This document shows, piece after piece, positions 1 through 58,836 of a stretch of 58,836 nucleotides of DNA. Both the position numbers and the translations under genes were made by a program. Positions within the stretch are counted from its first letter, which is position 1. Every line of letters begins with the position of its first letter. The DNA lies in the NCBI GenBank assembly GCA_029251785.1, contig JAQXCQ010000101.1, positions 1 through 58,836 of the forward strand. Reading direction: 5' to 3'. The DNA is from Maricaulis sp. GTDB taxonomy: Bacteria; Pseudomonadota; Alphaproteobacteria; Caulobacterales; Maricaulaceae. Below the pieces are notes generated by a model, which saw nothing but the letters and a program-made list of their open reading frames with translations, ran no database searches and had not been told where the DNA came from.

Positions 1-1350
1 ATGGTCGACGAAGAATTTGTTGAATATCAGACACCGATCCTGACAGCGTCTTCGCCGGAAGGTGCGCGGGACTTCCTGGTGCCGGCACGTCTGCACCCGG
101 GCAAGTTTTACGCGCTGCCCCAGGCTCCGCAGCAGTTCAAACAGCTGATCATGGTCTCTGGCTTTGACCGGTATTTCCAGATCGCACCTTGTTTCCGCGA
201 TGAAGATGCGCGCGCTGACCGGGCGCCGGGCGAGTTCTATCAGCTCGATATGGAAATGAGCTTTGCGACCCAGCAGGACGTGTTTGACGTGATCGAACCG
301 GTCATGAAGGGCCTGTTTGACGAATTTGCTGATGGCCGCACTGTGCCGGATGAGCCGTTTGTGCAGATCCCGTATTTTGATGCGTTGAAGATGTATGGCT
401 CCGACAAGCCGGATCTGCGTAATCCGATTAAGATGAGCAATGTCTCCGAGCACTTCCGGGGTTCGGGCTTCAAGGTATTTGCCGGCATTCTCGACAAGAG
501 TGACCAGAACGAAGTGTGGGCGATTCCGGCTCCGACCGGCGGTTCACGCAAATTCTGTGACCGGATGAATTCCTGGGCCCAGAAGACCGAGAGCCAGCCA
601 GGCATGGGCTATATCTTCTGGCGTGAGCTGGACGGTGAAATGGATGCGGCCGGTCCTGTTGCCAAGAATATTGGACCTGAGCGCACCGAGGCGCTACGTC
701 TTGAACTTGGCCTGGGCATTGGCGATGCGGTGTTCTTCGCCGCCGGCAAGCCGTCGGAATTCCGGGCCTATGCGGGCCGGGCACGCGATATGGTCGGTGA
801 GAGCCTCGATCTCTGCGAAAAAGACGTGTTCCGCTTTTGCTGGATCGTCGATTTCCCGATGTATGAGCGCGATGAGACGACTAACAAGATCGATTTCTCG
901 CACAATCCTTTCTCGATGCCGCAGATTGACCCGGACGAATTTCTCAAGATTGAGGATGCGGACGAAGACTATCTGCTGGGCCTCAAGGCGTTCCAGTATG
1001 ACATCGTCTGTAATGGCGTAGAGCTGTCCTCTGGCGCCGTGCGTAACCACCGGCCCGATGTAATGCTCAAAGCCTTCGGCATCGCAGGCTACGCGCCTGA
1101 GGTGGTGGAGGAAGAGTTTGGCGGCATGCTGAACGCGTTCAAATACGGTGCGCCGCCACACGCGGGTATCGCGCCGGGCGTTGACCGGATTGTTATGTTG
1201 CTCGCGGGCGTCGATAATCTGCGCGAGATCGTGATGTTCCCGAAGGATCAGCAAGCACGTGATTTGATGATGAATGCGCCAGGTGATGTTGACCTGGCTC
1301 AGCTTAAAGAGCTGCACCTTCGTTCGGTCATGCCGATTGAGAAAAAATAA
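1..1350 (+). CDS. aspS: Aspartyl-tRNA synthetase, 3' part (cut by window edge)
   Basis: Class II aminoacyl-tRNA synthetase that charges tRNA with aspartate in the cytoplasm. The 449 visible residues hold the catalytic core. Motif 2 is [12 protein letters not shown] followed by the alphaproteobacterial-type [11 protein letters not shown], and motif 3 is [13 protein letters not shown] near the C terminus. The GAD-type insertion lies between them. Full-length bacterial AspRS is about 590-600 residues, so about 150 N-terminal residues (the OB-fold anticodon-binding domain) lie outside the window. The ATG at position 1 is therefore probably an internal Met rather than the start. The gene ends at a strong bidirectional terminator facing the convergent pentapeptide gene. 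Whether the enzyme is discriminating or also charges tRNA-Asn cannot be decided without the N-terminal domain. Confidence 0.97.
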
Positions 1351-1384
1351 TGTTCCGAGTGTTCGACTACCGGACGTAAATACT

Positions 1385-1414
1385 AAAAAGGGCTGCTCTG
1401 GAGCGGCCCTTTTT
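1385..1414. terminator. Bidirectional intrinsic terminator between aspS and the pentapeptide gene
   Basis: A 14-bp stem runs from 1385-1398 to 1401-1414 with a single G:U pair and a very short loop. The A-run on the left and T-run on the right let it work in both directions. It lies 35 bp after the aspS stop and 24 bp beyond the convergent pentapeptide gene's stop. Confidence 0.85.
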
Positions 1415-1437
1415 TATTTGATGCGTGTCAATTGAGA

Positions 1438-2757
1438 CTAGTTATTGTGAGGGGTGTGGTCGTTATCCGACTCATCGTCATGGTCCCAGTCTTCATCGAT
1501 TTGGGCATTATCCGACGCTTGGGCGTTGTCGCGTGCTTGAACTTCAGCATCGAGACGTTGAGCAGCACGTTGCAGTCGTAATTGCACGCGCTGAAGTTCA
1601 TTATCCATTTCGATTCTGTGAGAGTCGATTTCAATGCGCCGACGATCACGGTCGGCGTTGAATTCCATTCTTTGTCGATCCCGTTCCACCCGCTCAACAT
1701 CGCGCATTGATCGCCGCATTTCACGTTCGACACGCGCAATCTCGCGGGTGGTTTCGAGCAGAATGGCTTGCAAATCTTCGCGACTGATTCCGCTGGAATC
1801 GTTTTCCAACGCTTCACCCAAGGCTTCGAGCGCCTCCATTCGGGCGCGCTCATTGGCATGCAGATCGACATAAATACGAGATTCGGTCTCCGAACGTCGA
1901 TCGACATGAGCTTCGTTCTCTACACCAACAGCACGAAATTCAACGCTGAAGGAGTTGGGCATGGGAGGCGCGGGAGGGGCGGATATGTTTTCGCAAGCGG
2001 GTAGCTCAATGCCATCGCCAAACTCGGTTTCGCTATTGCCGCAGGCACCATCGAGGCTGTTTTTTGTCAAACCTGAAATGTCGGTGATCCGAGCGGAGGA
2101 AAAGTTCACATGCTGCAGATTGGTATGAGAAAAATTCACGTCGTCTAACACAGCTCCAACAAAGCTTGACCCTGTTAGGTCCGCACCGCGAAAGGACACA
2201 CCGGAGCCCTGGGTCTCGGTGAAATTTGCCCGTCGAATGGCCGCACCCCGGAAGTTGGTTTCGCCGAGCTCGGCGCGCAGGAAATTCGCTTGATGCAATT
2301 CTGCATCGGCGAAAACTGCTTCACTCAAATCACTCCCGATGAACGTCACGAAGACCATTCTGGTGTTACTGAAATCGGTATCAATCAATTGTGCCGACGA
2401 GAAATTTACGCGTTCAATGACTGCGCGGGAAAAATCGACATCACTCAAATCAGCGTGAGAAAATGTGACGCCAGCAAGCTCCGAGTTTTCCATGTTTGCG
2501 CTCCCAAAACGGGTCCCGCTAAACCGGCTCTCCATGATCCGTACGCCCGGTAATTCTGAGTCTTCGAAGGTTGAACCCTCAAAGTCGGCACCCACAAAAA
2601 CTGCGCCGGCCAAATTCTTGTTGGAAAAATCGCACTCCGCGCATTCTCCGCTAATTGCCAGACGGCGTTCAGGCGGCCCCCCGACAGCATATGCCGTTCC
2701 GGCCGTCAAAGCCGTCAGTAGGGCGGCGATCGCGATATGGTTGGGAAATCTTCTCAT
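1438..2757 (-). CDS. Secreted pentapeptide-repeat protein with C-terminal coiled coil
   Basis: A 439-residue protein of unknown function. The ATG at 2757 gives a clean signal peptide (MRRFPNHIAIAALLTALTAG, cleaved near AYA) and is preferred to an in-frame TTG three codons upstream. Residues about 38-230 are A(D/N)LxF-type pentapeptide repeats, which fold as a right-handed quadrilateral beta-helix. The repeat block is capped by a CAEC pair at the front and by an LTKNSLDGACG...LPAC segment at the back. From about residue 290 the protein becomes a long charged helical region rich in E, R and D, predicted to be coiled coil, ending in an acidic tail. The same cap motifs occur in the next upstream gene, so the two are tandem paralogues. 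A periplasmic location is inferred from the signal peptide and the paired cysteines. Confidence 0.8.
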   Translation of the reverse strand: MRRFPNHIAIAALLTALTAGTAYAVGGPPERRLAISGECAECDFSNKNLAGAVFVGADFEGSTFEDSELPGVRIMESRFSGTRFGSANMENSELAGVTFSHADLSDVDFSRAVIERVNFSSAQLIDTDFSNTRMVFVTFIGSDLSEAVFADAELHQANFLRAELGETNFRGAAIRRANFTETQGSGVSFRGADLTGSSFVGAVLDDVNFSHTNLQHVNFSSARITDISGLTKNSLDGACGNSETEFGDGIELPACENISAPPAPPMPNSFSVEFRAVGVENEAHVDRRSETESRIYVDLHANERARMEALEALGEALENDSSGISREDLQAILLETTREIARVEREMRRSMRDVERVERDRQRMEFNADRDRRRIEIDSHRIEMDNELQRVQLRLQRAAQRLDAEVQARDNAQASDNAQIDEDWDHDDESDNDHTPHNN

Positions 2758-2842
2758 TAAGAGCAATCGATAGGCTAGACAGTCCCAAAAAGCGACTTAA
2801 AACGCAGTAATAACCCGGTTAGTTGAACGTAATGACCAAAGT

Positions 2843-3331
2843 TTACCGACAAGAACCTATGTGGAGCCCGGACGGCAATTGGGTGCTGCGATCTCCACAT
2901 GCAGTGTCTAATTGATTTTGTGTCAGGCCCGTCGCGGACTGCATCTCCGCGCCAGAGAGATTGGCGCCGCTCATTTCAGCTCCGCTTAAGTTGGCTCCAC
3001 CAAAATGACTGCCGACAAGTATCGCATCCCTCAAATTGGTGTTCGCGAAACTGGCTCCGGTAAAACGCGCTCCAAATAAATTTGCGACGGATAGGTCTGC
3101 ACCATCAAATGTAGCATTATTCATTGTTGCCAGCGACAGATTGGCCTGACGAAGCCGAGACCGCGACACATCGATCCCAGGGAGGTTTCGATAGGATAGA
3201 TCTGCCTGAAAGAGATTGCAGTCTACGCAGGCTTGCCCGGACTGAACGCCGGCGATTTGACCGGCATCCTGTGCCATCACAGGGCCTGAAAGGGCAATCA
3301 TCAGACCGATTGCGAGTATCATCCGTGTCAT
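2843..3331 (-). CDS. Short secreted pentapeptide-repeat protein, paralogue of its neighbour
   Basis: A 162-residue protein with a signal peptide (MTRMILAIGLMIALSGPVMA). About 90 residues of pentapeptide repeats follow, of the type NLSGAEMSGANLSGAEM. The N-terminal cap CVDC and the C-terminal segment LTQNQLDTACGDRST...GLHIGSC match those of the 439-residue protein at 1438-2757, but this one lacks the coiled-coil extension. The two genes lie on the same strand 85 bp apart and may be co-transcribed. The conserved cysteines suggest disulfides that cap the beta-helix after export. Pentapeptide proteins serve varied roles, and no specific function can be read here. Confidence 0.8.
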   Translation of the reverse strand: MTRMILAIGLMIALSGPVMAQDAGQIAGVQSGQACVDCNLFQADLSYRNLPGIDVSRSRLRQANLSLATMNNATFDGADLSVANLFGARFTGASFANTNLRDAILVGSHFGGANLSGAEMSGANLSGAEMQSATGLTQNQLDTACGDRSTQLPSGLHIGSCR

Positions 3332-3399
3332 AGTAGGGCGCTCCGTTCGTTATCGCGCACGACCGTGCAAGAAATGCACCGAGCCGCCCTAGGCAACGC

Positions 3400-6348
3400 C
3401 TACATGACGCTTTGCGACCAACCACATGCATCGCAAAGTTGCGCACTGTCCGTACTCATAACCGTGAAGTGGCCACACTCAGAGCATGGATCGCCGGAAT
3501 ATTGGGCGATGTCGCGCGTTGGTTTGCGCCCGGCCTTGGATTCGTGGGGTGAGTTGGCTGTCGTTACCTCGTCCGACGGGTCAGCATTTGCAGGGTTACG
3601 TGATGCATCTGTGAACATCAAAATATTATCCGGCACCTGACCGCGGCTGAAGCCCTTCGAAATGTACTGGTTGGCCTGAGTGGGCGACAACTTTTCTTGC
3701 TCGACACCGTGACCAATTCCGGCTGAGCCCAGCTGTTGTGGAGAGGTTTCTGCGAGATCGTCGCGGCCAAGATAAGACACGCCAAGTTCGCGGAATAGAT
3801 AATCGAGAATTGAGGTCGCATGCTGGATCGAATCATTGCCGGTCACATCGCCGGCCGGTTCGAAACGCGTGTAAACAAAGGCATCGACAAACTCTTCCAA
3901 TGGCACGCCGTATTGCAATGCAATGGAAACAGTAATCGCAAAATTGTTCATCAAAGACCGAAAGGCGGCACCTTCTTTGTGCATGTCGATGAAAATTTCT
4001 CCTAATTCACCGTCATCAAATTCGCCTGTGTGGAGGTAAACTTTATGGCCACCAACCGTGGCTTTTTGGATATATCCCTTGCGCCGATCCGGTAATTTTC
4101 GTCGCTCTGCTGACGGCTCATCGATACGCTCGACGACTTTTTCAACGACACGTTCGACGGGAGTGGCCCGCGGAGCCGCAGCGTAATCACCCTTGTCAAA
4201 GTCGATTGCCGGCAATAGTTCGAACAATCCGGATCGGGTCCTTTCAACCGTCAAATCCCGGAGTTTCAGCTCCGCCGCGACATTCATCAATGACGCTATT
4301 TCGTCGATGGTCGAATCGCCATCCATGCTAAGCACGGTCGTGGCTGAGCCGCCGATTTGCGCTTCTAGCGCTGCGCTCATGGCCAACCTTGCCGCCGAAT
4401 TCGGAGTGTCGAATATACTGCGGATTTCAATGTTCAGCGACGGGGCCTCGTCCAAGCACTCTGCGCCGTGCGCGTGCCGGTCCGCGGCCTCCGCTTCGGC
4501 ATCGGTAAATCCGAGAGCTCGGCAGAGTGACTGGCCTTCTGTTTCGATCGTCTGCGATGACAGGCCGAGCTTGTCGCGGCAAACGCGATCTCCCAATGTC
4601 CAGCGATTAAGGGCAAACTGGACCCGGCAACCTTCTGCGATCGCGGATTCAACGCGGGCGATGGAGTCCGGCGGGCATCCTTTCTGGAGTAAACGTTCGA
4701 ATGATATTCCCGGCGCGCCGCGCAAAGAGCCATGCCCCGCCGCATGGTCCTCGGCGGCCTCAATCTGTTCAGCGGTCGCCTTGAGGCATTGAAGTCCTGA
4801 CCGGACCGAAGGTCGAAGCCGGCGTTCATCGGCGTTTTGGGTATGGGCAGTCACGATCTCTGCCTGAGGGGCGATACCAAAGCTTTCAGCGTCGAAAAGT
4901 GCCGCCAGTTCAGTCGGAACAGTCTGACTGGCAATTATAATTCCTGGTCGGGCCATCGCTGAACGCGGTGAAAAGAGATCTGACGCGTCTTGCAGCTGGG
5001 CGGCCAGACCGGAAAATCCAATTGGAAGCTCAGAGACATCAAGGTCTGGGCCCAAACCAGGAGCATTGGCTCCGAGTTCGGCGGCGATATCGCGCAAACG
5101 CAAGGTCGCCAATCGCCCAATGGCGGCGACGACAAGCCGAGCTGGATCGCTGTCATAGGCCAATCCCTGTGCCATCAACATTTCGCCAACACCGGAAAGA
5201 GAAAATATTCCAGCGATTGGATTTGACTTGCGCGCGCTCATCATTAGGCCCGTTGCCCAATAGGTTATTGCATCACTGAACAAGTCATCGCGAAAACCGG
5301 TTTCGGGATCGAGAAATGCCGGCAAATTGAAAAATAGCGTGGGGCCCTGAGCTCCCGGGCTGTTTCGGAATGCCAGGCTTGGACTGCCAAAGCTCCAGAT
5401 AGATCGCGAGATATCATTCCAGTATTGGCGTGCACGAACAGAGCCGCCATCGCGTCCGAAGCTCCAGGATTGGTCATTGTTCACCGCAGGCGGCAAGTCG
5501 GGTGAAATGTGTAAAACCGTTTGGGCCTGCTCGCTTTCGTCCGACGACAAACAGAGCAAAGACTCATCCTGAATTCCTTGCCGCGCGAGGGCGAGGGCTC
5601 GCTCGACAGCCTGTTCGGTAACGCCATCTCTTAGCGCTAAGCGCATCGCCCTTGCCAGAGCAGCATTGCGTCGTGGGTCAAAGCGGTCGCTCTCGTCGCC
5701 CGAGCAGCGTTCGCAGGCGTCGCCGATGGCCTGCAGCCGGTCTCGGGTTACGCGCGCTCCGGTCTCGAGCACTGATGCCTTCAGTGCTGCTTCTTTAACC
5801 TTTACCAAGTCGTCCGGCGCGGTGGTACTTGTGCTCTTTATTTGGCGGGAAAGTTGGACGGCCGTGTCGACGCTGACGGTGTCGCCATAGGCCCAGTCCA
5901 CGCCGGCATTGCTCCATAATGATGCATGGGGGACAACAAACCGACCGAGTAGGCTGGCCGATAATTCGCCGCGAAACTGAACGGCATCCTTGCCTTTGTC
6001 GAACGCTCCCTGCCGGGCGGCGTTCCAGGCGAGGGAACCAGAGATGCGTGCGATCGCGACGTCCAGGCCGGACTCGACACTTCTGGCGGTTCCATCCGCT
6101 ATTTTAGGCGCGAGTCCGGCAAACGGCTTTAGGCCGGTCTTGAGGCGCGTCGAGATTGGTCGGGGCGAATCGAGCAGCCGGGCAAGCGCTGTCGCAGCGG
6201 TGTCGCTCCAAGCCTTTGGCACGTTGATCTCACGTGGCTCAATCGCCTGATCTGTATCGTCGTGCCGGAACTCCACCGACCTGGTCTCCAGATGATAAAT
6301 CTCACCCATTGCCGAAATTGCTTCGGCGAAACGACACGTCACATTCAT
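3400..6348 (-). CDS. Degenerate class II ribonucleotide reductase homologue (TSCPD protein, probable pseudoenzyme)
   Basis: A 982-residue protein collinear with alphaproteobacterial NrdJ (about 1,200 residues) but apparently inactive. The ATG at 6348 follows a GAGGGA Shine-Dalgarno and matches the family's N terminus. Recognisable blocks in order are LWSNAGVDWAYG (about 142-153, family SPQWFNTGLHWAYG), DRFDPRRNAAL, FFNLPAFLD (about 337), GEMLMAQGLAYDSD (about 385), AAGHGSLRGAPGI (about 533), a well-preserved TSCPD domain (about 750-860) and a C-terminal zinc ribbon with C955, C958, C972 and C975. The NPCSE loop with the radical Cys, the CNLASLN segment, the SGQNSNNSVRV block and the APTGT phosphate loop are deleted or unrecognisable. 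The frame is open throughout, so it is not a decayed pseudogene. A genuine NrdJ or NrdAB should be elsewhere in the genome. A regulatory or structural role is inferred only. Confidence 0.8.
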   Translation of the reverse strand: MNVTCRFAEAISAMGEIYHLETRSVEFRHDDTDQAIEPREINVPKAWSDTAATALARLLDSPRPISTRLKTGLKPFAGLAPKIADGTARSVESGLDVAIARISGSLAWNAARQGAFDKGKDAVQFRGELSASLLGRFVVPHASLWSNAGVDWAYGDTVSVDTAVQLSRQIKSTSTTAPDDLVKVKEAALKASVLETGARVTRDRLQAIGDACERCSGDESDRFDPRRNAALARAMRLALRDGVTEQAVERALALARQGIQDESLLCLSSDESEQAQTVLHISPDLPPAVNNDQSWSFGRDGGSVRARQYWNDISRSIWSFGSPSLAFRNSPGAQGPTLFFNLPAFLDPETGFRDDLFSDAITYWATGLMMSARKSNPIAGIFSLSGVGEMLMAQGLAYDSDPARLVVAAIGRLATLRLRDIAAELGANAPGLGPDLDVSELPIGFSGLAAQLQDASDLFSPRSAMARPGIIIASQTVPTELAALFDAESFGIAPQAEIVTAHTQNADERRLRPSVRSGLQCLKATAEQIEAAEDHAAGHGSLRGAPGISFERLLQKGCPPDSIARVESAIAEGCRVQFALNRWTLGDRVCRDKLGLSSQTIETEGQSLCRALGFTDAEAEAADRHAHGAECLDEAPSLNIEIRSIFDTPNSAARLAMSAALEAQIGGSATTVLSMDGDSTIDEIASLMNVAAELKLRDLTVERTRSGLFELLPAIDFDKGDYAAAPRATPVERVVEKVVERIDEPSAERRKLPDRRKGYIQKATVGGHKVYLHTGEFDDGELGEIFIDMHKEGAAFRSLMNNFAITVSIALQYGVPLEEFVDAFVYTRFEPAGDVTGNDSIQHATSILDYLFRELGVSYLGRDDLAETSPQQLGSAGIGHGVEQEKLSPTQANQYISKGFSRGQVPDNILMFTDASRNPANADPSDEVTTANSPHESKAGRKPTRDIAQYSGDPCSECGHFTVMSTDSAQLCDACGWSQSVM

Positions 6349-6503
6349 TGCTTGTCCCTCAATCTGCCCGAATCGGTCGAGCCAGGAAGAGTTTACCCTT
6401 TTGTGGTGTCGGTCAGTAGTCCGCGGCGTTGCGCACTGGACCGACGAGGCGGGCGCAGGCATATAGAAATTCAAGATCGAAACACCTAGACGGAGCCGTC
6501 CAA

Positions 6504-6914
6504 ATGTTCGGATTTATCGCCAAAATTTTCGTGTGGTGGAATGATGCTACACCCGGAACGCTCCTGACGCTCGCAATGCGTGGTGGGTCGAAAGTCGGTG
6601 AAGACGAATTCGGCAACCGGTATTTCGAGGAAAAGGGGCATACCGGTCCAGATGGACGCAAGCGCCGCTGGGTCGTTTACAAGGGTTATGCCGATGCGTC
6701 GAAAGTCTCATCTGACTGGCATGGTTGGCTTCACCACACATTTGACCAGCCACCAACAGAAGCTCCGCTGGCGCGAAAATCCTTCGAGATGGACCATCGT
6801 CCAAACTTAACGGGAACAGTGCACGCCTATCGGCCTGAAGGAAGTTTGGTCCGAGCCGGTAACCGGCAGGCAACCAGCGGCGATTATGAAGCGTGGGCTC
6901 CGGACGAAACCTAA
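6504..6914 (+). CDS. NADH:ubiquinone oxidoreductase NDUFA12-family accessory subunit
   Basis: A 136-residue homologue of the mitochondrial complex I accessory subunit NDUFA12 (B17.2), which alphaproteobacteria share with mitochondria. It is expected to sit on the cytoplasmic side of the peripheral arm. Family features are GTLLTLAMRGGSKVGEDEFGN, a YF-E-K stretch, RRWVVYKGYADASKVSSDWH and GWLHHTFDQPP, ending in a YEAWAPDE-type tail. The ATG at 6504 follows a GGAG-like site. It is divergent from the NrdJ-like gene, with 155 bp between the starts, and is followed by the DUF2155 gene. This NDUFA12-DUF2155-aat-accC neighbourhood is common in the class. Confidence 0.93.
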   Translation: MFGFIAKIFVWWNDATPGTLLTLAMRGGSKVGEDEFGNRYFEEKGHTGPDGRKRRWVVYKGYADASKVSSDWHGWLHHTFDQPPTEAPLARKSFEMDHRPNLTGTVHAYRPEGSLVRAGNRQATSGDYEAWAPDET

Positions 6915-6995
6915 GCTCGACGAGATACGCCAAGATTGATCGCTTCAAGGGAGAATGGCCTCGACAACGCCGCAATCTGTTGTCAGCTTGACATA

Positions 6996-7451
6996 ATGAA
7001 ACGTTTCTTATCCACAACTGTTTTTTCCGCTCTGCTTGCGATTGTGCCTGCGAGCAGTGTTTCGGGTCAGGAAGGCACGCAGGAATTTCGCGGTGTTGAT
7101 CCTGATTTGACGAATAACCCGGACGGGCTTTCCAGTGAGCCGGGTACGCTCGTCGTGTTGCGCGGATTGGACAAGGTCACAGCCCGTACGCGTGATTTTG
7201 AAATTACTATCGGGGAGACGGTCGAATTTGGCGCCCTCTCCATCACAGCGCAATATTGCCGCAAACGGCCACCCGAAGAGACCCCGGAAACCTACGGCTT
7301 TTTTGCAGTGGTTGATCGGCGCACCGACGGCTTTGGCGTGGACGCTGAGGGTGAAACCATTTTTTCCGGTTGGATGTTTGCCTCTCGGCCGGCGCAGAAC
7401 CCGTTAGAACATGCTGTCTATGACTTTTGGGTGATCGATTGCAGGGTTTGA
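6996..7451 (+). CDS. DUF2155 secreted protein
   Basis: A 151-residue exported protein of the alphaproteobacterial DUF2155 family, function unknown. The ATG at 6996 begins a signal peptide (MKRFLSTTVFSALLAIVPAS, cleaved after VSG). The core carries the family pattern: VLRGLDKVTARTRDF, then VEFGALSITAQYCRKRPPEE, then IFSGWMFASRPAQNPLEHAVYD and a final DC. Two cysteines may form a disulfide. Its 3' end overlaps the 3' end of aat on the other strand by 34 bp. An upstream in-frame ATG would add 20 residues that spoil the signal peptide and is not favoured. Confidence 0.9.
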   Translation: MKRFLSTTVFSALLAIVPASSVSGQEGTQEFRGVDPDLTNNPDGLSSEPGTLVVLRGLDKVTARTRDFEITIGETVEFGALSITAQYCRKRPPEETPETYGFFAVVDRRTDGFGVDAEGETIFSGWMFASRPAQNPLEHAVYDFWVIDCRV

Positions 7452-8071
7452 GCGCCGTTCAAATCTAGTGGCAGCGCCATAAAGTCTGCGTCCTGAATCT
7501 TTGCAGTTTCCAAGCGTGATCTATACTTTTCCCGCGCAATTGTCTGGCCACCAAACTGGGTCAGGTGTTCGGTCATGAATTGGGTATCGAGCAGCTTGTA
7601 TCTGCCGGCCTGCAATCTCGCGACAAGATGAATGAGGGCAACCTTGCTTGCATCGCGAGCGGTGGAGAACATGCTCTCACCAAAAAACGCAGCACCAAGT
7701 GTTACGCCATATAGTCCACCAACGAGTTTGTCGTCTCGCCAGCATTCTATTGAGTGGGCGTGACCGAGATGGTGGAGATCCGTGTATAGGCGACGGATAT
7801 CATCATTGATCCAGGTCTCTTCGCGGCCGGGCGCCGATGTCGCGCATTGGGCAACGACGTCTTCAAATCGAAGGTTGACGGTTACGTCGTAAATGTCCTG
7901 CCGAACTGATTTTTTCAAGCTTCGCGGAATGTGAACATCGGTGAGAGGAAGAATGCCACGCTCATCGGGCTCTAACAGGAAGATGCGTGGATCGTCGCGC
8001 CCTTCGGCCATGGGAAACACGCCGCGAGCATAACAATCGAGCAATTCATCGGCGCCAAAGCCGCGCATCAT
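7418..8071 (-). CDS. aat: Leucyl/phenylalanyl-tRNA-protein transferase
   Basis: Transfers Leu or Phe from aminoacyl-tRNA to N-terminal Lys or Arg of proteins, creating primary N-degrons for ClpS/ClpAP. The 217-residue protein has the family core: YARGVFPMAEG near the start, IPRSLKKSVRQ, the tRNA- and substrate-pocket segment HSIECWRDDKLVGGLYGVTLGAAFFGESMFS, and FLDTQF-type LLDTQFMTEHL. It starts 14 bp after the accC stop and is the last gene of aroQ-accB-accC-aat. Its partners clpS and clpA lie at 26.6-29.3 kb in this window. Confidence 0.96.
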   Translation of the reverse strand: MMRGFGADELLDCYARGVFPMAEGRDDPRIFLLEPDERGILPLTDVHIPRSLKKSVRQDIYDVTVNLRFEDVVAQCATSAPGREETWINDDIRRLYTDLHHLGHAHSIECWRDDKLVGGLYGVTLGAAFFGESMFSTARDASKVALIHLVARLQAGRYKLLDTQFMTEHLTQFGGQTIAREKYRSRLETAKIQDADFMALPLDLNGAQTLQSITQKS

Positions 8072-8085
8072 TCACCTGCCTTGAG

Positions 8086-9432
8086 TCAGTCCGTCCGACT
8101 GGAAAGCCATTCCTCGAGCCAGTGGATGTGGTAATCACCATTCACAAATTCCGGCTCTTCGAGCAAGTCGAGGAAGAGCGGAATTGTAGTTTCGACACCG
8201 CCGACGACCATTTCCTCAAGCGAGCGACGCAAACGGAGGAGGGTTTCAGTGCGAGTACGACCATGAACGATCAGCTTGCCGATCAGACTGTCATAGTATG
8301 GTGGGATGGAGTAGCCAGCATAGAGGGCAGAATCAAGGCGAACGCCAAGCCCGCCGGGCGCGTGGAATTCTGTGATTGTTCCAGGTGACGGAATGAATGT
8401 TCGCGGGTTTTCCGCATTGATCCGACACTCTATGGCCCAGCCTTCAAACGTCACATCTTTTTGAGAAAACTCAAGGGCCGCTCCGTCGGCAACGCGAATT
8501 TGTTCGCGAACCAAATCGATACGTGTGATCGCTTCTGTCACAGGGTGCTCGACCTGAAGCCGTGTATTCATCTCAATGAAGTAGAACTCACCGTGTTCCC
8601 ACAGGAATTCGATTGTGCCAACGCCGCGATATCCAATGGATTCAATCGCTTTTCGGACGATCTCACCAATTTTTTTCCGCCCGGTGCTGTCAAGAGCCGG
8701 TGAGGGGGCCTCTTCGAGAATTTTCTGGTTTCGGCGTTGAAGTGAGCAGTCCCGTTCGCCCAAATGCACCACATTGCCGTGGGAGTCTGCGAGAATTTGG
8801 ATTTCGATGTGCCGCGGTGTGGTGAGGTATTTTTCGATGTAGATCGTGCCGTCGCCAAACGCTGCTGCGGCCTCCGCGGAAGCTGTTTCCATAGCTTCCT
8901 TGAGATCCGCCGCGGTCGGAGCCAGCTTCATGCCTCGACCACCGCCACCAGAGGCGGCCTTGATCAAGACTGGGTAACCCAGCTCCGCGGCGATTTTCTT
9001 GCCGTCTTCAAAGCTTTCCACAGCGCCAGGTGAACCAGGAACGACCGGAATACCGGCATTCATCACGGCTTCCTTCGCGGTGATTTTGTCACCCATGACG
9101 CGGATGTGTTCCGCGGTCGGGCCAATAAAGGCCAAGCCGTGGGCTTCAACTATTTCCGCGAACCGGGCATTTTCTGACAAGAATCCATAACCAGGATGAA
9201 TCGCCTGGGCACCGGTCACTTCAGCCGCGGCAACGATGGCTGGAACATTCAGATAGCTTTTCCCGACCGCTGGAGGCCCAACACAGACGCTTTCATCGGC
9301 CAGGCGAACGTGCATAGCGCTCGCATCAGCTTCGGAGTGAATAGCGACGGTGCGAATGCCCATCTCGCGACAGGCCCGGTGAATACGAAGGGCGATTTCG
9401 CCGCGATTGGCGATCAGTATTTTGTCGAACAT
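8086..9432 (-). CDS. accC: Acetyl-CoA carboxylase, biotin carboxylase subunit
   Basis: ATP-grasp enzyme that carboxylates the biotin carried by AccB, the first half-reaction of malonyl-CoA synthesis for fatty acids. Its 448 residues are the standard length. Visible features are the N-terminal FDKILIANRGEIALRI, the glycine-rich ATP loop KAASGGGGRGMK (about 158-169), EKYLTTPRHIEIQILAD, GERDCSLQRRNQKILEEAPS, the catalytic EMNTRLQVEHPVTE (about 287-300) and a C-terminal biotin carboxylase domain. It lies 27 bp downstream of accB and 14 bp upstream of aat on the same strand. Confidence 0.98.
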   Translation of the reverse strand: MFDKILIANRGEIALRIHRACREMGIRTVAIHSEADASAMHVRLADESVCVGPPAVGKSYLNVPAIVAAAEVTGAQAIHPGYGFLSENARFAEIVEAHGLAFIGPTAEHIRVMGDKITAKEAVMNAGIPVVPGSPGAVESFEDGKKIAAELGYPVLIKAASGGGGRGMKLAPTAADLKEAMETASAEAAAAFGDGTIYIEKYLTTPRHIEIQILADSHGNVVHLGERDCSLQRRNQKILEEAPSPALDSTGRKKIGEIVRKAIESIGYRGVGTIEFLWEHGEFYFIEMNTRLQVEHPVTEAITRIDLVREQIRVADGAALEFSQKDVTFEGWAIECRINAENPRTFIPSPGTITEFHAPGGLGVRLDSALYAGYSIPPYYDSLIGKLIVHGRTRTETLLRLRRSLEEMVVGGVETTIPLFLDLLEEPEFVNGDYHIHWLEEWLSSRTD

Positions 9433-9459
9433 GTGCGGCTTCCGGTATGGGAAAAAGCG

Positions 9460-9966
9460 TTAGACTAGGATGAAGAGCGGTTCGCCGAATTCGACCGGCT
9501 GGCCATCTTCAACGAGAAGGTCTGTAATTTTACCAGCTTTGTCGGCCACGATCGGATTAAAGGTTTTCATGGCCTCAATCAGAAGGATGGTGTCACCCTG
9601 TTTGACGGTATCTCCGACCTTCACGAATGCATCTGCATCGGGATTCGGGCGAAGATAGGCGCTACCGACCATAGGTGAGGTGACGACGCCTGGGTGGGCC
9701 GACATGTCGGCTACATCCTGGCGAGCAGGCGTTTCTGGTGCCACAGCTCTCGGTGTTGCCGGCGCGGAGGCCATAGTCGGCGCCGGTGCCGGGGCAGCGG
9801 CCACGGCTTGCACCACTGGGGCGACCTGTCCCTGACGCGCGATTCGCAGGCGAAGATCGCCACGCTCGACTTCGATTTCGGACAGATCAGTTTCACGCAG
9901 AATATCTGCAAGCTCGCGGACGAGTTTTGGACTGATGGGTGCGCGGGAACGGTTCTCGGTACTCAT
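9460..9966 (-). CDS. accB: Acetyl-CoA carboxylase, biotin carboxyl carrier protein
   Basis: A 168-residue biotin carrier of acetyl-CoA carboxylase. An N-terminal helical segment (VRELADILRETDLSEIEVE) is followed by a flexible Ala/Pro/Val linker (about 48-85) and a C-terminal biotinyl domain. The biotin-accepting Lys is in EAMKTFN (about residue 134). The thumb region TVKQGDTILLIEAMK and the end LVEDGQPVEFGEPLFILV are typical. It lies between aroQ (25 bp from its stop, upstream) and accC. Confidence 0.97.
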   Translation of the reverse strand: MSTENRSRAPISPKLVRELADILRETDLSEIEVERGDLRLRIARQGQVAPVVQAVAAAPAPAPTMASAPATPRAVAPETPARQDVADMSAHPGVVTSPMVGSAYLRPNPDADAFVKVGDTVKQGDTILLIEAMKTFNPIVADKAGKITDLLVEDGQPVEFGEPLFILV

Positions 9967-9991
9967 GATATCAAGCCTTCTTGTGTTTCCA

Positions 9992-10432
9992 CTAGGGGTT
10001 CAGGCAATGGATTGCTGCATCAATACCCAGCAAATAGCTGGCCAAACCAAATCCGGTGATCGTGCCCCGGGCGGCTGATGCGATGTAGGAATGATGTCGG
10101 AAGCTCTCTCGGGCTGCTGTTTGACTGATATGAACTTCAATGACCGGGGGTTCTATAGCGCGAACGGCGTCGTGCAAAGCCACAGATGTATGTGTATACG
10201 CTCCGGCGTTCAAAATGACTGCACAGGCAGCCGAATTGGCTTCATGCAGCCAGTCGACCAATTCGCCTTCATGGTTCGATTGCCGAAAGGTTGTCGCGAA
10301 TCCCGCGTTTTTCGCATGGCTGGCGCAGGCTGTGCCAATATCATCCAGAGTCATCGCCCCATAGATCTCCGGTTCTCGCAGGCCGAGAAGATTGAGATTG
10401 GGTCCGTTGAGTATGTAGATAGATCTTGTCAT
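9992..10432 (-). CDS. aroQ: 3-dehydroquinate dehydratase, type II
   Basis: Dodecameric type II dehydroquinase of the shikimate pathway, converting 3-dehydroquinate to 3-dehydroshikimate. The ATG at 10432 gives 146 residues, the family length; an in-frame GTG five codons upstream is the alternative. Motifs are ILNGPNLNLLG (N-terminal, preceding the usual catalytic Tyr region), FRQSNHEGELVDWLHEA, VILNAGAYTHTSVALHDA, and the C-terminal EVHIS...ESFRHHSYIA with the catalytic His. The EVHIS neighbourhood reads SQTAARESF rather than the commoner SNIHAREXF, a mild divergence. First gene of the accBC-aat operon and divergent from thiS. Confidence 0.95.
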   Translation of the reverse strand: MTRSIYILNGPNLNLLGLREPEIYGAMTLDDIGTACASHAKNAGFATTFRQSNHEGELVDWLHEANSAACAVILNAGAYTHTSVALHDAVRAIEPPVIEVHISQTAARESFRHHSYIASAARGTITGFGLASYLLGIDAAIHCLNP

Positions 10433-10504
10433 GGCCTTGCTTTGCACCCTGATGGGGTTTTACGACGTGATGGTGGATCGAGACAAGCGAAGTGAGCGGA
10501 AGCC

Positions 10505-10708
10505 GTGTTGGAACTAACTGTAAATGGGAAAAGCAGAACTGCAAGTGCGGGGACCAGAGTCTCCCAACTGGTCAGCGAGCTTGGGCTGGACGGGCGCAAA
10601 ATCGCTGTGGAACGAAACCTCGAGATTGTTCCGCGCTCGCGCTATTCAGAGCAGGAATTAGAATCGGGCGACCGAATCGAAATTGTGCAATTTGTCGGAG
10701 GCGGATGA
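10505..10708 (+). CDS. thiS: Sulfur carrier protein ThiS
   Basis: A 67-residue ubiquitin-fold sulfur carrier for thiazole synthesis. It starts with GTG ([10 protein letters not shown]) and ends [10 protein letters not shown], giving the C-terminal Gly-Gly that is adenylated and then thiocarboxylated. The segment [20 protein letters not shown] is the usual ThiS core. Its stop lies one base before the thiG ATG, so the two are translationally coupled. The 72-bp gap to aroQ is too short for, and does not contain, a TPP riboswitch. The thiamine genes thiO, thiE, thiC and thiD are not in the window. Confidence 0.93.
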
Positions 10709-10709
10709 A

Positions 10710-11513
10710 ATGAGTGAGGCAGCAGTGATTGATGCGAGCGCGACCGACAGACCGCTGGTCGTCGCCGGACGACCATTGGCATCCCGCCTGATCATCGGGA
10801 CCGGCAAGTACGACAGCTACGAGCAGAACGCCCGGGCGCTGGAGGCCTCTGGAGCCGAGATGATCACTGTCGCTTTGCGCCGTGTGAATTTGACGGATCC
10901 CGATGCACCTCGACTGGTCGATTCCATAGACCCCGAAAAATACATTTTCTTGCCGAACACTGCAGGGTGCTTCACCGGAGAAGATGCTGTTCGCACGCTC
11001 CGTCTGGCCCGTGAGGGTGGGGGTTGGAATCTGGTGAAGCTGGAAGTGCTGTCTGACCCAAAACATCTCTATCCTGATATGTCGGAGACGCTCCGTGCCG
11101 CAGAGATGCTGATCAAGGATGGATTCGATGTGATGGTGTATTGCTCGGATGATCCGGTTTACGCCAAGCGATTAGAAGAGGTGGGCTGTTGCGCGATCAT
11201 GCCGCTGGGCGCGCCGATTGGCTCAGGTCTTGGGATTCAAAACCCGGTCAACATCCGCCTAATCATCGAACAAACCTCCGTACCCGTGATTGTTGATGCG
11301 GGTGTGGGCACTGCGTCTGACGCGACTGTGGCGATGGAGTTGGGCTGTGACGGTGTTTTGATGAACACCGCCATAGCCGGCGCGCGTGACCCCATCCGCA
11401 TGGCAGCAGCGATGAAGCATGCGGTGATCGCAGGTCGGGAAAGCTACCTGGCGGGGCGCATGCCGAAGAAAATGTATGCTGATCCGTCGAGCCCGTTGGC
11501 CGGACTGATCTAG
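10710..11513 (+). CDS. thiG: Thiazole synthase
   Basis: A 267-residue TIM-barrel enzyme that forms the thiazole phosphate moiety of thiamine from 1-deoxyxylulose 5-phosphate, dehydroglycine and ThiS-thiocarboxylate. Typical segments are [55 protein letters not shown], the Schiff-base Lys region [33 protein letters not shown], and [27 protein letters not shown]. The ATG at 10710 directly follows the thiS stop; an upstream start inside thiS is not needed. It converges on the DsbA-like gene, 9 bp apart. Confidence 0.97.
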
Positions 11514-11522
11514 TCGAACGTT

Positions 11523-12269
11523 TTAGCCGGCATCGATCAAGGCGCGTTGCAGCGCGTCCTCAAGACCCATCGTATTGGCGCCGGGAACGACGACACCATC
11601 GACGATGAAGAATGGCGTTCCTGTCAGGCCCATTTCCCGGGCAAGATTTCGCACATCGTTGATCTGCGTCATAACGGCGGGATCGTTCATATCCGAGCGC
11701 ATGCGTTCCACATTCACACCGGACAGAGCTGCCAATTGGTCGATTCGGGAGCCAGGAAGTGGTCCAGATGCGCTGACCATTGCCATATGGAATTGCTCAT
11801 ACGCTTCCTCTGACTGGTTGCGGACAGCGATGGCGGCGCGTGCCGCCTCCAGTGAATCCGGGCCGAGGATGGGATATTCCTTGAAGATAAACTGTACCTG
11901 GTCGCTATAGCGCTGACGAGCCGACGCGACCCATTCGGCCGCAACACGGCAATAAGAGCATTTGTAGTCCATGAATTCGACGATCACGATCGGGGCGTCG
12001 GCCGGGCCGGCGCGTGGATCACGCATATCCGCATAAATGGCATCATAATTGTCTTCGATCGCGGAATAGAAGGTCTGAACTTCGCGATCCCGAGCTCGTC
12101 GTTGCAGCTCTATGAGGGCTTCTTCAATTATTTCAGGGTTTTCGAGGATATATTCGCGAACAATATCGCGAACCTCAGATCTATCGCTCTCAGATAATTG
12201 GGCCCGAGCTTCTGGCTGTTGGCATCCCAGCAACATGGCCGCACCAATAATCACAGTAAGAAAACGCAT
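11523..12269 (-). CDS. DsbA-family thiol:disulfide oxidoreductase, probable lipoprotein
   Basis: A 248-residue exported thioredoxin-fold protein. The ATG at 12269 starts MRFLTVIIGAAMLLGCQQPE, whose LLGC is a lipobox, so Cys16 is probably lipidated. A helical region (EYILENPEIIEEALIELQRR, about 40-60) is typical of the periplasmic Com1/ScsC-like DsbA proteins. The active site is CSYC in EFMDYKCSYCRVAAEW (about 107-122). The cis-Pro loop is GLTGTPFFIVDG. Such proteins oxidise or isomerise disulfides of envelope proteins. Its position near aroQ-accBC is common in the class. A longer reading frame upstream of this start lacks a signal sequence and is rejected. Confidence 0.9.
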   Translation of the reverse strand: MRFLTVIIGAAMLLGCQQPEARAQLSESDRSEVRDIVREYILENPEIIEEALIELQRRARDREVQTFYSAIEDNYDAIYADMRDPRAGPADAPIVIVEFMDYKCSYCRVAAEWVASARQRYSDQVQFIFKEYPILGPDSLEAARAAIAVRNQSEEAYEQFHMAMVSASGPLPGSRIDQLAALSGVNVERMRSDMNDPAVMTQINDVRNLAREMGLTGTPFFIVDGVVVPGANTMGLEDALQRALIDAG

Positions 12270-12432
12270 TATCGCACCCCTAAAAAACCCGATGTCACAA
12301 GGTTTAAACGAGCCGCGAGCATTCGGCGAGGGCCCCACGTGTAAAAACGTTGTGTGCTGATTTGGTTCTGTGCGGACGGGCAAACGCGCCCTAAGCTCGC
12401 CACAGCGCAACTCAAAAAACGGGGAGACACCT

Positions 12433-13176
12433 ATGAGCGCACGGTTGGACAACAAGGTTGCATTGGTAACAGGCGGCGGACGCGGAATCGGGGCGGCGAT
12501 CGCCCGGCGATATGCTGAGGAGGGGGCGGATGTGGTCATTAGCTATGGCGGCTCGAAAGTGGCTGCCAACGCCTTGGTCGAGGAAATTCGCAGCATGGGC
12601 CGCAAAAGTGAGGCTGTGCAATGCGATGCCGCGACAATGGGCGCAACGGACGCTCTGGTTCGCGGCGTTGCCGAGCGTCATGGCCGGCTGGATATTCTGG
12701 TCAACAATGCGGGCGTCTATCCGTTGACGACCATCGCCAAGTGTTCCGACGAGGAATATGAACGCACGATGGCGATCAATGTGCGAGCGCCATTCGAAGC
12801 GTTTCGGGCGGCCTATCAGGTGATGGCACCCGGTGGATCGATCATTACTATTGGATCCGTGGCTGCCGAAGCTGTCATGGCACCAGGCATTGCTGTGTAT
12901 TCGGCGTCTAAGGCGGGCGTGCAGCTTATGGCACGCGGCGCGGCAAGGGAGCTGGGTCGCAAACAGATTCGCTCGAACGTCATCCAGCCTGGCCCCATTG
13001 ATACCGATATGAATCCGGCGGACGGTGAAATGGCAGATTTCCAACGCATGATGGTGCCAATCGGACGCTATGGGACGGTCGAGGAAATCGCATCATTGGC
13101 AGCCTTCCTCGCAAGCGATGAGAGCGCCTATGTCAATGCGGCGGTCATTAATGCGGATGGCGGAATGAATAGCTGA
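12433..13176 (+). CDS. SDR-family NAD(P)-dependent oxidoreductase
   Basis: A 247-residue classical short-chain dehydrogenase. The nucleotide-binding TGGGRGIG (about 14-21) is preceded by NKVALV. The NNAG motif is at about 91-94, the catalytic Ser is in SIITIGSVAAEA, and the YSASK tetrad (Tyr about 156, Lys about 160) is followed by a RSNVIQPGPIDTDM loop. The end has GEMADFQRMMVPIGRYGTVEEIASLAAFLASDES and NADGGMN. It resembles 3-oxoacyl-ACP reductases and A/G-type sugar dehydrogenases, but the substrate cannot be read from sequence. The ATG at 12433 follows GGGGAGA. It appears monocistronic and ends at a strong terminator. Confidence 0.93.
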   Translation: MSARLDNKVALVTGGGRGIGAAIARRYAEEGADVVISYGGSKVAANALVEEIRSMGRKSEAVQCDAATMGATDALVRGVAERHGRLDILVNNAGVYPLTTIAKCSDEEYERTMAINVRAPFEAFRAAYQVMAPGGSIITIGSVAAEAVMAPGIAVYSASKAGVQLMARGAARELGRKQIRSNVIQPGPIDTDMNPADGEMADFQRMMVPIGRYGTVEEIASLAAFLASDESAYVNAAVINADGGMNS

Positions 13177-13181
13177 TTCTT

Positions 13182-13369
13182 GATTCAATTCAGAATTTTG
13201 AGGCAACTCATTCGAGTATTACTACAGGCTGTCGCCCGATTTGTCGGGCGACAGTTTTTACGTGATGAGCGGTTTCGGTGCCCAATGTGAGCCCATTCAG
13301 TAGGTTTTTTATTAAAACACAATGAATTCAGGGGTGTTCGGGCCTTTCTGGATTCAAATCAGAATCTTG
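13182..13369. repeat. Pair of 19-bp imperfect direct repeats flanking a terminator
   Basis: The unit GATTCAA(T/A)TCAGAAT(T/C)TTG occurs at 13182-13200 and again at 13351-13369, differing at two positions. The second copy contains the inverted pair GATTC-N6-GAATC, which are also CcrM-type GANTC sites. The copies bracket the SDR terminator. The rest of this intergenic stretch to 13418 shows nothing else. The function is unknown and chance similarity is possible. Confidence 0.4.
13229..13260 (+). terminator. Intrinsic terminator of the SDR gene
   Basis: A perfect 11-bp GC-rich stem (13229-13239 with 13244-13254, loop TTTG) is followed immediately by TTTTTA. It lies 53 bp after the SDR stop. No comparable A-run precedes it, so it acts mainly on the plus strand. 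Confidence 0.9.
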
Positions 13370-13418
13370 CCGGCGCAAGTTGATGTAAGAATCGTGGTTT
13401 TCGATGTTCTGACTGCGA

Positions 13419-13880
13419 TTACTCGATTTCAAAAATTCCATCGACTTCAACGGCCGCACCGAGGGGCAAGGAGGGGCAGGCGACAGCCGAGCGCGCATGA
13501 CGGCCGGCATCCCCCAGAACGTCGACCATCAGGTTTGAGCAGCCATTGATCACCAGTGGGATGTCCGTGAACTCGGGATGGGAAGTGACAAAACCGCCCA
13601 GTTTTACAACACGTTTGACCCGGGACAGATCGCCGTCGCAGGCCATCCTAAGCTGTGACAGCAGGTTGATCGCGCACAGGCGCGCGGCAGCTGCGCCGGC
13701 GTCAACATCCATGTCGTCACCAAGGCGGCCCTTGATTAGACCGTCAGGACCAATCGAAATCTGGCCAGAAATATAAACCTGATTGCCGCTTTGTACGTAG
13801 GGCACGTAATTGGCCACCGGAGCGACGGGCTCGGGCAGAGTGATTCCTAGGTCGGCGAGGCGGGCATCAATGGCTGACAT
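13419..13880 (-). CDS. RidA/YjgF-family protein (endoribonuclease L-PSP family)
   Basis: A 153-residue member of the YjgF/YER057c/UK114 superfamily. The canonical RidA members hydrolyse reactive enamine/imine intermediates; this longer form with an N-terminal DARLADLGITLPEP belongs to the YjgF-like clade of COG0251 with unassigned substrate. Visible are VQSGNQVYISGQISIGPDG, ARLCAINLLSQLRMA, VKRVVKLGGFVTSHPEF and the C-terminal GRHARSAVACPSLPLGAAVEVD, which carries the Arg found in active RidA. The ATG at 13880 follows AGGAGA. It is divergent from the alpha/beta hydrolase gene. Confidence 0.93.
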   Translation of the reverse strand: MSAIDARLADLGITLPEPVAPVANYVPYVQSGNQVYISGQISIGPDGLIKGRLGDDMDVDAGAAAARLCAINLLSQLRMACDGDLSRVKRVVKLGGFVTSHPEFTDIPLVINGCSNLMVDVLGDAGRHARSAVACPSLPLGAAVEVDGIFEIE

Positions 13881-13985
13881 GTTGGTCTCCTGAATGGGTT
13901 TGTTGTCGCGGACATAGGCTGCGTATGTGCGACATGCAATGCAAGAGGTTGTATTGGGGCGCCGGTCAATGCTCAAACAATCGTT

Positions 13986-14861
13986 ATGAGCGATCAAATC
14001 CATGAGCAAGAAATGCGCTTCGATGCCCGGGATGGGTATTCTCTATCCGGTCTCGTAATCGCGCCCGCAGACCCGAAAGGGGCGGTGCTGATATCCGCTG
14101 GTACGGGGTTTCCCAAAGAGCTTTACCGACGTTTAGCGCGGCATGGCGCGCAAATGGGATATGCCTGTTTGCTCTACGATTATCGAGGAATAAGTGGGTC
14201 CTCTCCGGACAATTTGAAAGAGTTTCAAACCGATATACTTGAGTGGGCGCGATTGGATTTTGCGGCAGCGCTCGACCAAGCCCAGATACTTGCCCCTGGC
14301 AAGCCAGTCTTCACACTGGGCCATTCTGTGGGCGCGCACCTCCTGGGCTTTGCCGATAATGCACTCACGCCTATCGGGCATGCCTTCATTTGCGCTGGCT
14401 CCGGTTATTGGGGTGGGCACACGCCCCTTTATACGATGCAGGCATTGTTTTTCTGGTTGATCTACGGACCGCTTTGCCTTGCCCTTTTGGGCAAAATTCC
14501 AGCCGGGGGGATTTGGGGCGGAACGGCTTTACCGGCGGGCATTTTTCTCCAATGGCGATCTTGGGCTTTCAAAAGAGGGTATTTCGGAGATGTCCTCGAA
14601 GAGCTTGGCCCTCATCATTTCGACGATCTAACCGCGCCGATCCGCAATTGGGGTTTTGATGACGACGCTTTGGCGACTTCGCAATCCATGAATTCCTTAA
14701 TGTCGATCTATCGCGCGTCTCCAAAGGAGACTGTTCGGTTGTCGCCGATGGATGTCGGGGCCAGAAATGTTGGGCATTTCGGCGCATTCAAAAGAGAAGC
14801 CAGCCAGTTTTGGTCTGAACCATTTGTTTGGTTTGATAAATTGCTTTCGGAGAAAGGCTAG
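13986..14861 (+). CDS. Alpha/beta hydrolase
   Basis: A 291-residue alpha/beta-fold hydrolase of the COG4757-like type. The nucleophile elbow is GHSVG (Ser about 118). The oxyanion region is near ISAGTGFPKELYRRLARH, followed by CLLYDYRGISGSSP, typical of the family. A hydrophobic stretch (ALFFWLIYGPLCLALLG, about 152-168) could be a cap helix or a membrane-associated segment. The final His is probably in ARNVGHFGAFK. Substrate unknown. Its stop codon TAG and the dinB stop on the other strand share the palindrome CTAG at 14858-14861, so the genes converge with a 4-bp overlap. Confidence 0.88.
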   Translation: MSDQIHEQEMRFDARDGYSLSGLVIAPADPKGAVLISAGTGFPKELYRRLARHGAQMGYACLLYDYRGISGSSPDNLKEFQTDILEWARLDFAAALDQAQILAPGKPVFTLGHSVGAHLLGFADNALTPIGHAFICAGSGYWGGHTPLYTMQALFFWLIYGPLCLALLGKIPAGGIWGGTALPAGIFLQWRSWAFKRGYFGDVLEELGPHHFDDLTAPIRNWGFDDDALATSQSMNSLMSIYRASPKETVRLSPMDVGARNVGHFGAFKREASQFWSEPFVWFDKLLSEKG

Positions 14862-16144
14862 GATTTGGTCTTCTCCGGCCGATTTGGGTTCAGTGCGCGC
14901 CCCTTGACCACAGCTTCTCCGCCAAAGCGTGCCCTTGCCTTGTCCATGGCGCGTTCTGCCGTTGCCCTGCGGATCGCCGATGGGTCCAGCAAATCACCGG
15001 CATCGCCGACTTCGTCCTGTAAATTGGAAAACCCGATTCCGATCAGTCGAAAACGGGTCCCGTCCGCCTCTCTTTGCAGCAATTGTCTGCCGATTTTGAA
15101 GAGAGTATTGGCTAACTGACTGGGTTCGGCCAGCGTGCGTCGACGTGTGCGCGACTTAAACTGGTCTGTCTTCAGTTTTAGCGTCACGACACGGCCTGAT
15201 ACAGCCTTTGCCTTCATTTGATCGGCGACCTTCACACAGAGTCGCCATAAGGGTTTTTCTAAAGCTATTAAATCATCCAAATCTGAATTAAAGGTCGTCT
15301 CGGCGGAAACGCTTTTTCGTGCACTGGTGGTGGACACATTGCGAAAATCTTCACCTCGGGCGAGACGTGCCAGTCGATATCCCATATCGCCGAATTGGCT
15401 GGCCATTTCCTTGTCGGCGCGCCGGCGCACATCGCTGAGTGTACGCAGTCCATAGCGTTCAAGCTTCGCGGCAAATGCCGGTCCAACTCCATAGACCGAA
15501 CGGACGGATCTTGGTCCGAGAAATTCCAGAACTTCGCTTTTACCAACGATCGAAAATCCATGTGGTTTGTCTAAGTCGGAAGCGGTTTTGGCTAAAAACT
15601 TATTGTAGGAAAGGCCAACCGACACCGAAATACCGATCTCTTCATTGATTTTTTCTTGCAGCTTCAGCAACGTGATCACCGGTGGGGCGTTATGAAGTCG
15701 TTGTGTTCCAGTCAGATCTAGAAAGGCTTCATCAATGGATAACGGCTCCACCAGTGGGGTCACATCGCGCATCATCTCGCGAATTCGTTTTCCGGCCTTG
15801 GTGTATTTGGTCATGTCAGGTCGGATGACCACCGCGTCCGGACAGGCCTTGAGGGCTTGAAACATCGGCATGGCTGAATGCACACCATACATTCGCGCAA
15901 CATAACAGGCGGTCGCCACCACACCTCTCTGTCGTCCGCCAATGATCACGGGCTTGTCTTCAAGTTCGGGATTGTCTCTTTTTTCAATCGCCGCATAGAA
16001 AGCGTCGCAATCAATATGTGCGATGGACAATTCATCGATCTCGACATGTCTAAGTGCACGGCGAGACCCGCAGTCTGGGCAGCCTCCCAATCCCTCCAGG
16101 CGACTGAGGCAGGCGCGACAGTATCCGACAGTTTGCTGACTCAT
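14858..16144 (-). CDS. dinB: DNA polymerase IV (Y-family, DinB)
   Basis: Error-prone translesion polymerase, 428 residues. The palm carries HIDCDAFYAAIEKRDNP (catalytic Asp), VIIGGRQRGVVATACYVARMYGV, and PLSIDEAFLDL with the catalytic Asp-Glu pair. Helix-hairpin-helix and little-finger domains follow. Before the palm is an N-terminal zinc-knuckle-like extension (CRAC at 9-12, CPDC at about 22-25), seen in many alphaproteobacterial DinB proteins and absent from E. coli DinB. The ATG at 16144 overlaps the ROK gene stop as ATGA, so this start is chosen over an ATG six codons upstream. Co-transcription with the ROK gene places it behind the GTTC-N7-GTTC SOS box at 17088-17102. There is no clear beta-clamp-binding tail at the C terminus. 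Confidence 0.96.
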   Translation of the reverse strand: MSQQTVGYCRACLSRLEGLGGCPDCGSRRALRHVEIDELSIAHIDCDAFYAAIEKRDNPELEDKPVIIGGRQRGVVATACYVARMYGVHSAMPMFQALKACPDAVVIRPDMTKYTKAGKRIREMMRDVTPLVEPLSIDEAFLDLTGTQRLHNAPPVITLLKLQEKINEEIGISVSVGLSYNKFLAKTASDLDKPHGFSIVGKSEVLEFLGPRSVRSVYGVGPAFAAKLERYGLRTLSDVRRRADKEMASQFGDMGYRLARLARGEDFRNVSTTSARKSVSAETTFNSDLDDLIALEKPLWRLCVKVADQMKAKAVSGRVVTLKLKTDQFKSRTRRRTLAEPSQLANTLFKIGRQLLQREADGTRFRLIGIGFSNLQDEVGDAGDLLDPSAIRRATAERAMDKARARFGGEAVVKGRALNPNRPEKTKS

Positions 16145-17037
16145 ATTGCGGGCCAGAGCCATGCAGCGCCACGGACACCGGAGCTGTCACCGTGGGCATT
16201 CGTCACAATGCGCGTTTGCACCTTGTCGCTGAAGACATAAGCAGGCAGCTGCGCCTGCACGGATTGGGCAATGCCATCCGCATTTGATACTCCGCCCCCA
16301 AGAACGACGATGTCTGGATCAACCAGGTTGATCACGCTGGCAAGTGCCCGAGCAAGGCGGTGAGTGTAGCGTTGTCTGGCGAGCACCGCGTCTGTATCAC
16401 CCCATTCTGCAGCCGAAAAAATCTCTCGGGGGCTTTTTTGAGACCCGGTTTCTCGGGTAAATTCCGCCGCCATCGCCGGGCCGGACAGCCACGTTTCTAT
16501 GCACTGGTTGCGGCCACACCAACATTGCGGGCCGTTGAGTTCGCTCTTTGTTGGCCAGGGTAGGGGGTTGTGACCCCATTCCCCGGCAATTTTTTGCGCG
16601 CCGGATACCAACTCGCCATCAATCACGATGCCACCACCAACGCCTGTTCCGATAATGACGCCGAAGACGATGTGTCTGCCTGCACCTGCGCCATCACAGG
16701 CTTCTGAGAGCGCAAAGCAATCCGCATCATTGGCGCTGCGCACGGTTCGCGAAAGCATGCGCTCCAAATCTTGAACAAGGGGGCGATCATTGAGCCAGAC
16801 TGAGTTTGCGTTCCGAATCAACCCGGTGGTCGGGCTGTTAGAGCCAGGATGGCCAATCCCAATTGAACCCTCCCGGCTTTGCTGGGATTCAATACTGTTG
16901 ATGAGGTTGCAAATCGCCTTGATCGCTTCAGTGTAAGTTGGGGGCGTGTCGATACGCTGGCGCACCAATACATGGCCATTTGAATCTATTGCGATGCCCT
17001 CTATTTTGGTCCCGCCCAGATCGATCCCGATTCGCAT
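16141..17037 (-). CDS. ROK-family sugar kinase (fructokinase-like)
   Basis: A 298-residue ROK kinase. The N-terminal phosphate loop is IGIDLGGTKIEGIAID. The sugar-binding and catalytic region is SANDADCFALSEA (Asp base), followed by GVIIGTGVGGGIVIDGELV. The ROK zinc site is GEWGHNPLPW...CWCGRNQCIETWLSGPAM. The C terminus has IVVLGGGVSN for ATP binding. The GHNPLPW pattern resembles fructokinase (Mak) or N-acetylglucosamine kinase, and the exact sugar is not decidable. It leads a two-gene operon with dinB through an ATGA overlap, an unexpected metabolic partner for an SOS polymerase. Confidence 0.92.
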   Translation of the reverse strand: MRIGIDLGGTKIEGIAIDSNGHVLVRQRIDTPPTYTEAIKAICNLINSIESQQSREGSIGIGHPGSNSPTTGLIRNANSVWLNDRPLVQDLERMLSRTVRSANDADCFALSEACDGAGAGRHIVFGVIIGTGVGGGIVIDGELVSGAQKIAGEWGHNPLPWPTKSELNGPQCWCGRNQCIETWLSGPAMAAEFTRETGSQKSPREIFSAAEWGDTDAVLARQRYTHRLARALASVINLVDPDIVVLGGGVSNADGIAQSVQAQLPAYVFSDKVQTRIVTNAHGDSSGVRGAAWLWPAI

Positions 17038-17087
17038 GGTCTAAAGTACCTGTTTGCATGTCTCAATATTCACGAATATGCTGATAT

Positions 17088-17102
17088 GTTCTTATCTTGT
17101 TC
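17088..17102. promoter_or_regulatory. Probable LexA (SOS) box, GTTC-N7-GTTC
   Basis: GTTC at 17088-17091 and GTTC at 17099-17102 are separated by exactly seven bases (TTATCTT), the direct-repeat LexA operator described for alphaproteobacteria. It lies 51-65 bp upstream of the ROK-dinB operon start. A palindrome ATATTC-AC-GAATAT at 17066-17079 lies between it and the gene. divK starts 131 bp away on the other side. Chance occurrence in so short a spacer is possible but unlikely. Confidence 0.65.
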
Positions 17103-17233
17103 CAATTCCCGAGGAAAGTACCAAACGACTCATCGTTAGTTAAGGAAGATCAGGTTTAGTGCGCTCGGGGTTCACAAGCGCACACTAAGCGCGAACAATG
17201 TACGGGAAGCGCGTCGGAGACATGCTGCAGGTC

Positions 17234-17599
17234 ATGCCGAAAAAGGTTCTGATCGTCGAGGATAACGAGCTGAATATGAAGCTGTTCAACGATTTGTTGG
17301 AAGCTCATGGCTACGAAACCTTGCAAACTCAGGACGGATTCAAAGCGCTAGAAATGGCGCGTGAACACATGCCTGATCTGATCCTAATGGACATTCAATT
17401 GCCCGAAGTTTCTGGTCTTGAAGTCACCAAATGGCTCAAGGATGACGATGATCTCGCCGCGATTCCTGTTGTTGCCGTGACGGCTTTCGCTATGAAGGGT
17501 GATGAGGAACGTATTCGCGAGGGGGGCTGTGAAGCCTATTTGTCGAAACCGATCACCGTCATGACCTTCATAGATACCGTTCGCCGCTTCCTAGACTAA
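17234..17599 (+). CDS. divK: Single-domain response regulator DivK
   Basis: A 121-residue receiver domain without an output domain. In Caulobacter-type bacteria DivK controls the CckA-ChpT-CtrA cell-cycle phosphorelay through PleC, DivJ and DivL. Visible are [25 protein letters not shown] (acidic pocket), [16 protein letters not shown] (phospho-acceptor Asp about 53), [16 protein letters not shown] (switch Thr) and YLSKPI (Lys). The conservation along its length is that of DivK rather than CheY. The ATG at 17234 is preferred to an in-frame ATG 12 codons upstream. Unlike Caulobacter, where pleD follows divK, the next gene here is rpmG on the opposite strand. Confidence 0.93.
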
Positions 17600-17695
17600 G
17601 CCAGGACTCTACAAATTTATAGAGATTGAGGCTTGCGAGTGAATTCGCAGCAATCATCGATTACGGGTTTGGTCAGATCGTTTTGAATCTCGGGC

Positions 17696-17737
17696 AAGAA
17701 AAAGCCGCCTCAGATGCGGGGGAGCGCTGAAGCGGCT
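17696..17737 (-). terminator. Intrinsic terminator of rpmG
   Basis: On the minus strand a 10-bp stem with one mismatch or wobble (arms 17703-17712 and 17728-17737) encloses a 15-nt loop and is followed by a U-run at 17696-17702. It faces rpmG. The plus-strand divK transcript would also read the hairpin but without a T-run. Confidence 0.65.
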
Positions 17738-17750
17738 AAACGTGACTGCA

Positions 17751-17773
17751 AGTAAGCAATGAGATTGCTTACT
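17751..17773. repeat. Perfect 10-bp inverted repeat overlapping the rpmG stop
   Basis: The arms AGTAAGCAAT (17751-17760) and ATTGCTTACT (17764-17773) flank a 3-nt loop. The right arm includes the last bases and stop codon of rpmG, so the mRNA would form a tight hairpin across the stop. A separate GC-rich terminator lies just beyond, so this may instead protect the 3' end or affect termination. Confidence 0.55.
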
Positions 17774-17936
17774 TGATTTTCGCTTCTTTGAAATCGACGT
17801 GCTTGCGGATGACCGGGTCGTACTTCTTGAGAACGAGCTTCTCGGTCATCGTGCGTGCATTCTTCTTCGTGACGTAGAAGAAACCGGTGTCAGCCGTGGA
17901 ATTGAGGCGGATTTTAATGGTTGTTGGCTTCGCCAT
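17769..17936 (-). CDS. rpmG: 50S ribosomal protein L33
   Basis: A 55-residue small basic ribosomal protein of the large subunit near the E site, translating as [20 protein letters not shown] continuing [20 protein letters not shown] and ending KEAKIK. This is the cysteine-free L33 form, so zinc is not needed. The length matches the family exactly. The ATG at 17936 is unambiguous. It stands alone on the minus strand between divK and the MFS gene, with a terminator after it. Confidence 0.97.
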
Positions 17937-18017
17937 GGCTAAGTCCTGATGCTACGCGCGCGTTCGGCCCAATTGCCTTTGCGAGAGCGCGCGAACATAC
18001 GCAAGGATGAAGCAGTG

Positions 18018-19196
18018 TCAACTGCCCTCTTGCGGACGACCGCGCACAAACAGCAGAAACAGGAAATATGAGCCTGAAATAATCGAGAGGACCAGCATCA
18101 ATCCATGTGGGCCAATACTGTCCATGGCGATGCCGGTTACCGGAGGTGCGAACAGTGAGCCGAGACCGTATACCGTTATCATCGCAGCGTTTGCGGCTGC
18201 TATTGCACCGCCGCTAAATCGCTCTCCGAGCAGCGCTAATCCGACTGTATACAGGCCGCTGGCGACTCCCGCCTGGATAAATAAAAGAGGGAGAACCAGC
18301 GCAAGCTGTGTTCCGAATTGCCAGATTAATAATGGCCCGATAGCAGATGCTAGGGCTATCCAGACCAAGGTCTGCCGTCGGTCTGTCTTGTCTGCGATCC
18401 AGCCGATCGGGACCTGGATGAAAATACCGCCCATTGCCGCGGCAAACATCATCATTCCGATCACGTCCGGGGCCAGGTCGAGACGAATGGCATAGACCGG
18501 TATCATGGAGAACATGAGCGTTTCCATCGCGCCGAATGCAAGTCCGGCCGCGATCGCCGCAGGTGCGATGCCCATCGCCCGTACAATGGCCCTAAGGCTA
18601 GCACTGTCGTTATCGGGCGCGGTCGCTCCGGGCCCTCTAAGGAAGGCAACGGGCATTGTTCCCAACAGTAAGATCGCACCAGCTACGTAAAACCCGGTTC
18701 CGGAGGCTTGGTCTATAACTGTAAAGATCAGCGCTCCAACCCCAAAACCGCCGGCCAGGGCGGTACCGTATACGCCAAGCATAAAGGCACGCCGTTCAGG
18801 GCTCACAATTTGGTTGATCCAGGTTTCGCTGATTACAAAAACCATGGTGATGAATGAGCCGACAATCAGCCGAATGAAAAACCAAACCCATGCTGACGTG
18901 AAGAACGTGAATAAAGAAAAGAGCGCACCCGCTGCGATTAGGCTGATAATCAGCAAAACCCTCGGTCTCACAATCTTCATAAAATAGGGCGCGAATGGCG
19001 CAAGAAACACAGTTGAAAGCGCGCCAGCTGCGACATTGTACCCTTCGATCAAGCCTGAGCCGAACCTGATTTCCAGCTGCAAAGATATGAGAGGCGCTGT
19101 GAGTCCAAAGACGATGCCGCAGACGGCCGCGCAGCAAATCGCGGCGATCAGGCTTCGTATGTTGTTGTGAGCGGGATCAGAGAGAAGGGCGAACAT
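18018..19196 (-). CDS. MFS transporter
   Basis: A 392-residue major facilitator with about 12 hydrophobic segments. The ATG at 19196 starts MFALLSDPAHNNIRSLIAAI; longer frames add a non-membrane leader and are rejected. The first half has WVWFFIRLIVGSFITMVFVISETWI, like the YcaD-type permeases, then SPERRAFMLGVYGTALAGG. The loop after segment 8 carries GWIADKTDRRQTL, the MFS motif A-like sequence of the second half. Substrate unknown. It lies 46 bp downstream of the Nudix stop on the same strand and may be the distal gene of topA-rnr-Nudix. Confidence 0.9.
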   Translation of the reverse strand: MFALLSDPAHNNIRSLIAAICCAAVCGIVFGLTAPLISLQLEIRFGSGLIEGYNVAAGALSTVFLAPFAPYFMKIVRPRVLLIISLIAAGALFSLFTFFTSAWVWFFIRLIVGSFITMVFVISETWINQIVSPERRAFMLGVYGTALAGGFGVGALIFTVIDQASGTGFYVAGAILLLGTMPVAFLRGPGATAPDNDSASLRAIVRAMGIAPAAIAAGLAFGAMETLMFSMIPVYAIRLDLAPDVIGMMMFAAAMGGIFIQVPIGWIADKTDRRQTLVWIALASAIGPLLIWQFGTQLALVLPLLFIQAGVASGLYTVGLALLGERFSGGAIAAANAAMITVYGLGSLFAPPVTGIAMDSIGPHGLMLVLSIISGSYFLFLLFVRGRPQEGS

Positions 19197-19242
19197 GCTC
19201 GAGCTATACCTCCACCAGCGCATGGCGTCGCTGATTTTTCCC

Positions 19243-19935
19243 CTAAAGGTCTTTGACGACCATATTGCCATGATCACCGTGGATCCAGCGTGGCGGCTTG
19301 GGTGCCGGCTCACTGACGCGCTCCAGCTCGCCCAGAACGAAATGGGTCACCATAGGCAGATCCAGCTTGTGAGCCTGACTGAGCGGGACCCAATGCACAT
19401 CTTCAAGCTCAGGGCTCGGCGTAGGCGCACGGTCATCGAACAATGCCGCTGAATCGGCCGTGAAAAACCAGGTATCGAACCGCCGTGATCGCCCGGGAGG
19501 CGTAACAGCGCGTGTTATCAATTTCAGCTGTGAGAGGTCAGGAGCCAAATTTTCATCGCGAAATGGTTTCCAGTTTGCGTGGCGGGACTTGCATGGGCCA
19601 GTGCTCGCGATCAGCAGGCCTGTCTCTTCCACCGTTTCTCGAACCGCGGCAATCGCCGCCGCCCGGGCCCGTCGTTCAGGAAGGCTTCGGCACATGACAG
19701 CCATGGCACCTGCGTCGAGATCACTGCTGAAGGGGCCGGTGGAATCAGCGCGGTCGACCCGCCCGCCCGGAAAAACGTATTTGTTTGGCATGAACACATG
19801 TTTTGCCGACCGTCTGCCCATCAAGACTTCCAACTCAGCGTTCGCCGGGCGCGTAAGAATCAGCGAGGCAGCCAAGCGAGGGCGCAGGGTCTTCGCCTGT
19901 GGGTTTCGGGCTTCATCCGAGTTAGGTGCCCTCAT
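19243..19935 (-). CDS. Nudix hydrolase
   Basis: A 230-residue Nudix protein. The REx2EExG half of the Nudix box is RETVEETGLL, and the glycine end PGGRVDRAD is separated from it by an insert of about 30 residues. The same arrangement occurs in the NUDT19-like CoA diphosphatase group, so CoA or acyl-CoA is a plausible but unproven substrate. VFMPNKYVFPGG precedes the box and WVPLSQAHKLDLPMVTHFVL follows it. The start ATG overlaps the rnr stop as ATGA (19932-19935), coupling it to RNase R. Confidence 0.9.
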   Translation of the reverse strand: MRAPNSDEARNPQAKTLRPRLAASLILTRPANAELEVLMGRRSAKHVFMPNKYVFPGGRVDRADSTGPFSSDLDAGAMAVMCRSLPERRARAAAIAAVRETVEETGLLIASTGPCKSRHANWKPFRDENLAPDLSQLKLITRAVTPPGRSRRFDTWFFTADSAALFDDRAPTPSPELEDVHWVPLSQAHKLDLPMVTHFVLGELERVSEPAPKPPRWIHGDHGNMVVKDL

Positions 19936-22214
19936 CGACGCTTGCCTTTTTTGCGTGGAGTACCACCGCGGCGAGATTTATTGTTGCTGCTTGCTCGATA
20001 AGAACCCTTGCCGCGCTTGGGCCTGGGGCCCTTGATGGCTGGCGTGAGAATTTCTAGCAAAAGACCGCCGGTGATCGGCTGAGCTTCCTCGATCTTCACG
20101 CTCACCTTCATGCCAATTGGAAAACGCCCGCCGGTCTCTTCGCCGATTAACGTGTGAATACGCTCATCATGCGTAAATCGCTCACGACCAAGACGGCTGA
20201 TCGGAACCAGCCCGTCAGCACCGGTATCCTCAAGCCTCACAAACGCGCCGAACCGTGTAACGCTGGTAATCTTCCCCTCAAATTGTGAACCGACACGATC
20301 GGCGAGGAATAGCGCGATAAAGCGGTCAACTGCATCGCGTTCCGCGGCCATCGCCCGGCGTTCTGTCTGGGAAATCTCATCGGCGATAACGTCTAAACGA
20401 CTGCGCTCTTCATCCGTCTGGCCATCATTGCCGAGCTTCTCTGCCCGGATAAGCGCCCGATGGACTGTGAGATCTGCGTAGCGCCGAATAGGAGAGGTGA
20501 AATGCGCGTAGCGTTCCAGGTTGAGGCCAAAATGCCCTTGATTGTTGGTGGAGTACACGGCCTGTGACTGACTACGCAGGACCATCATATTCACCGTCTC
20601 ATAATGGTCAGTGCCCTCAGACTGCTTGAGCAGGCGATTGAAACGGGACGTCGCCAATTGCTCGCCACGCGTCCATTTAAAGCCAATGCTCGGCAGAAAT
20701 TCCGCCAGATTGTTGATTTTCTCGGTGCCCGGTTCTTCGTGCACACGATAAATTTGAGGCGTTCGCTTGGCTTCCAGCGTTTCCGCGGCGCAAACATTGG
20801 CCTGGATCATAAATTCTTCGACCAATTTATGGGCATCAAAGCGATCGCGTGTTTCAACACCGGTGACCGTGCCATCTTCGGCGACGCGGACCCGGCGCTC
20901 CGGCATGTTTATGTCCAGAGGTTCGCGGAGCTTTCGAGCCTCCTTCAGCGCCGCATATGCACCCCATAGGGGCTGTAGTACGGGTTTGAGCATCTTGTTG
21001 GCAGCTTTGGTGCCCTTGCCGTCAATCGCGTCCTGGGCCTCGTTGTAAGAGAGCTTGGCCGCGGATTTCATCCAGCCCCGCAAAAAACGGTGGTCGCGCT
21101 TGATGCCGTTCTTGTCGAAGACCATACGAACGGCCAGGCAGGGCCGTTCTTCGCCCTCACGCAGGGAACACAGGTCATTGGACAGGCGTTCGGGCAGCAT
21201 CGGCACGACACGATCGGGCAAATATACGGAATTACCGCGTTTAAACGCGCCTTTATCGAGATGCCCACCGGGCTCAACATAGGCAGCGACATCGGCGATA
21301 GCGACCATCACAATCCAGCCGCCCTGATTTTTGGGCGCGTCATCTGGAGCGGCCCAGACGGCATCATCGTGATCCTTGGCGTCGGCGGGGTCGATTGTGA
21401 TCAAAGGGATGTCGCGCAGATCATCGCGGTTTTTTGACGTCGCTTTCTTGGTCTTCTTGACCTCTTTGAGTTCTGCATCGGCAAAACCAGTTGGGATGCC
21501 GTGGGCGTACATGGCGATGATGCTGCCGGCCCCCGCTGTGTCCGCATTGCCAATGACTTCAACAATTTCGGCGGTTTTCAGTCCATAGCGGCGTTCACGG
21601 GCAATGGCGCAAAGCACCAAATCACCGTCTTCAGCTTTCTCGGCTTCTCCCTTGACCGGTACCAGCTCGTAGCGATTTCGTTTGTCGATCGGCTGCAGTC
21701 GATACTGGCCTTGTTTGGGCTTTCGCAGAACACAGAGAATTTTTTGTGCGGTGCCACCCAGGGCCTTAATGATGCGGGCCGAGAATCCGCCTTCGCCATC
21801 ATCGCTCAGGCGGACCAGCGCTTTGTCCCCAACACCAATAGCTGGCTTGCCGCCGCCGCCAGCGCCTTCGCCGGGGGCTAACCGGATAACGGGTGCTGGC
21901 CCACGATCATCTCTGGCGGGAGCGGCAAGCAATTCACCATCTTCGTCACGTCCCGTGATGATCACAACGGTAACGGCGGGCAGGGCACCTGCGAGGCTGT
22001 AATTGCGGCGATTGTCCTTGGTGATGACACCTTCGTCCTCAAGCACCATCAGCGCATCCTTGAGGTATGCTTTGTCATCGCCCTTAAGACGAAGCTCGCG
22101 CGCCAATTCGCGATTGCCGAACTGGCCTTCGCCGCGCTTGATCGCGTCCAGCAGCGCTGTTCGTGTCAGGCCTGAACCCGTGGGGCCGGCGCTCTTGTTT
22201 TTCGGGCCGGCCAT
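19932..22214 (-). CDS. rnr: Ribonuclease R
   Basis: A processive 3'-5' exoribonuclease (RNB/II family) that degrades structured RNA, 760 residues. An N-terminal winged-helix segment (LDAIKRGEGQFGNRELAREL) is followed by cold-shock domains. The RNB catalytic block has ITIDPADAKDHDDAVWA (metal-binding Asp cluster), VAIADVAAYVEPGGHLDKGA, RGNSVYLPDRVVPMLPERLSND and HFTSPIRRYADLTVHR. An S1 domain follows (FEGKITSVTRFGAFVRLEDTGADGLVPIS) and then a basic tail (KGKRR). The ATG at 22214 lies 5 bp after the topA stop; a TTG three codons earlier is the alternative. It is operonic with topA and the Nudix gene. Confidence 0.97.
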   Translation of the reverse strand: MAGPKNKSAGPTGSGLTRTALLDAIKRGEGQFGNRELARELRLKGDDKAYLKDALMVLEDEGVITKDNRRNYSLAGALPAVTVVIITGRDEDGELLAAPARDDRGPAPVIRLAPGEGAGGGGKPAIGVGDKALVRLSDDGEGGFSARIIKALGGTAQKILCVLRKPKQGQYRLQPIDKRNRYELVPVKGEAEKAEDGDLVLCAIARERRYGLKTAEIVEVIGNADTAGAGSIIAMYAHGIPTGFADAELKEVKKTKKATSKNRDDLRDIPLITIDPADAKDHDDAVWAAPDDAPKNQGGWIVMVAIADVAAYVEPGGHLDKGAFKRGNSVYLPDRVVPMLPERLSNDLCSLREGEERPCLAVRMVFDKNGIKRDHRFLRGWMKSAAKLSYNEAQDAIDGKGTKAANKMLKPVLQPLWGAYAALKEARKLREPLDINMPERRVRVAEDGTVTGVETRDRFDAHKLVEEFMIQANVCAAETLEAKRTPQIYRVHEEPGTEKINNLAEFLPSIGFKWTRGEQLATSRFNRLLKQSEGTDHYETVNMMVLRSQSQAVYSTNNQGHFGLNLERYAHFTSPIRRYADLTVHRALIRAEKLGNDGQTDEERSRLDVIADEISQTERRAMAAERDAVDRFIALFLADRVGSQFEGKITSVTRFGAFVRLEDTGADGLVPISRLGRERFTHDERIHTLIGEETGGRFPIGMKVSVKIEEAQPITGGLLLEILTPAIKGPRPKRGKGSYRASSNNKSRRGGTPRKKGKRR

Positions 22215-22219
22215 ATTGA

Positions 22220-24841
22220 TCAATCCGCCTTCGCGTCAGGCTTGGCCTTGGGGGCCGCCTTTTTCTTGGCCGGGGCCTTCTTCTTTGCGGCGGGTTTTTT
22301 CGCTGTGGCCTTCTTTTTCGCCGGGGCCTTCTTCTTGGCCGGGGCTTTTTTCTTCTTACCGCCCTTGGCTGCTTTTTCTTCTACCCAGACCATGGCCTGT
22401 TCAAGCGTAACGCTTTCCGGCTCGGTGCCCTTGGGCAGGGTGGCGTTGATCTTCTCGTACTTCACATACGGGCCGTAGCGACCTTCCATGATGCGAACCG
22501 GCTTTCCATCATGTTCGCCCAATTCCTTGAGCGCCTTGGCCGTCGCGCGACGTCCACCATTTGCGCGTTTGTCGGCGAGAACGGAAACCGCGCGATTGAG
22601 ACCGATATCAAAGACTTCCTCGACGGTCGGGATATTGGCGTAGGTGCCGTCATGTAAAACGTAAGGGCCGTAGCGACCGATATTTGACGAGATCGGCTTA
22701 CCGTCTTCTGGGTGGTCCCCGATCGCGCGTGGTAGATTGATCAGGTCCAGCGCCTGTTGTTCCGTTAGATCGGCGGCGCTCCATCCTTTAGGAATGGATG
22801 CGCGCTTGGGCTTCTTTTCACCCTCAACTTCCATCTCCAGATAAGGACCGAAGCGACCGTCTTTCAAGCTAACTGGCTTACCTGTATCGGGATGCACCAA
22901 TAATTCGCGATCTTCGGCAGGAGCATCAGCTCCCTCTTTGGGGCTCATCTGGCGCGTGAATTTGCACTCCGGATGATTTGAACATCCCAAGAACGCACCG
23001 AATTTTCCGAGACGCAGACTGAGACGGCCTTCTTTGCAAGACGGGCAGAGGCGTGGATCGGAACCATCTTCTTTCTCGGGGAAAATGTGCGGGGCCAACT
23101 CATCATTGAGTGTGTCCAGCACCTCTGTGATGCGCAAATCGCCAATGTCATCAATGGCGGCACGGAAGTCAGTCCAGAAATCACGCAGTAATTGTTTCCA
23201 GTCGAGATCGCCGTTCGAGACTTTGTCCAACTGACCTTCGAGGGCGGCGGTGAAGTCGAATTCGACATATTTCGAGAAGAAATTTTCAAGGAATGCGGTG
23301 ACCACCCGGCCTTTGTCGCAGGGCTCGAAGCGGTTCTTCTCCATCAATACGTAGTCGCGATCGCGGAGCACTTGAAGCGTGGCGGCGTAGGTCGATGGGC
23401 GACCAATTCCCAGTTCTTCCATGCGCTTGACCAGCGACGCTTCGGTGAAACGCGGCGGCGGCTGTGTGAAGTGCTGGTCGGCGTGTGTTTTCTTGACGGT
23501 TGTGGCGGAGCCATTTGTGACTTTAGGAAGGCGGTTTTCGCCTTCACCGTCATCATCATCGCGGCCTTCCTGATACAGCGCAAGAAAGCCATCAAACATC
23601 AAGACGGAACCGGTGGCCCGCATGCCGAGTTGTTTATCCGCGGAGGTAATGTCGATTGTTGTGCGCTCGAAACGTGCACTTTCCATCTGGCTGGCAACGG
23701 CCCGACGCCAGATGAGCTGATAGAGCTTGAACATATCTTCATCGACAGACATGTCCTTGGGCAGGCGCGCGAAGCTGGTTGGTCGGATGGCTTCGTGTGC
23801 TTCTTGGGCATTCTTTGCCTTCGATGCGTAGACGCGTGGCGCTGCAGGCACGTAGAGCGAGCCGTGCTCAGCCGCAATTACATCGCGGGCCTGTGTGATT
23901 GCTTCGGGCACGATGGAAACGCCATCGGTACGCATATAGGTAATCAAACCAACAGTTTCGCCGCCGATATTGACACCTTCATACAGTTTTTGAGCGGTGC
24001 GCATGGTGCGTGTGGCGTTGAAGCCGAGCTTGCGAGCGGCTTCCTGTTGCAGTGTGGACGTTGTGAAAGGCGCTTGTGGATTACGGCGGGTGGGCTTGGC
24101 TTCTACACTGGTGACGGTGAGTGAAGCCGCGTTGATTGCCTCAACAGCGGCATTGGCCGTAGCGCGATCTTTGATAGACAGCTTTTGCAGCTTTTCGCCG
24201 GCATAGGTCACGAGGCGTGCGCGGAACGGATCTCCACCGGCAGCGACATCGGCGTCTATTGACCAGTATTCCTCGGGCTTGAACTTCTCAATCTCCAACT
24301 CGCGGTCGCAGATCAAACGCAGGGTGACGGACTGGACGCGGCCAGCGGATTTGGAGCCGGGAAGCTTGCGCCACAGGATTGGCGACAGGGTAAAGCCAAC
24401 GAGGTAATCCAGCGCGCGGCGGGCCAAATAGGCATTGACCAATTCCATATCAACGGCGCGAGGATGCTTCATAGCTTCCTGGACGGCCTGCTTGGTAATA
24501 GCGTTGAATGCGACGCGTTCGATGGTGACATTTTTTAGTGCGCGTCGCTTTTCCAGGGCTTCGAGCAGGTGCCAGGAGATCGCTTCACCTTCGCGATCCG
24601 GGTCAGTCGCGAGAACGAGGCGGTCTGATTCTTTCAGGGCGTCGGCGATGGCTTTGACGCGTTTGGCCGACGCTGTGTCGACTTCCCAGGCCATCGCAAA
24701 ATCTTCATCTGGTTTGACCGATCCATCCTTGCTGGGCAGGTCTCGGACGTGTCCGAAGCTGGCCAGAACAATGAAGTCTGAACCCAGGTATTTGTTGATG
24801 GTTTTTGCTTTGGCGGGAGACTCGACTACGACGACGTTCAT
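22220..24841 (-). CDS. topA: DNA topoisomerase I
   Basis: Type IA topoisomerase that relaxes negative supercoils, 873 residues. The ATG at 24841 gives MNVVVVESPAKAKTINKYLG, the Toprim start; ATDPDREGEAISWHL is the acidic metal site. The catalytic Tyr is in GLITYMRTDG (about 315). One zinc ribbon (CPSCKEGRLSLRLGKFGAFLGCSNHPEC, about 605-632) is followed by three or more Topo_C_Rpt units with GRYGPY-type motifs. The last 50 residues are a Lys/Ala/Pro tail built of APAKKK repeats, like histone H1, which probably binds DNA. A TTGACA-like -35 element lies at 24918-24923 on the minus strand, but no clear -10 was found. Confidence 0.98.
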   Translation of the reverse strand: MNVVVVESPAKAKTINKYLGSDFIVLASFGHVRDLPSKDGSVKPDEDFAMAWEVDTASAKRVKAIADALKESDRLVLATDPDREGEAISWHLLEALEKRRALKNVTIERVAFNAITKQAVQEAMKHPRAVDMELVNAYLARRALDYLVGFTLSPILWRKLPGSKSAGRVQSVTLRLICDRELEIEKFKPEEYWSIDADVAAGGDPFRARLVTYAGEKLQKLSIKDRATANAAVEAINAASLTVTSVEAKPTRRNPQAPFTTSTLQQEAARKLGFNATRTMRTAQKLYEGVNIGGETVGLITYMRTDGVSIVPEAITQARDVIAAEHGSLYVPAAPRVYASKAKNAQEAHEAIRPTSFARLPKDMSVDEDMFKLYQLIWRRAVASQMESARFERTTIDITSADKQLGMRATGSVLMFDGFLALYQEGRDDDDGEGENRLPKVTNGSATTVKKTHADQHFTQPPPRFTEASLVKRMEELGIGRPSTYAATLQVLRDRDYVLMEKNRFEPCDKGRVVTAFLENFFSKYVEFDFTAALEGQLDKVSNGDLDWKQLLRDFWTDFRAAIDDIGDLRITEVLDTLNDELAPHIFPEKEDGSDPRLCPSCKEGRLSLRLGKFGAFLGCSNHPECKFTRQMSPKEGADAPAEDRELLVHPDTGKPVSLKDGRFGPYLEMEVEGEKKPKRASIPKGWSAADLTEQQALDLINLPRAIGDHPEDGKPISSNIGRYGPYVLHDGTYANIPTVEEVFDIGLNRAVSVLADKRANGGRRATAKALKELGEHDGKPVRIMEGRYGPYVKYEKINATLPKGTEPESVTLEQAMVWVEEKAAKGGKKKKAPAKKKAPAKKKATAKKPAAKKKAPAKKKAAPKAKPDAKAD

Positions 24842-24970
24842 CAGGTTTTGTTCCGGAAAAATTGGGTGTGACCGGGCGTCGGTCAAGGCGCGGGAAAGTG
24901 TGCGAGCTGTTAGCCTGTGTCAACCGGGCGGTGCTCTTGGGCGATTTTATCACGGGTCTGGCCGGGGTCT

Positions 24971-25014
24971 GGCAGGGGGCAGATGGGGGTATGATGGGGG
25001 CAAGAGGGGGCGGG
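24971..25014 (+). other. Four G5 runs: G-quadruplex motif on plus strand, C-rich possible rut site on minus strand
   Basis: GGGGG occurs at 24975-24979, 24985-24989, 24996-25000 and 25006-25010, with loops of 5-6 bases, a textbook intramolecular G-quadruplex. It lies in the 186-bp spacer between the D,D-carboxypeptidase stop (25028) and the topA start (24841). Both genes are read from the other strand, so their RNA here is C-rich and G-poor with C-runs every 10-11 nt. That also fits a Rho-utilisation site terminating the carboxypeptidase transcript. Confidence 0.75.
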
Positions 25015-25027
25015 CGTGTGGAGGACG

Positions 25028-26272
25028 TTATGTGCCCGGCGCAACGGTGAAGCAGGGTTGGTCCTGTGCCGCCAGCAGATTGCACAAATTGTCGGCTTGA
25101 ATGGCGCTGAGGGCTTCAAAGCGAGCGCGCCACAAACGATTGCCATTCACCTCGATCACCCGGGCCGCCGGTTGCGCGTCACCAAACTGGTTAGATGTGC
25201 TGGCGAGGGCTGACAGCCGGGTGTGGGCGGCATCAACGCTATTGTAGGCACCGACCTGGATTGACCAATGGCCGCTATTGGTGACGAGCAGGGTTTGCTC
25301 AAGATGCTGAGATGTGGGGAGAGATGGGCGGTTATCCACCACTTCAATTTCCGCCGGTGGTGCGTTTTGGGTCGACCCCATTTCGATCTCGTTGCGGGCC
25401 GGATTGATGCGCGGCGAATCGATACTGGCGAACATTTCGCTTTCGACGCGACTCTCGAGTGCATCGAAGGCGGCCTCCAGTAATTCTTCGGCATGGGCGT
25501 CGCGAGAGGCGGCGGTTGGCCCCCCGAGGACGACAGTGATGAGGCGATGCTCCCCACGAGCAGCCGTAACGACGACGTTGAAACCCGAGGCGCGAATATA
25601 ACCGGTCTTCAGGCCGGTCACCCCGTCAACGCGACCGACAAGTGTGTTGTGATTTTCATAGGTATTTCCATTCCAGACAAAACGCGTCTCCTGGAAATAA
25701 TGGAAATATTGCGGAAAATCCCGATCCAGCGCGACCGCGAGACGGGCCATGTCGCGTGCGGTAGTTGCTTGATCGGCGTTGGGCAGACCCGAGGCATTCT
25801 GGAAGATCGTCGATTGCAGCCCCAGCTCTTCACCGCGGGTCGTCATGTGTTGTGCAAAGAGACGTTCACTACCGGACAGGCGCTCACCAACTGCGATGGC
25901 GACGTCATTGGCACTTTTGATGACGAGAGCACGGATTGCGTCCTCGACACGAATGGTTGATCCGGCGACAAGATCGAGACGTGAAGGCGAGGCAGAGGCG
26001 GCCGTTCTCGACACCCGAATTTGATCATCCAGACCAATCTCTCCTTCCGCCAGAGCCTGGAAAAGCAGGTAGAGGGTCATCATCTTCGTCAGGGACGCTG
26101 GATGGCGTTGCGCCTGAGACCTTCGCGAGTGCAGCACACTGCCGGTATTGGCATCCACGACAAATGCCGCATAGCGAGAATCGTCCGCGCGCGCCGCAGC
26201 CTGGCTCGGCGTTAAAACCACGAGCATGGTCGTAAAAATTGCTAGCCATTCATGTCGAAAACCCCGGGTCAT
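25028..26272 (-). CDS. D-alanyl-D-alanine carboxypeptidase with SPOR domain
   Basis: A 414-residue periplasmic low-molecular-weight PBP of the S11 family, which trims the terminal D-Ala of peptidoglycan stem peptides. There is a signal peptide at about 1-28 (LAIFTTMLVVLTPSQAAA). The three active-site motifs are present: SLTK (Ser about 60), SAN in IKSANDVAIAVGE (about 118) and KTG in GVTGLKTGYIRASG (about 222). The C-terminal 75 residues form a SPOR domain (HWSIQVGAYNSVDAAHTRL), which binds denuded glycan strands and usually targets proteins to the division septum. The gene lies upstream of topA on the same strand and is divergent from clpS. Confidence 0.95.
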   Translation of the reverse strand: MTRGFRHEWLAIFTTMLVVLTPSQAAARADDSRYAAFVVDANTGSVLHSRRSQAQRHPASLTKMMTLYLLFQALAEGEIGLDDQIRVSRTAASASPSRLDLVAGSTIRVEDAIRALVIKSANDVAIAVGERLSGSERLFAQHMTTRGEELGLQSTIFQNASGLPNADQATTARDMARLAVALDRDFPQYFHYFQETRFVWNGNTYENHNTLVGRVDGVTGLKTGYIRASGFNVVVTAARGEHRLITVVLGGPTAASRDAHAEELLEAAFDALESRVESEMFASIDSPRINPARNEIEMGSTQNAPPAEIEVVDNRPSLPTSQHLEQTLLVTNSGHWSIQVGAYNSVDAAHTRLSALASTSNQFGDAQPAARVIEVNGNRLWRARFEALSAIQADNLCNLLAAQDQPCFTVAPGT

Positions 26273-26605
26273 GTCAGCGAATGTGCCTCACGGCTGTTTC
26301 CACGAGGTTAAGGATGACGGTTGGTCTTTATTTATTTGTGCGGCGCGTAACGGATGCTTGGCTCAGAATTCTTCGCATGGATGATCACATTGTGAACGAC
26401 CCCGCCATCGTCATGTCCGAATTTCGACAGAGATTTGTCTTGGCGTTTCCTTCTTGCTGTCGAAATGCAGGTTAAAATGACCAATTGAGCCTCAGGCGTG
26501 ATAAGTTATGGTGTTCCTCGGCTGTTTAAGAAGCCTTCAAATAGCCGTTCACCATACCTATTTACCAATCTGGGTGTCTCAAAAGTACATGAATACGGGT
26601 AAAAA
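26273..26605. other. 333-bp divergent intergenic region, D,D-carboxypeptidase / clpS
   Basis: No credible gene is present. A 9-bp perfect inverted repeat (TTTCGACAG at 26422-26430 and CTGTCGAAA at 26457-26465, 26-bp spacer) is the only clear structure and could be an operator or a cruciform. The stretch just before clpS is AT-rich. No convincing sigma-70 or sigma-32 promoter could be assigned by eye. Two oppositely directed promoters must nevertheless be here. Confidence 0.5.
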
Positions 26606-26935
26606 ATGACTAAACGAAATCAAGAAGATAACGATCATTTTGAGGAATCTGGCCTGGCGACGAAGACAAGACCAGCCACGAAGAAACCTTCGCTTTACCG
26701 TGTTCTGCTACTTAATGATGACTACACGCCGATGGAGTTTGTTGTGGAGATCCTGGTGGGGATTTTTCGCAAGTCACCGGAGGACGCTGCTGGAGTGATG
26801 CTTCATGTCCATCAAACCGGCGTCGGAATGTGTGGTGTGTACACATACGAGGTTGCCGAAACGAAGGTAGCCCAGGTTATGGACGCTGCAAGACGGTCTC
26901 AACACCCCCTGCAGTGTACGATGGAAAAGGATTAG
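26606..26935 (+). CDS. clpS: ATP-dependent Clp protease adaptor ClpS
   Basis: A 109-residue adaptor that hands N-degron substrates to ClpAP. A flexible charged N-terminal arm of about 28 residues precedes the core [24 protein letters not shown], which contains the N-degron pocket (Asn-Asp-Asp, Thr-Pro-Met). [24 protein letters not shown] follows, with the conserved pocket His. The stop and the clpA GTG are separated by a single base, indicating translational coupling. The Leu/Phe transferase that generates its substrates, Aat, is at 7418-8071. Confidence 0.97.
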
Positions 26936-26936
26936 T

Positions 26937-29267
26937 GTGGTGCCCTCATTCTCAGCAGATCTGGAAGACTCGCTTCATCGCGCATTGGGTTATGCCAACG
27001 AGCGCGGACATGAATTTGCGACATTAGAACATCTCCTGCTTGCGATGATCGATGATCAGGACGCAGGTGCGGTGATGAAAGCGTGTGATGTGGACCTTGA
27101 AGAGCTCCGTACAACGCTGGCCGAGTATATCGATACCGAACTGACAGAGCTCGCGGTTGATGATGACGAGGATGCCAAGCCAACAGCGGGTTTCCAACGT
27201 GTCATCCAGCGCGCTGTGATTCACGTCCAGAATGCCGGACGCGAAGAAGTGACCGGCGCAAATGTGCTCGTAGCGCTGTTCGCCGAGCGCGAAAGCCATG
27301 CGGCCTACTTCCTGGCAGAGCGCGATATGACGCGCTATGACGCTGTTAATTATATCTCTCACGGGATTGGCCGGAAGCCAGGCGCGAATGAAGAACGCGC
27401 AGTTCAAGGCACAGAAGAACCTGCTGAAAAGCAGAAAGAAGGCGATGCGCTGACCGCGTATTGCGTCAATCTGAACGAAAAAGCCAAAGCAGGCGGCGTT
27501 GATCCGCTGATCGGTCGCGAGAGCGAAGTTGAGCGCTGCGTCCAGATCCTTTGCCGCCGCCGAAAGAATAATCCGCTGCTGGTGGGTGATCCCGGTGTTG
27601 GCAAGACCGCCATCGCCGAAGGATTGGCGCGTAAAATTGTTGAAAACCAGGTGCCGGATGTTCTGGCCAAGGCGACAATCTACTCCCTTGATATGGGCTC
27701 GCTCCTGGCGGGTACGCGGTATCGCGGTGATTTCGAGGAACGCGTCAAACAGGTGGTTACTGAGCTGGAAAAGCTGGACGATTCCGTTCTCTTCATTGAC
27801 GAAATCCACACCGTAATCGGTGCGGGTGCCACGTCGGGCGGAGCAATGGATGCCTCCAATCTTCTGAAGCCGGCTCTGCAGTCAGGTAATCTGCGCTGCA
27901 TGGGGTCCACGACCTATAAGGAATATCGCCAGCACTTCGAAAAGGACCGCGCCCTGGTGCGTCGGTTCCAGAAAATCGATGTGGTTGAGCCTTCCGTTCC
28001 GGATACGATCAAGATCCTGCAGGGCCTGAAGTCCTATTTCGAAGAATTCCACGATGTGCGCTTCACCAATGATGCGCTGCAGTCGGCTGTTCAGCTTTCC
28101 GCCCGTTATATGGGCGATCGCAAATTGCCGGATAAAGCCATCGACGTGATTGACGAGGCGGGCGCGCAAATGCGCTTGATGCCAGCGTCAAAGCGTAAGA
28201 AGACGATTGGCGTCAAGGAAGTGGAAGGCGTGGTCGCTGTGATGGCCCGCATCCCACCGAAATCCGTGACCAAGGATGACGAATCCTTGCTCAAGTCGCT
28301 TGAAACAGATCTGCAGCATGTTGTCTTCGGGCAGGATGAGGCGATTTCCAAACTGTCGACCGCGATCAAATTGGCGCGCGCTGGTTTGCGTGAGCCTGAC
28401 AAGCCAATCGGTAGCTATCTGTTCTCCGGACCAACAGGCGTTGGTAAAACCGAAGTGACGAAGCAATTGGCGGACGTCATGGGTGTTGAGCTGCATCGCT
28501 TTGACATGTCGGAATATATGGAGCGTCATGCGGTTTCCCGTCTGATCGGCGCACCTCCAGGCTATGTCGGTTTCGATCAGGGCGGTCTTTTGACCGATGC
28601 CATCGACCAGCATCCACATTGTGTGTTGCTGCTGGACGAGATCGAGAAAGCACATCCTGACATTTTCAATATTCTGCTGCAGGTCATGGATAATGGTTGT
28701 CTGACCGACTCCAATGGCAAGAAGGTTGATTTCCGCAATGTTATCATGGTGATGACAACAAATGCGGGTGCCTCTGATGCACAGAAGGAAGCGATCGGCT
28801 TTGGCCGTGGCCGCAAGGATGACGAAGCGGACAAGGCGGTCGAACGTCTGTTCACGCCGGAATTCCGTAATCGTCTCGATGCGATTATTCCGTTTGCTCC
28901 ACTGCGTCCGGAAGTGATCGCCCGGGTCGTCGAGAAGTTTGTTCTGCAGCTGGAAGCTCAGCTTACAGACCGCGGCATTTCCTTCGAGCTGACTGCGGAT
29001 GCTACAGCCTGGCTGGCGGATCGTGGTTATGACAGCCGCTTTGGTGCTCGTCCGCTTGGACGTGTCATCCAGGAACACATCAAGAAGCCTCTGGCAGACC
29101 AAATTCTGTTTGGCGAGCTCAAGAAAGGCGGCTTGGTGAAGGTTGATGTCGATGCGGCGGATCCAGATAAGCTGGATTTCCACATCACGCCTGCCGACCG
29201 TCTCCTGCCGGTCAAGGCCAAGGGCAAGAAGCCCAAGGGCAAAAAAGGCAAGAAAGAACAGGTCTGA
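26937..29267 (+). CDS. clpA: ATP-dependent Clp protease ATP-binding subunit ClpA
   Basis: AAA+ unfoldase of 776 residues that feeds ClpP. An N-terminal Clp_N repeat domain (SFSADLEDSLHRALGYANER) binds ClpS. D1 has Walker A GDPGVGKTA and Walker B VLFIDEIHT. D2 has Walker A GPTGVGKTE and Walker B VLLLDEIEKAHPD, with the sensor region AGASDAQKEAIGFGR and C-terminal RFGARPLGRVIQEHIKKPLAD. The final 25 residues are Lys/Gly-rich (KGKKPKGKKGKKEQV), longer and more basic than in E. coli. The start is one of two consecutive GTG codons. clpP is not in the window. Confidence 0.97.
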   Translation: MVPSFSADLEDSLHRALGYANERGHEFATLEHLLLAMIDDQDAGAVMKACDVDLEELRTTLAEYIDTELTELAVDDDEDAKPTAGFQRVIQRAVIHVQNAGREEVTGANVLVALFAERESHAAYFLAERDMTRYDAVNYISHGIGRKPGANEERAVQGTEEPAEKQKEGDALTAYCVNLNEKAKAGGVDPLIGRESEVERCVQILCRRRKNNPLLVGDPGVGKTAIAEGLARKIVENQVPDVLAKATIYSLDMGSLLAGTRYRGDFEERVKQVVTELEKLDDSVLFIDEIHTVIGAGATSGGAMDASNLLKPALQSGNLRCMGSTTYKEYRQHFEKDRALVRRFQKIDVVEPSVPDTIKILQGLKSYFEEFHDVRFTNDALQSAVQLSARYMGDRKLPDKAIDVIDEAGAQMRLMPASKRKKTIGVKEVEGVVAVMARIPPKSVTKDDESLLKSLETDLQHVVFGQDEAISKLSTAIKLARAGLREPDKPIGSYLFSGPTGVGKTEVTKQLADVMGVELHRFDMSEYMERHAVSRLIGAPPGYVGFDQGGLLTDAIDQHPHCVLLLDEIEKAHPDIFNILLQVMDNGCLTDSNGKKVDFRNVIMVMTTNAGASDAQKEAIGFGRGRKDDEADKAVERLFTPEFRNRLDAIIPFAPLRPEVIARVVEKFVLQLEAQLTDRGISFELTADATAWLADRGYDSRFGARPLGRVIQEHIKKPLADQILFGELKKGGLVKVDVDAADPDKLDFHITPADRLLPVKAKGKKPKGKKGKKEQV

Positions 29268-29290
29268 GACTTGTCACTTCAATGAACACG

Positions 29291-29320
29291 AAAACGGCGC
29301 TCATTTGAGCGCCGTTTTTG
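29291..29320. terminator. Bidirectional intrinsic terminator after clpA
   Basis: A perfect 13-bp stem (AAAACGGCGCTCA at 29291-29303 with its complement at 29306-29318) carries A-runs and T-runs at its two ends. It lies 24 bp after the clpA stop and 88 bp before the recQ start. Confidence 0.9.
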
Positions 29321-29407
29321 TTTGCGCGGACAGCATTTGACCTGCACTATTTACTGACGTGATCGGGACGGTGACGCTAGAAACAGGCAGCTTGAAAGGC
29401 TGACACC

Positions 29408-31231
29408 GTGATCGATTCCCCGGCAGATATGCGCTCGGCGCAGGACATTCTGCAATCCACCTTTGGTTTTCCTGAATTTCGACCGGGGCAGGCGGCGATT
29501 GTTGATCGGCTGATGGCCGGCACAAATACGCTGTGTGTGATGCCGACCGGGGCCGGCAAGTCCCTGTGTTATCAAGTACCTGCTTTGATGATGGAGGGGG
29601 CGACCATTGTTGTATCGCCGCTGACAGCCCTTATGGATGACCAGATTGCCGGTCTCGCGGCCAATGGTGTGCAGGCCGCGGCCATCCATTCAGGCCGGAG
29701 CCGCGAAGATAATGTGGCGGCGTGGCGGGCGTTTCAGTCTGGTAAGGCCAAGCTTCTCTATTTATCGCCGGAACGTCTGATGACGGATCGCATGGTGGCG
29801 GCTCTGGAGACCGTGCACATATCCATGTTTGTGGTGGATGAGGCGCATTGTGTCTCCAAATGGGGTGCGAGTTTCCGACCGGAATATGAGTTGCTGGGCG
29901 GGCTAAAAAACAGATTCCCGAACGCCTGCATCGCGGCTTTCACCGCGACCGCTGACAACGCCACGCGACGCGATATTTCCGCCAAGCTTTTCGACGGGCA
30001 GGGCGACATTGTGGTGCACGGTTTTGATCGACCCAATCTGCAACTTTGTGTAACGGAAAAAACGAGTTGGAAGCCCCAGGTATTGTCCTGGCTGGAACCG
30101 CGTCGGGCCCAATCGGGTATCGTGTATTGCCTGTCTCGAAAGTCGACCGAGGAAGTGGCTGATTTGCTGGTCGAGCAAGGTTTTCGAGCTCTGCCTTATC
30201 ATGCGGGCCTGTCGCCGGAAACGCGTCGTGAAAATCAGGAAGCCTTCATGGCGGAGGACGCCGTGGTAATGGTGGCAACGATCGCCTTTGGTATGGGGAT
30301 CGACAAGCCGGACATTCGGTTTGTTTTCCACTTGAATTTGCCCGCTTCGATGGAGGCGTATTATCAGGAAATCGGGCGTGGTGGCCGCGATGGTGCTCCC
30401 GCCGACGCCATGATGCTGTATGCGCTCAAAGACGTGACAATGCGCCGTCGTTTCATCGACGAGGATGATGCGGACAGCGACCACAAACGCCGCGAACACA
30501 AGCGCCTGGATGCTTTGCTCGCTTATTGTGAAGCCTCGCAATGTCGCCGGGTGATGCTGTTGTCCTATTTTGGCGAGGACGATGCCGAGCCATGCGGCAA
30601 TTGCGATACCTGCCTGGACCCGCCGGACCTAATTGAGGCAACGACTGAGGCCCAAATGCTGTTCTCAGCCATCATGCGGACCGGCCAGATGTTTGGCGGT
30701 GGACACGTCATTGACGTGCTGCGCGGTGCAGATACGGACAAGATACGCCAACGCGGTCATGAGCAATTGCCGACTTACGGCGTCGGGCAGGACAAAGCCA
30801 AAACCTGGTGGCAGGGTCTGATCCGGCAAATGGTCGCGGGTGGATATCTGACGATTGATATCGAGGGATATGGCGGCCTGAAGCTGACCTCAAAGGGCGA
30901 CGGAGTCTTGCGGGGTCAGGGCAATGTGGAGATCCGCCAGATCAAGACGAAGGTCAAAAAGGCAAGCACGCGGAAGACTCGCATTGCGGCGGATATTGAG
31001 CTGTCTGACGTTGATCATGAACTTTTATCGCGTCTGAAAACCCTGCGCCGCGAACTCGCATCGGAGCGTAATGTCCCGGCTTATATTATCTTTTCCGACG
31101 CGACCCTGACCGACATGTGCCATCTGCGCCCGGAAAACCTTGATCAGATGGGCAGCGTTAATGGAATCGGCCCGAAGAAGTTGAAGGATTTCGGGACGCT
31201 CTTCCTCGAAGTGGTTCGAAGCGAATTCTAG
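29408..31231 (+). CDS. recQ: ATP-dependent DNA helicase RecQ
   Basis: A 607-residue 3'-5' superfamily 2 helicase for recombination and replication-fork repair. Motif I is MPTGAGKSLCYQVPA, motif II VVDEAHCVSKWGASFRPEY (DEAH; the family's CISQWG is CVSKWG here), motif III FTATAD, motif V VATIAFGMGIDKPDIR and motif VI YYQEIGRGGRDG. The zinc-binding RQC domain has CRRVMLLSYFGE...CGNCDTC, and an HRDC domain (LLSRLKTLRRELASERNVPAYIIF) ends the protein. The start is GTG; an ATG seven codons later is possible. Its stop is one base from the stop of the convergent HIT gene. Confidence 0.97.
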   Translation: MIDSPADMRSAQDILQSTFGFPEFRPGQAAIVDRLMAGTNTLCVMPTGAGKSLCYQVPALMMEGATIVVSPLTALMDDQIAGLAANGVQAAAIHSGRSREDNVAAWRAFQSGKAKLLYLSPERLMTDRMVAALETVHISMFVVDEAHCVSKWGASFRPEYELLGGLKNRFPNACIAAFTATADNATRRDISAKLFDGQGDIVVHGFDRPNLQLCVTEKTSWKPQVLSWLEPRRAQSGIVYCLSRKSTEEVADLLVEQGFRALPYHAGLSPETRRENQEAFMAEDAVVMVATIAFGMGIDKPDIRFVFHLNLPASMEAYYQEIGRGGRDGAPADAMMLYALKDVTMRRRFIDEDDADSDHKRREHKRLDALLAYCEASQCRRVMLLSYFGEDDAEPCGNCDTCLDPPDLIEATTEAQMLFSAIMRTGQMFGGGHVIDVLRGADTDKIRQRGHEQLPTYGVGQDKAKTWWQGLIRQMVAGGYLTIDIEGYGGLKLTSKGDGVLRGQGNVEIRQIKTKVKKASTRKTRIAADIELSDVDHELLSRLKTLRRELASERNVPAYIIFSDATLTDMCHLRPENLDQMGSVNGIGPKKLKDFGTLFLEVVRSEF

Positions 31232-31232
31232 T

Positions 31233-31664
31233 TTATCTGAGAGCGGCCCGGACTTTCGCCGCGTGGGCTTCCAATTCTGTCATATCCGCCATGCCACCGC
31301 CGTGTGGGCCGACCGTGTCTCCATTGATCCGGGGGATCAGGTGGAAGTGGACGTGGAACACAGTTTGGCCCGCCGCTTCGCCACTGAATTGCACCAGCAT
31401 GATGCCGTCCGGGGCGAGGGCCGTTTGCATGGCTTTTGCGTGCCGCTGCACCTGAGCCATTGTCGTCACAAGCGCTTCGGCTGACATATCCAACATATTG
31501 CGGACGGGTTCCTTGGGGATCACCAGCACATGCCCAGGGGCCTGAGGGAAGACGTCCATGATTGAGAGGACATCCGCGTCCTCATAGATCTTCACCGCGG
31601 GCATTTCGCCGCGGATGATTTTGGCAAAAATGTTCTGGTCGTCATAGGGGCCTGAAATGCTCAT
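31233..31664 (-). CDS. HIT-family (histidine triad) protein
   Basis: A 143-residue HIT protein of the bacterial Hint/HinT-like type, which hydrolyses nucleoside phosphoramidates or AMP derivatives. The N-terminal part is IFAKIIRGEMPAVKIYEDADV, then FPQAPGHVLVIPKEPV. The histidine triad is FHVHFHLIPR (about 107-116). The start ATG overlaps the stop of the upstream DUF482-type gene as ATGA, so the two are coupled. The physiological substrate is unknown. Confidence 0.95.
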   Translation of the reverse strand: MSISGPYDDQNIFAKIIRGEMPAVKIYEDADVLSIMDVFPQAPGHVLVIPKEPVRNMLDMSAEALVTTMAQVQRHAKAMQTALAPDGIMLVQFSGEAAGQTVFHVHFHLIPRINGDTVGPHGGGMADMTELEAHAAKVRAALR

Positions 31665-32878
31665 GCGTTAGTTTCCTCTGCACGCGCAGGGGCGCTGCTT
31701 GCTATGTCGGCTTTAAACGGGCTTTCCTGAGCAAGCAACTCGATCTTCTGGGACATTGCGGCGCGTTCCTGGTCGAGATAATCGCCAACGGCACCGCGAA
31801 GGCCCTCATGCGCGATCCAGTGGGCGGAATGAACCGCCTGGGCGCGATAGCCGCGAGCCAGCTTGTGTTCGCCCTGGGCTCCGGCTTCCACACGGCTAAG
31901 CCCGCGCGCGATGGCCGCGTCGATGGCTTGGTGATAGCAGAGCTCGAAATGCAGGTGAGGGTGCTCCTCCAAGCGTCCCCAATATCGGCCATAGAGCGCG
32001 TCGCTGCCGATGAAATTGAGTGCTGCTGCGATGTAGCGGCCTTCGCGTTTTGCCAGCACCAGCAGGATGTCGGCGGGCATACGTTGGTGTATCAGGTTGA
32101 AAAATTCACGATTGAGATAGGGATAACCCCATTTGCGGGACCCGGTTTGCTGATAGCAATTGAAGAACACATCCCAGTGTTCAGGCTGTAAATCGTCACC
32201 GGATAATGACTCTATTTCCAGGCCCGCCTGGGCCTCGCGGCGTTCCTTGCGCAAGGCTTTGCGTTTGCGTGATGATAGAGCGGCGAGGAAGTCGTCATAG
32301 GATGCATAACCGTTATCCTGCCAGACAAATTGGCGATCAAGTCGCGGCAGAAGCCCCGCGCGGTTCAACTCATCGGCCTCGTCGGCGACCGGAAAGTTGA
32401 TATGCCAGCCTGAGGCCCCCCATTGGAGCGCGCATTGTTGTGCACCTTGCATGAGGATGAGGCGGTTTTTTTGCGTGCGCGCGAGAATGCGTCGGCCGGT
32501 CGCCGGGGTGAATGGAATAGCGGTTAGCAGCTTGGGGTAATACTGGCCGCCCGCGCGTTGTAATGCGTCGGCCCAGGCATGATCGAAAACATACTCGCCC
32601 TGACTGTGTCCTTTGACGTAAAGCGGCAGGGCGCCTTGCAATTTTCCATCGTTGTCCTCGAGGAGCAAATGCCGGGGACCCCAGCCGGTTTCCTCAATTG
32701 CGCAACCCGATTCCTCGAGAGCTTGCAAGAAGTTCCAGCTTAGAAACGGGTCGTATTCTGCTCCAGGAGGATTGGCAATCGCATCCCAGGCCGTCGGGTC
32801 AATTTGTGATAAGCGCGTGATCGAACGCAGCGTTAATGCTGTGTCTGCTTGCGGGGCATTCTTAGTTGAACTGGTCAC
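31661..32878 (-). CDS. GNAT-like acyltransferase, COG3146/DUF482 family
   Basis: A 405-residue protein of the family annotated as peptidogalycan biosynthesis/recognition or BioF2-like acetyltransferase, with a duplicated GNAT fold. Recognisable family segments are PFLSWNFLQALEESGC near residue 45, GWGPRHLLLED, PLYVKGHSQGEYVFDHAWADALQRAGG, FVWQDNGYASYDDFLAALSSRKRKALRKERREA, YQQTGSRKWGYPYLNREFF and YGRYWGRLEEHPHLHFELCYHQAIDAAI. The start codon is GTG at 32878, three bases after the M48 gene stop. The substrate is not established. Order on the minus strand is M48, this gene, HIT. Confidence 0.88.
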   Translation of the reverse strand: MTSSTKNAPQADTALTLRSITRLSQIDPTAWDAIANPPGAEYDPFLSWNFLQALEESGCAIEETGWGPRHLLLEDNDGKLQGALPLYVKGHSQGEYVFDHAWADALQRAGGQYYPKLLTAIPFTPATGRRILARTQKNRLILMQGAQQCALQWGASGWHINFPVADEADELNRAGLLPRLDRQFVWQDNGYASYDDFLAALSSRKRKALRKERREAQAGLEIESLSGDDLQPEHWDVFFNCYQQTGSRKWGYPYLNREFFNLIHQRMPADILLVLAKREGRYIAAALNFIGSDALYGRYWGRLEEHPHLHFELCYHQAIDAAIARGLSRVEAGAQGEHKLARGYRAQAVHSAHWIAHEGLRGAVGDYLDQERAAMSQKIELLAQESPFKADIASSAPARAEETNA

Positions 32879-32881
32879 AAA

Positions 32882-34246
32882 TTATTGGTTGCGTCGCTGT
32901 CGGCGCATCTGACGCAAATCAGCGGCCGTTGGTTGACTGACCGCTTCGAGCTCCGTTGCCCGGAACCAGGCAGTCGTGCCGTTTTCCAGCCCGGCGCGCG
33001 CGCGACCGGCAAACTGATTTGCCCGCATGCGGTTGCCCACAGCAAAGGCCTGCTCGGCAACGGCGAGCTGCGCCAGCGGCGTGTTGCCATTACGCTCATG
33101 CACGATGGAAAGCTGATACCAGGCAAAGGAATTGTCGTGTTCAATATTAAGAGCCACCCGTAAATGACCGGCAGCCTCCTCCAGATATTCGGGGTTTTCC
33201 GTGGCGATCATTGCAATGGCCAAATTCACCCGAAGGAGCGGTGCCGTCGGCTCGAGATCCACCGAGGTTTGATGGTAGGGTATGGATTCAGCCGCACGCC
33301 CGCTCTCAAACAGCATCTGACCGAAAAGCTCATGAAAATATGGGTTGAGCGGTTCTTCATCAACGAGACTCTGGATTTCTGACTGGGCCTCGTCAATACG
33401 GGCTTCGCGGTAATAGGCTACGGCCCGGGCATAGCGGGCATAGAGCGATTGGTCGGTTTCCGGGTACCGAAAGTGGACAAATTGCGGTGCTGCCGTGAAC
33501 CCGTAAATTTTGGCCTGAATGCGCCGCAGGCGATCGACTTCGACCGGGGGATCCAGAACGCCGAAATGTTCGGCGGAATTGACGTTTTCTCTCAGGGCGA
33601 CAATGCGTTGAGATGATAGCGGGTGTGACCGAAAATACGGAAAACGGCGCGCCTGCGACATCACTTCCTGATAGCGAAAGCGTTCGAAGAAGGCGACGAG
33701 GCCTTCACCGGAATTGCCGCTGGCTTCCAGAAAATTCAAACCGGCCTGGTCGGCGGCGGATTCCTGGGCGCGGGAATAGGTCATGAATTGGAGCGCGCCA
33801 AATTGTTGACTGGACGCGAGCAGCGCTCCGGCAGCCTGACCTTCGCCAGCCAGTGCAGCGAGCACTCCAAGCCCGACACTGACAAACATCGGCACCTGAG
33901 CGGCGGCGAGGCCTTCATCGACCCGCGCGAGGTGTGCACCGGATATATGACCGGTTTCATGGGCGAGGACGCCGCGAAGTTGATTGGGGTTTTCGGCCTC
34001 GATAATGGTGCCGGTGTGGGTGAAGATATTCTGGCCCCCGGTGACGAAGGCGTTGATCGAGGGATCCGCGATTATGTACAGGCCGACATCATTGGGTTCC
34101 AGACCCGCCGCAATGAATAGCGGCGTGGTGTAATCGCGCAGCATATGCTCGATTTCGGTGTCGCGGATCAGGCTTTGCGCCAATCCGGGTGTCGCTGTGG
34201 CAGCTGCAATAACACACGCTGCGGCGATGGTCTTCAGGCTACGCAT
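32882..34246 (-). CDS. M48 metalloprotease with TPR domain (BepA-like)
   Basis: A 454-residue periplasmic zinc protease. The ATG at 34246 starts a signal peptide (MRSLKTIAAACVIAAATATP, cleaved at GLA). The zinc motif is HETGH in LRGVLAHETGHISGAHLARV (about 127-131), and the third ligand is in RAQESAADQAGLNFLEA. Residues from about 290 form TPR-like helical pairs (ARYARAVAYYREARIDEAQSE, LFGQMLFESGRAAESIPYH), as in E. coli BepA, which supports outer-membrane protein assembly and degrades stalled LptD. It lies 112 bp downstream of rne on the same strand. An open frame running upstream through the rne 3' end is a compositional artefact. Confidence 0.93.
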   Translation of the reverse strand: MRSLKTIAAACVIAAATATPGLAQSLIRDTEIEHMLRDYTTPLFIAAGLEPNDVGLYIIADPSINAFVTGGQNIFTHTGTIIEAENPNQLRGVLAHETGHISGAHLARVDEGLAAAQVPMFVSVGLGVLAALAGEGQAAGALLASSQQFGALQFMTYSRAQESAADQAGLNFLEASGNSGEGLVAFFERFRYQEVMSQARRFPYFRSHPLSSQRIVALRENVNSAEHFGVLDPPVEVDRLRRIQAKIYGFTAAPQFVHFRYPETDQSLYARYARAVAYYREARIDEAQSEIQSLVDEEPLNPYFHELFGQMLFESGRAAESIPYHQTSVDLEPTAPLLRVNLAIAMIATENPEYLEEAAGHLRVALNIEHDNSFAWYQLSIVHERNGNTPLAQLAVAEQAFAVGNRMRANQFAGRARAGLENGTTAWFRATELEAVSQPTAADLRQMRRQRRNQ

Positions 34247-34317
34247 CCTGCCTCCACTACAAAGTCCCCGCCTGTTGATGATAGCAGCACATCCCACAAG
34301 TGCCACCCGTAAGTGCG

Positions 34318-34353
34318 TCTCCCGCGAACCCGGTAACCCAGACTCGCGGGAGA
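34318..34353 (-). other. Strong hairpin just after the rne stop
   Basis: A perfect 10-bp GC-rich inverted repeat (34318-34327 with 34344-34353, 16-nt loop) begins 5 bp after the rne stop codon. There is no U-run after it on the minus strand. It could stabilise the rne 3' end or partly attenuate read-through into the M48 gene. Confidence 0.6.
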
Positions 34354-34358
34354 GGTGT

Positions 34359-37127
34359 TTATTTTCCGAACAGACCGGTGCGATTCCACCAGCCTTTGCG
34401 TTGTGGCTTGTCGGATTTTTCAGCCTCGGCAGGCGCCGGTGTGGCATCTGTCTTTGGCTCAGCGGCAGCCTTTTCCTTCGCAGCCTTTGGTTTCGCCTTG
34501 GCACGTGTGCGTGGTTTTGCCTTGGGCTTTTCTTCGGTGGCGGCATCGTCAGTTTTTGATTCGGACGGGGCCTCGGTTGCGGTGTCGGATGTGGCTTCCG
34601 CTGCAGGCTCTGCCTTTTTGCGACGGGTCCGACGCTTTGGCTTTGCCGGTGCGTCATCGTCGCCGTCAGCGGCAGGCGACGTCGCGGTGCTGGTCTCCTC
34701 AGCCTTCGCCTCGGATGCGTCCGCATCGGCCTTCTTGCGCGGGCGCCGGGTTCGACGTTTGGGCTTGTCATCACTGACAGCCTCATCAGATGCAGGGGCA
34801 TCAGGCGTGGCTTCGGCAGTGCTTGTGTCAGCCGAACTGTCAGTGTTGGCTGCATCTTCGGCTTTGCGGCGACGACGCGGACGGCGACGCTTGCTGCCAT
34901 CCTTTGGTGAGGAATCGCCGGTTTCGGAACCTTCAGCCTGCGCCGGTACGGGGGCTTCGGTTTCACCAGATTCAGCACTATTTTCGGACGCCTCATTGGC
35001 CTCAGCTGATGCATTGGCTGCATTCTCTGCAGATTCAGCATTATTGCCCCGGCGACGTCCACGACCACCGCGTCTTCCACGACGGCGACGACGTGGCTGC
35101 TCTTCACCGTCTGCGGTTGGCGTCTCCGCATCACCTTCGGCTTTGGTCTCGGCTGGTGCTTCGCCGTCATCGGCCGTTTCTGCGGTGGTATTATTATCTT
35201 CGCCGGAACCAGACCCGCGACGACGGCGACGACGCCGACGTTTGCGTCCACCGGTTTCAGACGTACCGCCTTCATCAGAGGATTGTGTTTCTGTTTCGGC
35301 TTCGACTTCAGACGTATCGATTTCCTCGACGGACTCCACAGAAAGCGGTGCGATCACCAATTCCTCGCCGGCCTTGCGGGTTTCCAGTGGCTCGAGGGTA
35401 AAATCAGGCATGTTGAGCGTGTCGTCCGACGCGACGCTGACGCGCATTTCGAAATTCGCCTCGATAGACAGAAGATGGTCACGCTTGTCATTGAGAAGGT
35501 AAAGAACAACGGCAGTGGGTGCCGTCAGACGGATACGCTTGGAGCGCCCTTTCAGGCCTTCTTCTTCCAACCCACGCAGAGCGACTAGGGCACTGGATTC
35601 CACCGAGCGCACATGTCCAATACCCTGACAGGTCGGACAGATGTGGGTCGAGCCTTCCAGGATTGATGAGCGGCGCCGTTGCCGGGAGATTTCCATCAAA
35701 CCAAATTGCGAAATGCGTCCGACCTGTAATCGGGCCCGATCGCGCTTGAGCACGTCTTTCATGCGCTTCTCGACGGCGCGATTGTTTCGGTTTTCATCCA
35801 TATCGATGAAATCGATAACAATAAGTCCGGCGAGATCGCGGAGACGCATTTGGCGTGCGACTTCGGTGGCAGCCTCAAGATTGGTCTTGAGCGCTGTTGT
35901 TTCGATATTTCGTTCGCGGGTCGAACGGCCTGAGTTGACGTCTACCGAGACAAGGGCCTCGGTTGGATTGATGACCAAATATCCGCCAGATTTGAGCGGT
36001 ACAGTTGGTGAATAATTGGCCTCAAGCTGAGTTTCGACACGATGGCGCAGGAAAAGCGGCACGCTTTCCTTGTAGTGCTGCACATTCTTTGCGTGGCTCG
36101 GCATGAGCATTTTCATAAACGCCTTGGCTTCCTTGTAGGCGGCATCGCCCTGTACAAGAACGCCATCGATTTCCTTGTCATACATGTCGCGAATGGCGCG
36201 TTTGACCAGGTTGCCTTCTTCATAGATCAGGCTTGGCGCGACCGATTTGAGAGTCAGCTCGCGGATATTTTCCCATAGGCGCGTCAGATAATCGGCATCA
36301 CGTCGAATTTCGACCTTCGTGCGGCTGGCACCGGCCGTGCGGATAATCAGGCCAACGCCCTTCGGCAATTCAAGTTCGCTGACGACTGATTTCAGACGTT
36401 TGCGATCAGAGACATTGGAGATTTTCCGTGAAATCCCGCCGCCACGTGGCGTGTTTGGCATCAAGACGCAATATCGACCTGCCAATGACAGATAGGTCGT
36501 CAGAGCCGCGCCCTTATTGCCGCGCTCTTCTTTTGCGGCCTGCACCAGCAGGACCTGACGGCGTTTAATGACTTCCTGAATTTTGTACTTGCGATAGAGC
36601 TGGCGGCGACGGCGCGCGGCTTTTTGCTCGTCCACGTCGTCTTCATCGTCGTCAGAGCTGTCATTGCTCTCGACGGCTTCAGCTGCATCGTCGTCTGACT
36701 CGCTGCCATCATTTTCGACATCACCATCTTCACCAGATGCTTCTGTCTCGTCGGTGGATTCGTCAGTTTCCTTGGATGCCTTGGAGGTGGAATCACTCGA
36801 TTCGGCCTTGGCATCCGCCTCTGCCTCTTCTTCAGCCACGGCTGTGGCCTCTTCTTCGGCCAGAGCGAGCCGATCCTCGTGAGGGATCTGATAGTAATCC
36901 GGGTGGATTTCATTGAAGGCGAGGAAGCCGTGGCGATTGCCGCCATATTCGACGAAAGCCGCTTGTAGAGAGGGCTCGACACGCGTGACTTTGGCCAGAT
37001 AAATATTTCCTCGAATTGGCTTTCTAGCCGCCGATTCGAAATCAAATTCCTCGACTTTAGTTCCGTCTACGACGACGACGCGGGTCTCTTCCGAGTGCCC
37101 GGCATCGATCAACATTTTCTTCGACAT
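34359..37127 (-). CDS. rne: Ribonuclease E
   Basis: An essential endoribonuclease and degradosome scaffold, 922 residues. The N-terminal catalytic half has the S1 domain interrupted at about 85-170 by a very acidic Ser/Asp/Glu insert, typical of alphaproteobacterial RNase E. The DNase I-like site has VSVDVNSGRSTRERNIE and GLIVIDFIDMDENRNNRAVE (the two catalytic Asp), and the Zn-link is CPTCQG. The C-terminal 320 residues are low-complexity, alternating Ala/Glu/Asp stretches with at least five Arg/Lys clusters (RRRRRRRRG, RRGRRGGRGRRRG, KRRRPRRRRK, KRRTRRPRKK, KRRTRRKK) that should bind RNA. The end, KGWWNRTGLFGK, holds the GWW motif that binds PNPase in Caulobacter. The start follows an AGGAG site partly held in a hairpin. 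Confidence 0.97.
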   Translation of the reverse strand: MSKKMLIDAGHSEETRVVVVDGTKVEEFDFESAARKPIRGNIYLAKVTRVEPSLQAAFVEYGGNRHGFLAFNEIHPDYYQIPHEDRLALAEEEATAVAEEEAEADAKAESSDSTSKASKETDESTDETEASGEDGDVENDGSESDDDAAEAVESNDSSDDDEDDVDEQKAARRRRQLYRKYKIQEVIKRRQVLLVQAAKEERGNKGAALTTYLSLAGRYCVLMPNTPRGGGISRKISNVSDRKRLKSVVSELELPKGVGLIIRTAGASRTKVEIRRDADYLTRLWENIRELTLKSVAPSLIYEEGNLVKRAIRDMYDKEIDGVLVQGDAAYKEAKAFMKMLMPSHAKNVQHYKESVPLFLRHRVETQLEANYSPTVPLKSGGYLVINPTEALVSVDVNSGRSTRERNIETTALKTNLEAATEVARQMRLRDLAGLIVIDFIDMDENRNNRAVEKRMKDVLKRDRARLQVGRISQFGLMEISRQRRRSSILEGSTHICPTCQGIGHVRSVESSALVALRGLEEEGLKGRSKRIRLTAPTAVVLYLLNDKRDHLLSIEANFEMRVSVASDDTLNMPDFTLEPLETRKAGEELVIAPLSVESVEEIDTSEVEAETETQSSDEGGTSETGGRKRRRRRRRRGSGSGEDNNTTAETADDGEAPAETKAEGDAETPTADGEEQPRRRRRGRRGGRGRRRGNNAESAENAANASAEANEASENSAESGETEAPVPAQAEGSETGDSSPKDGSKRRRPRRRRKAEDAANTDSSADTSTAEATPDAPASDEAVSDDKPKRRTRRPRKKADADASEAKAEETSTATSPAADGDDDAPAKPKRRTRRKKAEPAAEATSDTATEAPSESKTDDAATEEKPKAKPRTRAKAKPKAAKEKAAAEPKTDATPAPAEAEKSDKPQRKGWWNRTGLFGK

Positions 37128-37610
37128 AAAAGGGGTCTCCTGCGCACGCAGGCGGGCGTTGCACCATCGTAATTGTGGGCAAAACGCACCGTCGCGGCGA
37201 ACGCGCGGAACGCGAACTCATCTGTTCAAATCTTGAACCCGTAATGAGACGCGCTGAGCGCATAGGCAAAAATTCCAAAAGCGCCATTCGTCGGCAATTG
37301 CCATTGCGAAGAGGGCGCGGCGGTCGGGACCGGGGAGCACATCATCGTGTCCGCGGCTGAATTCAGCGGGTCGGCGAAACCTAAATAAGGCTTGCCTCGT
37401 CGCGCTTTGCGATCATTCGTATCCGCATTCAAAACAGATCGGTCGCCAAAGCAAAAGCAACATGCAACATTCGTTCTCGGAAGGAAAGCGTCTCACGCGG
37501 TAAACGTGTTGATCAAATTGGATGATACCCATCAACTAAACGTCAATGACCTCCGTGTATTGTGCTTTAAAAGACATATGCCGAATCACGGCGGGATAGA
37601 TGGTGTGAAG
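37128..37610. other. 483-bp divergent region between rne and amiC
   Basis: No supported gene is present; weak frames on both strands lack start signals and family features. The rne-proximal part must be its leader, and the hairpin at 37139-37152 is the only clear element there. An imperfect GTTGAT...ATCAAC inverted pair lies in the last 120 bp before amiC. Long leaders are common for rne because the enzyme regulates its own mRNA, but I see no direct homology to the E. coli leader stem-loops. Confidence 0.5.
37139..37152 (-). promoter_or_regulatory. Hairpin occluding the rne ribosome-binding site
   Basis: On the minus strand CCTGC-GTGC-GCAGG forms a 5-bp stem with a 4-nt loop, and its 3' arm contains the first bases of the AGGAG Shine-Dalgarno, which continues to about 37136. 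The rne ATG is at 37127. The hairpin is short, so it may be only a modest brake on initiation. Confidence 0.4.
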
Positions 37611-38828
37611 ATGCGTGTAATGCGGATTCTTATTGCCCTTGCAGGGGCATTGCTCGTGACGTCAGGGGCGTTTGCGAACGAAACGATCAAAAATGTTCGT
37701 TTCGGCGTCGAAGGCGCGCGTACCCGCATTGTCATTGAGGTGGAAAACTCCACTGAGTTTCGTGCATTCACCCTCGATGATTATACCGACCGCCTGGTCG
37801 TAGACCTGCCAGCCTTGCAATGGGCTGTGAGCGGTTTGAGTGAAGGGCAGGGCATTGGCCACGGGCTCATTAATAATTTCCATTTCGAGAATAATTCCGC
37901 AGACAGTTCCCGCTTGGTGTTTGAGCTGGATCATCCTGCATTGATCACTGCACAATTTGCTCTTGAACCGGCGACCTATGGTGGAAACCATCGCCTGGTC
38001 ATCGACGTTGAGAGTACTGATGCAGCGAGTTTTGCCAGCGCGTCAGGCTTCCACCAGACCCGCGCTGGAGGTCTGGACTCGCTGATCGCCGAGCGCGTAG
38101 AGGCGGTCTATACGCCAGTTGAGCGCGAACGTCGCGTTGTGGTGATTGATGCCGGTCATGGTGGTCATGATCCTGGCGCTACCGGCCGAGGCGGCACACA
38201 TGAAGAAACAGTGACGCTTGCAGCGGCGCGGGAATTGCGCCGGCAATTGATTGCGACGGGGCGCTATGATGTGTTTCTGACGCGGGATGGCGATGCCTAC
38301 CGAACGCTGCAGCAGCGTGTCCAGGTCGCAGCGGATGTGCGTGCCGATTTGTTTTTGTCATTGCACGCGGACTCGGTGCCGACAAATTCCAACGCGCGGG
38401 GCGCGGCAGTTTATACGCTCAACGATCGCGCAGAAGGTCGGGCCCGAAACATGGCGCTCCAGGAAGAAGCGCGGTCCGGGCAGGCGGATGTGAATAATAT
38501 TCTTGTCTCGCTGGAATTACGTATGAAGCGCAATCAGTCTTCTGCCTTCGCTGAGGTTCTGCTGGATAATTTGCGCTCGGCAGGGCCGCTCTTGGGAAAT
38601 CCACACCGACAGGAAAATTTCTACGTGCTGCTGGACAGCCGGGTCCCTGCCGTGCTGCTGGAAATGGGCTTTTTGTCCAACCGTTCGGACGAGGCGAATT
38701 TGACGTCTCCGGCCATGCGTCGACGTCAGATGACGGCGGTGTCTGAAGCGATCGACAGCTATTTCCTCGGACGTGGTGACATCAATGAGGGACAGGAAAC
38801 CTATTCGGACCTGCGCCCCGCGCCCTGA
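37611..38828 (+). CDS. amiC: N-acetylmuramoyl-L-alanine amidase with AMIN domain (AmiC type)
   Basis: A 405-residue periplasmic zinc amidase that cuts septal peptidoglycan during cell separation. The ATG at 37611 starts a signal peptide (MRVMRILIALAGALLVTSGA, cleaved after FA). An AMIN domain covers about 25-140 (VRFGVEGARTRIVIEVENST...FTLDDYTDRLVVDLP). The Amidase_3 domain has VVVIDAGHGGHDPGATG (first zinc His), the Glu in GGTHEETVTLAAARELRRQL, FLSLHADS (third His) and VPAVLLEMGFLSN with the catalytic Glu. The helix that autoinhibits E. coli amidases may correspond to the region around NMALQEEARSGQADVNN. Order amiC-mrcA-prfB is widely conserved in the class. Confidence 0.96.
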   Translation: MRVMRILIALAGALLVTSGAFANETIKNVRFGVEGARTRIVIEVENSTEFRAFTLDDYTDRLVVDLPALQWAVSGLSEGQGIGHGLINNFHFENNSADSSRLVFELDHPALITAQFALEPATYGGNHRLVIDVESTDAASFASASGFHQTRAGGLDSLIAERVEAVYTPVERERRVVVIDAGHGGHDPGATGRGGTHEETVTLAAARELRRQLIATGRYDVFLTRDGDAYRTLQQRVQVAADVRADLFLSLHADSVPTNSNARGAAVYTLNDRAEGRARNMALQEEARSGQADVNNILVSLELRMKRNQSSAFAEVLLDNLRSAGPLLGNPHRQENFYVLLDSRVPAVLLEMGFLSNRSDEANLTSPAMRRRQMTAVSEAIDSYFLGRGDINEGQETYSDLRPAP

Positions 38829-38925
38829 AACGCTTCCCAGCAGCGCCCACTCCGGCCATAATGCTGCCGTGAGGCGATGATTTTTAGCGAAATCAAACCT
38901 GTGTGACGACGGCCTAGAGGGCGTA

Positions 38926-41544
38926 ATGAAAATATTTACTCTGCGTAACACGCTGTTTGCAGCGAAGTGGGGCGCTATTGTCGCCGCTGTTGGTGCTGTC
39001 GTGGGCTTTGTTGTGGTTGCGGTTTACGTCGTCCGCGTGACCGAAGACTTGCCACCTTTTGAGCAACTCGCCGAATATGAGCCGCCGGTGATGAGCCGGG
39101 TTCATGCCGGTGACGGTATGCTGATCGCGGAATATGCCCGTGAACACCGCGTGTTTGTTCCGATCGATAATATTCCACAGGAATTGGTTCACGCTTTTAT
39201 TTCGGCGGAAGATAAGAATTTTTACGATCACGGCGGTCTGGATTTCCGCGGCATTCTTCGCGCGATGATTTCAAATGTCGGAAATATAATGTCCGGGCGT
39301 CGCCTTGAAGGTGCGTCAACAATTACACAACAGGTTGCGAAAAATTTTCTGCTCTCCAGTGAGCAGCGCATGGCGCGAAAAGTGCGCGAAATGGTGTTGT
39401 CACGACGGATCGAGCGGGCCTTCACCAAGGATGAAATTCTCGAACTTTATCTGAACGAAATTTATCTGGGCAATCGTGCCTATGGCATCGCCGCCGCAGC
39501 GCTGAATTATTTTGGCAAGTCGCTCGATGAACTGGAATTGCATGAGATTGCTTACCTTGCTGTGCTGCCAAAGGGTCCGGCAAATTATCACCCGCAGCGT
39601 CACCCGGAGGCGGCAATTGCGCGCCGGAATTGGGTGCTCTCCCGTATGGTTGTTAATGGGTATGTCACCCAAGCAGAGGCAGACGAGGCCGCCGCTCAAC
39701 CTTTGCAAGTCACGGAACGACTGTCGGGTGCGACGTATGTGGCCGCGGAGTATTTCGTTGAGAATGTGCGCCGCGAAGTGTTCTCACTCTACGGTGAGGA
39801 TGAGCTCTATGAAGGCGGGTTGTCGATCCGCACAACGCTCGACACAACCATGCAAATCGCCGCGCGCCGGGCCTTGCGTGATGGTCTGGAGACGTATGAC
39901 CGACGTCACGGTTATCGCGGCGCCCTGTCCAATGTGATCGTCGCTTCGCAAGAGGCTGTTGCCGCGGCGGCCGACAACCCCGACCCGGATGCGGACATTG
40001 TTGAACCCTTGCCGGATAATTGGACAGAAGACTGGGTCGAGGCCCTGTCTGGGGCCAGCATACCACGTGATCTTGATGACGGATGGTTACCAGCCGTGGT
40101 GCTGGCCGTCAGAGACGAGGTTGTCAGTCTCGGATTTCTTGATGGAGAAACCGGTCGTTTAATGCTCGCTGAATTGGAGTGGGCTCGAGAAAATTTGGCG
40201 GATGGTGAGGTCGGCCCTTTTATTGAAGCCGCCGGTGAAGTTTTGAGCGTCGGTGATGTGATCCTCGCGGAGAGGCTGGCACCGGATGAAGGGGACGCGA
40301 CTGATGCTGATCCCGCCGGGACCGACCAATACGCGCTGCGACAGGTACCCGCGATCAACGGGGCTATCATGGCGATGGATCCCCATACCGGCCGCGTATT
40401 GGCCATGATGGGTGGTTACAGTTTCCAACACAGCCAGTTCAATCGCGCTACCCAGGCGCGGCGGCAGCCGGGTTCGGCGTTCAAGCCATTTGTTTATGCG
40501 GCCGCCCTCGATAATGGATACACGCCAGCGAGCTTGATTTTGGATGCTCCCTTCATTGCGACAGGCGGTGAAGATGAGCGGTTTTACATGCCTTCCAATT
40601 ATTCTGGCCGCTATTACGGCATGTCGACCTTGCGCCTTGGACTGGAGCAATCTCGAAATGTGATGACCGTACGTCTGGCTCAGGAAATGGGTATGCGACC
40701 GATCACCGAATATGGTGAGCGCTTTGGAATTTATGACGACCTTGAGCCCGTTCTGGCTATGTCTTTGGGCGCTGGTGAGACGACGCTTTATCGGCTGATT
40801 TCGGCCTATGCGGCTTTGGTCAATGGCGGCCGCCGTGTTGAACCAACAATTCTTGACCGGGTTCAGGATCGCACGGGCGCGACAATTTACGCCCATGAGG
40901 TTCGGGAGTGCGAGAATTGTGATGCTGAAATGTGGAACGTCGACCTGTTTGAGCCGGAGTTTCCGGAAACGCGCGAAGCGATCATTGATGAGGTCACCGC
41001 GTATCAGACGGTTCATATGCTCGAGGGTGTTGTGCAGAGTGGGACGGGGGCTGCCTTGCGGTCGCTCGGGCGACCTCTGGCGGGCAAGACGGGAACAACC
41101 AACGACTTTCGTGACGCGTGGTTCGTGGGCTTTGCGCCGGATTTGATTGTTGGCGTGTATGTCGGTTTTGATACGCCGTTCAAGCTTGGTGCTCGCGAAG
41201 CGGGTGGCCGCGTGGCGGCGCCGATTGTCCGGGATTTTCTCGGCACGGCCCTGGAGCGCTTTCCAGTGGCACCCTTCCGCGTTCCTGAGGGCGTGCGCCT
41301 GGTGCCAATTGATCGCCGGACCGGTGAGCCGGGCGTGTTGGGGCAATCCCTGGTGATTCTTGAAGCTTTCCGCCCGGGTTCGGAGCCATCTCGTCAGGAC
41401 ATTCTGGAAGAAAGCGGTCTGAGCTTTGCCCGATCGAACAGCGAAATAGACGGCTCTGCCGAATTTGAATTAGACGAAAATGGCCTCCCGATTATTCCTG
41501 AAGAAGAACCGGAAGAGGAAGAGGATCTGGGTGGTCTGTACTGA
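38926..41544 (+). CDS. mrcA: Penicillin-binding protein 1A (bifunctional)
   Basis: A class A PBP of 872 residues that polymerises glycan strands and cross-links them. There is a single N-terminal membrane helix (about 12-36). The GT51 domain has ISAEDKNFYDHGGLDFRGI with the catalytic Glu, GASTITQQVAKN and RKVREMVLSRRIER. An OB-like insert (about 330-470) carries an acidic stretch. The transpeptidase domain has SxxK in PGSAFKPFVYAAAL (Ser about 517), an SxN-type region near GLEQSRNVMTVRLA, and KTGTT at about 721. The C terminus is acidic (EEEPEEEEDLGGLY). It lies downstream of amiC by 97 bp and upstream of prfB. Confidence 0.97.
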   Translation: MKIFTLRNTLFAAKWGAIVAAVGAVVGFVVVAVYVVRVTEDLPPFEQLAEYEPPVMSRVHAGDGMLIAEYAREHRVFVPIDNIPQELVHAFISAEDKNFYDHGGLDFRGILRAMISNVGNIMSGRRLEGASTITQQVAKNFLLSSEQRMARKVREMVLSRRIERAFTKDEILELYLNEIYLGNRAYGIAAAALNYFGKSLDELELHEIAYLAVLPKGPANYHPQRHPEAAIARRNWVLSRMVVNGYVTQAEADEAAAQPLQVTERLSGATYVAAEYFVENVRREVFSLYGEDELYEGGLSIRTTLDTTMQIAARRALRDGLETYDRRHGYRGALSNVIVASQEAVAAAADNPDPDADIVEPLPDNWTEDWVEALSGASIPRDLDDGWLPAVVLAVRDEVVSLGFLDGETGRLMLAELEWARENLADGEVGPFIEAAGEVLSVGDVILAERLAPDEGDATDADPAGTDQYALRQVPAINGAIMAMDPHTGRVLAMMGGYSFQHSQFNRATQARRQPGSAFKPFVYAAALDNGYTPASLILDAPFIATGGEDERFYMPSNYSGRYYGMSTLRLGLEQSRNVMTVRLAQEMGMRPITEYGERFGIYDDLEPVLAMSLGAGETTLYRLISAYAALVNGGRRVEPTILDRVQDRTGATIYAHEVRECENCDAEMWNVDLFEPEFPETREAIIDEVTAYQTVHMLEGVVQSGTGAALRSLGRPLAGKTGTTNDFRDAWFVGFAPDLIVGVYVGFDTPFKLGAREAGGRVAAPIVRDFLGTALERFPVAPFRVPEGVRLVPIDRRTGEPGVLGQSLVILEAFRPGSEPSRQDILEESGLSFARSNSEIDGSAEFELDENGLPIIPEEEPEEEEDLGGLY

Positions 41545-41619
41545 TCATCTTGTGTGTCTCTTCGGACGTCTGTATCCCGGAGTCTGAAAGCTTTTAGCTG
41601 ATTCAGAAAGAGCGTGATC

Positions 41620-42739
41620 ATGCGTGCAGACATCCAGAGCCAGTCCGATGAAATCCAGCAGGCAATCGACCTGCTGAGGAGGCGTCTTTGACTGGGATAC
41701 CGCCCAGAAACGTCTTGATGAACTGACCGCCCGCTCAGAGGCACCAGATTTCTGGAATGACGCCGCCAAGGCTCAGGAGCTCATGCGCGAGCGCAACAAG
41801 CTCGACAATTCCATGACCGTCATCATCTCTGCTGAAACCGAATTGGCTGATACGCTGGAGCTGATCGAAATGGCGGAAATGGAGGATGATGCCAGCATTA
41901 TCGACGAGGCGGCCGAAACCCTGACGGCGCTCGGCGCGATTATGCGTCGTGCTGAACTGGAAGCGCTGTTGTCGGGTGAGGCGGATGGCAATGACGCCTA
42001 CATAGAAATACACCCCGGTGCTGGCGGCACTGAGGCCCAGGACTGGGCTGCGATGGTAACGCGGATGTATGCGCGCTGGTCGCGGGCGCACAAATACAAG
42101 GTTGAGGTGATTGAGGAACAGGCGGGTGAAGAGGCTGGGCTGAAATCCTGCACGCTGCTGGTGTCTGGCGAAAATGCCTATGGCTGGCTGAAGACCGAAG
42201 CCGGTGTCCATCGGCTGGTCCGCATTTCTCCCTACGATTCAAGTGCGCGTCGCCACACCAGTTTCGCCAGTGTGTGGGTGTATCCTCTGATCGATGACAC
42301 CATCGAGATCGATATCGTTGAGAGTGATGTCCGCACCGATACCTATCGTGCCTCCGGAGCCGGTGGTCAGCACATCAATAAGACCGACAGCGCGGTACGC
42401 TTGACGCACGAGCCGACCGGTATTGTGGTGCAATGTCAGAATGATCGCTCGCAGCACAAAAACCGGGCGATGGCCTGGGACATGTTACGGGCGCGCCTGT
42501 ACGAAGCGGAATTGCAAAGACGCGAGGAAGCGGCGCAGAGCGAAGCGGATAACAAGTCAGATATTGGCTGGGGTCACCAGATCCGATCCTATGTGTTGCA
42601 GCCCTATCAGATGGTCAAGGATTTGCGCACAAATGTGGAAACCTCCAATACTGGCGCGGTGTTGGACGGTGATCTAGATGATTTTATGGCGGCAGCACTT
42701 GCCGCGCGGGTTGGCAGTGAGGAAGAGGTTGATGCCTGA
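41620..42739 (+). CDS. prfB: Peptide chain release factor 2 (programmed +1 frameshift)
   Basis: RF2, terminating at UGA and UAA. The gene is in two frames. The first 23 codons (41620-41688, [20 protein letters not shown] then RRL) end at an in-frame TGA at 41689-41691; reading resumes +1 at GAC (41690) with [12 protein letters not shown] and continues to 42739, giving about 372 residues. The stop-recognition tripeptide is SPY in [15 protein letters not shown], where E. coli has SPF. The GGQ catalytic loop is [16 protein letters not shown]. Free RF2 level sets the frameshift frequency, so the gene is autoregulated. It follows mrcA by 75 bp and ends at a bidirectional terminator. Confidence 0.97.
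41677..41692 (+). promoter_or_regulatory. RF2 programmed +1 frameshift site
   Basis: AGGAGG (41677-41682), a 3-nt spacer CGT, the slip codon CTT, the TGA stop and a following C reproduce the classical prfB recoding signal: an internal Shine-Dalgarno three bases before CUU UGA C. The +1 frame joins exactly to the RF2 body. Confidence 0.97.
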
Positions 42740-42836
42740 ATCACCTGTGACATTTCAATCAGACCCATTGCTGGATTAAGCACAATGATTTCGCGTGCCT
42801 GCGTCTCAAGGGCGGTGTCGAATTTTACAAAATTAC

Positions 42837-42880
42837 AAAAAAAAGACCGATGATGCGGATTGCATCACCGGTCTTTTTTG
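42837..42880. terminator. Bidirectional terminator between prfB and the bactofilin gene
   Basis: The arms AAAAAAGACCG-A-TGATGC and GCATCA-C-CGGTCTTTTTT (about 42839-42856 and 42862-42879) form an 18-bp stem with one mismatch. A-runs and T-runs outside serve both converging genes. Confidence 0.9.
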
Positions 42881-42894
42881 TGATTTGCCGCAGG

Positions 42895-43416
42895 TTAGCC
42901 GGCTGACTTATTGGCTGCCATAGGTGGCTCCAAAGATGACAGCGTCGGCTGTTTGGAAGAAGACGGTTTGCTCTCGGACTTTGGAGCGGAAGTTGTGGGG
43001 CCCGACTTTTCATTCAGCGGATCGGACGAATAGCGGCAATGGCCATCAAAGATCGCGCCGCTTTCAACCGAGAGCGCCGCGTGAACAATGTCACCTTCGA
43101 TACGGGCTGTCGCTGCGAGTTGGACCTGACGGGCGCTAACGCTGCCATTGACGCGGCCGCGGATGACGACCGTTTCCGCCAGCACTTCACCGGTTACGGC
43201 GGCTTCCTCGCCGATGATCAGCGATCCGGCGCGAACATCACCTTCAACGGATCCGTCGAGTTGCACTTCGCCTTCGGAATTAATGGATCCGGTGATTACG
43301 ACGTCACTGGACAGGATTGAGGGGGCTCTAGATTTCATGTTGGACCTTTTTGGTGAAGCACCAGATTGAGCTATCTGGTCGTTTTGCGAGAGGTCTTTGT
43401 TACTCTTGTTGAACAT
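42895..43416 (-). CDS. Bactofilin (polymer-forming cytoskeletal protein)
   Basis: A 173-residue bactofilin. The right-handed beta-helix core (about 33-135) reads APSILSSDVVITGSINSEGE, VQLDGSVEGDVRAGSLIIGE and TVVIRGRVNGSVSARQVQLA, with the family's periodic hydrophobic and Gly spacing. N- and C-terminal tails are disordered, Ser/Pro/Lys-rich. Bactofilins polymerise without nucleotide at the membrane and recruit peptidoglycan enzymes. It overlaps the M23 peptidase gene upstream by 17 bp, the bactofilin-M23 pairing seen across Caulobacterales relatives. An internal ATG at 43338 would give a shorter form. Confidence 0.95.
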   Translation of the reverse strand: MFNKSNKDLSQNDQIAQSGASPKRSNMKSRAPSILSSDVVITGSINSEGEVQLDGSVEGDVRAGSLIIGEEAAVTGEVLAETVVIRGRVNGSVSARQVQLAATARIEGDIVHAALSVESGAIFDGHCRYSSDPLNEKSGPTTSAPKSESKPSSSKQPTLSSLEPPMAANKSAG

Positions 43417-44635
43417 ATTGTCCTGCTCTCAATAAGTGTGCGGGATCCATGCGATCCCCGTTGTGCAAAATTTCATAGTGCAAATGTGTGGCCGTACTGC
43501 GACCGGTGGAGCCCATCCCCCCGATGGTTTGTCCACGTTCAACAGTATCACCACGCCGCACTGCGATTTCATGCATATGACCGTAGCGGGTCATGAACCC
43601 ATAGCCATGATCAATTTCTACAACACGACCATAACCGCTACGCCAGCCCGCGTAAACGATTTCTCCGGGACCGGTTGCGGTAATCGGCGCACGGCGATAG
43701 GCGCCAAAGTCCATACCGCTATGCAGGGCACGACGATTGTTGAATGGGTCACGACGATAGCCGTAGGGGCTCGTTATGCGGTGAGGAACGCCAACGGGCT
43801 CGCCAAATGGTCCCGCTTCTATGAATTGTTCCAGTTCTTCAACTTCGATCAGGCGTGAGGTGATGCGCACGATCCGGGATTCAAACTCTGCGTCGAGATT
43901 CAGGCCGCTGGAAATTGAAAGGCTTTCAGAGATCGGGATAAAAGGGCCGCCCTGTTCTTCCGTGTCCGTACCACTGCTCAGGGTTTCCTCAATATTCATC
44001 CCGGTCAGTCGCAAGAAGCCGCGAAGGTTTTCCAACCGCGCCTCAGTCGCGTCCTCGACCCGCGCAAGCACAGCGTCTTGCTCGGTGATCATTGAGCTGA
44101 TCTGATCTTCAGCGGTGTCGCCGGTAATGGTCGCAACGGCGAGCGGGTCGCGCGCTTCGCGCGGTGTGGGATCGGCAGCTGTCGCAGCCATAACGACCCT
44201 GCCGCCGTCAATCGATGGAGACGGGGCCAATTCATGACCGCTGAGCTGGTCGGCGAAATCCATCAAACGGCGCAGGGTGTCGTGCCGCACCTGGAATTCA
44301 ATGGCCGTGCGGTCGAATTCTTCCAGCCGAGATTCCAGCAAGGCGGTCATGGTCGCCTCGTTGGAAAGGGCGGTCGCAATCCGCTGCTGAGCGGCAGTGT
44401 CGTGGCGCTCGAGCTCGTCATCTTTTTGGGCGAGCGCCTGACCGTGAAGCGCAACTGAAACGGTCGTAAAGCACAGCCAACCAGCCAGAACAGCCGCGCT
44501 AACAAGCGCGGATATCTGCATACCTGTTGTCACCGCGAAATAGCTGACCTGGCCGTCGCTACGATGATAAATCTGCCGGTCGGGAAACCACCGTTCTGCG
44601 GTTCCCCAAATAGCCTGTTTCAAACCTGCGAACAT
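43400..44635 (-). CDS. M23 (LytM) family peptidoglycan endopeptidase
   Basis: A 411-residue inner-membrane-anchored protein: a short cytoplasmic head, one transmembrane helix (about 40-64), a long periplasmic helical region (about 65-270, Glu/Ala-rich with ERHDTAAQQRIATALSNEAT) and a C-terminal M23 domain. The zinc site is intact: HSGMDFGAYR (first His and Asp) and THLHYEI (HxH), with the GHMHE His, so it should be an active endopeptidase rather than an EnvC-type activator. It resembles LmdC/MepM-like proteins. Its last 17 bp overlap the bactofilin gene, and the pair is probably translationally coupled and functionally linked in localised cell-wall remodelling. Confidence 0.93.
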   Translation of the reverse strand: MFAGLKQAIWGTAERWFPDRQIYHRSDGQVSYFAVTTGMQISALVSAAVLAGWLCFTTVSVALHGQALAQKDDELERHDTAAQQRIATALSNEATMTALLESRLEEFDRTAIEFQVRHDTLRRLMDFADQLSGHELAPSPSIDGGRVVMAATAADPTPREARDPLAVATITGDTAEDQISSMITEQDAVLARVEDATEARLENLRGFLRLTGMNIEETLSSGTDTEEQGGPFIPISESLSISSGLNLDAEFESRIVRITSRLIEVEELEQFIEAGPFGEPVGVPHRITSPYGYRRDPFNNRRALHSGMDFGAYRRAPITATGPGEIVYAGWRSGYGRVVEIDHGYGFMTRYGHMHEIAVRRGDTVERGQTIGGMGSTGRSTATHLHYEILHNGDRMDPAHLLRAGQYVQQE

Positions 44636-44733
44636 ATATTCTGCCGCTCTACTAAGTATTGCCCTGAAGCCCCGCGTGCATCTGACACAAACCGGGGTTA
44701 ATTATCAACCGTGCTTTATGCAAGAGCTGAGCC

Positions 44734-45561
44734 TTATTGGGCGAGAGGCTCGTAAAAATCGCGTAGCAGATTCGCCGCTTCTCGCGCGACACTATTGAAA
44801 GGTGGTTTCAGGTTTCCGGCGTAATGGGCCTGTACCAGTTCATGAAAATAGGTTGCCGGCTCGCGATTTCGTGCGTTGCAAACATGGTGAAACCATCGAG
44901 ACCCGGCGGCGACGTGCTGGATTTCTTCCTGATAAATTGTTTCGAGTATTTCCGCACTTGGACCGTCGCCGGCACGTTTGAGCCGATTTATCATGCCCGG
45001 AGTCACGTCCAGACCGCGAGCTTCCAGCACAAGGGGAGCAATCGCGAGACGGGCTGCGATATCATCTTTGGTCGCAATAGCCGCTTCCCACAGGCCGTCA
45101 TGGGCGGTTAGGGCGCCATAGTGAGAGCCCAGCTCGGCCAGTCGATCATTGATCATTTTAAAGTGACGGGATTCGTCGTCACCAACGTTCAGCCAGTCCT
45201 CAATGAAATCAGATCGTTGTCCGACTGGGATATCTGTATGCGAACCAAATCTGGCGACCATGTCGAAGGCAAGATTGATCGCGTTAAACTCGATATGTGC
45301 GATGGCATGTAACAGCGCGATACGCCCCTTTTCGCCTGATACGCGGCGGCGCTGAACCTCGCGTGGGGGGGCAAGGATAGGATTTTCAGGACGACCGGGA
45401 ATGCCGATTTCACTGCCTGGACGCCAGGCATTTTCGAACGATAAATCGCCGGCCTTCCATGCAGCAACGCATACATGAGCCAATCGGCACTTTTCCTCGG
45501 GATCACAGGCTGCCAGCACTTGTCTGCATGCCGTTTGGATTGACGTAGTGTTTGCGATCAT
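44734..45561 (-). CDS. DUF455 ferritin-like protein
   Basis: A 275-residue protein of the DUF455 family (COG2833), predicted to be a ferritin-like four-helix bundle. Putative diiron ligands are in HAIAHIEFNAINLAFDM (His, Glu), NVGDDESRHFKMIN (Glu, His) and YQEEIQHVAAGSRWF (Glu, His). Function unknown; the ligand pattern suggests an oxidase or hydroxylase, and homologues occur near tRNA-modifying MiaE-like proteins in annotation only. The start ATG overlaps the peroxiredoxin stop as ATGA, making a two-gene coupled unit. Confidence 0.88.
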   Translation of the reverse strand: MIANTTSIQTACRQVLAACDPEEKCRLAHVCVAAWKAGDLSFENAWRPGSEIGIPGRPENPILAPPREVQRRRVSGEKGRIALLHAIAHIEFNAINLAFDMVARFGSHTDIPVGQRSDFIEDWLNVGDDESRHFKMINDRLAELGSHYGALTAHDGLWEAAIATKDDIAARLAIAPLVLEARGLDVTPGMINRLKRAGDGPSAEILETIYQEEIQHVAAGSRWFHHVCNARNREPATYFHELVQAHYAGNLKPPFNSVAREAANLLRDFYEPLAQ

Positions 45562-46031
45562 TCGTTCAGCGCCTGACAGGCCTCCAAGACTGTCTCAACG
45601 TGCCCCTTGACCCGAACTTTGCGCCAAATTTGCACAATTTTGCCACCACCGTCGATTAGAAAGGTCGAGCGGTCGATTCCCATATATTCCCGTCCGTAAA
45701 GCTTCTTGAGTATCCAGGAGCCATAGGATGCAATAACAGTCCCATCTTCGTCCGTGCCAAGAATCAGCTGTAATTCGTTCTTCGCCTTGAAATTGTCATG
45801 CTTTCGGGTGCTATCCTTTGAAACGCCAATGACAATAGTATTGGCGGCATCAAAATGCCCTTTTGCTTGAGTGAACCCAATAGCCTGCGTCGTGCATCCC
45901 GGAGTAGAGTCTTTGGGATAAAAATAGAGAACCACCGTCTTGCCCCTGAAACTGGACAGATCAAATTCGCCTCCGCCGTCGGTGGGGAGCACAAATTGCG
46001 GAGCGATATCGCCCGGATTGAGATCAGTCAT
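45558..46031 (-). CDS. bcp: Thioredoxin-type peroxiredoxin (Bcp/PrxQ)
   Basis: A 157-residue AhpC/TSA-fold peroxidase that reduces hydrogen peroxide and organic hydroperoxides. The peroxidatic Cys lies in FYPKDSTPGCTTQAIGF (about residue 46), with the conserved Pro-Thr/Ser-Cys context. The resolving Cys usually five residues later in E. coli Bcp is Ile here; the only other Cys is near the C terminus (EACQALNE). It therefore probably works as a 1-Cys or atypical enzyme. It is divergent from the yhdP-like gene, and coupled to the DUF455 gene by ATGA. Confidence 0.94.
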   Translation of the reverse strand: MTDLNPGDIAPQFVLPTDGGGEFDLSSFRGKTVVLYFYPKDSTPGCTTQAIGFTQAKGHFDAANTIVIGVSKDSTRKHDNFKAKNELQLILGTDEDGTVIASYGSWILKKLYGREYMGIDRSTFLIDGGGKIVQIWRKVRVKGHVETVLEACQALNE

Positions 46032-46160
46032 GGGGGATAAACCTTCCTGGTGTTGCGTGCCGCATCAATGGCCGCTGCGTGTGAGGCGATACACTCAGCA
46101 TTCTACGCGCGTCTCGTCCAGCGATGTCTGTAGCCTTATTCCTCCCAACAGGCAGATGTG

Positions 46161-49100
46161 ATGGTCAAAACATCGGCAAAATGGGTTTTTATCTACCTGC
46201 TCGAAGCGATCGCTGTTGTGTTGGCGCTTGGGATATTTCTTGTGGGAACAGCGCTGTGGAGGTTATCCGCCGGACCAGTGCCGTTGGAGTTTCTTCGCGA
46301 AGACGTTCAAGCTCGGCTGGCGCTTGAATTTGAGGGCGATCTTGTCGTTTTGGGCGCTCTCGAGGCGCGCTTCGATCCAGATAGCCAGGCCCTGGTCATT
46401 CTTGCGCGGGATGTAGCGGTGGCGGAAGCGGACGGCGAAATTGTCGCCAGGGCTCCGCTGATCGAAGCCGGGTTTGCCGTTGATGAATTGTTGATCGGCC
46501 GCGTCTCACCGGTCGGGATCCGGATTGTCGGGGGATCGGTCTCAATTGTTCGACGGGCAGACGGGGCGGTTGGTGCCGGCCTCGGTAGCGTTGACCGTGT
46601 TGCAGGGCGCGCCCGCCAACCGCAAGTGCGTAGTGATGATAGTGCGTCTTTGTTTGAGCTGCTGCGCGACCCCGCAAATTCCGACGGCATGTTGGGCCGT
46701 TTGACAAATATTGAAATTCAAAACGCCGCGGTTCGCCTTGTGGACCAGGTGTCGGGTTTCGCTTGGCTGCTAGATGATGCCAGCGTTTTACTGGATCGCA
46801 ATGCGGAGCGCATACTCGCGTCCGTCGGTGGGAGCCTGGCCACGCCATCCGGCTTTGCGCCGATCGAAATCAGGCTTGAGGCTGGAGCATCCCTCGAATC
46901 CCTGATGCTGGAAGCGCGCGCTGAGAATTTATCCTTGGCGGCGATCGCTCCGGACAACGGCCTTTTCTCCGGCTTGCGTATTTTCGATGCACCCCTGTCT
47001 CTTGATCTGGTTGTGAATGCGTTCGAAGACACGGGTATCCGCACAGCGGCGTTGGATCTAGATGTCGGCGAGGGCCAACTCAATATCGGGGATGAGGTCC
47101 GCGACATTGATCAGGCCAGCTTGAGCATGTCGTTTGATCCAGTCGTCGGTGAATTAACGATCCGGGAGGGGATGATTGTCTCCGATGCCGTGACGACGTC
47201 CATATCGGGGCGTGTTCATGAAATCGGCGCATATTTTGGCGCGTTTCCCAGCAAATGGCGCTACGATTTGGAGATCGGCCAGGGACATCTGGACATTGGC
47301 CCGGCCTTTGTTCGTCCCCCGAGTTGGGAGGGGATGGTTTTCTCCGGTCAAGTCGATGTCGGGCGGCGTGAAATAGGGTTTGATCGTCTGGCCTTTGATT
47401 TGGGGCCTGTTACGCCGTTTCTGGCTGGCACGATCTCCCTTGTGCAGGTTGAGGATGGTCAATGGTATCCCAATATCGTGCTGTCGGGAGGGGTCGAGGG
47501 AGACCTGACACCGGATATCGTCAAAGCATACTGGCCACTGGCGGCTGGTGAAGGCGCGCGGGAATGGGTTGAAACCGGAATTATCGCCGGGCGATTTTAC
47601 AATGCCGCGATCGATTTCAATGTTTCTGCGGAATCGATCGCCGCAAGAGATTTGCCGAACGATAATCTGACCATCAGTTTCGATTTTGAAAACGCGCTTA
47701 TCTACTACATTACGACGATGAGCCCGCTTGAAGCCGCACGCGGTCGCGGTGTTCTGTACGGAAACTCCTTTGAGGTTGAGCTGGATAGCGGCCGTATCGG
47801 CGATTTGCGCGTGTCGGAAGGCAGTGTCTTATTCCCGCGTCTCAACCCAAAGGGCGCGATGGCCCGATACGCAGGATATGTAGAGGGCGAGGCGAGTGAT
47901 ATTCTCGCGCTGATTGACGAAGAGCCGCTATTCTTCGTGACAAATTATGGAATTGACCCTGCCACAGTCGGGGGCGCGGGCGGGATCAGATTTGATATTC
48001 GCCGGGCCATGCTTAGCGAAGTGGAGCCGGAAGACATTCCGTTTGAGATTTCCGGTGAGTTTTCTGACGTCACGCAGCAAATCCCGGATACTAATTATGC
48101 GCTGACCAACGGGCTTGTAAGGATCGACGCCAATCAAGATTTGCTGACCGCCGAGGGCGATGCGCTATTCGCCGATACAGCGGTGCATATAATCTGGCAG
48201 GAGGATTTGACCGCGGAAGACGATGCCGCATCAACGACGATTGAGGTTTCCGCGCAGCTGGGTGCCCGAGCACTGGACGCTTTCGGAATTCCGGCGCGAC
48301 GATTTTTGGACGGGCATGTGCTGTTGGAGGCCCGCGCCATTTCCAATGGACTTGATGTCAGATCAATCGATGTTGATGCAGATCTGATCGATGCCACCCT
48401 GGAGGCACCGGGAGGCGTTTGGGTCAAGGCGGCTGGAACGCCCGGAATGGCTGGATTTACTGCCAGTTCTAACGACGCAGGCAATTTTGTGCTCGAGGAA
48501 TTCGTCGCTGAATCCGAAGGATTAGATATTCAGGCGCGCGGGGAAATAACGCCGCAGGGACGTCTGGTCTCAGTGGATACAAACCGGGTTCTGATCGAAG
48601 GCTTTATGGATATGAGCGGCAGTTTGTCCGCTCCGGTTGACCGTGAGCAGCCGCTGCAAGTTCGATTGGAGGGCACCTATCTGGATGCACGTGAATTGAT
48701 CCCTCGTCTGATGTCGATGGGCTCCGATGACGCGAATGCTAGCGATGGTGAAGTCTCCAGTGAGGTGGCTGATGCTGACACCGTCGATCAAGCCGGCGTG
48801 CCTTTGTCGCTGGAGGTGAATTTATCTCGTTTGATGGTGGCCGACGACAATATTTTGGATGATTTCGGGGTTATCTGGCGCAGTGAAACGAACGGGGTTC
48901 GTGCATTCTTGCTGGCCGGACGGTCCCGGGACGGGCCATTTCACGCCAGCTTTGGTGCGCCAGTTGATGGGGCAAACCGAGATTTTCGCGTCGAGGCGCA
49001 GTCCCTTGGACGGCTTGTCGCACTGTTTGGGTTGCCGGGCTATGCGACAGGCGGTCAGATATCCGTCCTCGGCCAGGCACCTCCGCTGGGTGTGGACGGT

Positions 49101-49808
49101 CCCTTGATCGCTCGTGTTGAGATTCGGAATCTGACACTCACACGGGTTCCGGTTTTTGCCCAAATTCTCGCCGCCGGCTCGTTTGAAGGGCTTGGAGCGC
49201 TTTTGAATGGTGATGGGATCAGCTTTGATGCCATAAACGCTACCGTTATGCTGGAGAGGGGCTTGATGACCCTGGCAGACGCCTCTGCCACGGGGTCGGC
49301 TCTGGGGGTTACTGCGGCAGGCACAATTGATTTCGAGGGCCGCACTGCGGCGATAGATGGCAATCTAGCCCCCTCATATGTTCTCAATTCATTCTTGGGC
49401 GACATGCCGTTGATCGGTGAAATCCTGATTTCCAGACCGGGCGAGGGCATTTTTGGAATTACCTATTCTGTCGAAGGCCCGTTTGATGGACTCACTGCCT
49501 TCGCCAATCCTTTATCAGCGTTGGCTCCCGGTGTGTTTCGTCGAATTTTCGAAGGGTCAGCCGCGGATCGAGCGGCCAGATTACGGGCCGAGGATTTGGA
49601 ATCCGACCACTCCGTTCTTGAAGGATTGATCGAGGAAACCGACGATCCGGACCAATTTACAATCGATATTCAAGATTTGGTCGATGCGTTGCCGGAAGCT
49701 GTCGATCTGGACCAGACCGATACCACGGAAACATCAGATCCCGATACGACGGAAACATCAGATCTCGATGCAGAGATGGTCGACGAGCTCCCGCAGCCTC
49801 AGCCATAA
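46161..49808 (+). CDS. YhdP/AsmA-like protein (DUF3971 family)
   Basis: A 1,215-residue inner-membrane-anchored protein. One N-terminal transmembrane helix (about 8-33, FIYLLEAIAVVLALGIFLVG) is followed by an almost entirely beta-rich periplasmic region. The C-terminal AsmA_2 domain (about 990-1130) includes GDGISFDAINATVMLERG and SFLGDMPLIGEILISRPGEG. AsmA-like proteins such as YhdP, TamB and YdbH form long hydrophobic grooves thought to carry phospholipids to the outer membrane. The tail is acidic, and the 24-bp unit encoding DTTETSDP/L is repeated twice at 49719-49766. The start is ATG 46161 or the GTG just before it. Confidence 0.88.
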   Translation: MVKTSAKWVFIYLLEAIAVVLALGIFLVGTALWRLSAGPVPLEFLREDVQARLALEFEGDLVVLGALEARFDPDSQALVILARDVAVAEADGEIVARAPLIEAGFAVDELLIGRVSPVGIRIVGGSVSIVRRADGAVGAGLGSVDRVAGRARQPQVRSDDSASLFELLRDPANSDGMLGRLTNIEIQNAAVRLVDQVSGFAWLLDDASVLLDRNAERILASVGGSLATPSGFAPIEIRLEAGASLESLMLEARAENLSLAAIAPDNGLFSGLRIFDAPLSLDLVVNAFEDTGIRTAALDLDVGEGQLNIGDEVRDIDQASLSMSFDPVVGELTIREGMIVSDAVTTSISGRVHEIGAYFGAFPSKWRYDLEIGQGHLDIGPAFVRPPSWEGMVFSGQVDVGRREIGFDRLAFDLGPVTPFLAGTISLVQVEDGQWYPNIVLSGGVEGDLTPDIVKAYWPLAAGEGAREWVETGIIAGRFYNAAIDFNVSAESIAARDLPNDNLTISFDFENALIYYITTMSPLEAARGRGVLYGNSFEVELDSGRIGDLRVSEGSVLFPRLNPKGAMARYAGYVEGEASDILALIDEEPLFFVTNYGIDPATVGGAGGIRFDIRRAMLSEVEPEDIPFEISGEFSDVTQQIPDTNYALTNGLVRIDANQDLLTAEGDALFADTAVHIIWQEDLTAEDDAASTTIEVSAQLGARALDAFGIPARRFLDGHVLLEARAISNGLDVRSIDVDADLIDATLEAPGGVWVKAAGTPGMAGFTASSNDAGNFVLEEFVAESEGLDIQARGEITPQGRLVSVDTNRVLIEGFMDMSGSLSAPVDREQPLQVRLEGTYLDARELIPRLMSMGSDDANASDGEVSSEVADADTVDQAGVPLSLEVNLSRLMVADDNILDDFGVIWRSETNGVRAFLLAGRSRDGPFHASFGAPVDGANRDFRVEAQSLGRLVALFGLPGYATGGQISVLGQAPPLGVDGPLIARVEIRNLTLTRVPVFAQILAAGSFEGLGALLNGDGISFDAINATVMLERGLMTLADASATGSALGVTAAGTIDFEGRTAAIDGNLAPSYVLNSFLGDMPLIGEILISRPGEGIFGITYSVEGPFDGLTAFANPLSALAPGVFRRIFEGSAADRAARLRAEDLESDHSVLEGLIEETDDPDQFTIDIQDLVDALPEAVDLDQTDTTETSDPDTTETSDLDAEMVDELPQPQP

Positions 49809-49844
49809 TCCCTTATGCTGTTAGACGATCTCGCCCGCCGGTTT

Positions 49845-51092
49845 TTAGCCTGCTCTGACCAAAGCATGCTTCTTTTTGCCGATCGATAATTTGATGGCTC
49901 CATCCTCAATCATTATCGCGGTCGCGACCGCACGTGGGTCGGTGATTTGTTGGCCGTTTACCTTTGCCGCACCTGCCTTGATATGACGCTTCATTTCACC
50001 ATTGGAAGCGGCCAGGCCGGTTTCAACGAATAGCGATATCAGCAATGGCTCTGCAGTTTCGAGGCCGTCGACCGTAATCGTCGGAAGCGAAGCGCCAGCT
50101 CCGCCTTGAGCAAATGTTGCAGTGGCCGTGGCTTCTGCCTCCTTGGCGGCCTTGGCGCCGTGGAGCAGGGTGGTGGTTTCATTCGCCAGACGGATTTTCG
50201 CCTCGTTAATTTGTGCCCCTTCGAGGCTTTCAAGCTTGGCGATATCGTCCATCGGCAAATCCGTAAACAAACGCAGGAACTTCCCGACGTCCGCGTCTTC
50301 GGTATTGCGCCAGAATTGCCAGTAGTCATACGCGCTGAGCATGTCGGAGTTGAGCCAGACAGCGCCCTCCGCCGTTTTACCCATTTTGGCTCCGGATGCC
50401 GTGGTGATCAGCGGCGTGGTAAATGCGTGCACTTCTTTGCGGTCGACGCGGCGGCACAATTCCACACCATTGATGATGTTGCCCCATTGGTCGCCACCAC
50501 CAAGCTGGAGGGTGCAATTATAGCGACGATTCAGCTCCAGAAAGTCGACAGCCTGGAGCAGCATGTAATTGAATTCGAGAAATGTTAGCGGCTGTTCGCG
50601 CTCGAGACGCATTTTGACGGACTCGAATGTCATCATGCGATTAATGGTGAAATGCGGGCCGTACAGGCGCAAAAATTCGAGATATCCGAATTCAGAGAGC
50701 CATTCATCATTGTCCACAACGACAGCATCTGTGGGACCATCACCGATCGTGAGCAATTTGGCGAAGGCCGTCAGAATGGATGTTTTATTGGCGTCGATCT
50801 GCTCGGACGTCAGCATTGAGCGTGTTTTATCCTTACCCGAGGGATCGCCGATTTTGGTGGTGCCGCCACCCATGAGAATGATCGGTTTGATCCCGGCTTG
50901 TTGCATCCGCCGCAGCATCATGATCTGAACAAGCGAACCCACATGCAAGCTCGATCCCGTGGCATCAAAACCGATATATCCCACCAGCGACTCGCCGAGC
51001 GCTGCCGTATCCAGATTGACGAGATCGGTTGACTGGAAATGGTATCCGCGCTCAACCAGTGTGCGCACGAGGTCTGACTTGTAATCGCTCAT
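49845..51092 (-). CDS. tyrS: Tyrosyl-tRNA synthetase
   Basis: Class I synthetase, 415 residues. The HIGH signature is HVGS in FDATGSSLHVGSLVQIM, the KMSKS loop is KMGKT in TASGAKMGKTAEGAVW, and the tyrosine pocket has QLGGGDQWGNI. The C-terminal S4 RNA-binding domain (about 350-412) includes ASNGEMKRHIKAGAAKVNGQ. The start ATG at 51092 is clear. It is divergent from anmK with 62 bp between, an arrangement common in alphaproteobacteria, and converges on the yhdP-like gene with 36 bp between stops. Confidence 0.98.
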   Translation of the reverse strand: MSDYKSDLVRTLVERGYHFQSTDLVNLDTAALGESLVGYIGFDATGSSLHVGSLVQIMMLRRMQQAGIKPIILMGGGTTKIGDPSGKDKTRSMLTSEQIDANKTSILTAFAKLLTIGDGPTDAVVVDNDEWLSEFGYLEFLRLYGPHFTINRMMTFESVKMRLEREQPLTFLEFNYMLLQAVDFLELNRRYNCTLQLGGGDQWGNIINGVELCRRVDRKEVHAFTTPLITTASGAKMGKTAEGAVWLNSDMLSAYDYWQFWRNTEDADVGKFLRLFTDLPMDDIAKLESLEGAQINEAKIRLANETTTLLHGAKAAKEAEATATATFAQGGAGASLPTITVDGLETAEPLLISLFVETGLAASNGEMKRHIKAGAAKVNGQQITDPRAVATAIMIEDGAIKLSIGKKKHALVRAG

Positions 51093-51154
51093 GAATTCTC
51101 TCCTGATACAGGGCTTCTAGGGCGAGTAGCGATGAGTTTAAAGAGGGAGTTGGC

Positions 51155-52519
51155 ATGAAACGAGTCATCGGGTTGATGAGTGGCACGTCGCTGGATGGTG
51201 TGGATGCCGCTTTATTGGGGACGGATGGGACGCAGATCGCCGCGTTCGGTCCAGGAGAATTGCGCCTCTATACCGATCTGGAACGGCAAATACTCCAAGA
51301 TGCCGTGAATGCTGCCCTGGCTTGGAATTTTGAGGGTGATGCGCCTGATTTTCGCGAGGCCGAAGCCGTCCTGACCCATAGTCACACAGATGCGGTAAAC
51401 GCGGTTTTGCAAAAGTCTGGATTGAAAGCCGGCGACATTGATCTTATCGGATTTCATGGTCAGACGGTTTTGCACAGGCCGCCAAATGACTCCGGAAATG
51501 GGCGCACCCTGCAAATTGGGAATGGCCAGGCCCTGTCTGATTCGCTTGGGATCGATGTGGTGAGCGACTTTCGTTCGGCCGACATGGAGGCGGGTGGCCA
51601 GGGTGCACCGCTCGTACCGCTATATCATAAGGCTCTGGTCGAAAAGGCGGAGCTTGAAGGTCCGATCGCGATCCTCAACCTGGGCGGTGTGGCGAATGTC
51701 ACCTGGATTGATGGCGATCAGGATCCGATTTCATTTGATACCGGCCCGGCGAATTCGTTGATCGATACCTGGTGCGCGATGCGAATTGGTCGAGGGTTTG
51801 ATGCGAATGGGGAGCTGGCGGCAGCGGGTCGAATTGATGCAGACGCCTTGACCGCGCTGATGGATCATCCGTTTTTTGACCAGAAGCCGCCGAAATCGCT
51901 CGATCGCTGGGACTTTAAAATTGATCCGGTCAAGGCGCTTGGCGATGCCGATGGTGCCGCGACACTCACCGCGTTTACGGCGAAATCTGTTGCCGGTGCG
52001 ATGAATGATATGGGCCAAATGTCGCGATTGCTGGTGACGGGCGGAGGCCGGCACAACCCGGTCATGATGCGGATGCTTGCTGCGGCTTTGGGGATTGGGC
52101 CCGAGCCTGTTGAAGTGGTGGGATGGCGCGGCGACCTGCTTGAAGCCGAAGCATTTGCCTGGCTGGCAGCACGGGTTGAGGTCGGATTGCCGACAAGTCT
52201 TCCGTCAACGACAGGGGCCAATGGTGCGGTCTGTGGTGGCAATATAGCCAGGCCCAAGATCAAAAGCGACGAGACAACCAGCCAGGCGCGCACCGATGAT
52301 CATTGCCCTGTGTGTGGTCTGCAATCAGCAAAGCCCAAAAAATCAAACGATGATGCGGCTTGTTCGTGCTGTTCCAGTGTTTTGGGGCGTGACGATCTTG
52401 TGGCCGGGCATGCAAAATTACGCGATGCATGGGTGGCGCGCGGCATGAAATGGTCATCAACCGACACACCGGCTCCCGCCGGATGGAATCCGGTCACGCA
52501 ATTGATGGCAGTGACCTGA
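51155..52519 (+). CDS. anmK: Anhydro-N-acetylmuramic acid kinase with extra C-terminal Cys-rich domain
   Basis: Recycles peptidoglycan by phosphorylating and opening 1,6-anhydroMurNAc to MurNAc-6-P. The kinase part (about 1-370) is standard: IGLMSGTSLDGVDAALL, IGFHGQTVLHRPP, LNLGGVANVTWIDGD, FDTGPANSLID, RLLVTGGGRHNP and EAEAFAWLAARV. The protein is 454 residues, about 80 longer than usual. The added tail holds CPVC (C384, C387) and CSCC (C403, C405, C406), a zinc-knuckle-like pair 15 residues apart, then a helical stretch (HAKLRDAWVARGMKW) and APAGWNPVTQL. The frame is continuous. I do not recognise the tail; it could be a fused small protein or a zinc-stabilised regulatory domain. Confidence 0.93.
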   Translation: MKRVIGLMSGTSLDGVDAALLGTDGTQIAAFGPGELRLYTDLERQILQDAVNAALAWNFEGDAPDFREAEAVLTHSHTDAVNAVLQKSGLKAGDIDLIGFHGQTVLHRPPNDSGNGRTLQIGNGQALSDSLGIDVVSDFRSADMEAGGQGAPLVPLYHKALVEKAELEGPIAILNLGGVANVTWIDGDQDPISFDTGPANSLIDTWCAMRIGRGFDANGELAAAGRIDADALTALMDHPFFDQKPPKSLDRWDFKIDPVKALGDADGAATLTAFTAKSVAGAMNDMGQMSRLLVTGGGRHNPVMMRMLAAALGIGPEPVEVVGWRGDLLEAEAFAWLAARVEVGLPTSLPSTTGANGAVCGGNIARPKIKSDETTSQARTDDHCPVCGLQSAKPKKSNDDAACSCCSSVLGRDDLVAGHAKLRDAWVARGMKWSSTDTPAPAGWNPVTQLMAVT

Positions 52520-52538
52520 GCTGGCGGTGGAATGAAAA

Positions 52539-52564
52539 CAGCCCCGATGAAAACATCGGGGCTG
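52539..52564. terminator. Hairpin terminator between anmK and the hydrolase gene
   Basis: A perfect 11-bp stem CAGCCCCGATG / CATCGGGGCTG (52539-52549 and 52554-52564) has an AAAA loop. On the minus strand it is followed by TTTTC, so it terminates the hydrolase gene. On the plus strand the T-run is missing. Confidence 0.75.
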
Positions 52565-52604
52565 ATAACCGGATTATGACAATCCGTTGAAAAACTGATT
52601 TGTT

Positions 52605-53288
52605 TTAGCGTTTGCCGGTAATCTTAGTCTCGGAACGCTCTTTTTCGACGATCGGGAGACGATCTTCCAGATAGGTCTGGATGCTGTTTTCCAGCTCTTC
52701 TTGATGATCGGTGAAAAGGTGATTTGCGTTCGGGATAATTTCCCGCGAAATCACAATACCTTTTTGAACCCGCACTTTCGACATGACCCGTTCGACATCG
52801 TCTGGTGGGACGATTTTGTCGGCGCCGCCGTGCACGATAATGCCGGAGGCCGGGCAGGGGGCCAGGAAGGTGAAGTCATACATATTGGTGGGCGGGGCCA
52901 CAGAGATAAACCCGGCTACTTCCGGGCGACGCATCAGCAATTGCATGCCAACCCAGGCTCCGAAGGAATGCCCGGCAACCCAGCAGAAACGTGCACTCTG
53001 ATTATAGCCCTGGACCCAGTCGAGGACAGATGCTGCATCGGACAATTCGCCCAAGCCCTGATCGAAGGATCCCTGGCTGCGACCAACACCCCGGAAATTG
53101 AATTTCAGAGTGGCGTAGTTTCGCTTGCGAAAAACATCGTACATCATGTCGATCGCCGGATTGTCCATATGGCCACCACCGAGCGGGTGCGCATGGAGAA
53201 TCAGGGCGACAGGAGCCGTTGGATCTTCGCTCGGGCTGTAGCGCCCCTCAAGCCGGCCGGCAGGGCCGGGAATTATCACGTCGGGCAT
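52605..53288 (-). CDS. Alpha/beta hydrolase
   Basis: A 227-residue alpha/beta hydrolase of the COG2945-like type. N-terminal GPAGRLEGRYSPSEDP precedes LILHAHPLGGGHMDNP (oxyanion region), then LKFNFRGVGRSQGSFD, the nucleophile elbow GHSFG (Ser about 105), VHGGADKIVPPDDVERV with the acid Asp, and NANHLFTDHQEELE with the catalytic His. The substrate is unknown. It is divergent from the iscR-suf operon with a 211-bp spacer. The tail is charged (EKERSETKITGKR). Confidence 0.9.
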   Translation of the reverse strand: MPDVIIPGPAGRLEGRYSPSEDPTAPVALILHAHPLGGGHMDNPAIDMMYDVFRKRNYATLKFNFRGVGRSQGSFDQGLGELSDAASVLDWVQGYNQSARFCWVAGHSFGAWVGMQLLMRRPEVAGFISVAPPTNMYDFTFLAPCPASGIIVHGGADKIVPPDDVERVMSKVRVQKGIVISREIIPNANHLFTDHQEELENSIQTYLEDRLPIVEKERSETKITGKR

Positions 53289-53377
53289 TCAGACAAGCCT
53301 TCTTATGGTGTTTCAATTCATTTAGTGCGGGCATGCGTCAAAACGGACAGTTGTATGTGCGTATTATCGCGCCCATA

Positions 53378-53402
53378 TACTTGACTAATTCACTCGGATA
53401 TT
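53378..53402 (+). promoter_or_regulatory. Type-1 IscR-binding site in the iscR-suf promoter
   Basis: The 25-bp stretch starts ATACTTGACTAA and ends ACTCGGATAT. It agrees at about 23 of 25 positions with the E. coli type-1 [2Fe-2S]-IscR consensus ATASYYGACTRWWWYAGTCRRSTAT. It contains a TTGACT -35-like hexamer (53382-53387) and lies about 98 bp upstream of the iscR ATG, so holo-IscR bound here would block the promoter. The -10 element is not clear by eye. Confidence 0.7.
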
Positions 53403-53499
53403 GGATTCGCGTACCATATTAATTGCACGCAACCCCACATCAAGCGCGCGTCTTAGCATGATCATCGTGTGAGATGCGAGTGTTTATGGAGGCATTTAC

Positions 53500-53967
53500 A
53501 TGAAGCTGAGCACCAAAGGCCGTTATGCTGTCATGGCTGTAGCCGATCTGGCGGCCTCCTGTGAGGATGGCCCGGTCGCTTTGGGCGACATTGCAACGCG
53601 TCAGTCGATCTCTTTGTCCTATCTTGAGCAATTGTTCGCAAAAATGCGTCGAGCAGGCATCGTCAACAGCGTGCGCGGGCCCGGCGGTGGCTATCGCATG
53701 GCACGCGCTGCCGGCGAAACCCGGGTATCCGATGTGATGCTGGCGGTCGATGAGCCTTTGCGCACGACCCGGTGTTCAAAGGAAAAAGGATGTCTGGCGG
53801 ATGGGCGCCGATGTGTCACCCACGATCTTTGGGATGAATTGGGCCGGCACATTTATCTATTCCTGTCTTCGGTCACAATCCAAGATGTGCTCGATCGACG
53901 GGTGTTGGGATGCGCGAGCGGGGCGGCGGGTCTGCTCGTGAACGAAATGCTTGAGCCAAGCCACTAG
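53500..53967 (+). CDS. iscR: Rrf2-family Fe-S regulator IscR
   Basis: A 155-residue winged-helix regulator. The DNA-binding domain begins MKLSTKGRYAVMAVADLA, with the recognition region SISLSYLEQLFAKMRRAGIVNSVRGPGGGYRMAR. The [2Fe-2S] ligands are in CSKEKGCLADGRRCVTH (C-x5-C-x6-C) with the conserved following His, so it should sense cluster status. A strong GGAGG lies 7 bp before the ATG. The first gene of the suf operon, it probably represses its own promoter through the type-1 site at 53378-53402. The next gene starts 4 bp after its stop. Confidence 0.94.
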   Translation: MKLSTKGRYAVMAVADLAASCEDGPVALGDIATRQSISLSYLEQLFAKMRRAGIVNSVRGPGGGYRMARAAGETRVSDVMLAVDEPLRTTRCSKEKGCLADGRRCVTHDLWDELGRHIYLFLSSVTIQDVLDRRVLGCASGAAGLLVNEMLEPSH

Positions 53968-53971
53968 ATCG

Positions 53972-55123
53972 ATGTCTGTGTATCTGGATCATAACGCGAC
54001 TACGCAAATTCGCCCGCAAGTCATCGCGGCGATGGCAGCGACGATGTCGGAGGTCGGTAACCCGTCTTCGGTGCATCAGCATGGTCAACGGTCGCGAAAG
54101 GCCGTTGAGGTCTCCCGGGCCCAGATTGGGCGCGCCCTGTCCGCGCGACCAGAAGACGTGGTGTTTACCTCCGGCGGCACGGAATCAGTCAATTTGGCAA
54201 TCAATTGCGTTATCGCAGCTGGCGGCGTGAAGCGGTTGATCGTTTCAGCGATCGAGCATTCTGCGGTGGCGGAATTCGCGGAAAAAAGCGGCCTTCCGGT
54301 CGAAATATTGCCTGTGTCGACCGATGGTGTTGCTCAATTGGATTGGCTCGCACGACGGCTTGACGCGTGGAATGTCGATGTCGATGGCGTTCCCTTCCTT
54401 GCGTTGATGCTGGCCAATAATGAAATCGGTACGATTCAGCCGGTCGCGAAGGCGGCAGCTCTCCTGCACGCTGCCGGCGGGCTTTTGCTGATCGATGCGA
54501 CACAGGCCGTGGGTAAAATTCCAGTCGATTTCGCCGCGAGCGGCGCGGACTATATGGCGTTTTCCGGTCACAAATTTGGCGGCCCGCAAGGCGCAGGCGG
54601 CCTGATTATGGCCTGTAATGCTCCCTCGGCCGCTCACCATCACGGTGGTGGTCAGGAAAAGGGCCGTCGACCGGGAACTGAAAACCTGGCGGGAATAGTC
54701 GGTCTTGGTCTTGCTATTGAGCTGGCGACGCAATCGCTTGAGGACTTCGCTGCATTGACCTCCTGGCGCGATGAAATTGTCGCAGGGATAAGGGCCTCTG
54801 CGCCTGATATGGTTTTACTAGGTGAGGGTGCTGAACGATTGCCCAATACGATCAGCCTGGCGATTCCGGGCTGGAAGCGGGAAAATCAGGTGATGGCGAT
54901 GGATTTGGCAGGTGTGTCGATCAGCGCGGGATCGGCCTGTTCGTCCGGTAAGGTGCGTGGGTCGAAGGTTGGTGGTGCCTTGCAATTATCACCAGAGCTG
55001 GCTGAGGCGGTTGTCCGCATCAGCCTGGGTTGGAATTCAACACGAGACGATGTCGATGCGTTGCTCTTGGCCTGGAAGCAGGCCTATGCGCGCGTGGCTC
55101 CCCGTCTCTCTGTCAGTGCCTGA
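53972..55123 (+). CDS. Cysteine desulfurase (class V, IscS/NifS-like)
   Basis: A 383-residue PLP enzyme releasing sulfur from cysteine for Fe-S assembly. Starting [21 protein letters not shown], it has [26 protein letters not shown], the PLP Lys in [19 protein letters not shown], and the active-site Cys loop [11 protein letters not shown]. The long mobile loop with SACSSG is the group I (IscS/NifS) form, not the SufS form, so it should not need SufE. This IscS-like gene right after iscR in a suf operon is usual for alphaproteobacteria. The ATG at 53972 is chosen for spacing and homology. Confidence 0.94.
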
Positions 55124-55134
55124 AGGCGATTAGT

Positions 55135-56610
55135 ATGGCTGCGGTTAAAGAAACAATCGAAGATGTCAAAGGCCTTGAAGCCGACAAGTATAAGTATGGC
55201 TTTACCACTGATATCGAAACCGAGCTCGCCCCCAAGGGGCTGAGCGCGGATATCGTGCGCTATATTTCGGCCAAAAAGGAAGAGCCAGAATGGGTTCTCG
55301 AATGGCGATTGGAGGCCTTGAAGCGCTTTGAGGTGCTCAAGGAGCCTGAATGGGCCAAGATTGAACATCCGCCGATTGATTTTCAGGACATCCATTATTT
55401 CGCAGCCCCTTCGGCAGGCGCGAAATATGAGTCCATTGATGACGTGCCGGATGAAATCCTGGCCGACTTTGCCCGCTTGGGCATTCCACTGACTGAGCAA
55501 GAAGTTTTGCTCGGCGTGAAGGGATCGGAAAACAAGGTCGCCGTGGATGCGGTGTTCGACAGTGTCTCCGTGGTCACGACGTTCAAGGAAGAGTTGGCGA
55601 AGGCAGGTGTGATCTTCTGCCCAATCTCCGAGGCGATGCGCGATCACCCAGAATTGGTGAAAAAGTACCTCGGATCGGTGGTGCCATTCTCGGATAATTT
55701 CTACGCGACGCTTAATACGGCTGTCTTCTCGGACGGCTCGTTTGTCTACATACCGCCGGGTGTTCGTTGCCCCATGGAGCTCTCGACCTATTTCCGCATG
55801 AATGCGGAAGGTTCCGGGCAGTTTGAGCGCACCTTGATCATCGCTGATAAGGGATCCTACGTCTCCTATCTGGAAGGGTGTACGGCCCCAATGCGCGATG
55901 AAAATCAGCTGCATGCGGCGGTGGTTGAGCTGATCGCTCTGGATGATGCCGAAATCAAGTATTCGACGGTCCAGAATTGGTGGCCCGGCGATGCCGACGG
56001 CAAGGGCGGCGTGTATAATTTTGTGACCAAGCGTGGCGATTGTCGCGGCAAGAATTCGAAAATTTCCTGGACTCAGGTTGAAACCGGATCTGCGATCACC
56101 TGGAAATATCCGTCCTGCGTGCTGCGGGGCGAGAATTCGCGTGGTGAGTTCTATTCGATCGCGGTGACCAATGGGCATCAGCAGGCGGATACCGGCACGA
56201 AGATGATCCATTTGGGCAAGGGATCAAGCAGTCGGATTATTTCCAAGGGTATCTCTGCGGGCCAGTCACAGCAAACCTATCGAGGCCTGGTCTCGGTCCA
56301 TAACAAGGCCGAGGGCACGCGTAATTTCACCCAGTGTGACAGTTTGCTGATCGGTGATGAATGTGGCTCGCACACCGTGCCCTATGTGGAGTGCAAGACG
56401 CCTCACGCGATTTTGGAGCACGAAGCGACGACCACGAAGCTGTCCGAAGATCAGCTTTTCTACGCGCGCCAGCGCGGCTTGAGCGAAGAACAGGCGACCG
56501 CTTTGTTGGTAAATGGGTTTGTACGAGATGTGCTGCAAAAGCTTCCGATGGAATTTGCCGTAGAGGCTCAGGCTCTGTTGAAAGTTAGTCTCGAGGGGAG
56601 TGTTGGGTGA
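55135..56610 (+). CDS. sufB: Fe-S cluster assembly scaffold SufB
   Basis: A 491-residue member of the SufBCD scaffold on which Fe-S clusters are built. Family segments are [119 protein letters not shown] and the C-terminal [25 protein letters not shown]. The Cys in SYLEGCTAP is the conserved acceptor region. The ATG at 55135 is 11 bp after the desulfurase stop. An upstream in-frame extension overlaps the desulfurase and is rejected. Its stop overlaps the next start (TGATG). Confidence 0.98.
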
Positions 56611-57266
56611 TGTTGAAGTTATTGATTGCGATTATTGCCTTTGGCGGACTGCAGGCCACGACGATGACACCGACCGAAGAGCGTGGCGGTGATGTCTATT
56701 GCAATGAGCTCGAGGCCGGTGAGGGCGGAGCGACAGATTGTGTCTTGATGCTCGGCGAACAGGGCTTTTTGACATTCACCTACGCGCCGAGCCAGGACGG
56801 TCATGAACTGGTCGTCGGGCAGCACAGTTTTGATGGCACGACGGAGCTGTACTCAGAGCCTTTAAGCATTGAAAACATCTATTCAGCCCCGGGGCTTCGC
56901 GACATTAATGGCAATGGCAATGATGAGCTGTTCATCCCGCTGATGACCGGCAATGTGAATACCCAGTTTTCTGTGTGGCAACAGAATGCGGACGGCATCT
57001 ATCAGCCGGCCGGTCAAATATCTGGTTTCGCTGTTGAGTTCTATGATATCCGCGACGGTTTCATCATCACCTCATCGCGTGGCAATGCTTACACGCATTA
57101 TGAGACAGCTTTGCACCTTGGCCCCGACGGTTTCAGCACCATCTATGAACTAGAGATCAATTACCAAACCGAAGTCTGCTCGGTGAACGCGTCGGCCGAT
57201 CTGGCGGATTACGATCTCACCGAGGATGAAATCACCGGCAAGTGTGCAGCAAGGAGCTTTGGCTGA
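56610..57266 (+). CDS. Hypothetical secreted protein within the suf operon
   Basis: A 218-residue protein I do not recognise. The start [16 protein letters not shown] is a short signal-like hydrophobic segment. The mature part is rich in Gly, Asp and aromatic residues and carries a DINGNGNDELFIPL stretch resembling an FG-GAP/VCBS calcium-binding blade, with two Cys-containing segments (VYCNELEAGEGGATDC and VCSVNASADL...GKCAARS) that may form disulfides. It is not an obvious Fe-S protein and sits in an operon of cytoplasmic proteins, which is odd. Its ATG overlaps the sufB TGA by one base, so it is translated with sufB. The cupin gene starts 1 bp after it. Confidence 0.7.
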   Translation: MLKLLIAIIAFGGLQATTMTPTEERGGDVYCNELEAGEGGATDCVLMLGEQGFLTFTYAPSQDGHELVVGQHSFDGTTELYSEPLSIENIYSAPGLRDINGNGNDELFIPLMTGNVNTQFSVWQQNADGIYQPAGQISGFAVEFYDIRDGFIITSSRGNAYTHYETALHLGPDGFSTIYELEINYQTEVCSVNASADLADYDLTEDEITGKCAARSFG

Positions 57267-57267
57267 T

Positions 57268-57765
57268 ATGTCCGCTCCCAATCCGATTGTGAACATTGAC
57301 GATATCTCGCTTGAACAGGGCGGGCATGGCGAGAAGTTTGAATACCGCATCGGGCGGGTTGGCCCGGTTATCGGCGCTGATCAGCTCGGTTGTTCCTTGA
57401 CTGTGGTTCGACCAGGCAAGCGCGCATTTCCGCACCATAACCACCTGGTCAATGAAGAGATGATGGTGATCCTGTCCGGGGCCGGCGAATACCGCTTTGG
57501 TGAAGCGGTCTATCCGGTCAAGGAAGGCGATGTTATCGCCGCTCCGGCCGGAGGCCGCGACAAGGCGCATCAATTGATCAATACCGGCGCGGACGATCTG
57601 AAATATCTGTGCATGTCGACCATGCTCAAGACGGATGTGGTTGAATATCCGGACTCCAACAAAATTGGCATTTCCAGCTATGCCAATTCCGATGATGACG
57701 AACCTGTCTTCCGCCATCTCGCCGTGGTTGGTGAGCGTGCGGGTTATTGGGATGGCGAAGGATGA
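57268..57765 (+). CDS. Cupin-domain protein within the suf operon
   Basis: A 165-residue single-cupin protein. Metal-binding cupin motif 1 is RAFPHHNHLVNEEMMVILSGAGEYRFG (two His and a Glu), and motif 2 is the GDVIAAPAGGRDKAHQLINTG region with a His. It resembles the cytoplasmic cupins of COG3837. The metal and substrate are unknown. The ATG at 57268 follows the 218-residue gene by one base, and its stop overlaps the next gene as ATGA. It lies between sufB and sufC, so co-expression under IscR is likely. Confidence 0.85.
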   Translation: MSAPNPIVNIDDISLEQGGHGEKFEYRIGRVGPVIGADQLGCSLTVVRPGKRAFPHHNHLVNEEMMVILSGAGEYRFGEAVYPVKEGDVIAAPAGGRDKAHQLINTGADDLKYLCMSTMLKTDVVEYPDSNKIGISSYANSDDDEPVFRHLAVVGERAGYWDGEG

Positions 57766-58139
57766 AAGAGCTAACTGCACTCTATCGGCCTGTTGGCACG
57801 AAGGAATTGGCCTTGGTGAAGGAGAGCGGTTGGTCGGCCTTTCCGCCTCGCTTGCCCGAGCAGCCAATTTTCTATCCGGTCACAAATGAAGCCTATGCCC
57901 GTCAAATCGCGCGAGACTGGAATGTAAAACACAATGAAGAGAAGCGAGGGTTTGTGACTCGCTTCTATTTGTTTGCCGAGTTTTTGAAGCGATACGACCG
58001 CAAAGTTGTGGGGGGCCGTGAGCACGAGGAGCTCTGGGTTCCGGCGGAAGATCTGGCGCAATTTAATGCGGCAATCCAGGGCCCGATCGAAGTTGTTGCC
58101 GAATATTCGGTTGAGGGTGAAGTGCCCATAAAAGCCTAA
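57762..58139 (+). CDS. Small conserved suf-linked protein (annotated elsewhere as ADP-ribosylation/crystallin J1)
   Basis: A 125-residue cytoplasmic protein of a small conserved family found in alpha- and gammaproteobacteria, sometimes labelled ADP-ribosylation/crystallin J1 on weak grounds. Visible are LTALYRPVGTKELALVKESG, AFPPRLPEQPIFYPVTNEAYAR, IARDWNVKHNE, GFVTRFYLFAEFLKRYD and VGGREHEELWVPAEDLAQFN. There are no cysteines, so it does not bind a cluster by itself. Its ATG overlaps the cupin stop. A 62-bp gap separates it from the sufC start. The function is unknown, and the position in suf suggests a support role only by association. Confidence 0.8.
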   Translation: MKELTALYRPVGTKELALVKESGWSAFPPRLPEQPIFYPVTNEAYARQIARDWNVKHNEEKRGFVTRFYLFAEFLKRYDRKVVGGREHEELWVPAEDLAQFNAAIQGPIEVVAEYSVEGEVPIKA

Positions 58140-58201
58140 CCCATACCAGGTGGTCAGTGTGGCCTCATTTGGAATCAAGACAAAACATGAAGTCGAAGAA
58201 A

Positions 58202-58836
58202 ATGATTCATATCAATAACCTCCATTGTGAAGTTCAAGTGTCGTCTGGCGAGGCGAAGCCTATCTTGAAGGGGCTTTCTCTTGATGTGCCTGCGGGCGAG
58301 GTCCACGCGATCATGGGGCCGAACGGTTCGGGTAAGTCGACCTTGTCCTATGCGGTCACCGGCCGGGATGGGTATGATATCACGGATGGATCAATCGATT
58401 TTCTCGGTGAAAGCATGCTCGACCTGCCGCCCGAGGAACGCGCGAGCCGGGGGATTTATCTATCCTTCCAATACCCGATCGAAATCCCCGGTGTGCCGAC
58501 GCTGACATTCCTGCGGGAAACGCTCAATGCGCAGAAAAAATCGCGTGGTGAGGATGAAGTGTCTGCACCGGCCTTTATCAAGCTGGCACGCGAGAAGGCG
58601 AAGCAGCTCGACATCTCGATGGATATGCTCAAACGACCGGTCAATGTCGGCTTTTCTGGTGGCGAGAAGAAGCGCCTGGAAATCCTGCAGGCGCTGATCC
58701 TGGAGCCGAAATTCCTGATCCTGGACGAGACGGATAGTGGGCTCGATATCGATGCTCTGAAAACCGTGTCTGAGGGCGTGAATACATTGCGCTCGCCGGA
58801 TGTCGGCATGCTGGTCATCACGCACTACCAGCGCCT
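58202..58836 (+). CDS. sufC: Fe-S assembly ATPase SufC (3' end outside window)
   Basis: ABC-type ATPase that drives SufBCD. The visible 211 codons start MIHINNLHCEVQVSSGEAKP. Walker A is GPNGSGKST (about 40-48), the Q-loop region is YLSFQYPIEIPGVPT, the signature is FSGGEKKRLEILQA (about 157-170), and Walker B is FLILDETDSGLDID, typical of SufC, where most ABC ATPases have DEPxxGLD. The H-loop is in VITHYQR at the edge. Full length is about 250, so some 40 residues are missing. The ATG at 58202 is preferred to one five codons upstream (58187) by homology. sufD and sufS probably follow. Confidence 0.95.
   Translation, partial: MIHINNLHCEVQVSSGEAKPILKGLSLDVPAGEVHAIMGPNGSGKSTLSYAVTGRDGYDITDGSIDFLGESMLDLPPEERASRGIYLSFQYPIEIPGVPTLTFLRETLNAQKKSRGEDEVSAPAFIKLAREKAKQLDISMDMLKRPVNVGFSGGEKKRLEILQALILEPKFLILDETDSGLDIDALKTVSEGVNTLRSPDVGMLVITHYQR

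Follow-up and report, generated by a model that had tools for sequence, protein, structure and literature searches.

A class II ribonucleotide reductase homologue of Maricaulis sp., very probably without catalysis, and its near-invariant TSCPD block

The locus described here raises the question of what a ribonucleotide reductase (RNR) homologue is kept for when the parts needed for catalysis appear to be missing. The gene is located in the window, i.e. the whole analysed stretch of 58,836 nucleotides from Maricaulis sp., and comprises the following features together with its neighbours:

3400..6348, minus strand: class II RNR homologue of 982 aa without the chemistry, read here as a dead NrdJd (pseudo-reductase)
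5874..5875, minus strand: approximate junction following residue 158, at which active NrdJd has about 100 additional residues (gap over reference residues 192-293)
5563..5787, minus strand: helical insertion domain, residues 188-262, with predicted helices, aligning to R. sphaeroides NrdJ (7b9q)
5349..5350, minus strand: approximate junction following residue 333, at which NPCSE, the finger loop with the radical Cys, is lost (gap over reference residues 483-507)
3748..4104, minus strand: near-invariant TSCPD block, residues 749-867 (Pfam match 3784-4068)
3409..3507, minus strand: zinc ribbon, residues 948-980, with Cys 955, 958, 972 and 975
2843..3331, minus strand: pentapeptide-repeat protein just downstream on the same strand (Pfam PF00805, 3.3e-22)
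1438..2766, minus strand: second pentapeptide-repeat protein (Pfam PF00805, 8.9e-38)

Family assignment and lost catalytic parts

As stated in the original prediction, the frame is open over 982 codons, from the ATG at 6348 to the stop codon at 3400-3402. The NCBIfam model NF005736 (PRK07562, B12-dependent RNR) matches the whole protein in four stretches (E 7.1e-146), confirming the proposed full-length homology to B12-dependent class II RNR; by its score of 487.6 bits against a cut-off of 1737 bits the protein falls outside the active NrdJd. The TSCPD domain (PF12637) exceeds its Pfam cut-off (47.2 vs 22.8 bits, E 2.8e-12), and both the RNR barrel (PF02867) and the class II N-terminus (PF08471) stay below theirs. 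The predicted structure nevertheless displays an RNR barrel, with R. sphaeroides NrdJ (7b9p) as the best PDB match (E 5.1e-29, 11.4 Å rmsd). PF08471 itself divides dead from active copies imperfectly: two dead copies, that of genome G001 (29.9 bits) and the fragment of G008 (27.6 bits), just pass the cut-off of 27, and the active copies shown have a main match of at least 83 bits.

The window protein and 51 further dead homologues were aligned with nine active NrdJd of the same order. Here, the column of the first active-site Cys, which is removed by the deletion after residue 158, as well as the N, C and E columns of NPCSE are gaps in every one of the 52 dead rows, including that of the window protein. 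The same holds in 52/52 for the Q column of GQNSNN, while neither the Cys of TACNLAS (second active-site Cys) nor the T of APTGT is retained in a single dead row. The claimed loss of NPCSE, GQNSNN and APTGT is thus confirmed; of the CNLASLN segment a hydrophobic strand, 'FNLPAF', is left, so its loss is only partial. Eight further dead copies that were read contain the TSCPD domain and four tail Cys and lack NPC[GS]E and APTGT, and overall the 60 homologues read from the same order lack the chemistry, in long open frames. Outside the insertion, linker and tail, the barrel has diverged to 0.07-0.30 identity between the genus and active copies.

The full-length homology and the predicted barrel with its match to 7b9p would also fit an active reductase whose active-site Cys are located elsewhere. 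However, a search for an alternative Cys trio in the alignment found none: only the four zinc-ligand columns carry Cys in 52/52 dead rows, and the next-best one, C215 in the insertion, does so in 37 of them. Together with the gaps described above, this makes a relocated active site barely credible, and the window protein is very probably a dead enzyme.

Conservation and selection of the retained parts

The TSCPD block of 119 residues shares an identity of 0.845 (84.5%) between dead and active copies, compared to 0.279 (28%) for the preceding half of the barrel, and within the genus the corresponding values are 0.970 and 0.674. The second best conserved part is the helical insertion, with a mean identity of 0.83 in the genus versus 0.44-0.63 for the other barrel segments. 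The statement that the TSCPD domain and the C-terminal CxxC...CxxC are best preserved therefore holds for the TSCPD domain and for the zinc Cys (52/52), and has to be amended by the insertion. This insertion was absent from the original description of the protein.

For 14 dead pairs, chosen for closeness, a whole-gene dN/dS of 0.05-0.24 was obtained, far below 1, and selection is strongest on the TSCPD block (0-0.04). Furthermore, the block, in dead or active form, is retained in 188 of 199 genomes of the order, i.e. those at least 95% complete, lineages with the active form included. Both results support the proposal that a fold without chemistry has been selected, in a pattern opposite to decay; with catalytic residues lost and purifying selection present, the protein is a pseudoenzyme under selection. 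A decaying pseudogene that is open by chance, to which the diverged barrel alone would point, is refuted by these dN/dS values, by the long frames of the 60 dead homologues and by the retention of the block, unless the 14 pairs, picked for closeness, mislead, and we give it next to no credence. Active enzymes likewise conserve the TSCPD block better than any other part (0.87), so that the job it performs cannot be read from its conservation alone.

For the tail, the roles of the Cys residues were assigned from the S. nassauensis study (PMC5704485). The four zinc Cys are those retained in all dead rows, whereas both positions of the redox pair (S. nassauensis Cys-933 and Cys-945) are Cys in none of the 52 and are occupied by A969 and V981 in the window protein. 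In line with this, the tail contains four Cys in 52/52 dead copies and six in 18/18 active copies. The idea that the kept tail serves regeneration is not supported by this comparison. The retained NrdJb-type tail could also suggest a trans-acting electron donor to another reductase, as in the split enzyme of P. aeruginosa, where a separate tail performs thiol-disulfide exchange (PMC4520616). Against this stand the missing redox pair and, in S. nassauensis, six Cys-to-Ala variants, none of which had TCEP-driven activity (PMC5704485), so that such a donor is highly improbable.

Many class II RNRs possess a long C-terminal domain, whose role was said to be unreported in a 2022 publication, and an IscU-like fold has been reported there for such tails (PMC9669993). 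The TSCPD block is probably this IscU-like domain, which would allow for an Fe-S cluster scaffold. However, between residues 631 and 955, a stretch spanning the entire TSCPD block, the window protein is devoid of Cys, so the Cys ligands of an IscU scaffold are missing from the domain and this function is hardly to be expected. With the tail model (mean pLDDT 62.8) as query, Foldseek detected nothing in the PDB at E <= 0.001, and a sequence search with the tail (window 3403-4116) gave just two chance-level PDB matches (E 5.1 and 8.7), both in the zinc ribbon.

Distribution, neighbourhood and origin

A near-full-length homologue with 54-59% identity is present in 17 of the 18 other genomes of the genus that were searched; among the 18, G008 has a frame of 175 aa only. 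The TSCPD block is without a match in 11 of the 199 order genomes, seven of them in one genus, and the domain in 53 of 153 genomes of the class, so class I RNR working alone does not always require it. The Maricaulis genome encodes such a class I enzyme, NrdA (1017.6 bits vs a cut-off of 620) plus NrdB; the absence of any other RNR gene, which would have spoken against the original prediction, is thereby excluded. Since all 101 relatives searched contain a PF02867 gene, whether they have a dead, an active or no NrdJd, co-occurrence with NrdA is uninformative on a partner. In the window, no NrdR-box-like site was matched with up to two mismatches, and at the nrdA locus (L002) one two-mismatch site was found, a result reached by 21 of 200 shuffles. 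Rfam gave no match in the window at gathering score, neither for a B12 riboswitch nor for another RNA.

The original prediction had also proposed that the protein could regulate or partner the active reductase, which would be an intact NrdJ encoded in the same genome. In 12 of 61 genomes bearing the dead form a second PF02867 match of 394-418 bits is present, presumably an NrdJ of another subclass, and the one that was read has NPCGE and APTGT. This NrdJ, however, has its own Cys-rich tail, and in 49 of the 61 genomes, the Maricaulis genome among them, no extra PF02867 gene of about 400 bits was detected; a further NrdJ was not found in the Maricaulis genome (94.96% complete). The proposal is therefore not supported, and a partnership of this kind is improbable.

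A homologue of the pentapeptide-repeat protein at 2843..3331 accompanies 45 of the 51 other dead loci and 14 of the 18 active loci fetched, and the neighbours on both sides of the gene are found at 45/51 and 6/18, respectively. Full-length homology and a neighbourhood common to some active NrdJd place the protein in the NrdJd lineage by descent, not by function. As some relatives keep an active NrdJd in the same neighbourhood, catalysis was probably lost in place under vertical inheritance.

The number of losses is less clear-cut. In the C-terminal tree the 52 dead rows group together (SH-aLRT 95), with family f1 as one clade rejected by the AU test (p 0.0016), and large deletions recur at similar places among dead copies. 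Against this, the TSCPD-only tree is unresolved, and one clade is compatible with it both for f1 (p 0.579) and for all dead copies (p 0.594); in the NrdA tree the dead genera of f1 are nested inside f1 (support 81), and all dead as one clade is not rejected (p 0.363). A single origin followed by mixing or reciprocal loss is favoured, and repeated loss within the order is less likely. Long branches may pull the dead rows together. Four other alphaproteobacterial families likewise contain stripped TSCPD proteins, and the only further PF02867 gene there is of NrdA size. These four lineages are taken as independent because their families and shapes differ, while a TSCPD tree does not reject a single clade comprising every dead and stripped row included (p 0.378).

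Possible role and significance

The best explanation, to which we assign a probability of roughly 0.7, is a pseudo-reductase, i.e. a vertically inherited NrdJd, stripped of catalysis in place, which is retained because of a non-catalytic job with the TSCPD domain at its centre. That one end is kept almost unchanged suggests a second job of that end, and the centring on TSCPD is in itself quite likely. A nucleotide sensor using the specificity site, as had been considered, is unlikely because the deletion takes, together with the first Cys, a stretch which we take to hold allosteric loops 1 and 2. The remnant barrel and the insertion would form a scaffold, and the TSCPD block with the zinc ribbon may be the binding and oligomerising part, by analogy to the tail of active NrdJd. 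For S. nassauensis NrdJd, it has been described that dATP or dGTP drives higher, tail-dependent oligomers (PMC5704485). The protein might, as a guess, respond to purine dNTPs and serve dNTP supply as an assembly or regulatory factor; a first candidate partner could be class I NrdAB, encoded in the same genome, which is a doubtful assignment.

A TSCPD-centred job apart from dNTP supply, e.g. binding of nucleic acids or proteins via the basic RRKLPDRRKGYIQK stretch, is a tentative alternative of some weight. It would fit the conservation of the block whether the enzyme is active or not and its occurrence almost alone in G107 and G182, but the present results do not distinguish it from a role in dNTP supply.

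In comparison to known systems, the pseudo-reductase resembles alphaproteobacterial NrdJd (NF005736; R. sphaeroides 7b9p/7b9q) in domain order, insertion, TSCPD block and zinc ribbon, and in some relatives in neighbourhood; it differs in the absence of the first Cys, radical loop, GQNSNN and APTGT and in having four instead of six tail Cys. Stand-alone TSCPD proteins (TIGR03905-like) presumably also represent the domain without reductase chemistry; these carry a Cys-containing TSCPD motif, in contrast to the Cys-free block of the window protein. Inactive R1 homologues of betaherpesviruses likewise combine the fold of an RNR large subunit with lost catalysis and a regulatory job, but are viral, of class I origin and have other targets. 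Finally, NrdJb of the split P. aeruginosa enzyme is also an IscU-like plus zinc-finger unit outside an active catalytic chain (PMC9669993; PMC4520616); the window protein lacks its redox pair and is still fused to a dead barrel, and no NrdJa was found in the Maricaulis genome.

The chances are about even that the TSCPD/IscU-like domain of class II RNRs performs a cellular function apart from ribonucleotide reduction, one strong enough for several alphaproteobacterial lineages to have retained it while the enzyme around it was stripped, and that in Caulobacter and its kin the gene annotated as B12-dependent reductase encodes no enzyme and does this job alone. CCNA_01966 of Caulobacter is drawn as NrdJ in the nucleotide-reduction pathway (PMC6538847) and annotated as a B12-dependent reductase (PMC5869019). 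Family searches on the control genome of C. vibrioides fit a dead copy, and on this basis the Caulobacter gene called NrdJ is probably of the dead kind. If so, the gene name would be no safe basis in this order for predicting B12-dependent DNA synthesis, and the drawing of Caulobacter nucleotide metabolism could change. With the enzyme removed and the domain kept, the job of the TSCPD domain can be studied apart from catalysis.

Loss of the catalytic residues and of the redox pair

3400-6348, minus strand: dead NrdJd homologue (class II, B12-dependent ribonucleotide reductase type, lacking the catalytic residues), frame open over 982 codons
1438-3331, minus strand: two pentapeptide-repeat proteins, immediately downstream of dead nrdJ

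The window protein matches NF005736, the NCBIfam model of the alphaproteobacterial type of B12-dependent reductase, with 487.6 bits in four stretches, the cut-off of 1737 lying far above, and TSCPD is its sole Pfam family above cut-off. The loss was scored by aligning 52 dead copies with nine active NrdJd. In all dead rows the column of the first active-site cysteine, the N, C and E of NPCSE and the Q of GQNSNN are gaps, and the second active-site cysteine, the T of APTGT and both cysteines of CATPCGR are retained in none. Residual residues are the cysteine of MDCDTTG (5/52), the G of APTGT (9/52) and the D of YRDGSK (4/52). Relative to the reference, two gaps appear repeatedly among the 24 dead rows listed. 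The first opens at about 172-192 and closes at 272-312, broken up in one row; family f1, with 11 rows in this listing, shows it at 192-293 every time. The second runs from 475-483 to 501-508. The original prediction that the chemistry is gone holds. An alternative set of active-site cysteines was also sought; the only Cys columns filled in all dead rows are those of the four zinc ligands, so that no hidden active site is seen.

For NrdJd of S. nassauensis, the accessible text of PMC5704485 proposes Cys-920, 923, 936 and 939 as zinc ligands, three of the four exchanges having lowered zinc, and Cys-933 and 945 as redox pair; all six Cys variants lacked TCEP-driven activity. In comparison, the dead copies retain the four zinc cysteines, whereas the two redox cysteines are missing. 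The tail holds four cysteines in 52/52 dead and six in 18/18 active copies of the order. Among 80 named loci, four are present in 3/3 dead and six in 76 of 77 active copies, the remaining one ending at a contig edge. This reverses the earlier idea that the preserved tail represents the regenerating machinery, since the zinc fold was kept and the redox pair lost.

A whole-protein model (30 rows) reached a mean pLDDT of 70.9, with a good barrel and a poor tail. Its best PDB match is NrdJ of R. sphaeroides (7b9p; E 5.1e-29, TM 0.52/0.56, rmsd 11.4 Å), and the tail modeled alone gave no significant structural match in the PDB. Class II tails carry an IscU-like domain ahead of the zinc finger, according to the accessible text of PMC9669993; judged by its position in the tail, this domain probably equals TSCPD.

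Constraint on the stripped gene

Mean sequence identity by segment: within genus; to active copies; among active copies
TSCPD block: 0.97; 0.86; 0.87
Insertion: 0.83; 0.44; 0.59
Linker: 0.83; 0.39; 0.58
Zinc ribbon: 0.66; 0.47; 0.75
Allosteric-loop region: among active copies, 0.75
Remaining barrel segments: within genus, 0.44-0.63; to active copies, 0.07-0.30

These identities reveal TSCPD as the best preserved part in dead and active copies alike; the difference in the dead form is that insertion and linker are now ahead of the catalytic parts. Selection on the stripped gene, as originally proposed, is supported by dN/dS from a simple count (NG86) over 14 dead pairs chosen for closeness: 0.05-0.24 for the whole gene, 0.06-0.26 for the barrel and 0-0.04 for TSCPD, all rough values with several dS above 1. 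As controls, eight NrdA pairs gave 0.02-0.07 and four active NrdJd pairs 0.054, 0.089, 0.255 and one saturated dS, with 0.01-0.05 for TSCPD in the active pairs.

Distribution and origin in the Caulobacterales

Among 101 genomes (the window genome and 100 relatives), the dead form is present in 61, comprising the 52 aligned, eight further copies read and G008, whose frame covers just 175 aa. The active type, assigned by frame, PF08471 or PF02867, is present in 33, and all 18 copies read contain NPCSE and APTGTI. Neither form was found in seven, including two incomplete or contaminated drafts (G049, G057), and both together in none of the 101. PF02867 matches in every genome, and active copies also occur in named records of Robiginitomaculum and Hellea. 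An extra PF02867 gene is present in 12/61 dead-bearing genomes; the one read (L184, G003:C18:67000-72000), from a Maricaulis, belongs to a different NrdJ subclass, has NPCGE and APTGT and ends in a Cys-rich tail of its own.

In a larger sample of 199 order genomes at least 95% complete, the TSCPD block is present in 188 and absent in 11, namely seven of genus g9, three of genus g21 and G019. Among the matches listed, TSCPD frames have 1196 aa or more in family f5 and at most 1056 aa in f2-f4, except one f4 frame of 1188 aa. The g9 genomes (G026, G042, G053, G291, G300, G309, G350; 7/7 sampled) belong to the window's family. G019, one of the 33 active genomes, encodes a 902-aa NrdJd type (L270, G019:C1:1103500-1110500) with PF08471, NPCxE, APTGT and six tail cysteines, in which no TSCPD match was found, a mirror image of the dead form.

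The window neighbors include what we take to be aat and accC upstream and aspS downstream and, by Pfam, NDUFA12 and pentapeptide proteins. Within the fetched stretches, homologues of window neighbors flank both sides in 45/51 other dead and 6/18 active loci (G034, G021, G064, G088, G023, G043); eight more active loci have the pentapeptide neighbor, alone or with aspS or NDUFA12, and four have none. The nearer pentapeptide-repeat protein has a homologue in 45/51 other dead and 14/18 active loci fetched. Since this neighborhood is common to dead and some active loci, the dead gene seems to be an NrdJd stripped in place. A single origin within the order is favored, though not proved.

Fourteen named control genomes were searched by profile. 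In C. vibrioides, TSCPD lies above cut-off, PF08471 gave no match (83-142 bits in the active NrdJd listed for the order) and NF005736 matches below a cut-off uncalibrated on active copies of the order. From these searches, CCNA_01966 is predicted to be a dead form; it is named NrdJ or B12-dependent reductase in the accessible texts of PMC6538847 and PMC5869019.

Stripped TSCPD proteins outside the order and a proposed role

The TSCPD block is present in 100 of 153 genomes sampled across the class. Besides the window's, the frame is at least 1141 aa long in 94 of the 99 genomes and short in five.

Short TSCPD frames in the class sample
G107: 282 aa, TSCPD and four-Cys zinc ribbon; genome 93% complete
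G182: 278 aa, TSCPD without ribbon; flanked by frames that we take to be accC and aspS, again like the window locus
G231 and G121 (one genus): 565 and 530 aa, respectively
G183: 667 aa; genome 97% complete, 10% contaminated

Apart from a weak match inside the G183 protein, the only PF02867 gene in these five genomes is of NrdA size (620-652 aa), so that a split NrdJa/NrdJb arrangement seems unlikely for them. The five proteins need not represent five events. In two of them, G107 and G182 (L265, L266), both from small-genome alphaproteobacteria, TSCPD stands almost alone, once with the four-Cys ribbon and once without.

In the window genome, the PF02867 search found one reductase gene, on contig C208; since the assembly is 94.96% complete, a small chance remains that a second NrdJ lies in a gap. 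This gene is NrdA (631 aa; NF006577 1017.6 bits, cut-off 620), with NrdB (PF00268 259 bits) on the same strand a little more than 1 kb further on. No ATP-cone was detected in either at E <= 0.01.

Searches of main texts in the open-access literature found no description of a class II reductase that is dead. The word 'inactive' is absent from the searched text of PMC9531940 and PMC9669993.

At sequence level, the evidence describes a protein that is dead, under selection and most constrained in TSCPD. Since the NrdJd tail mediates tetramers and hexamers induced by dATP/dGTP (PMC5704485, accessible text), our guess by analogy is that the dead protein might respond to purine dNTPs and serve in assembly or regulation. 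The first candidate partner would be NrdAB, the reductase found in this genome, on which no ATP-cone was detected. In the search for a TSCPD partner, genus g9 represents a natural comparison set.
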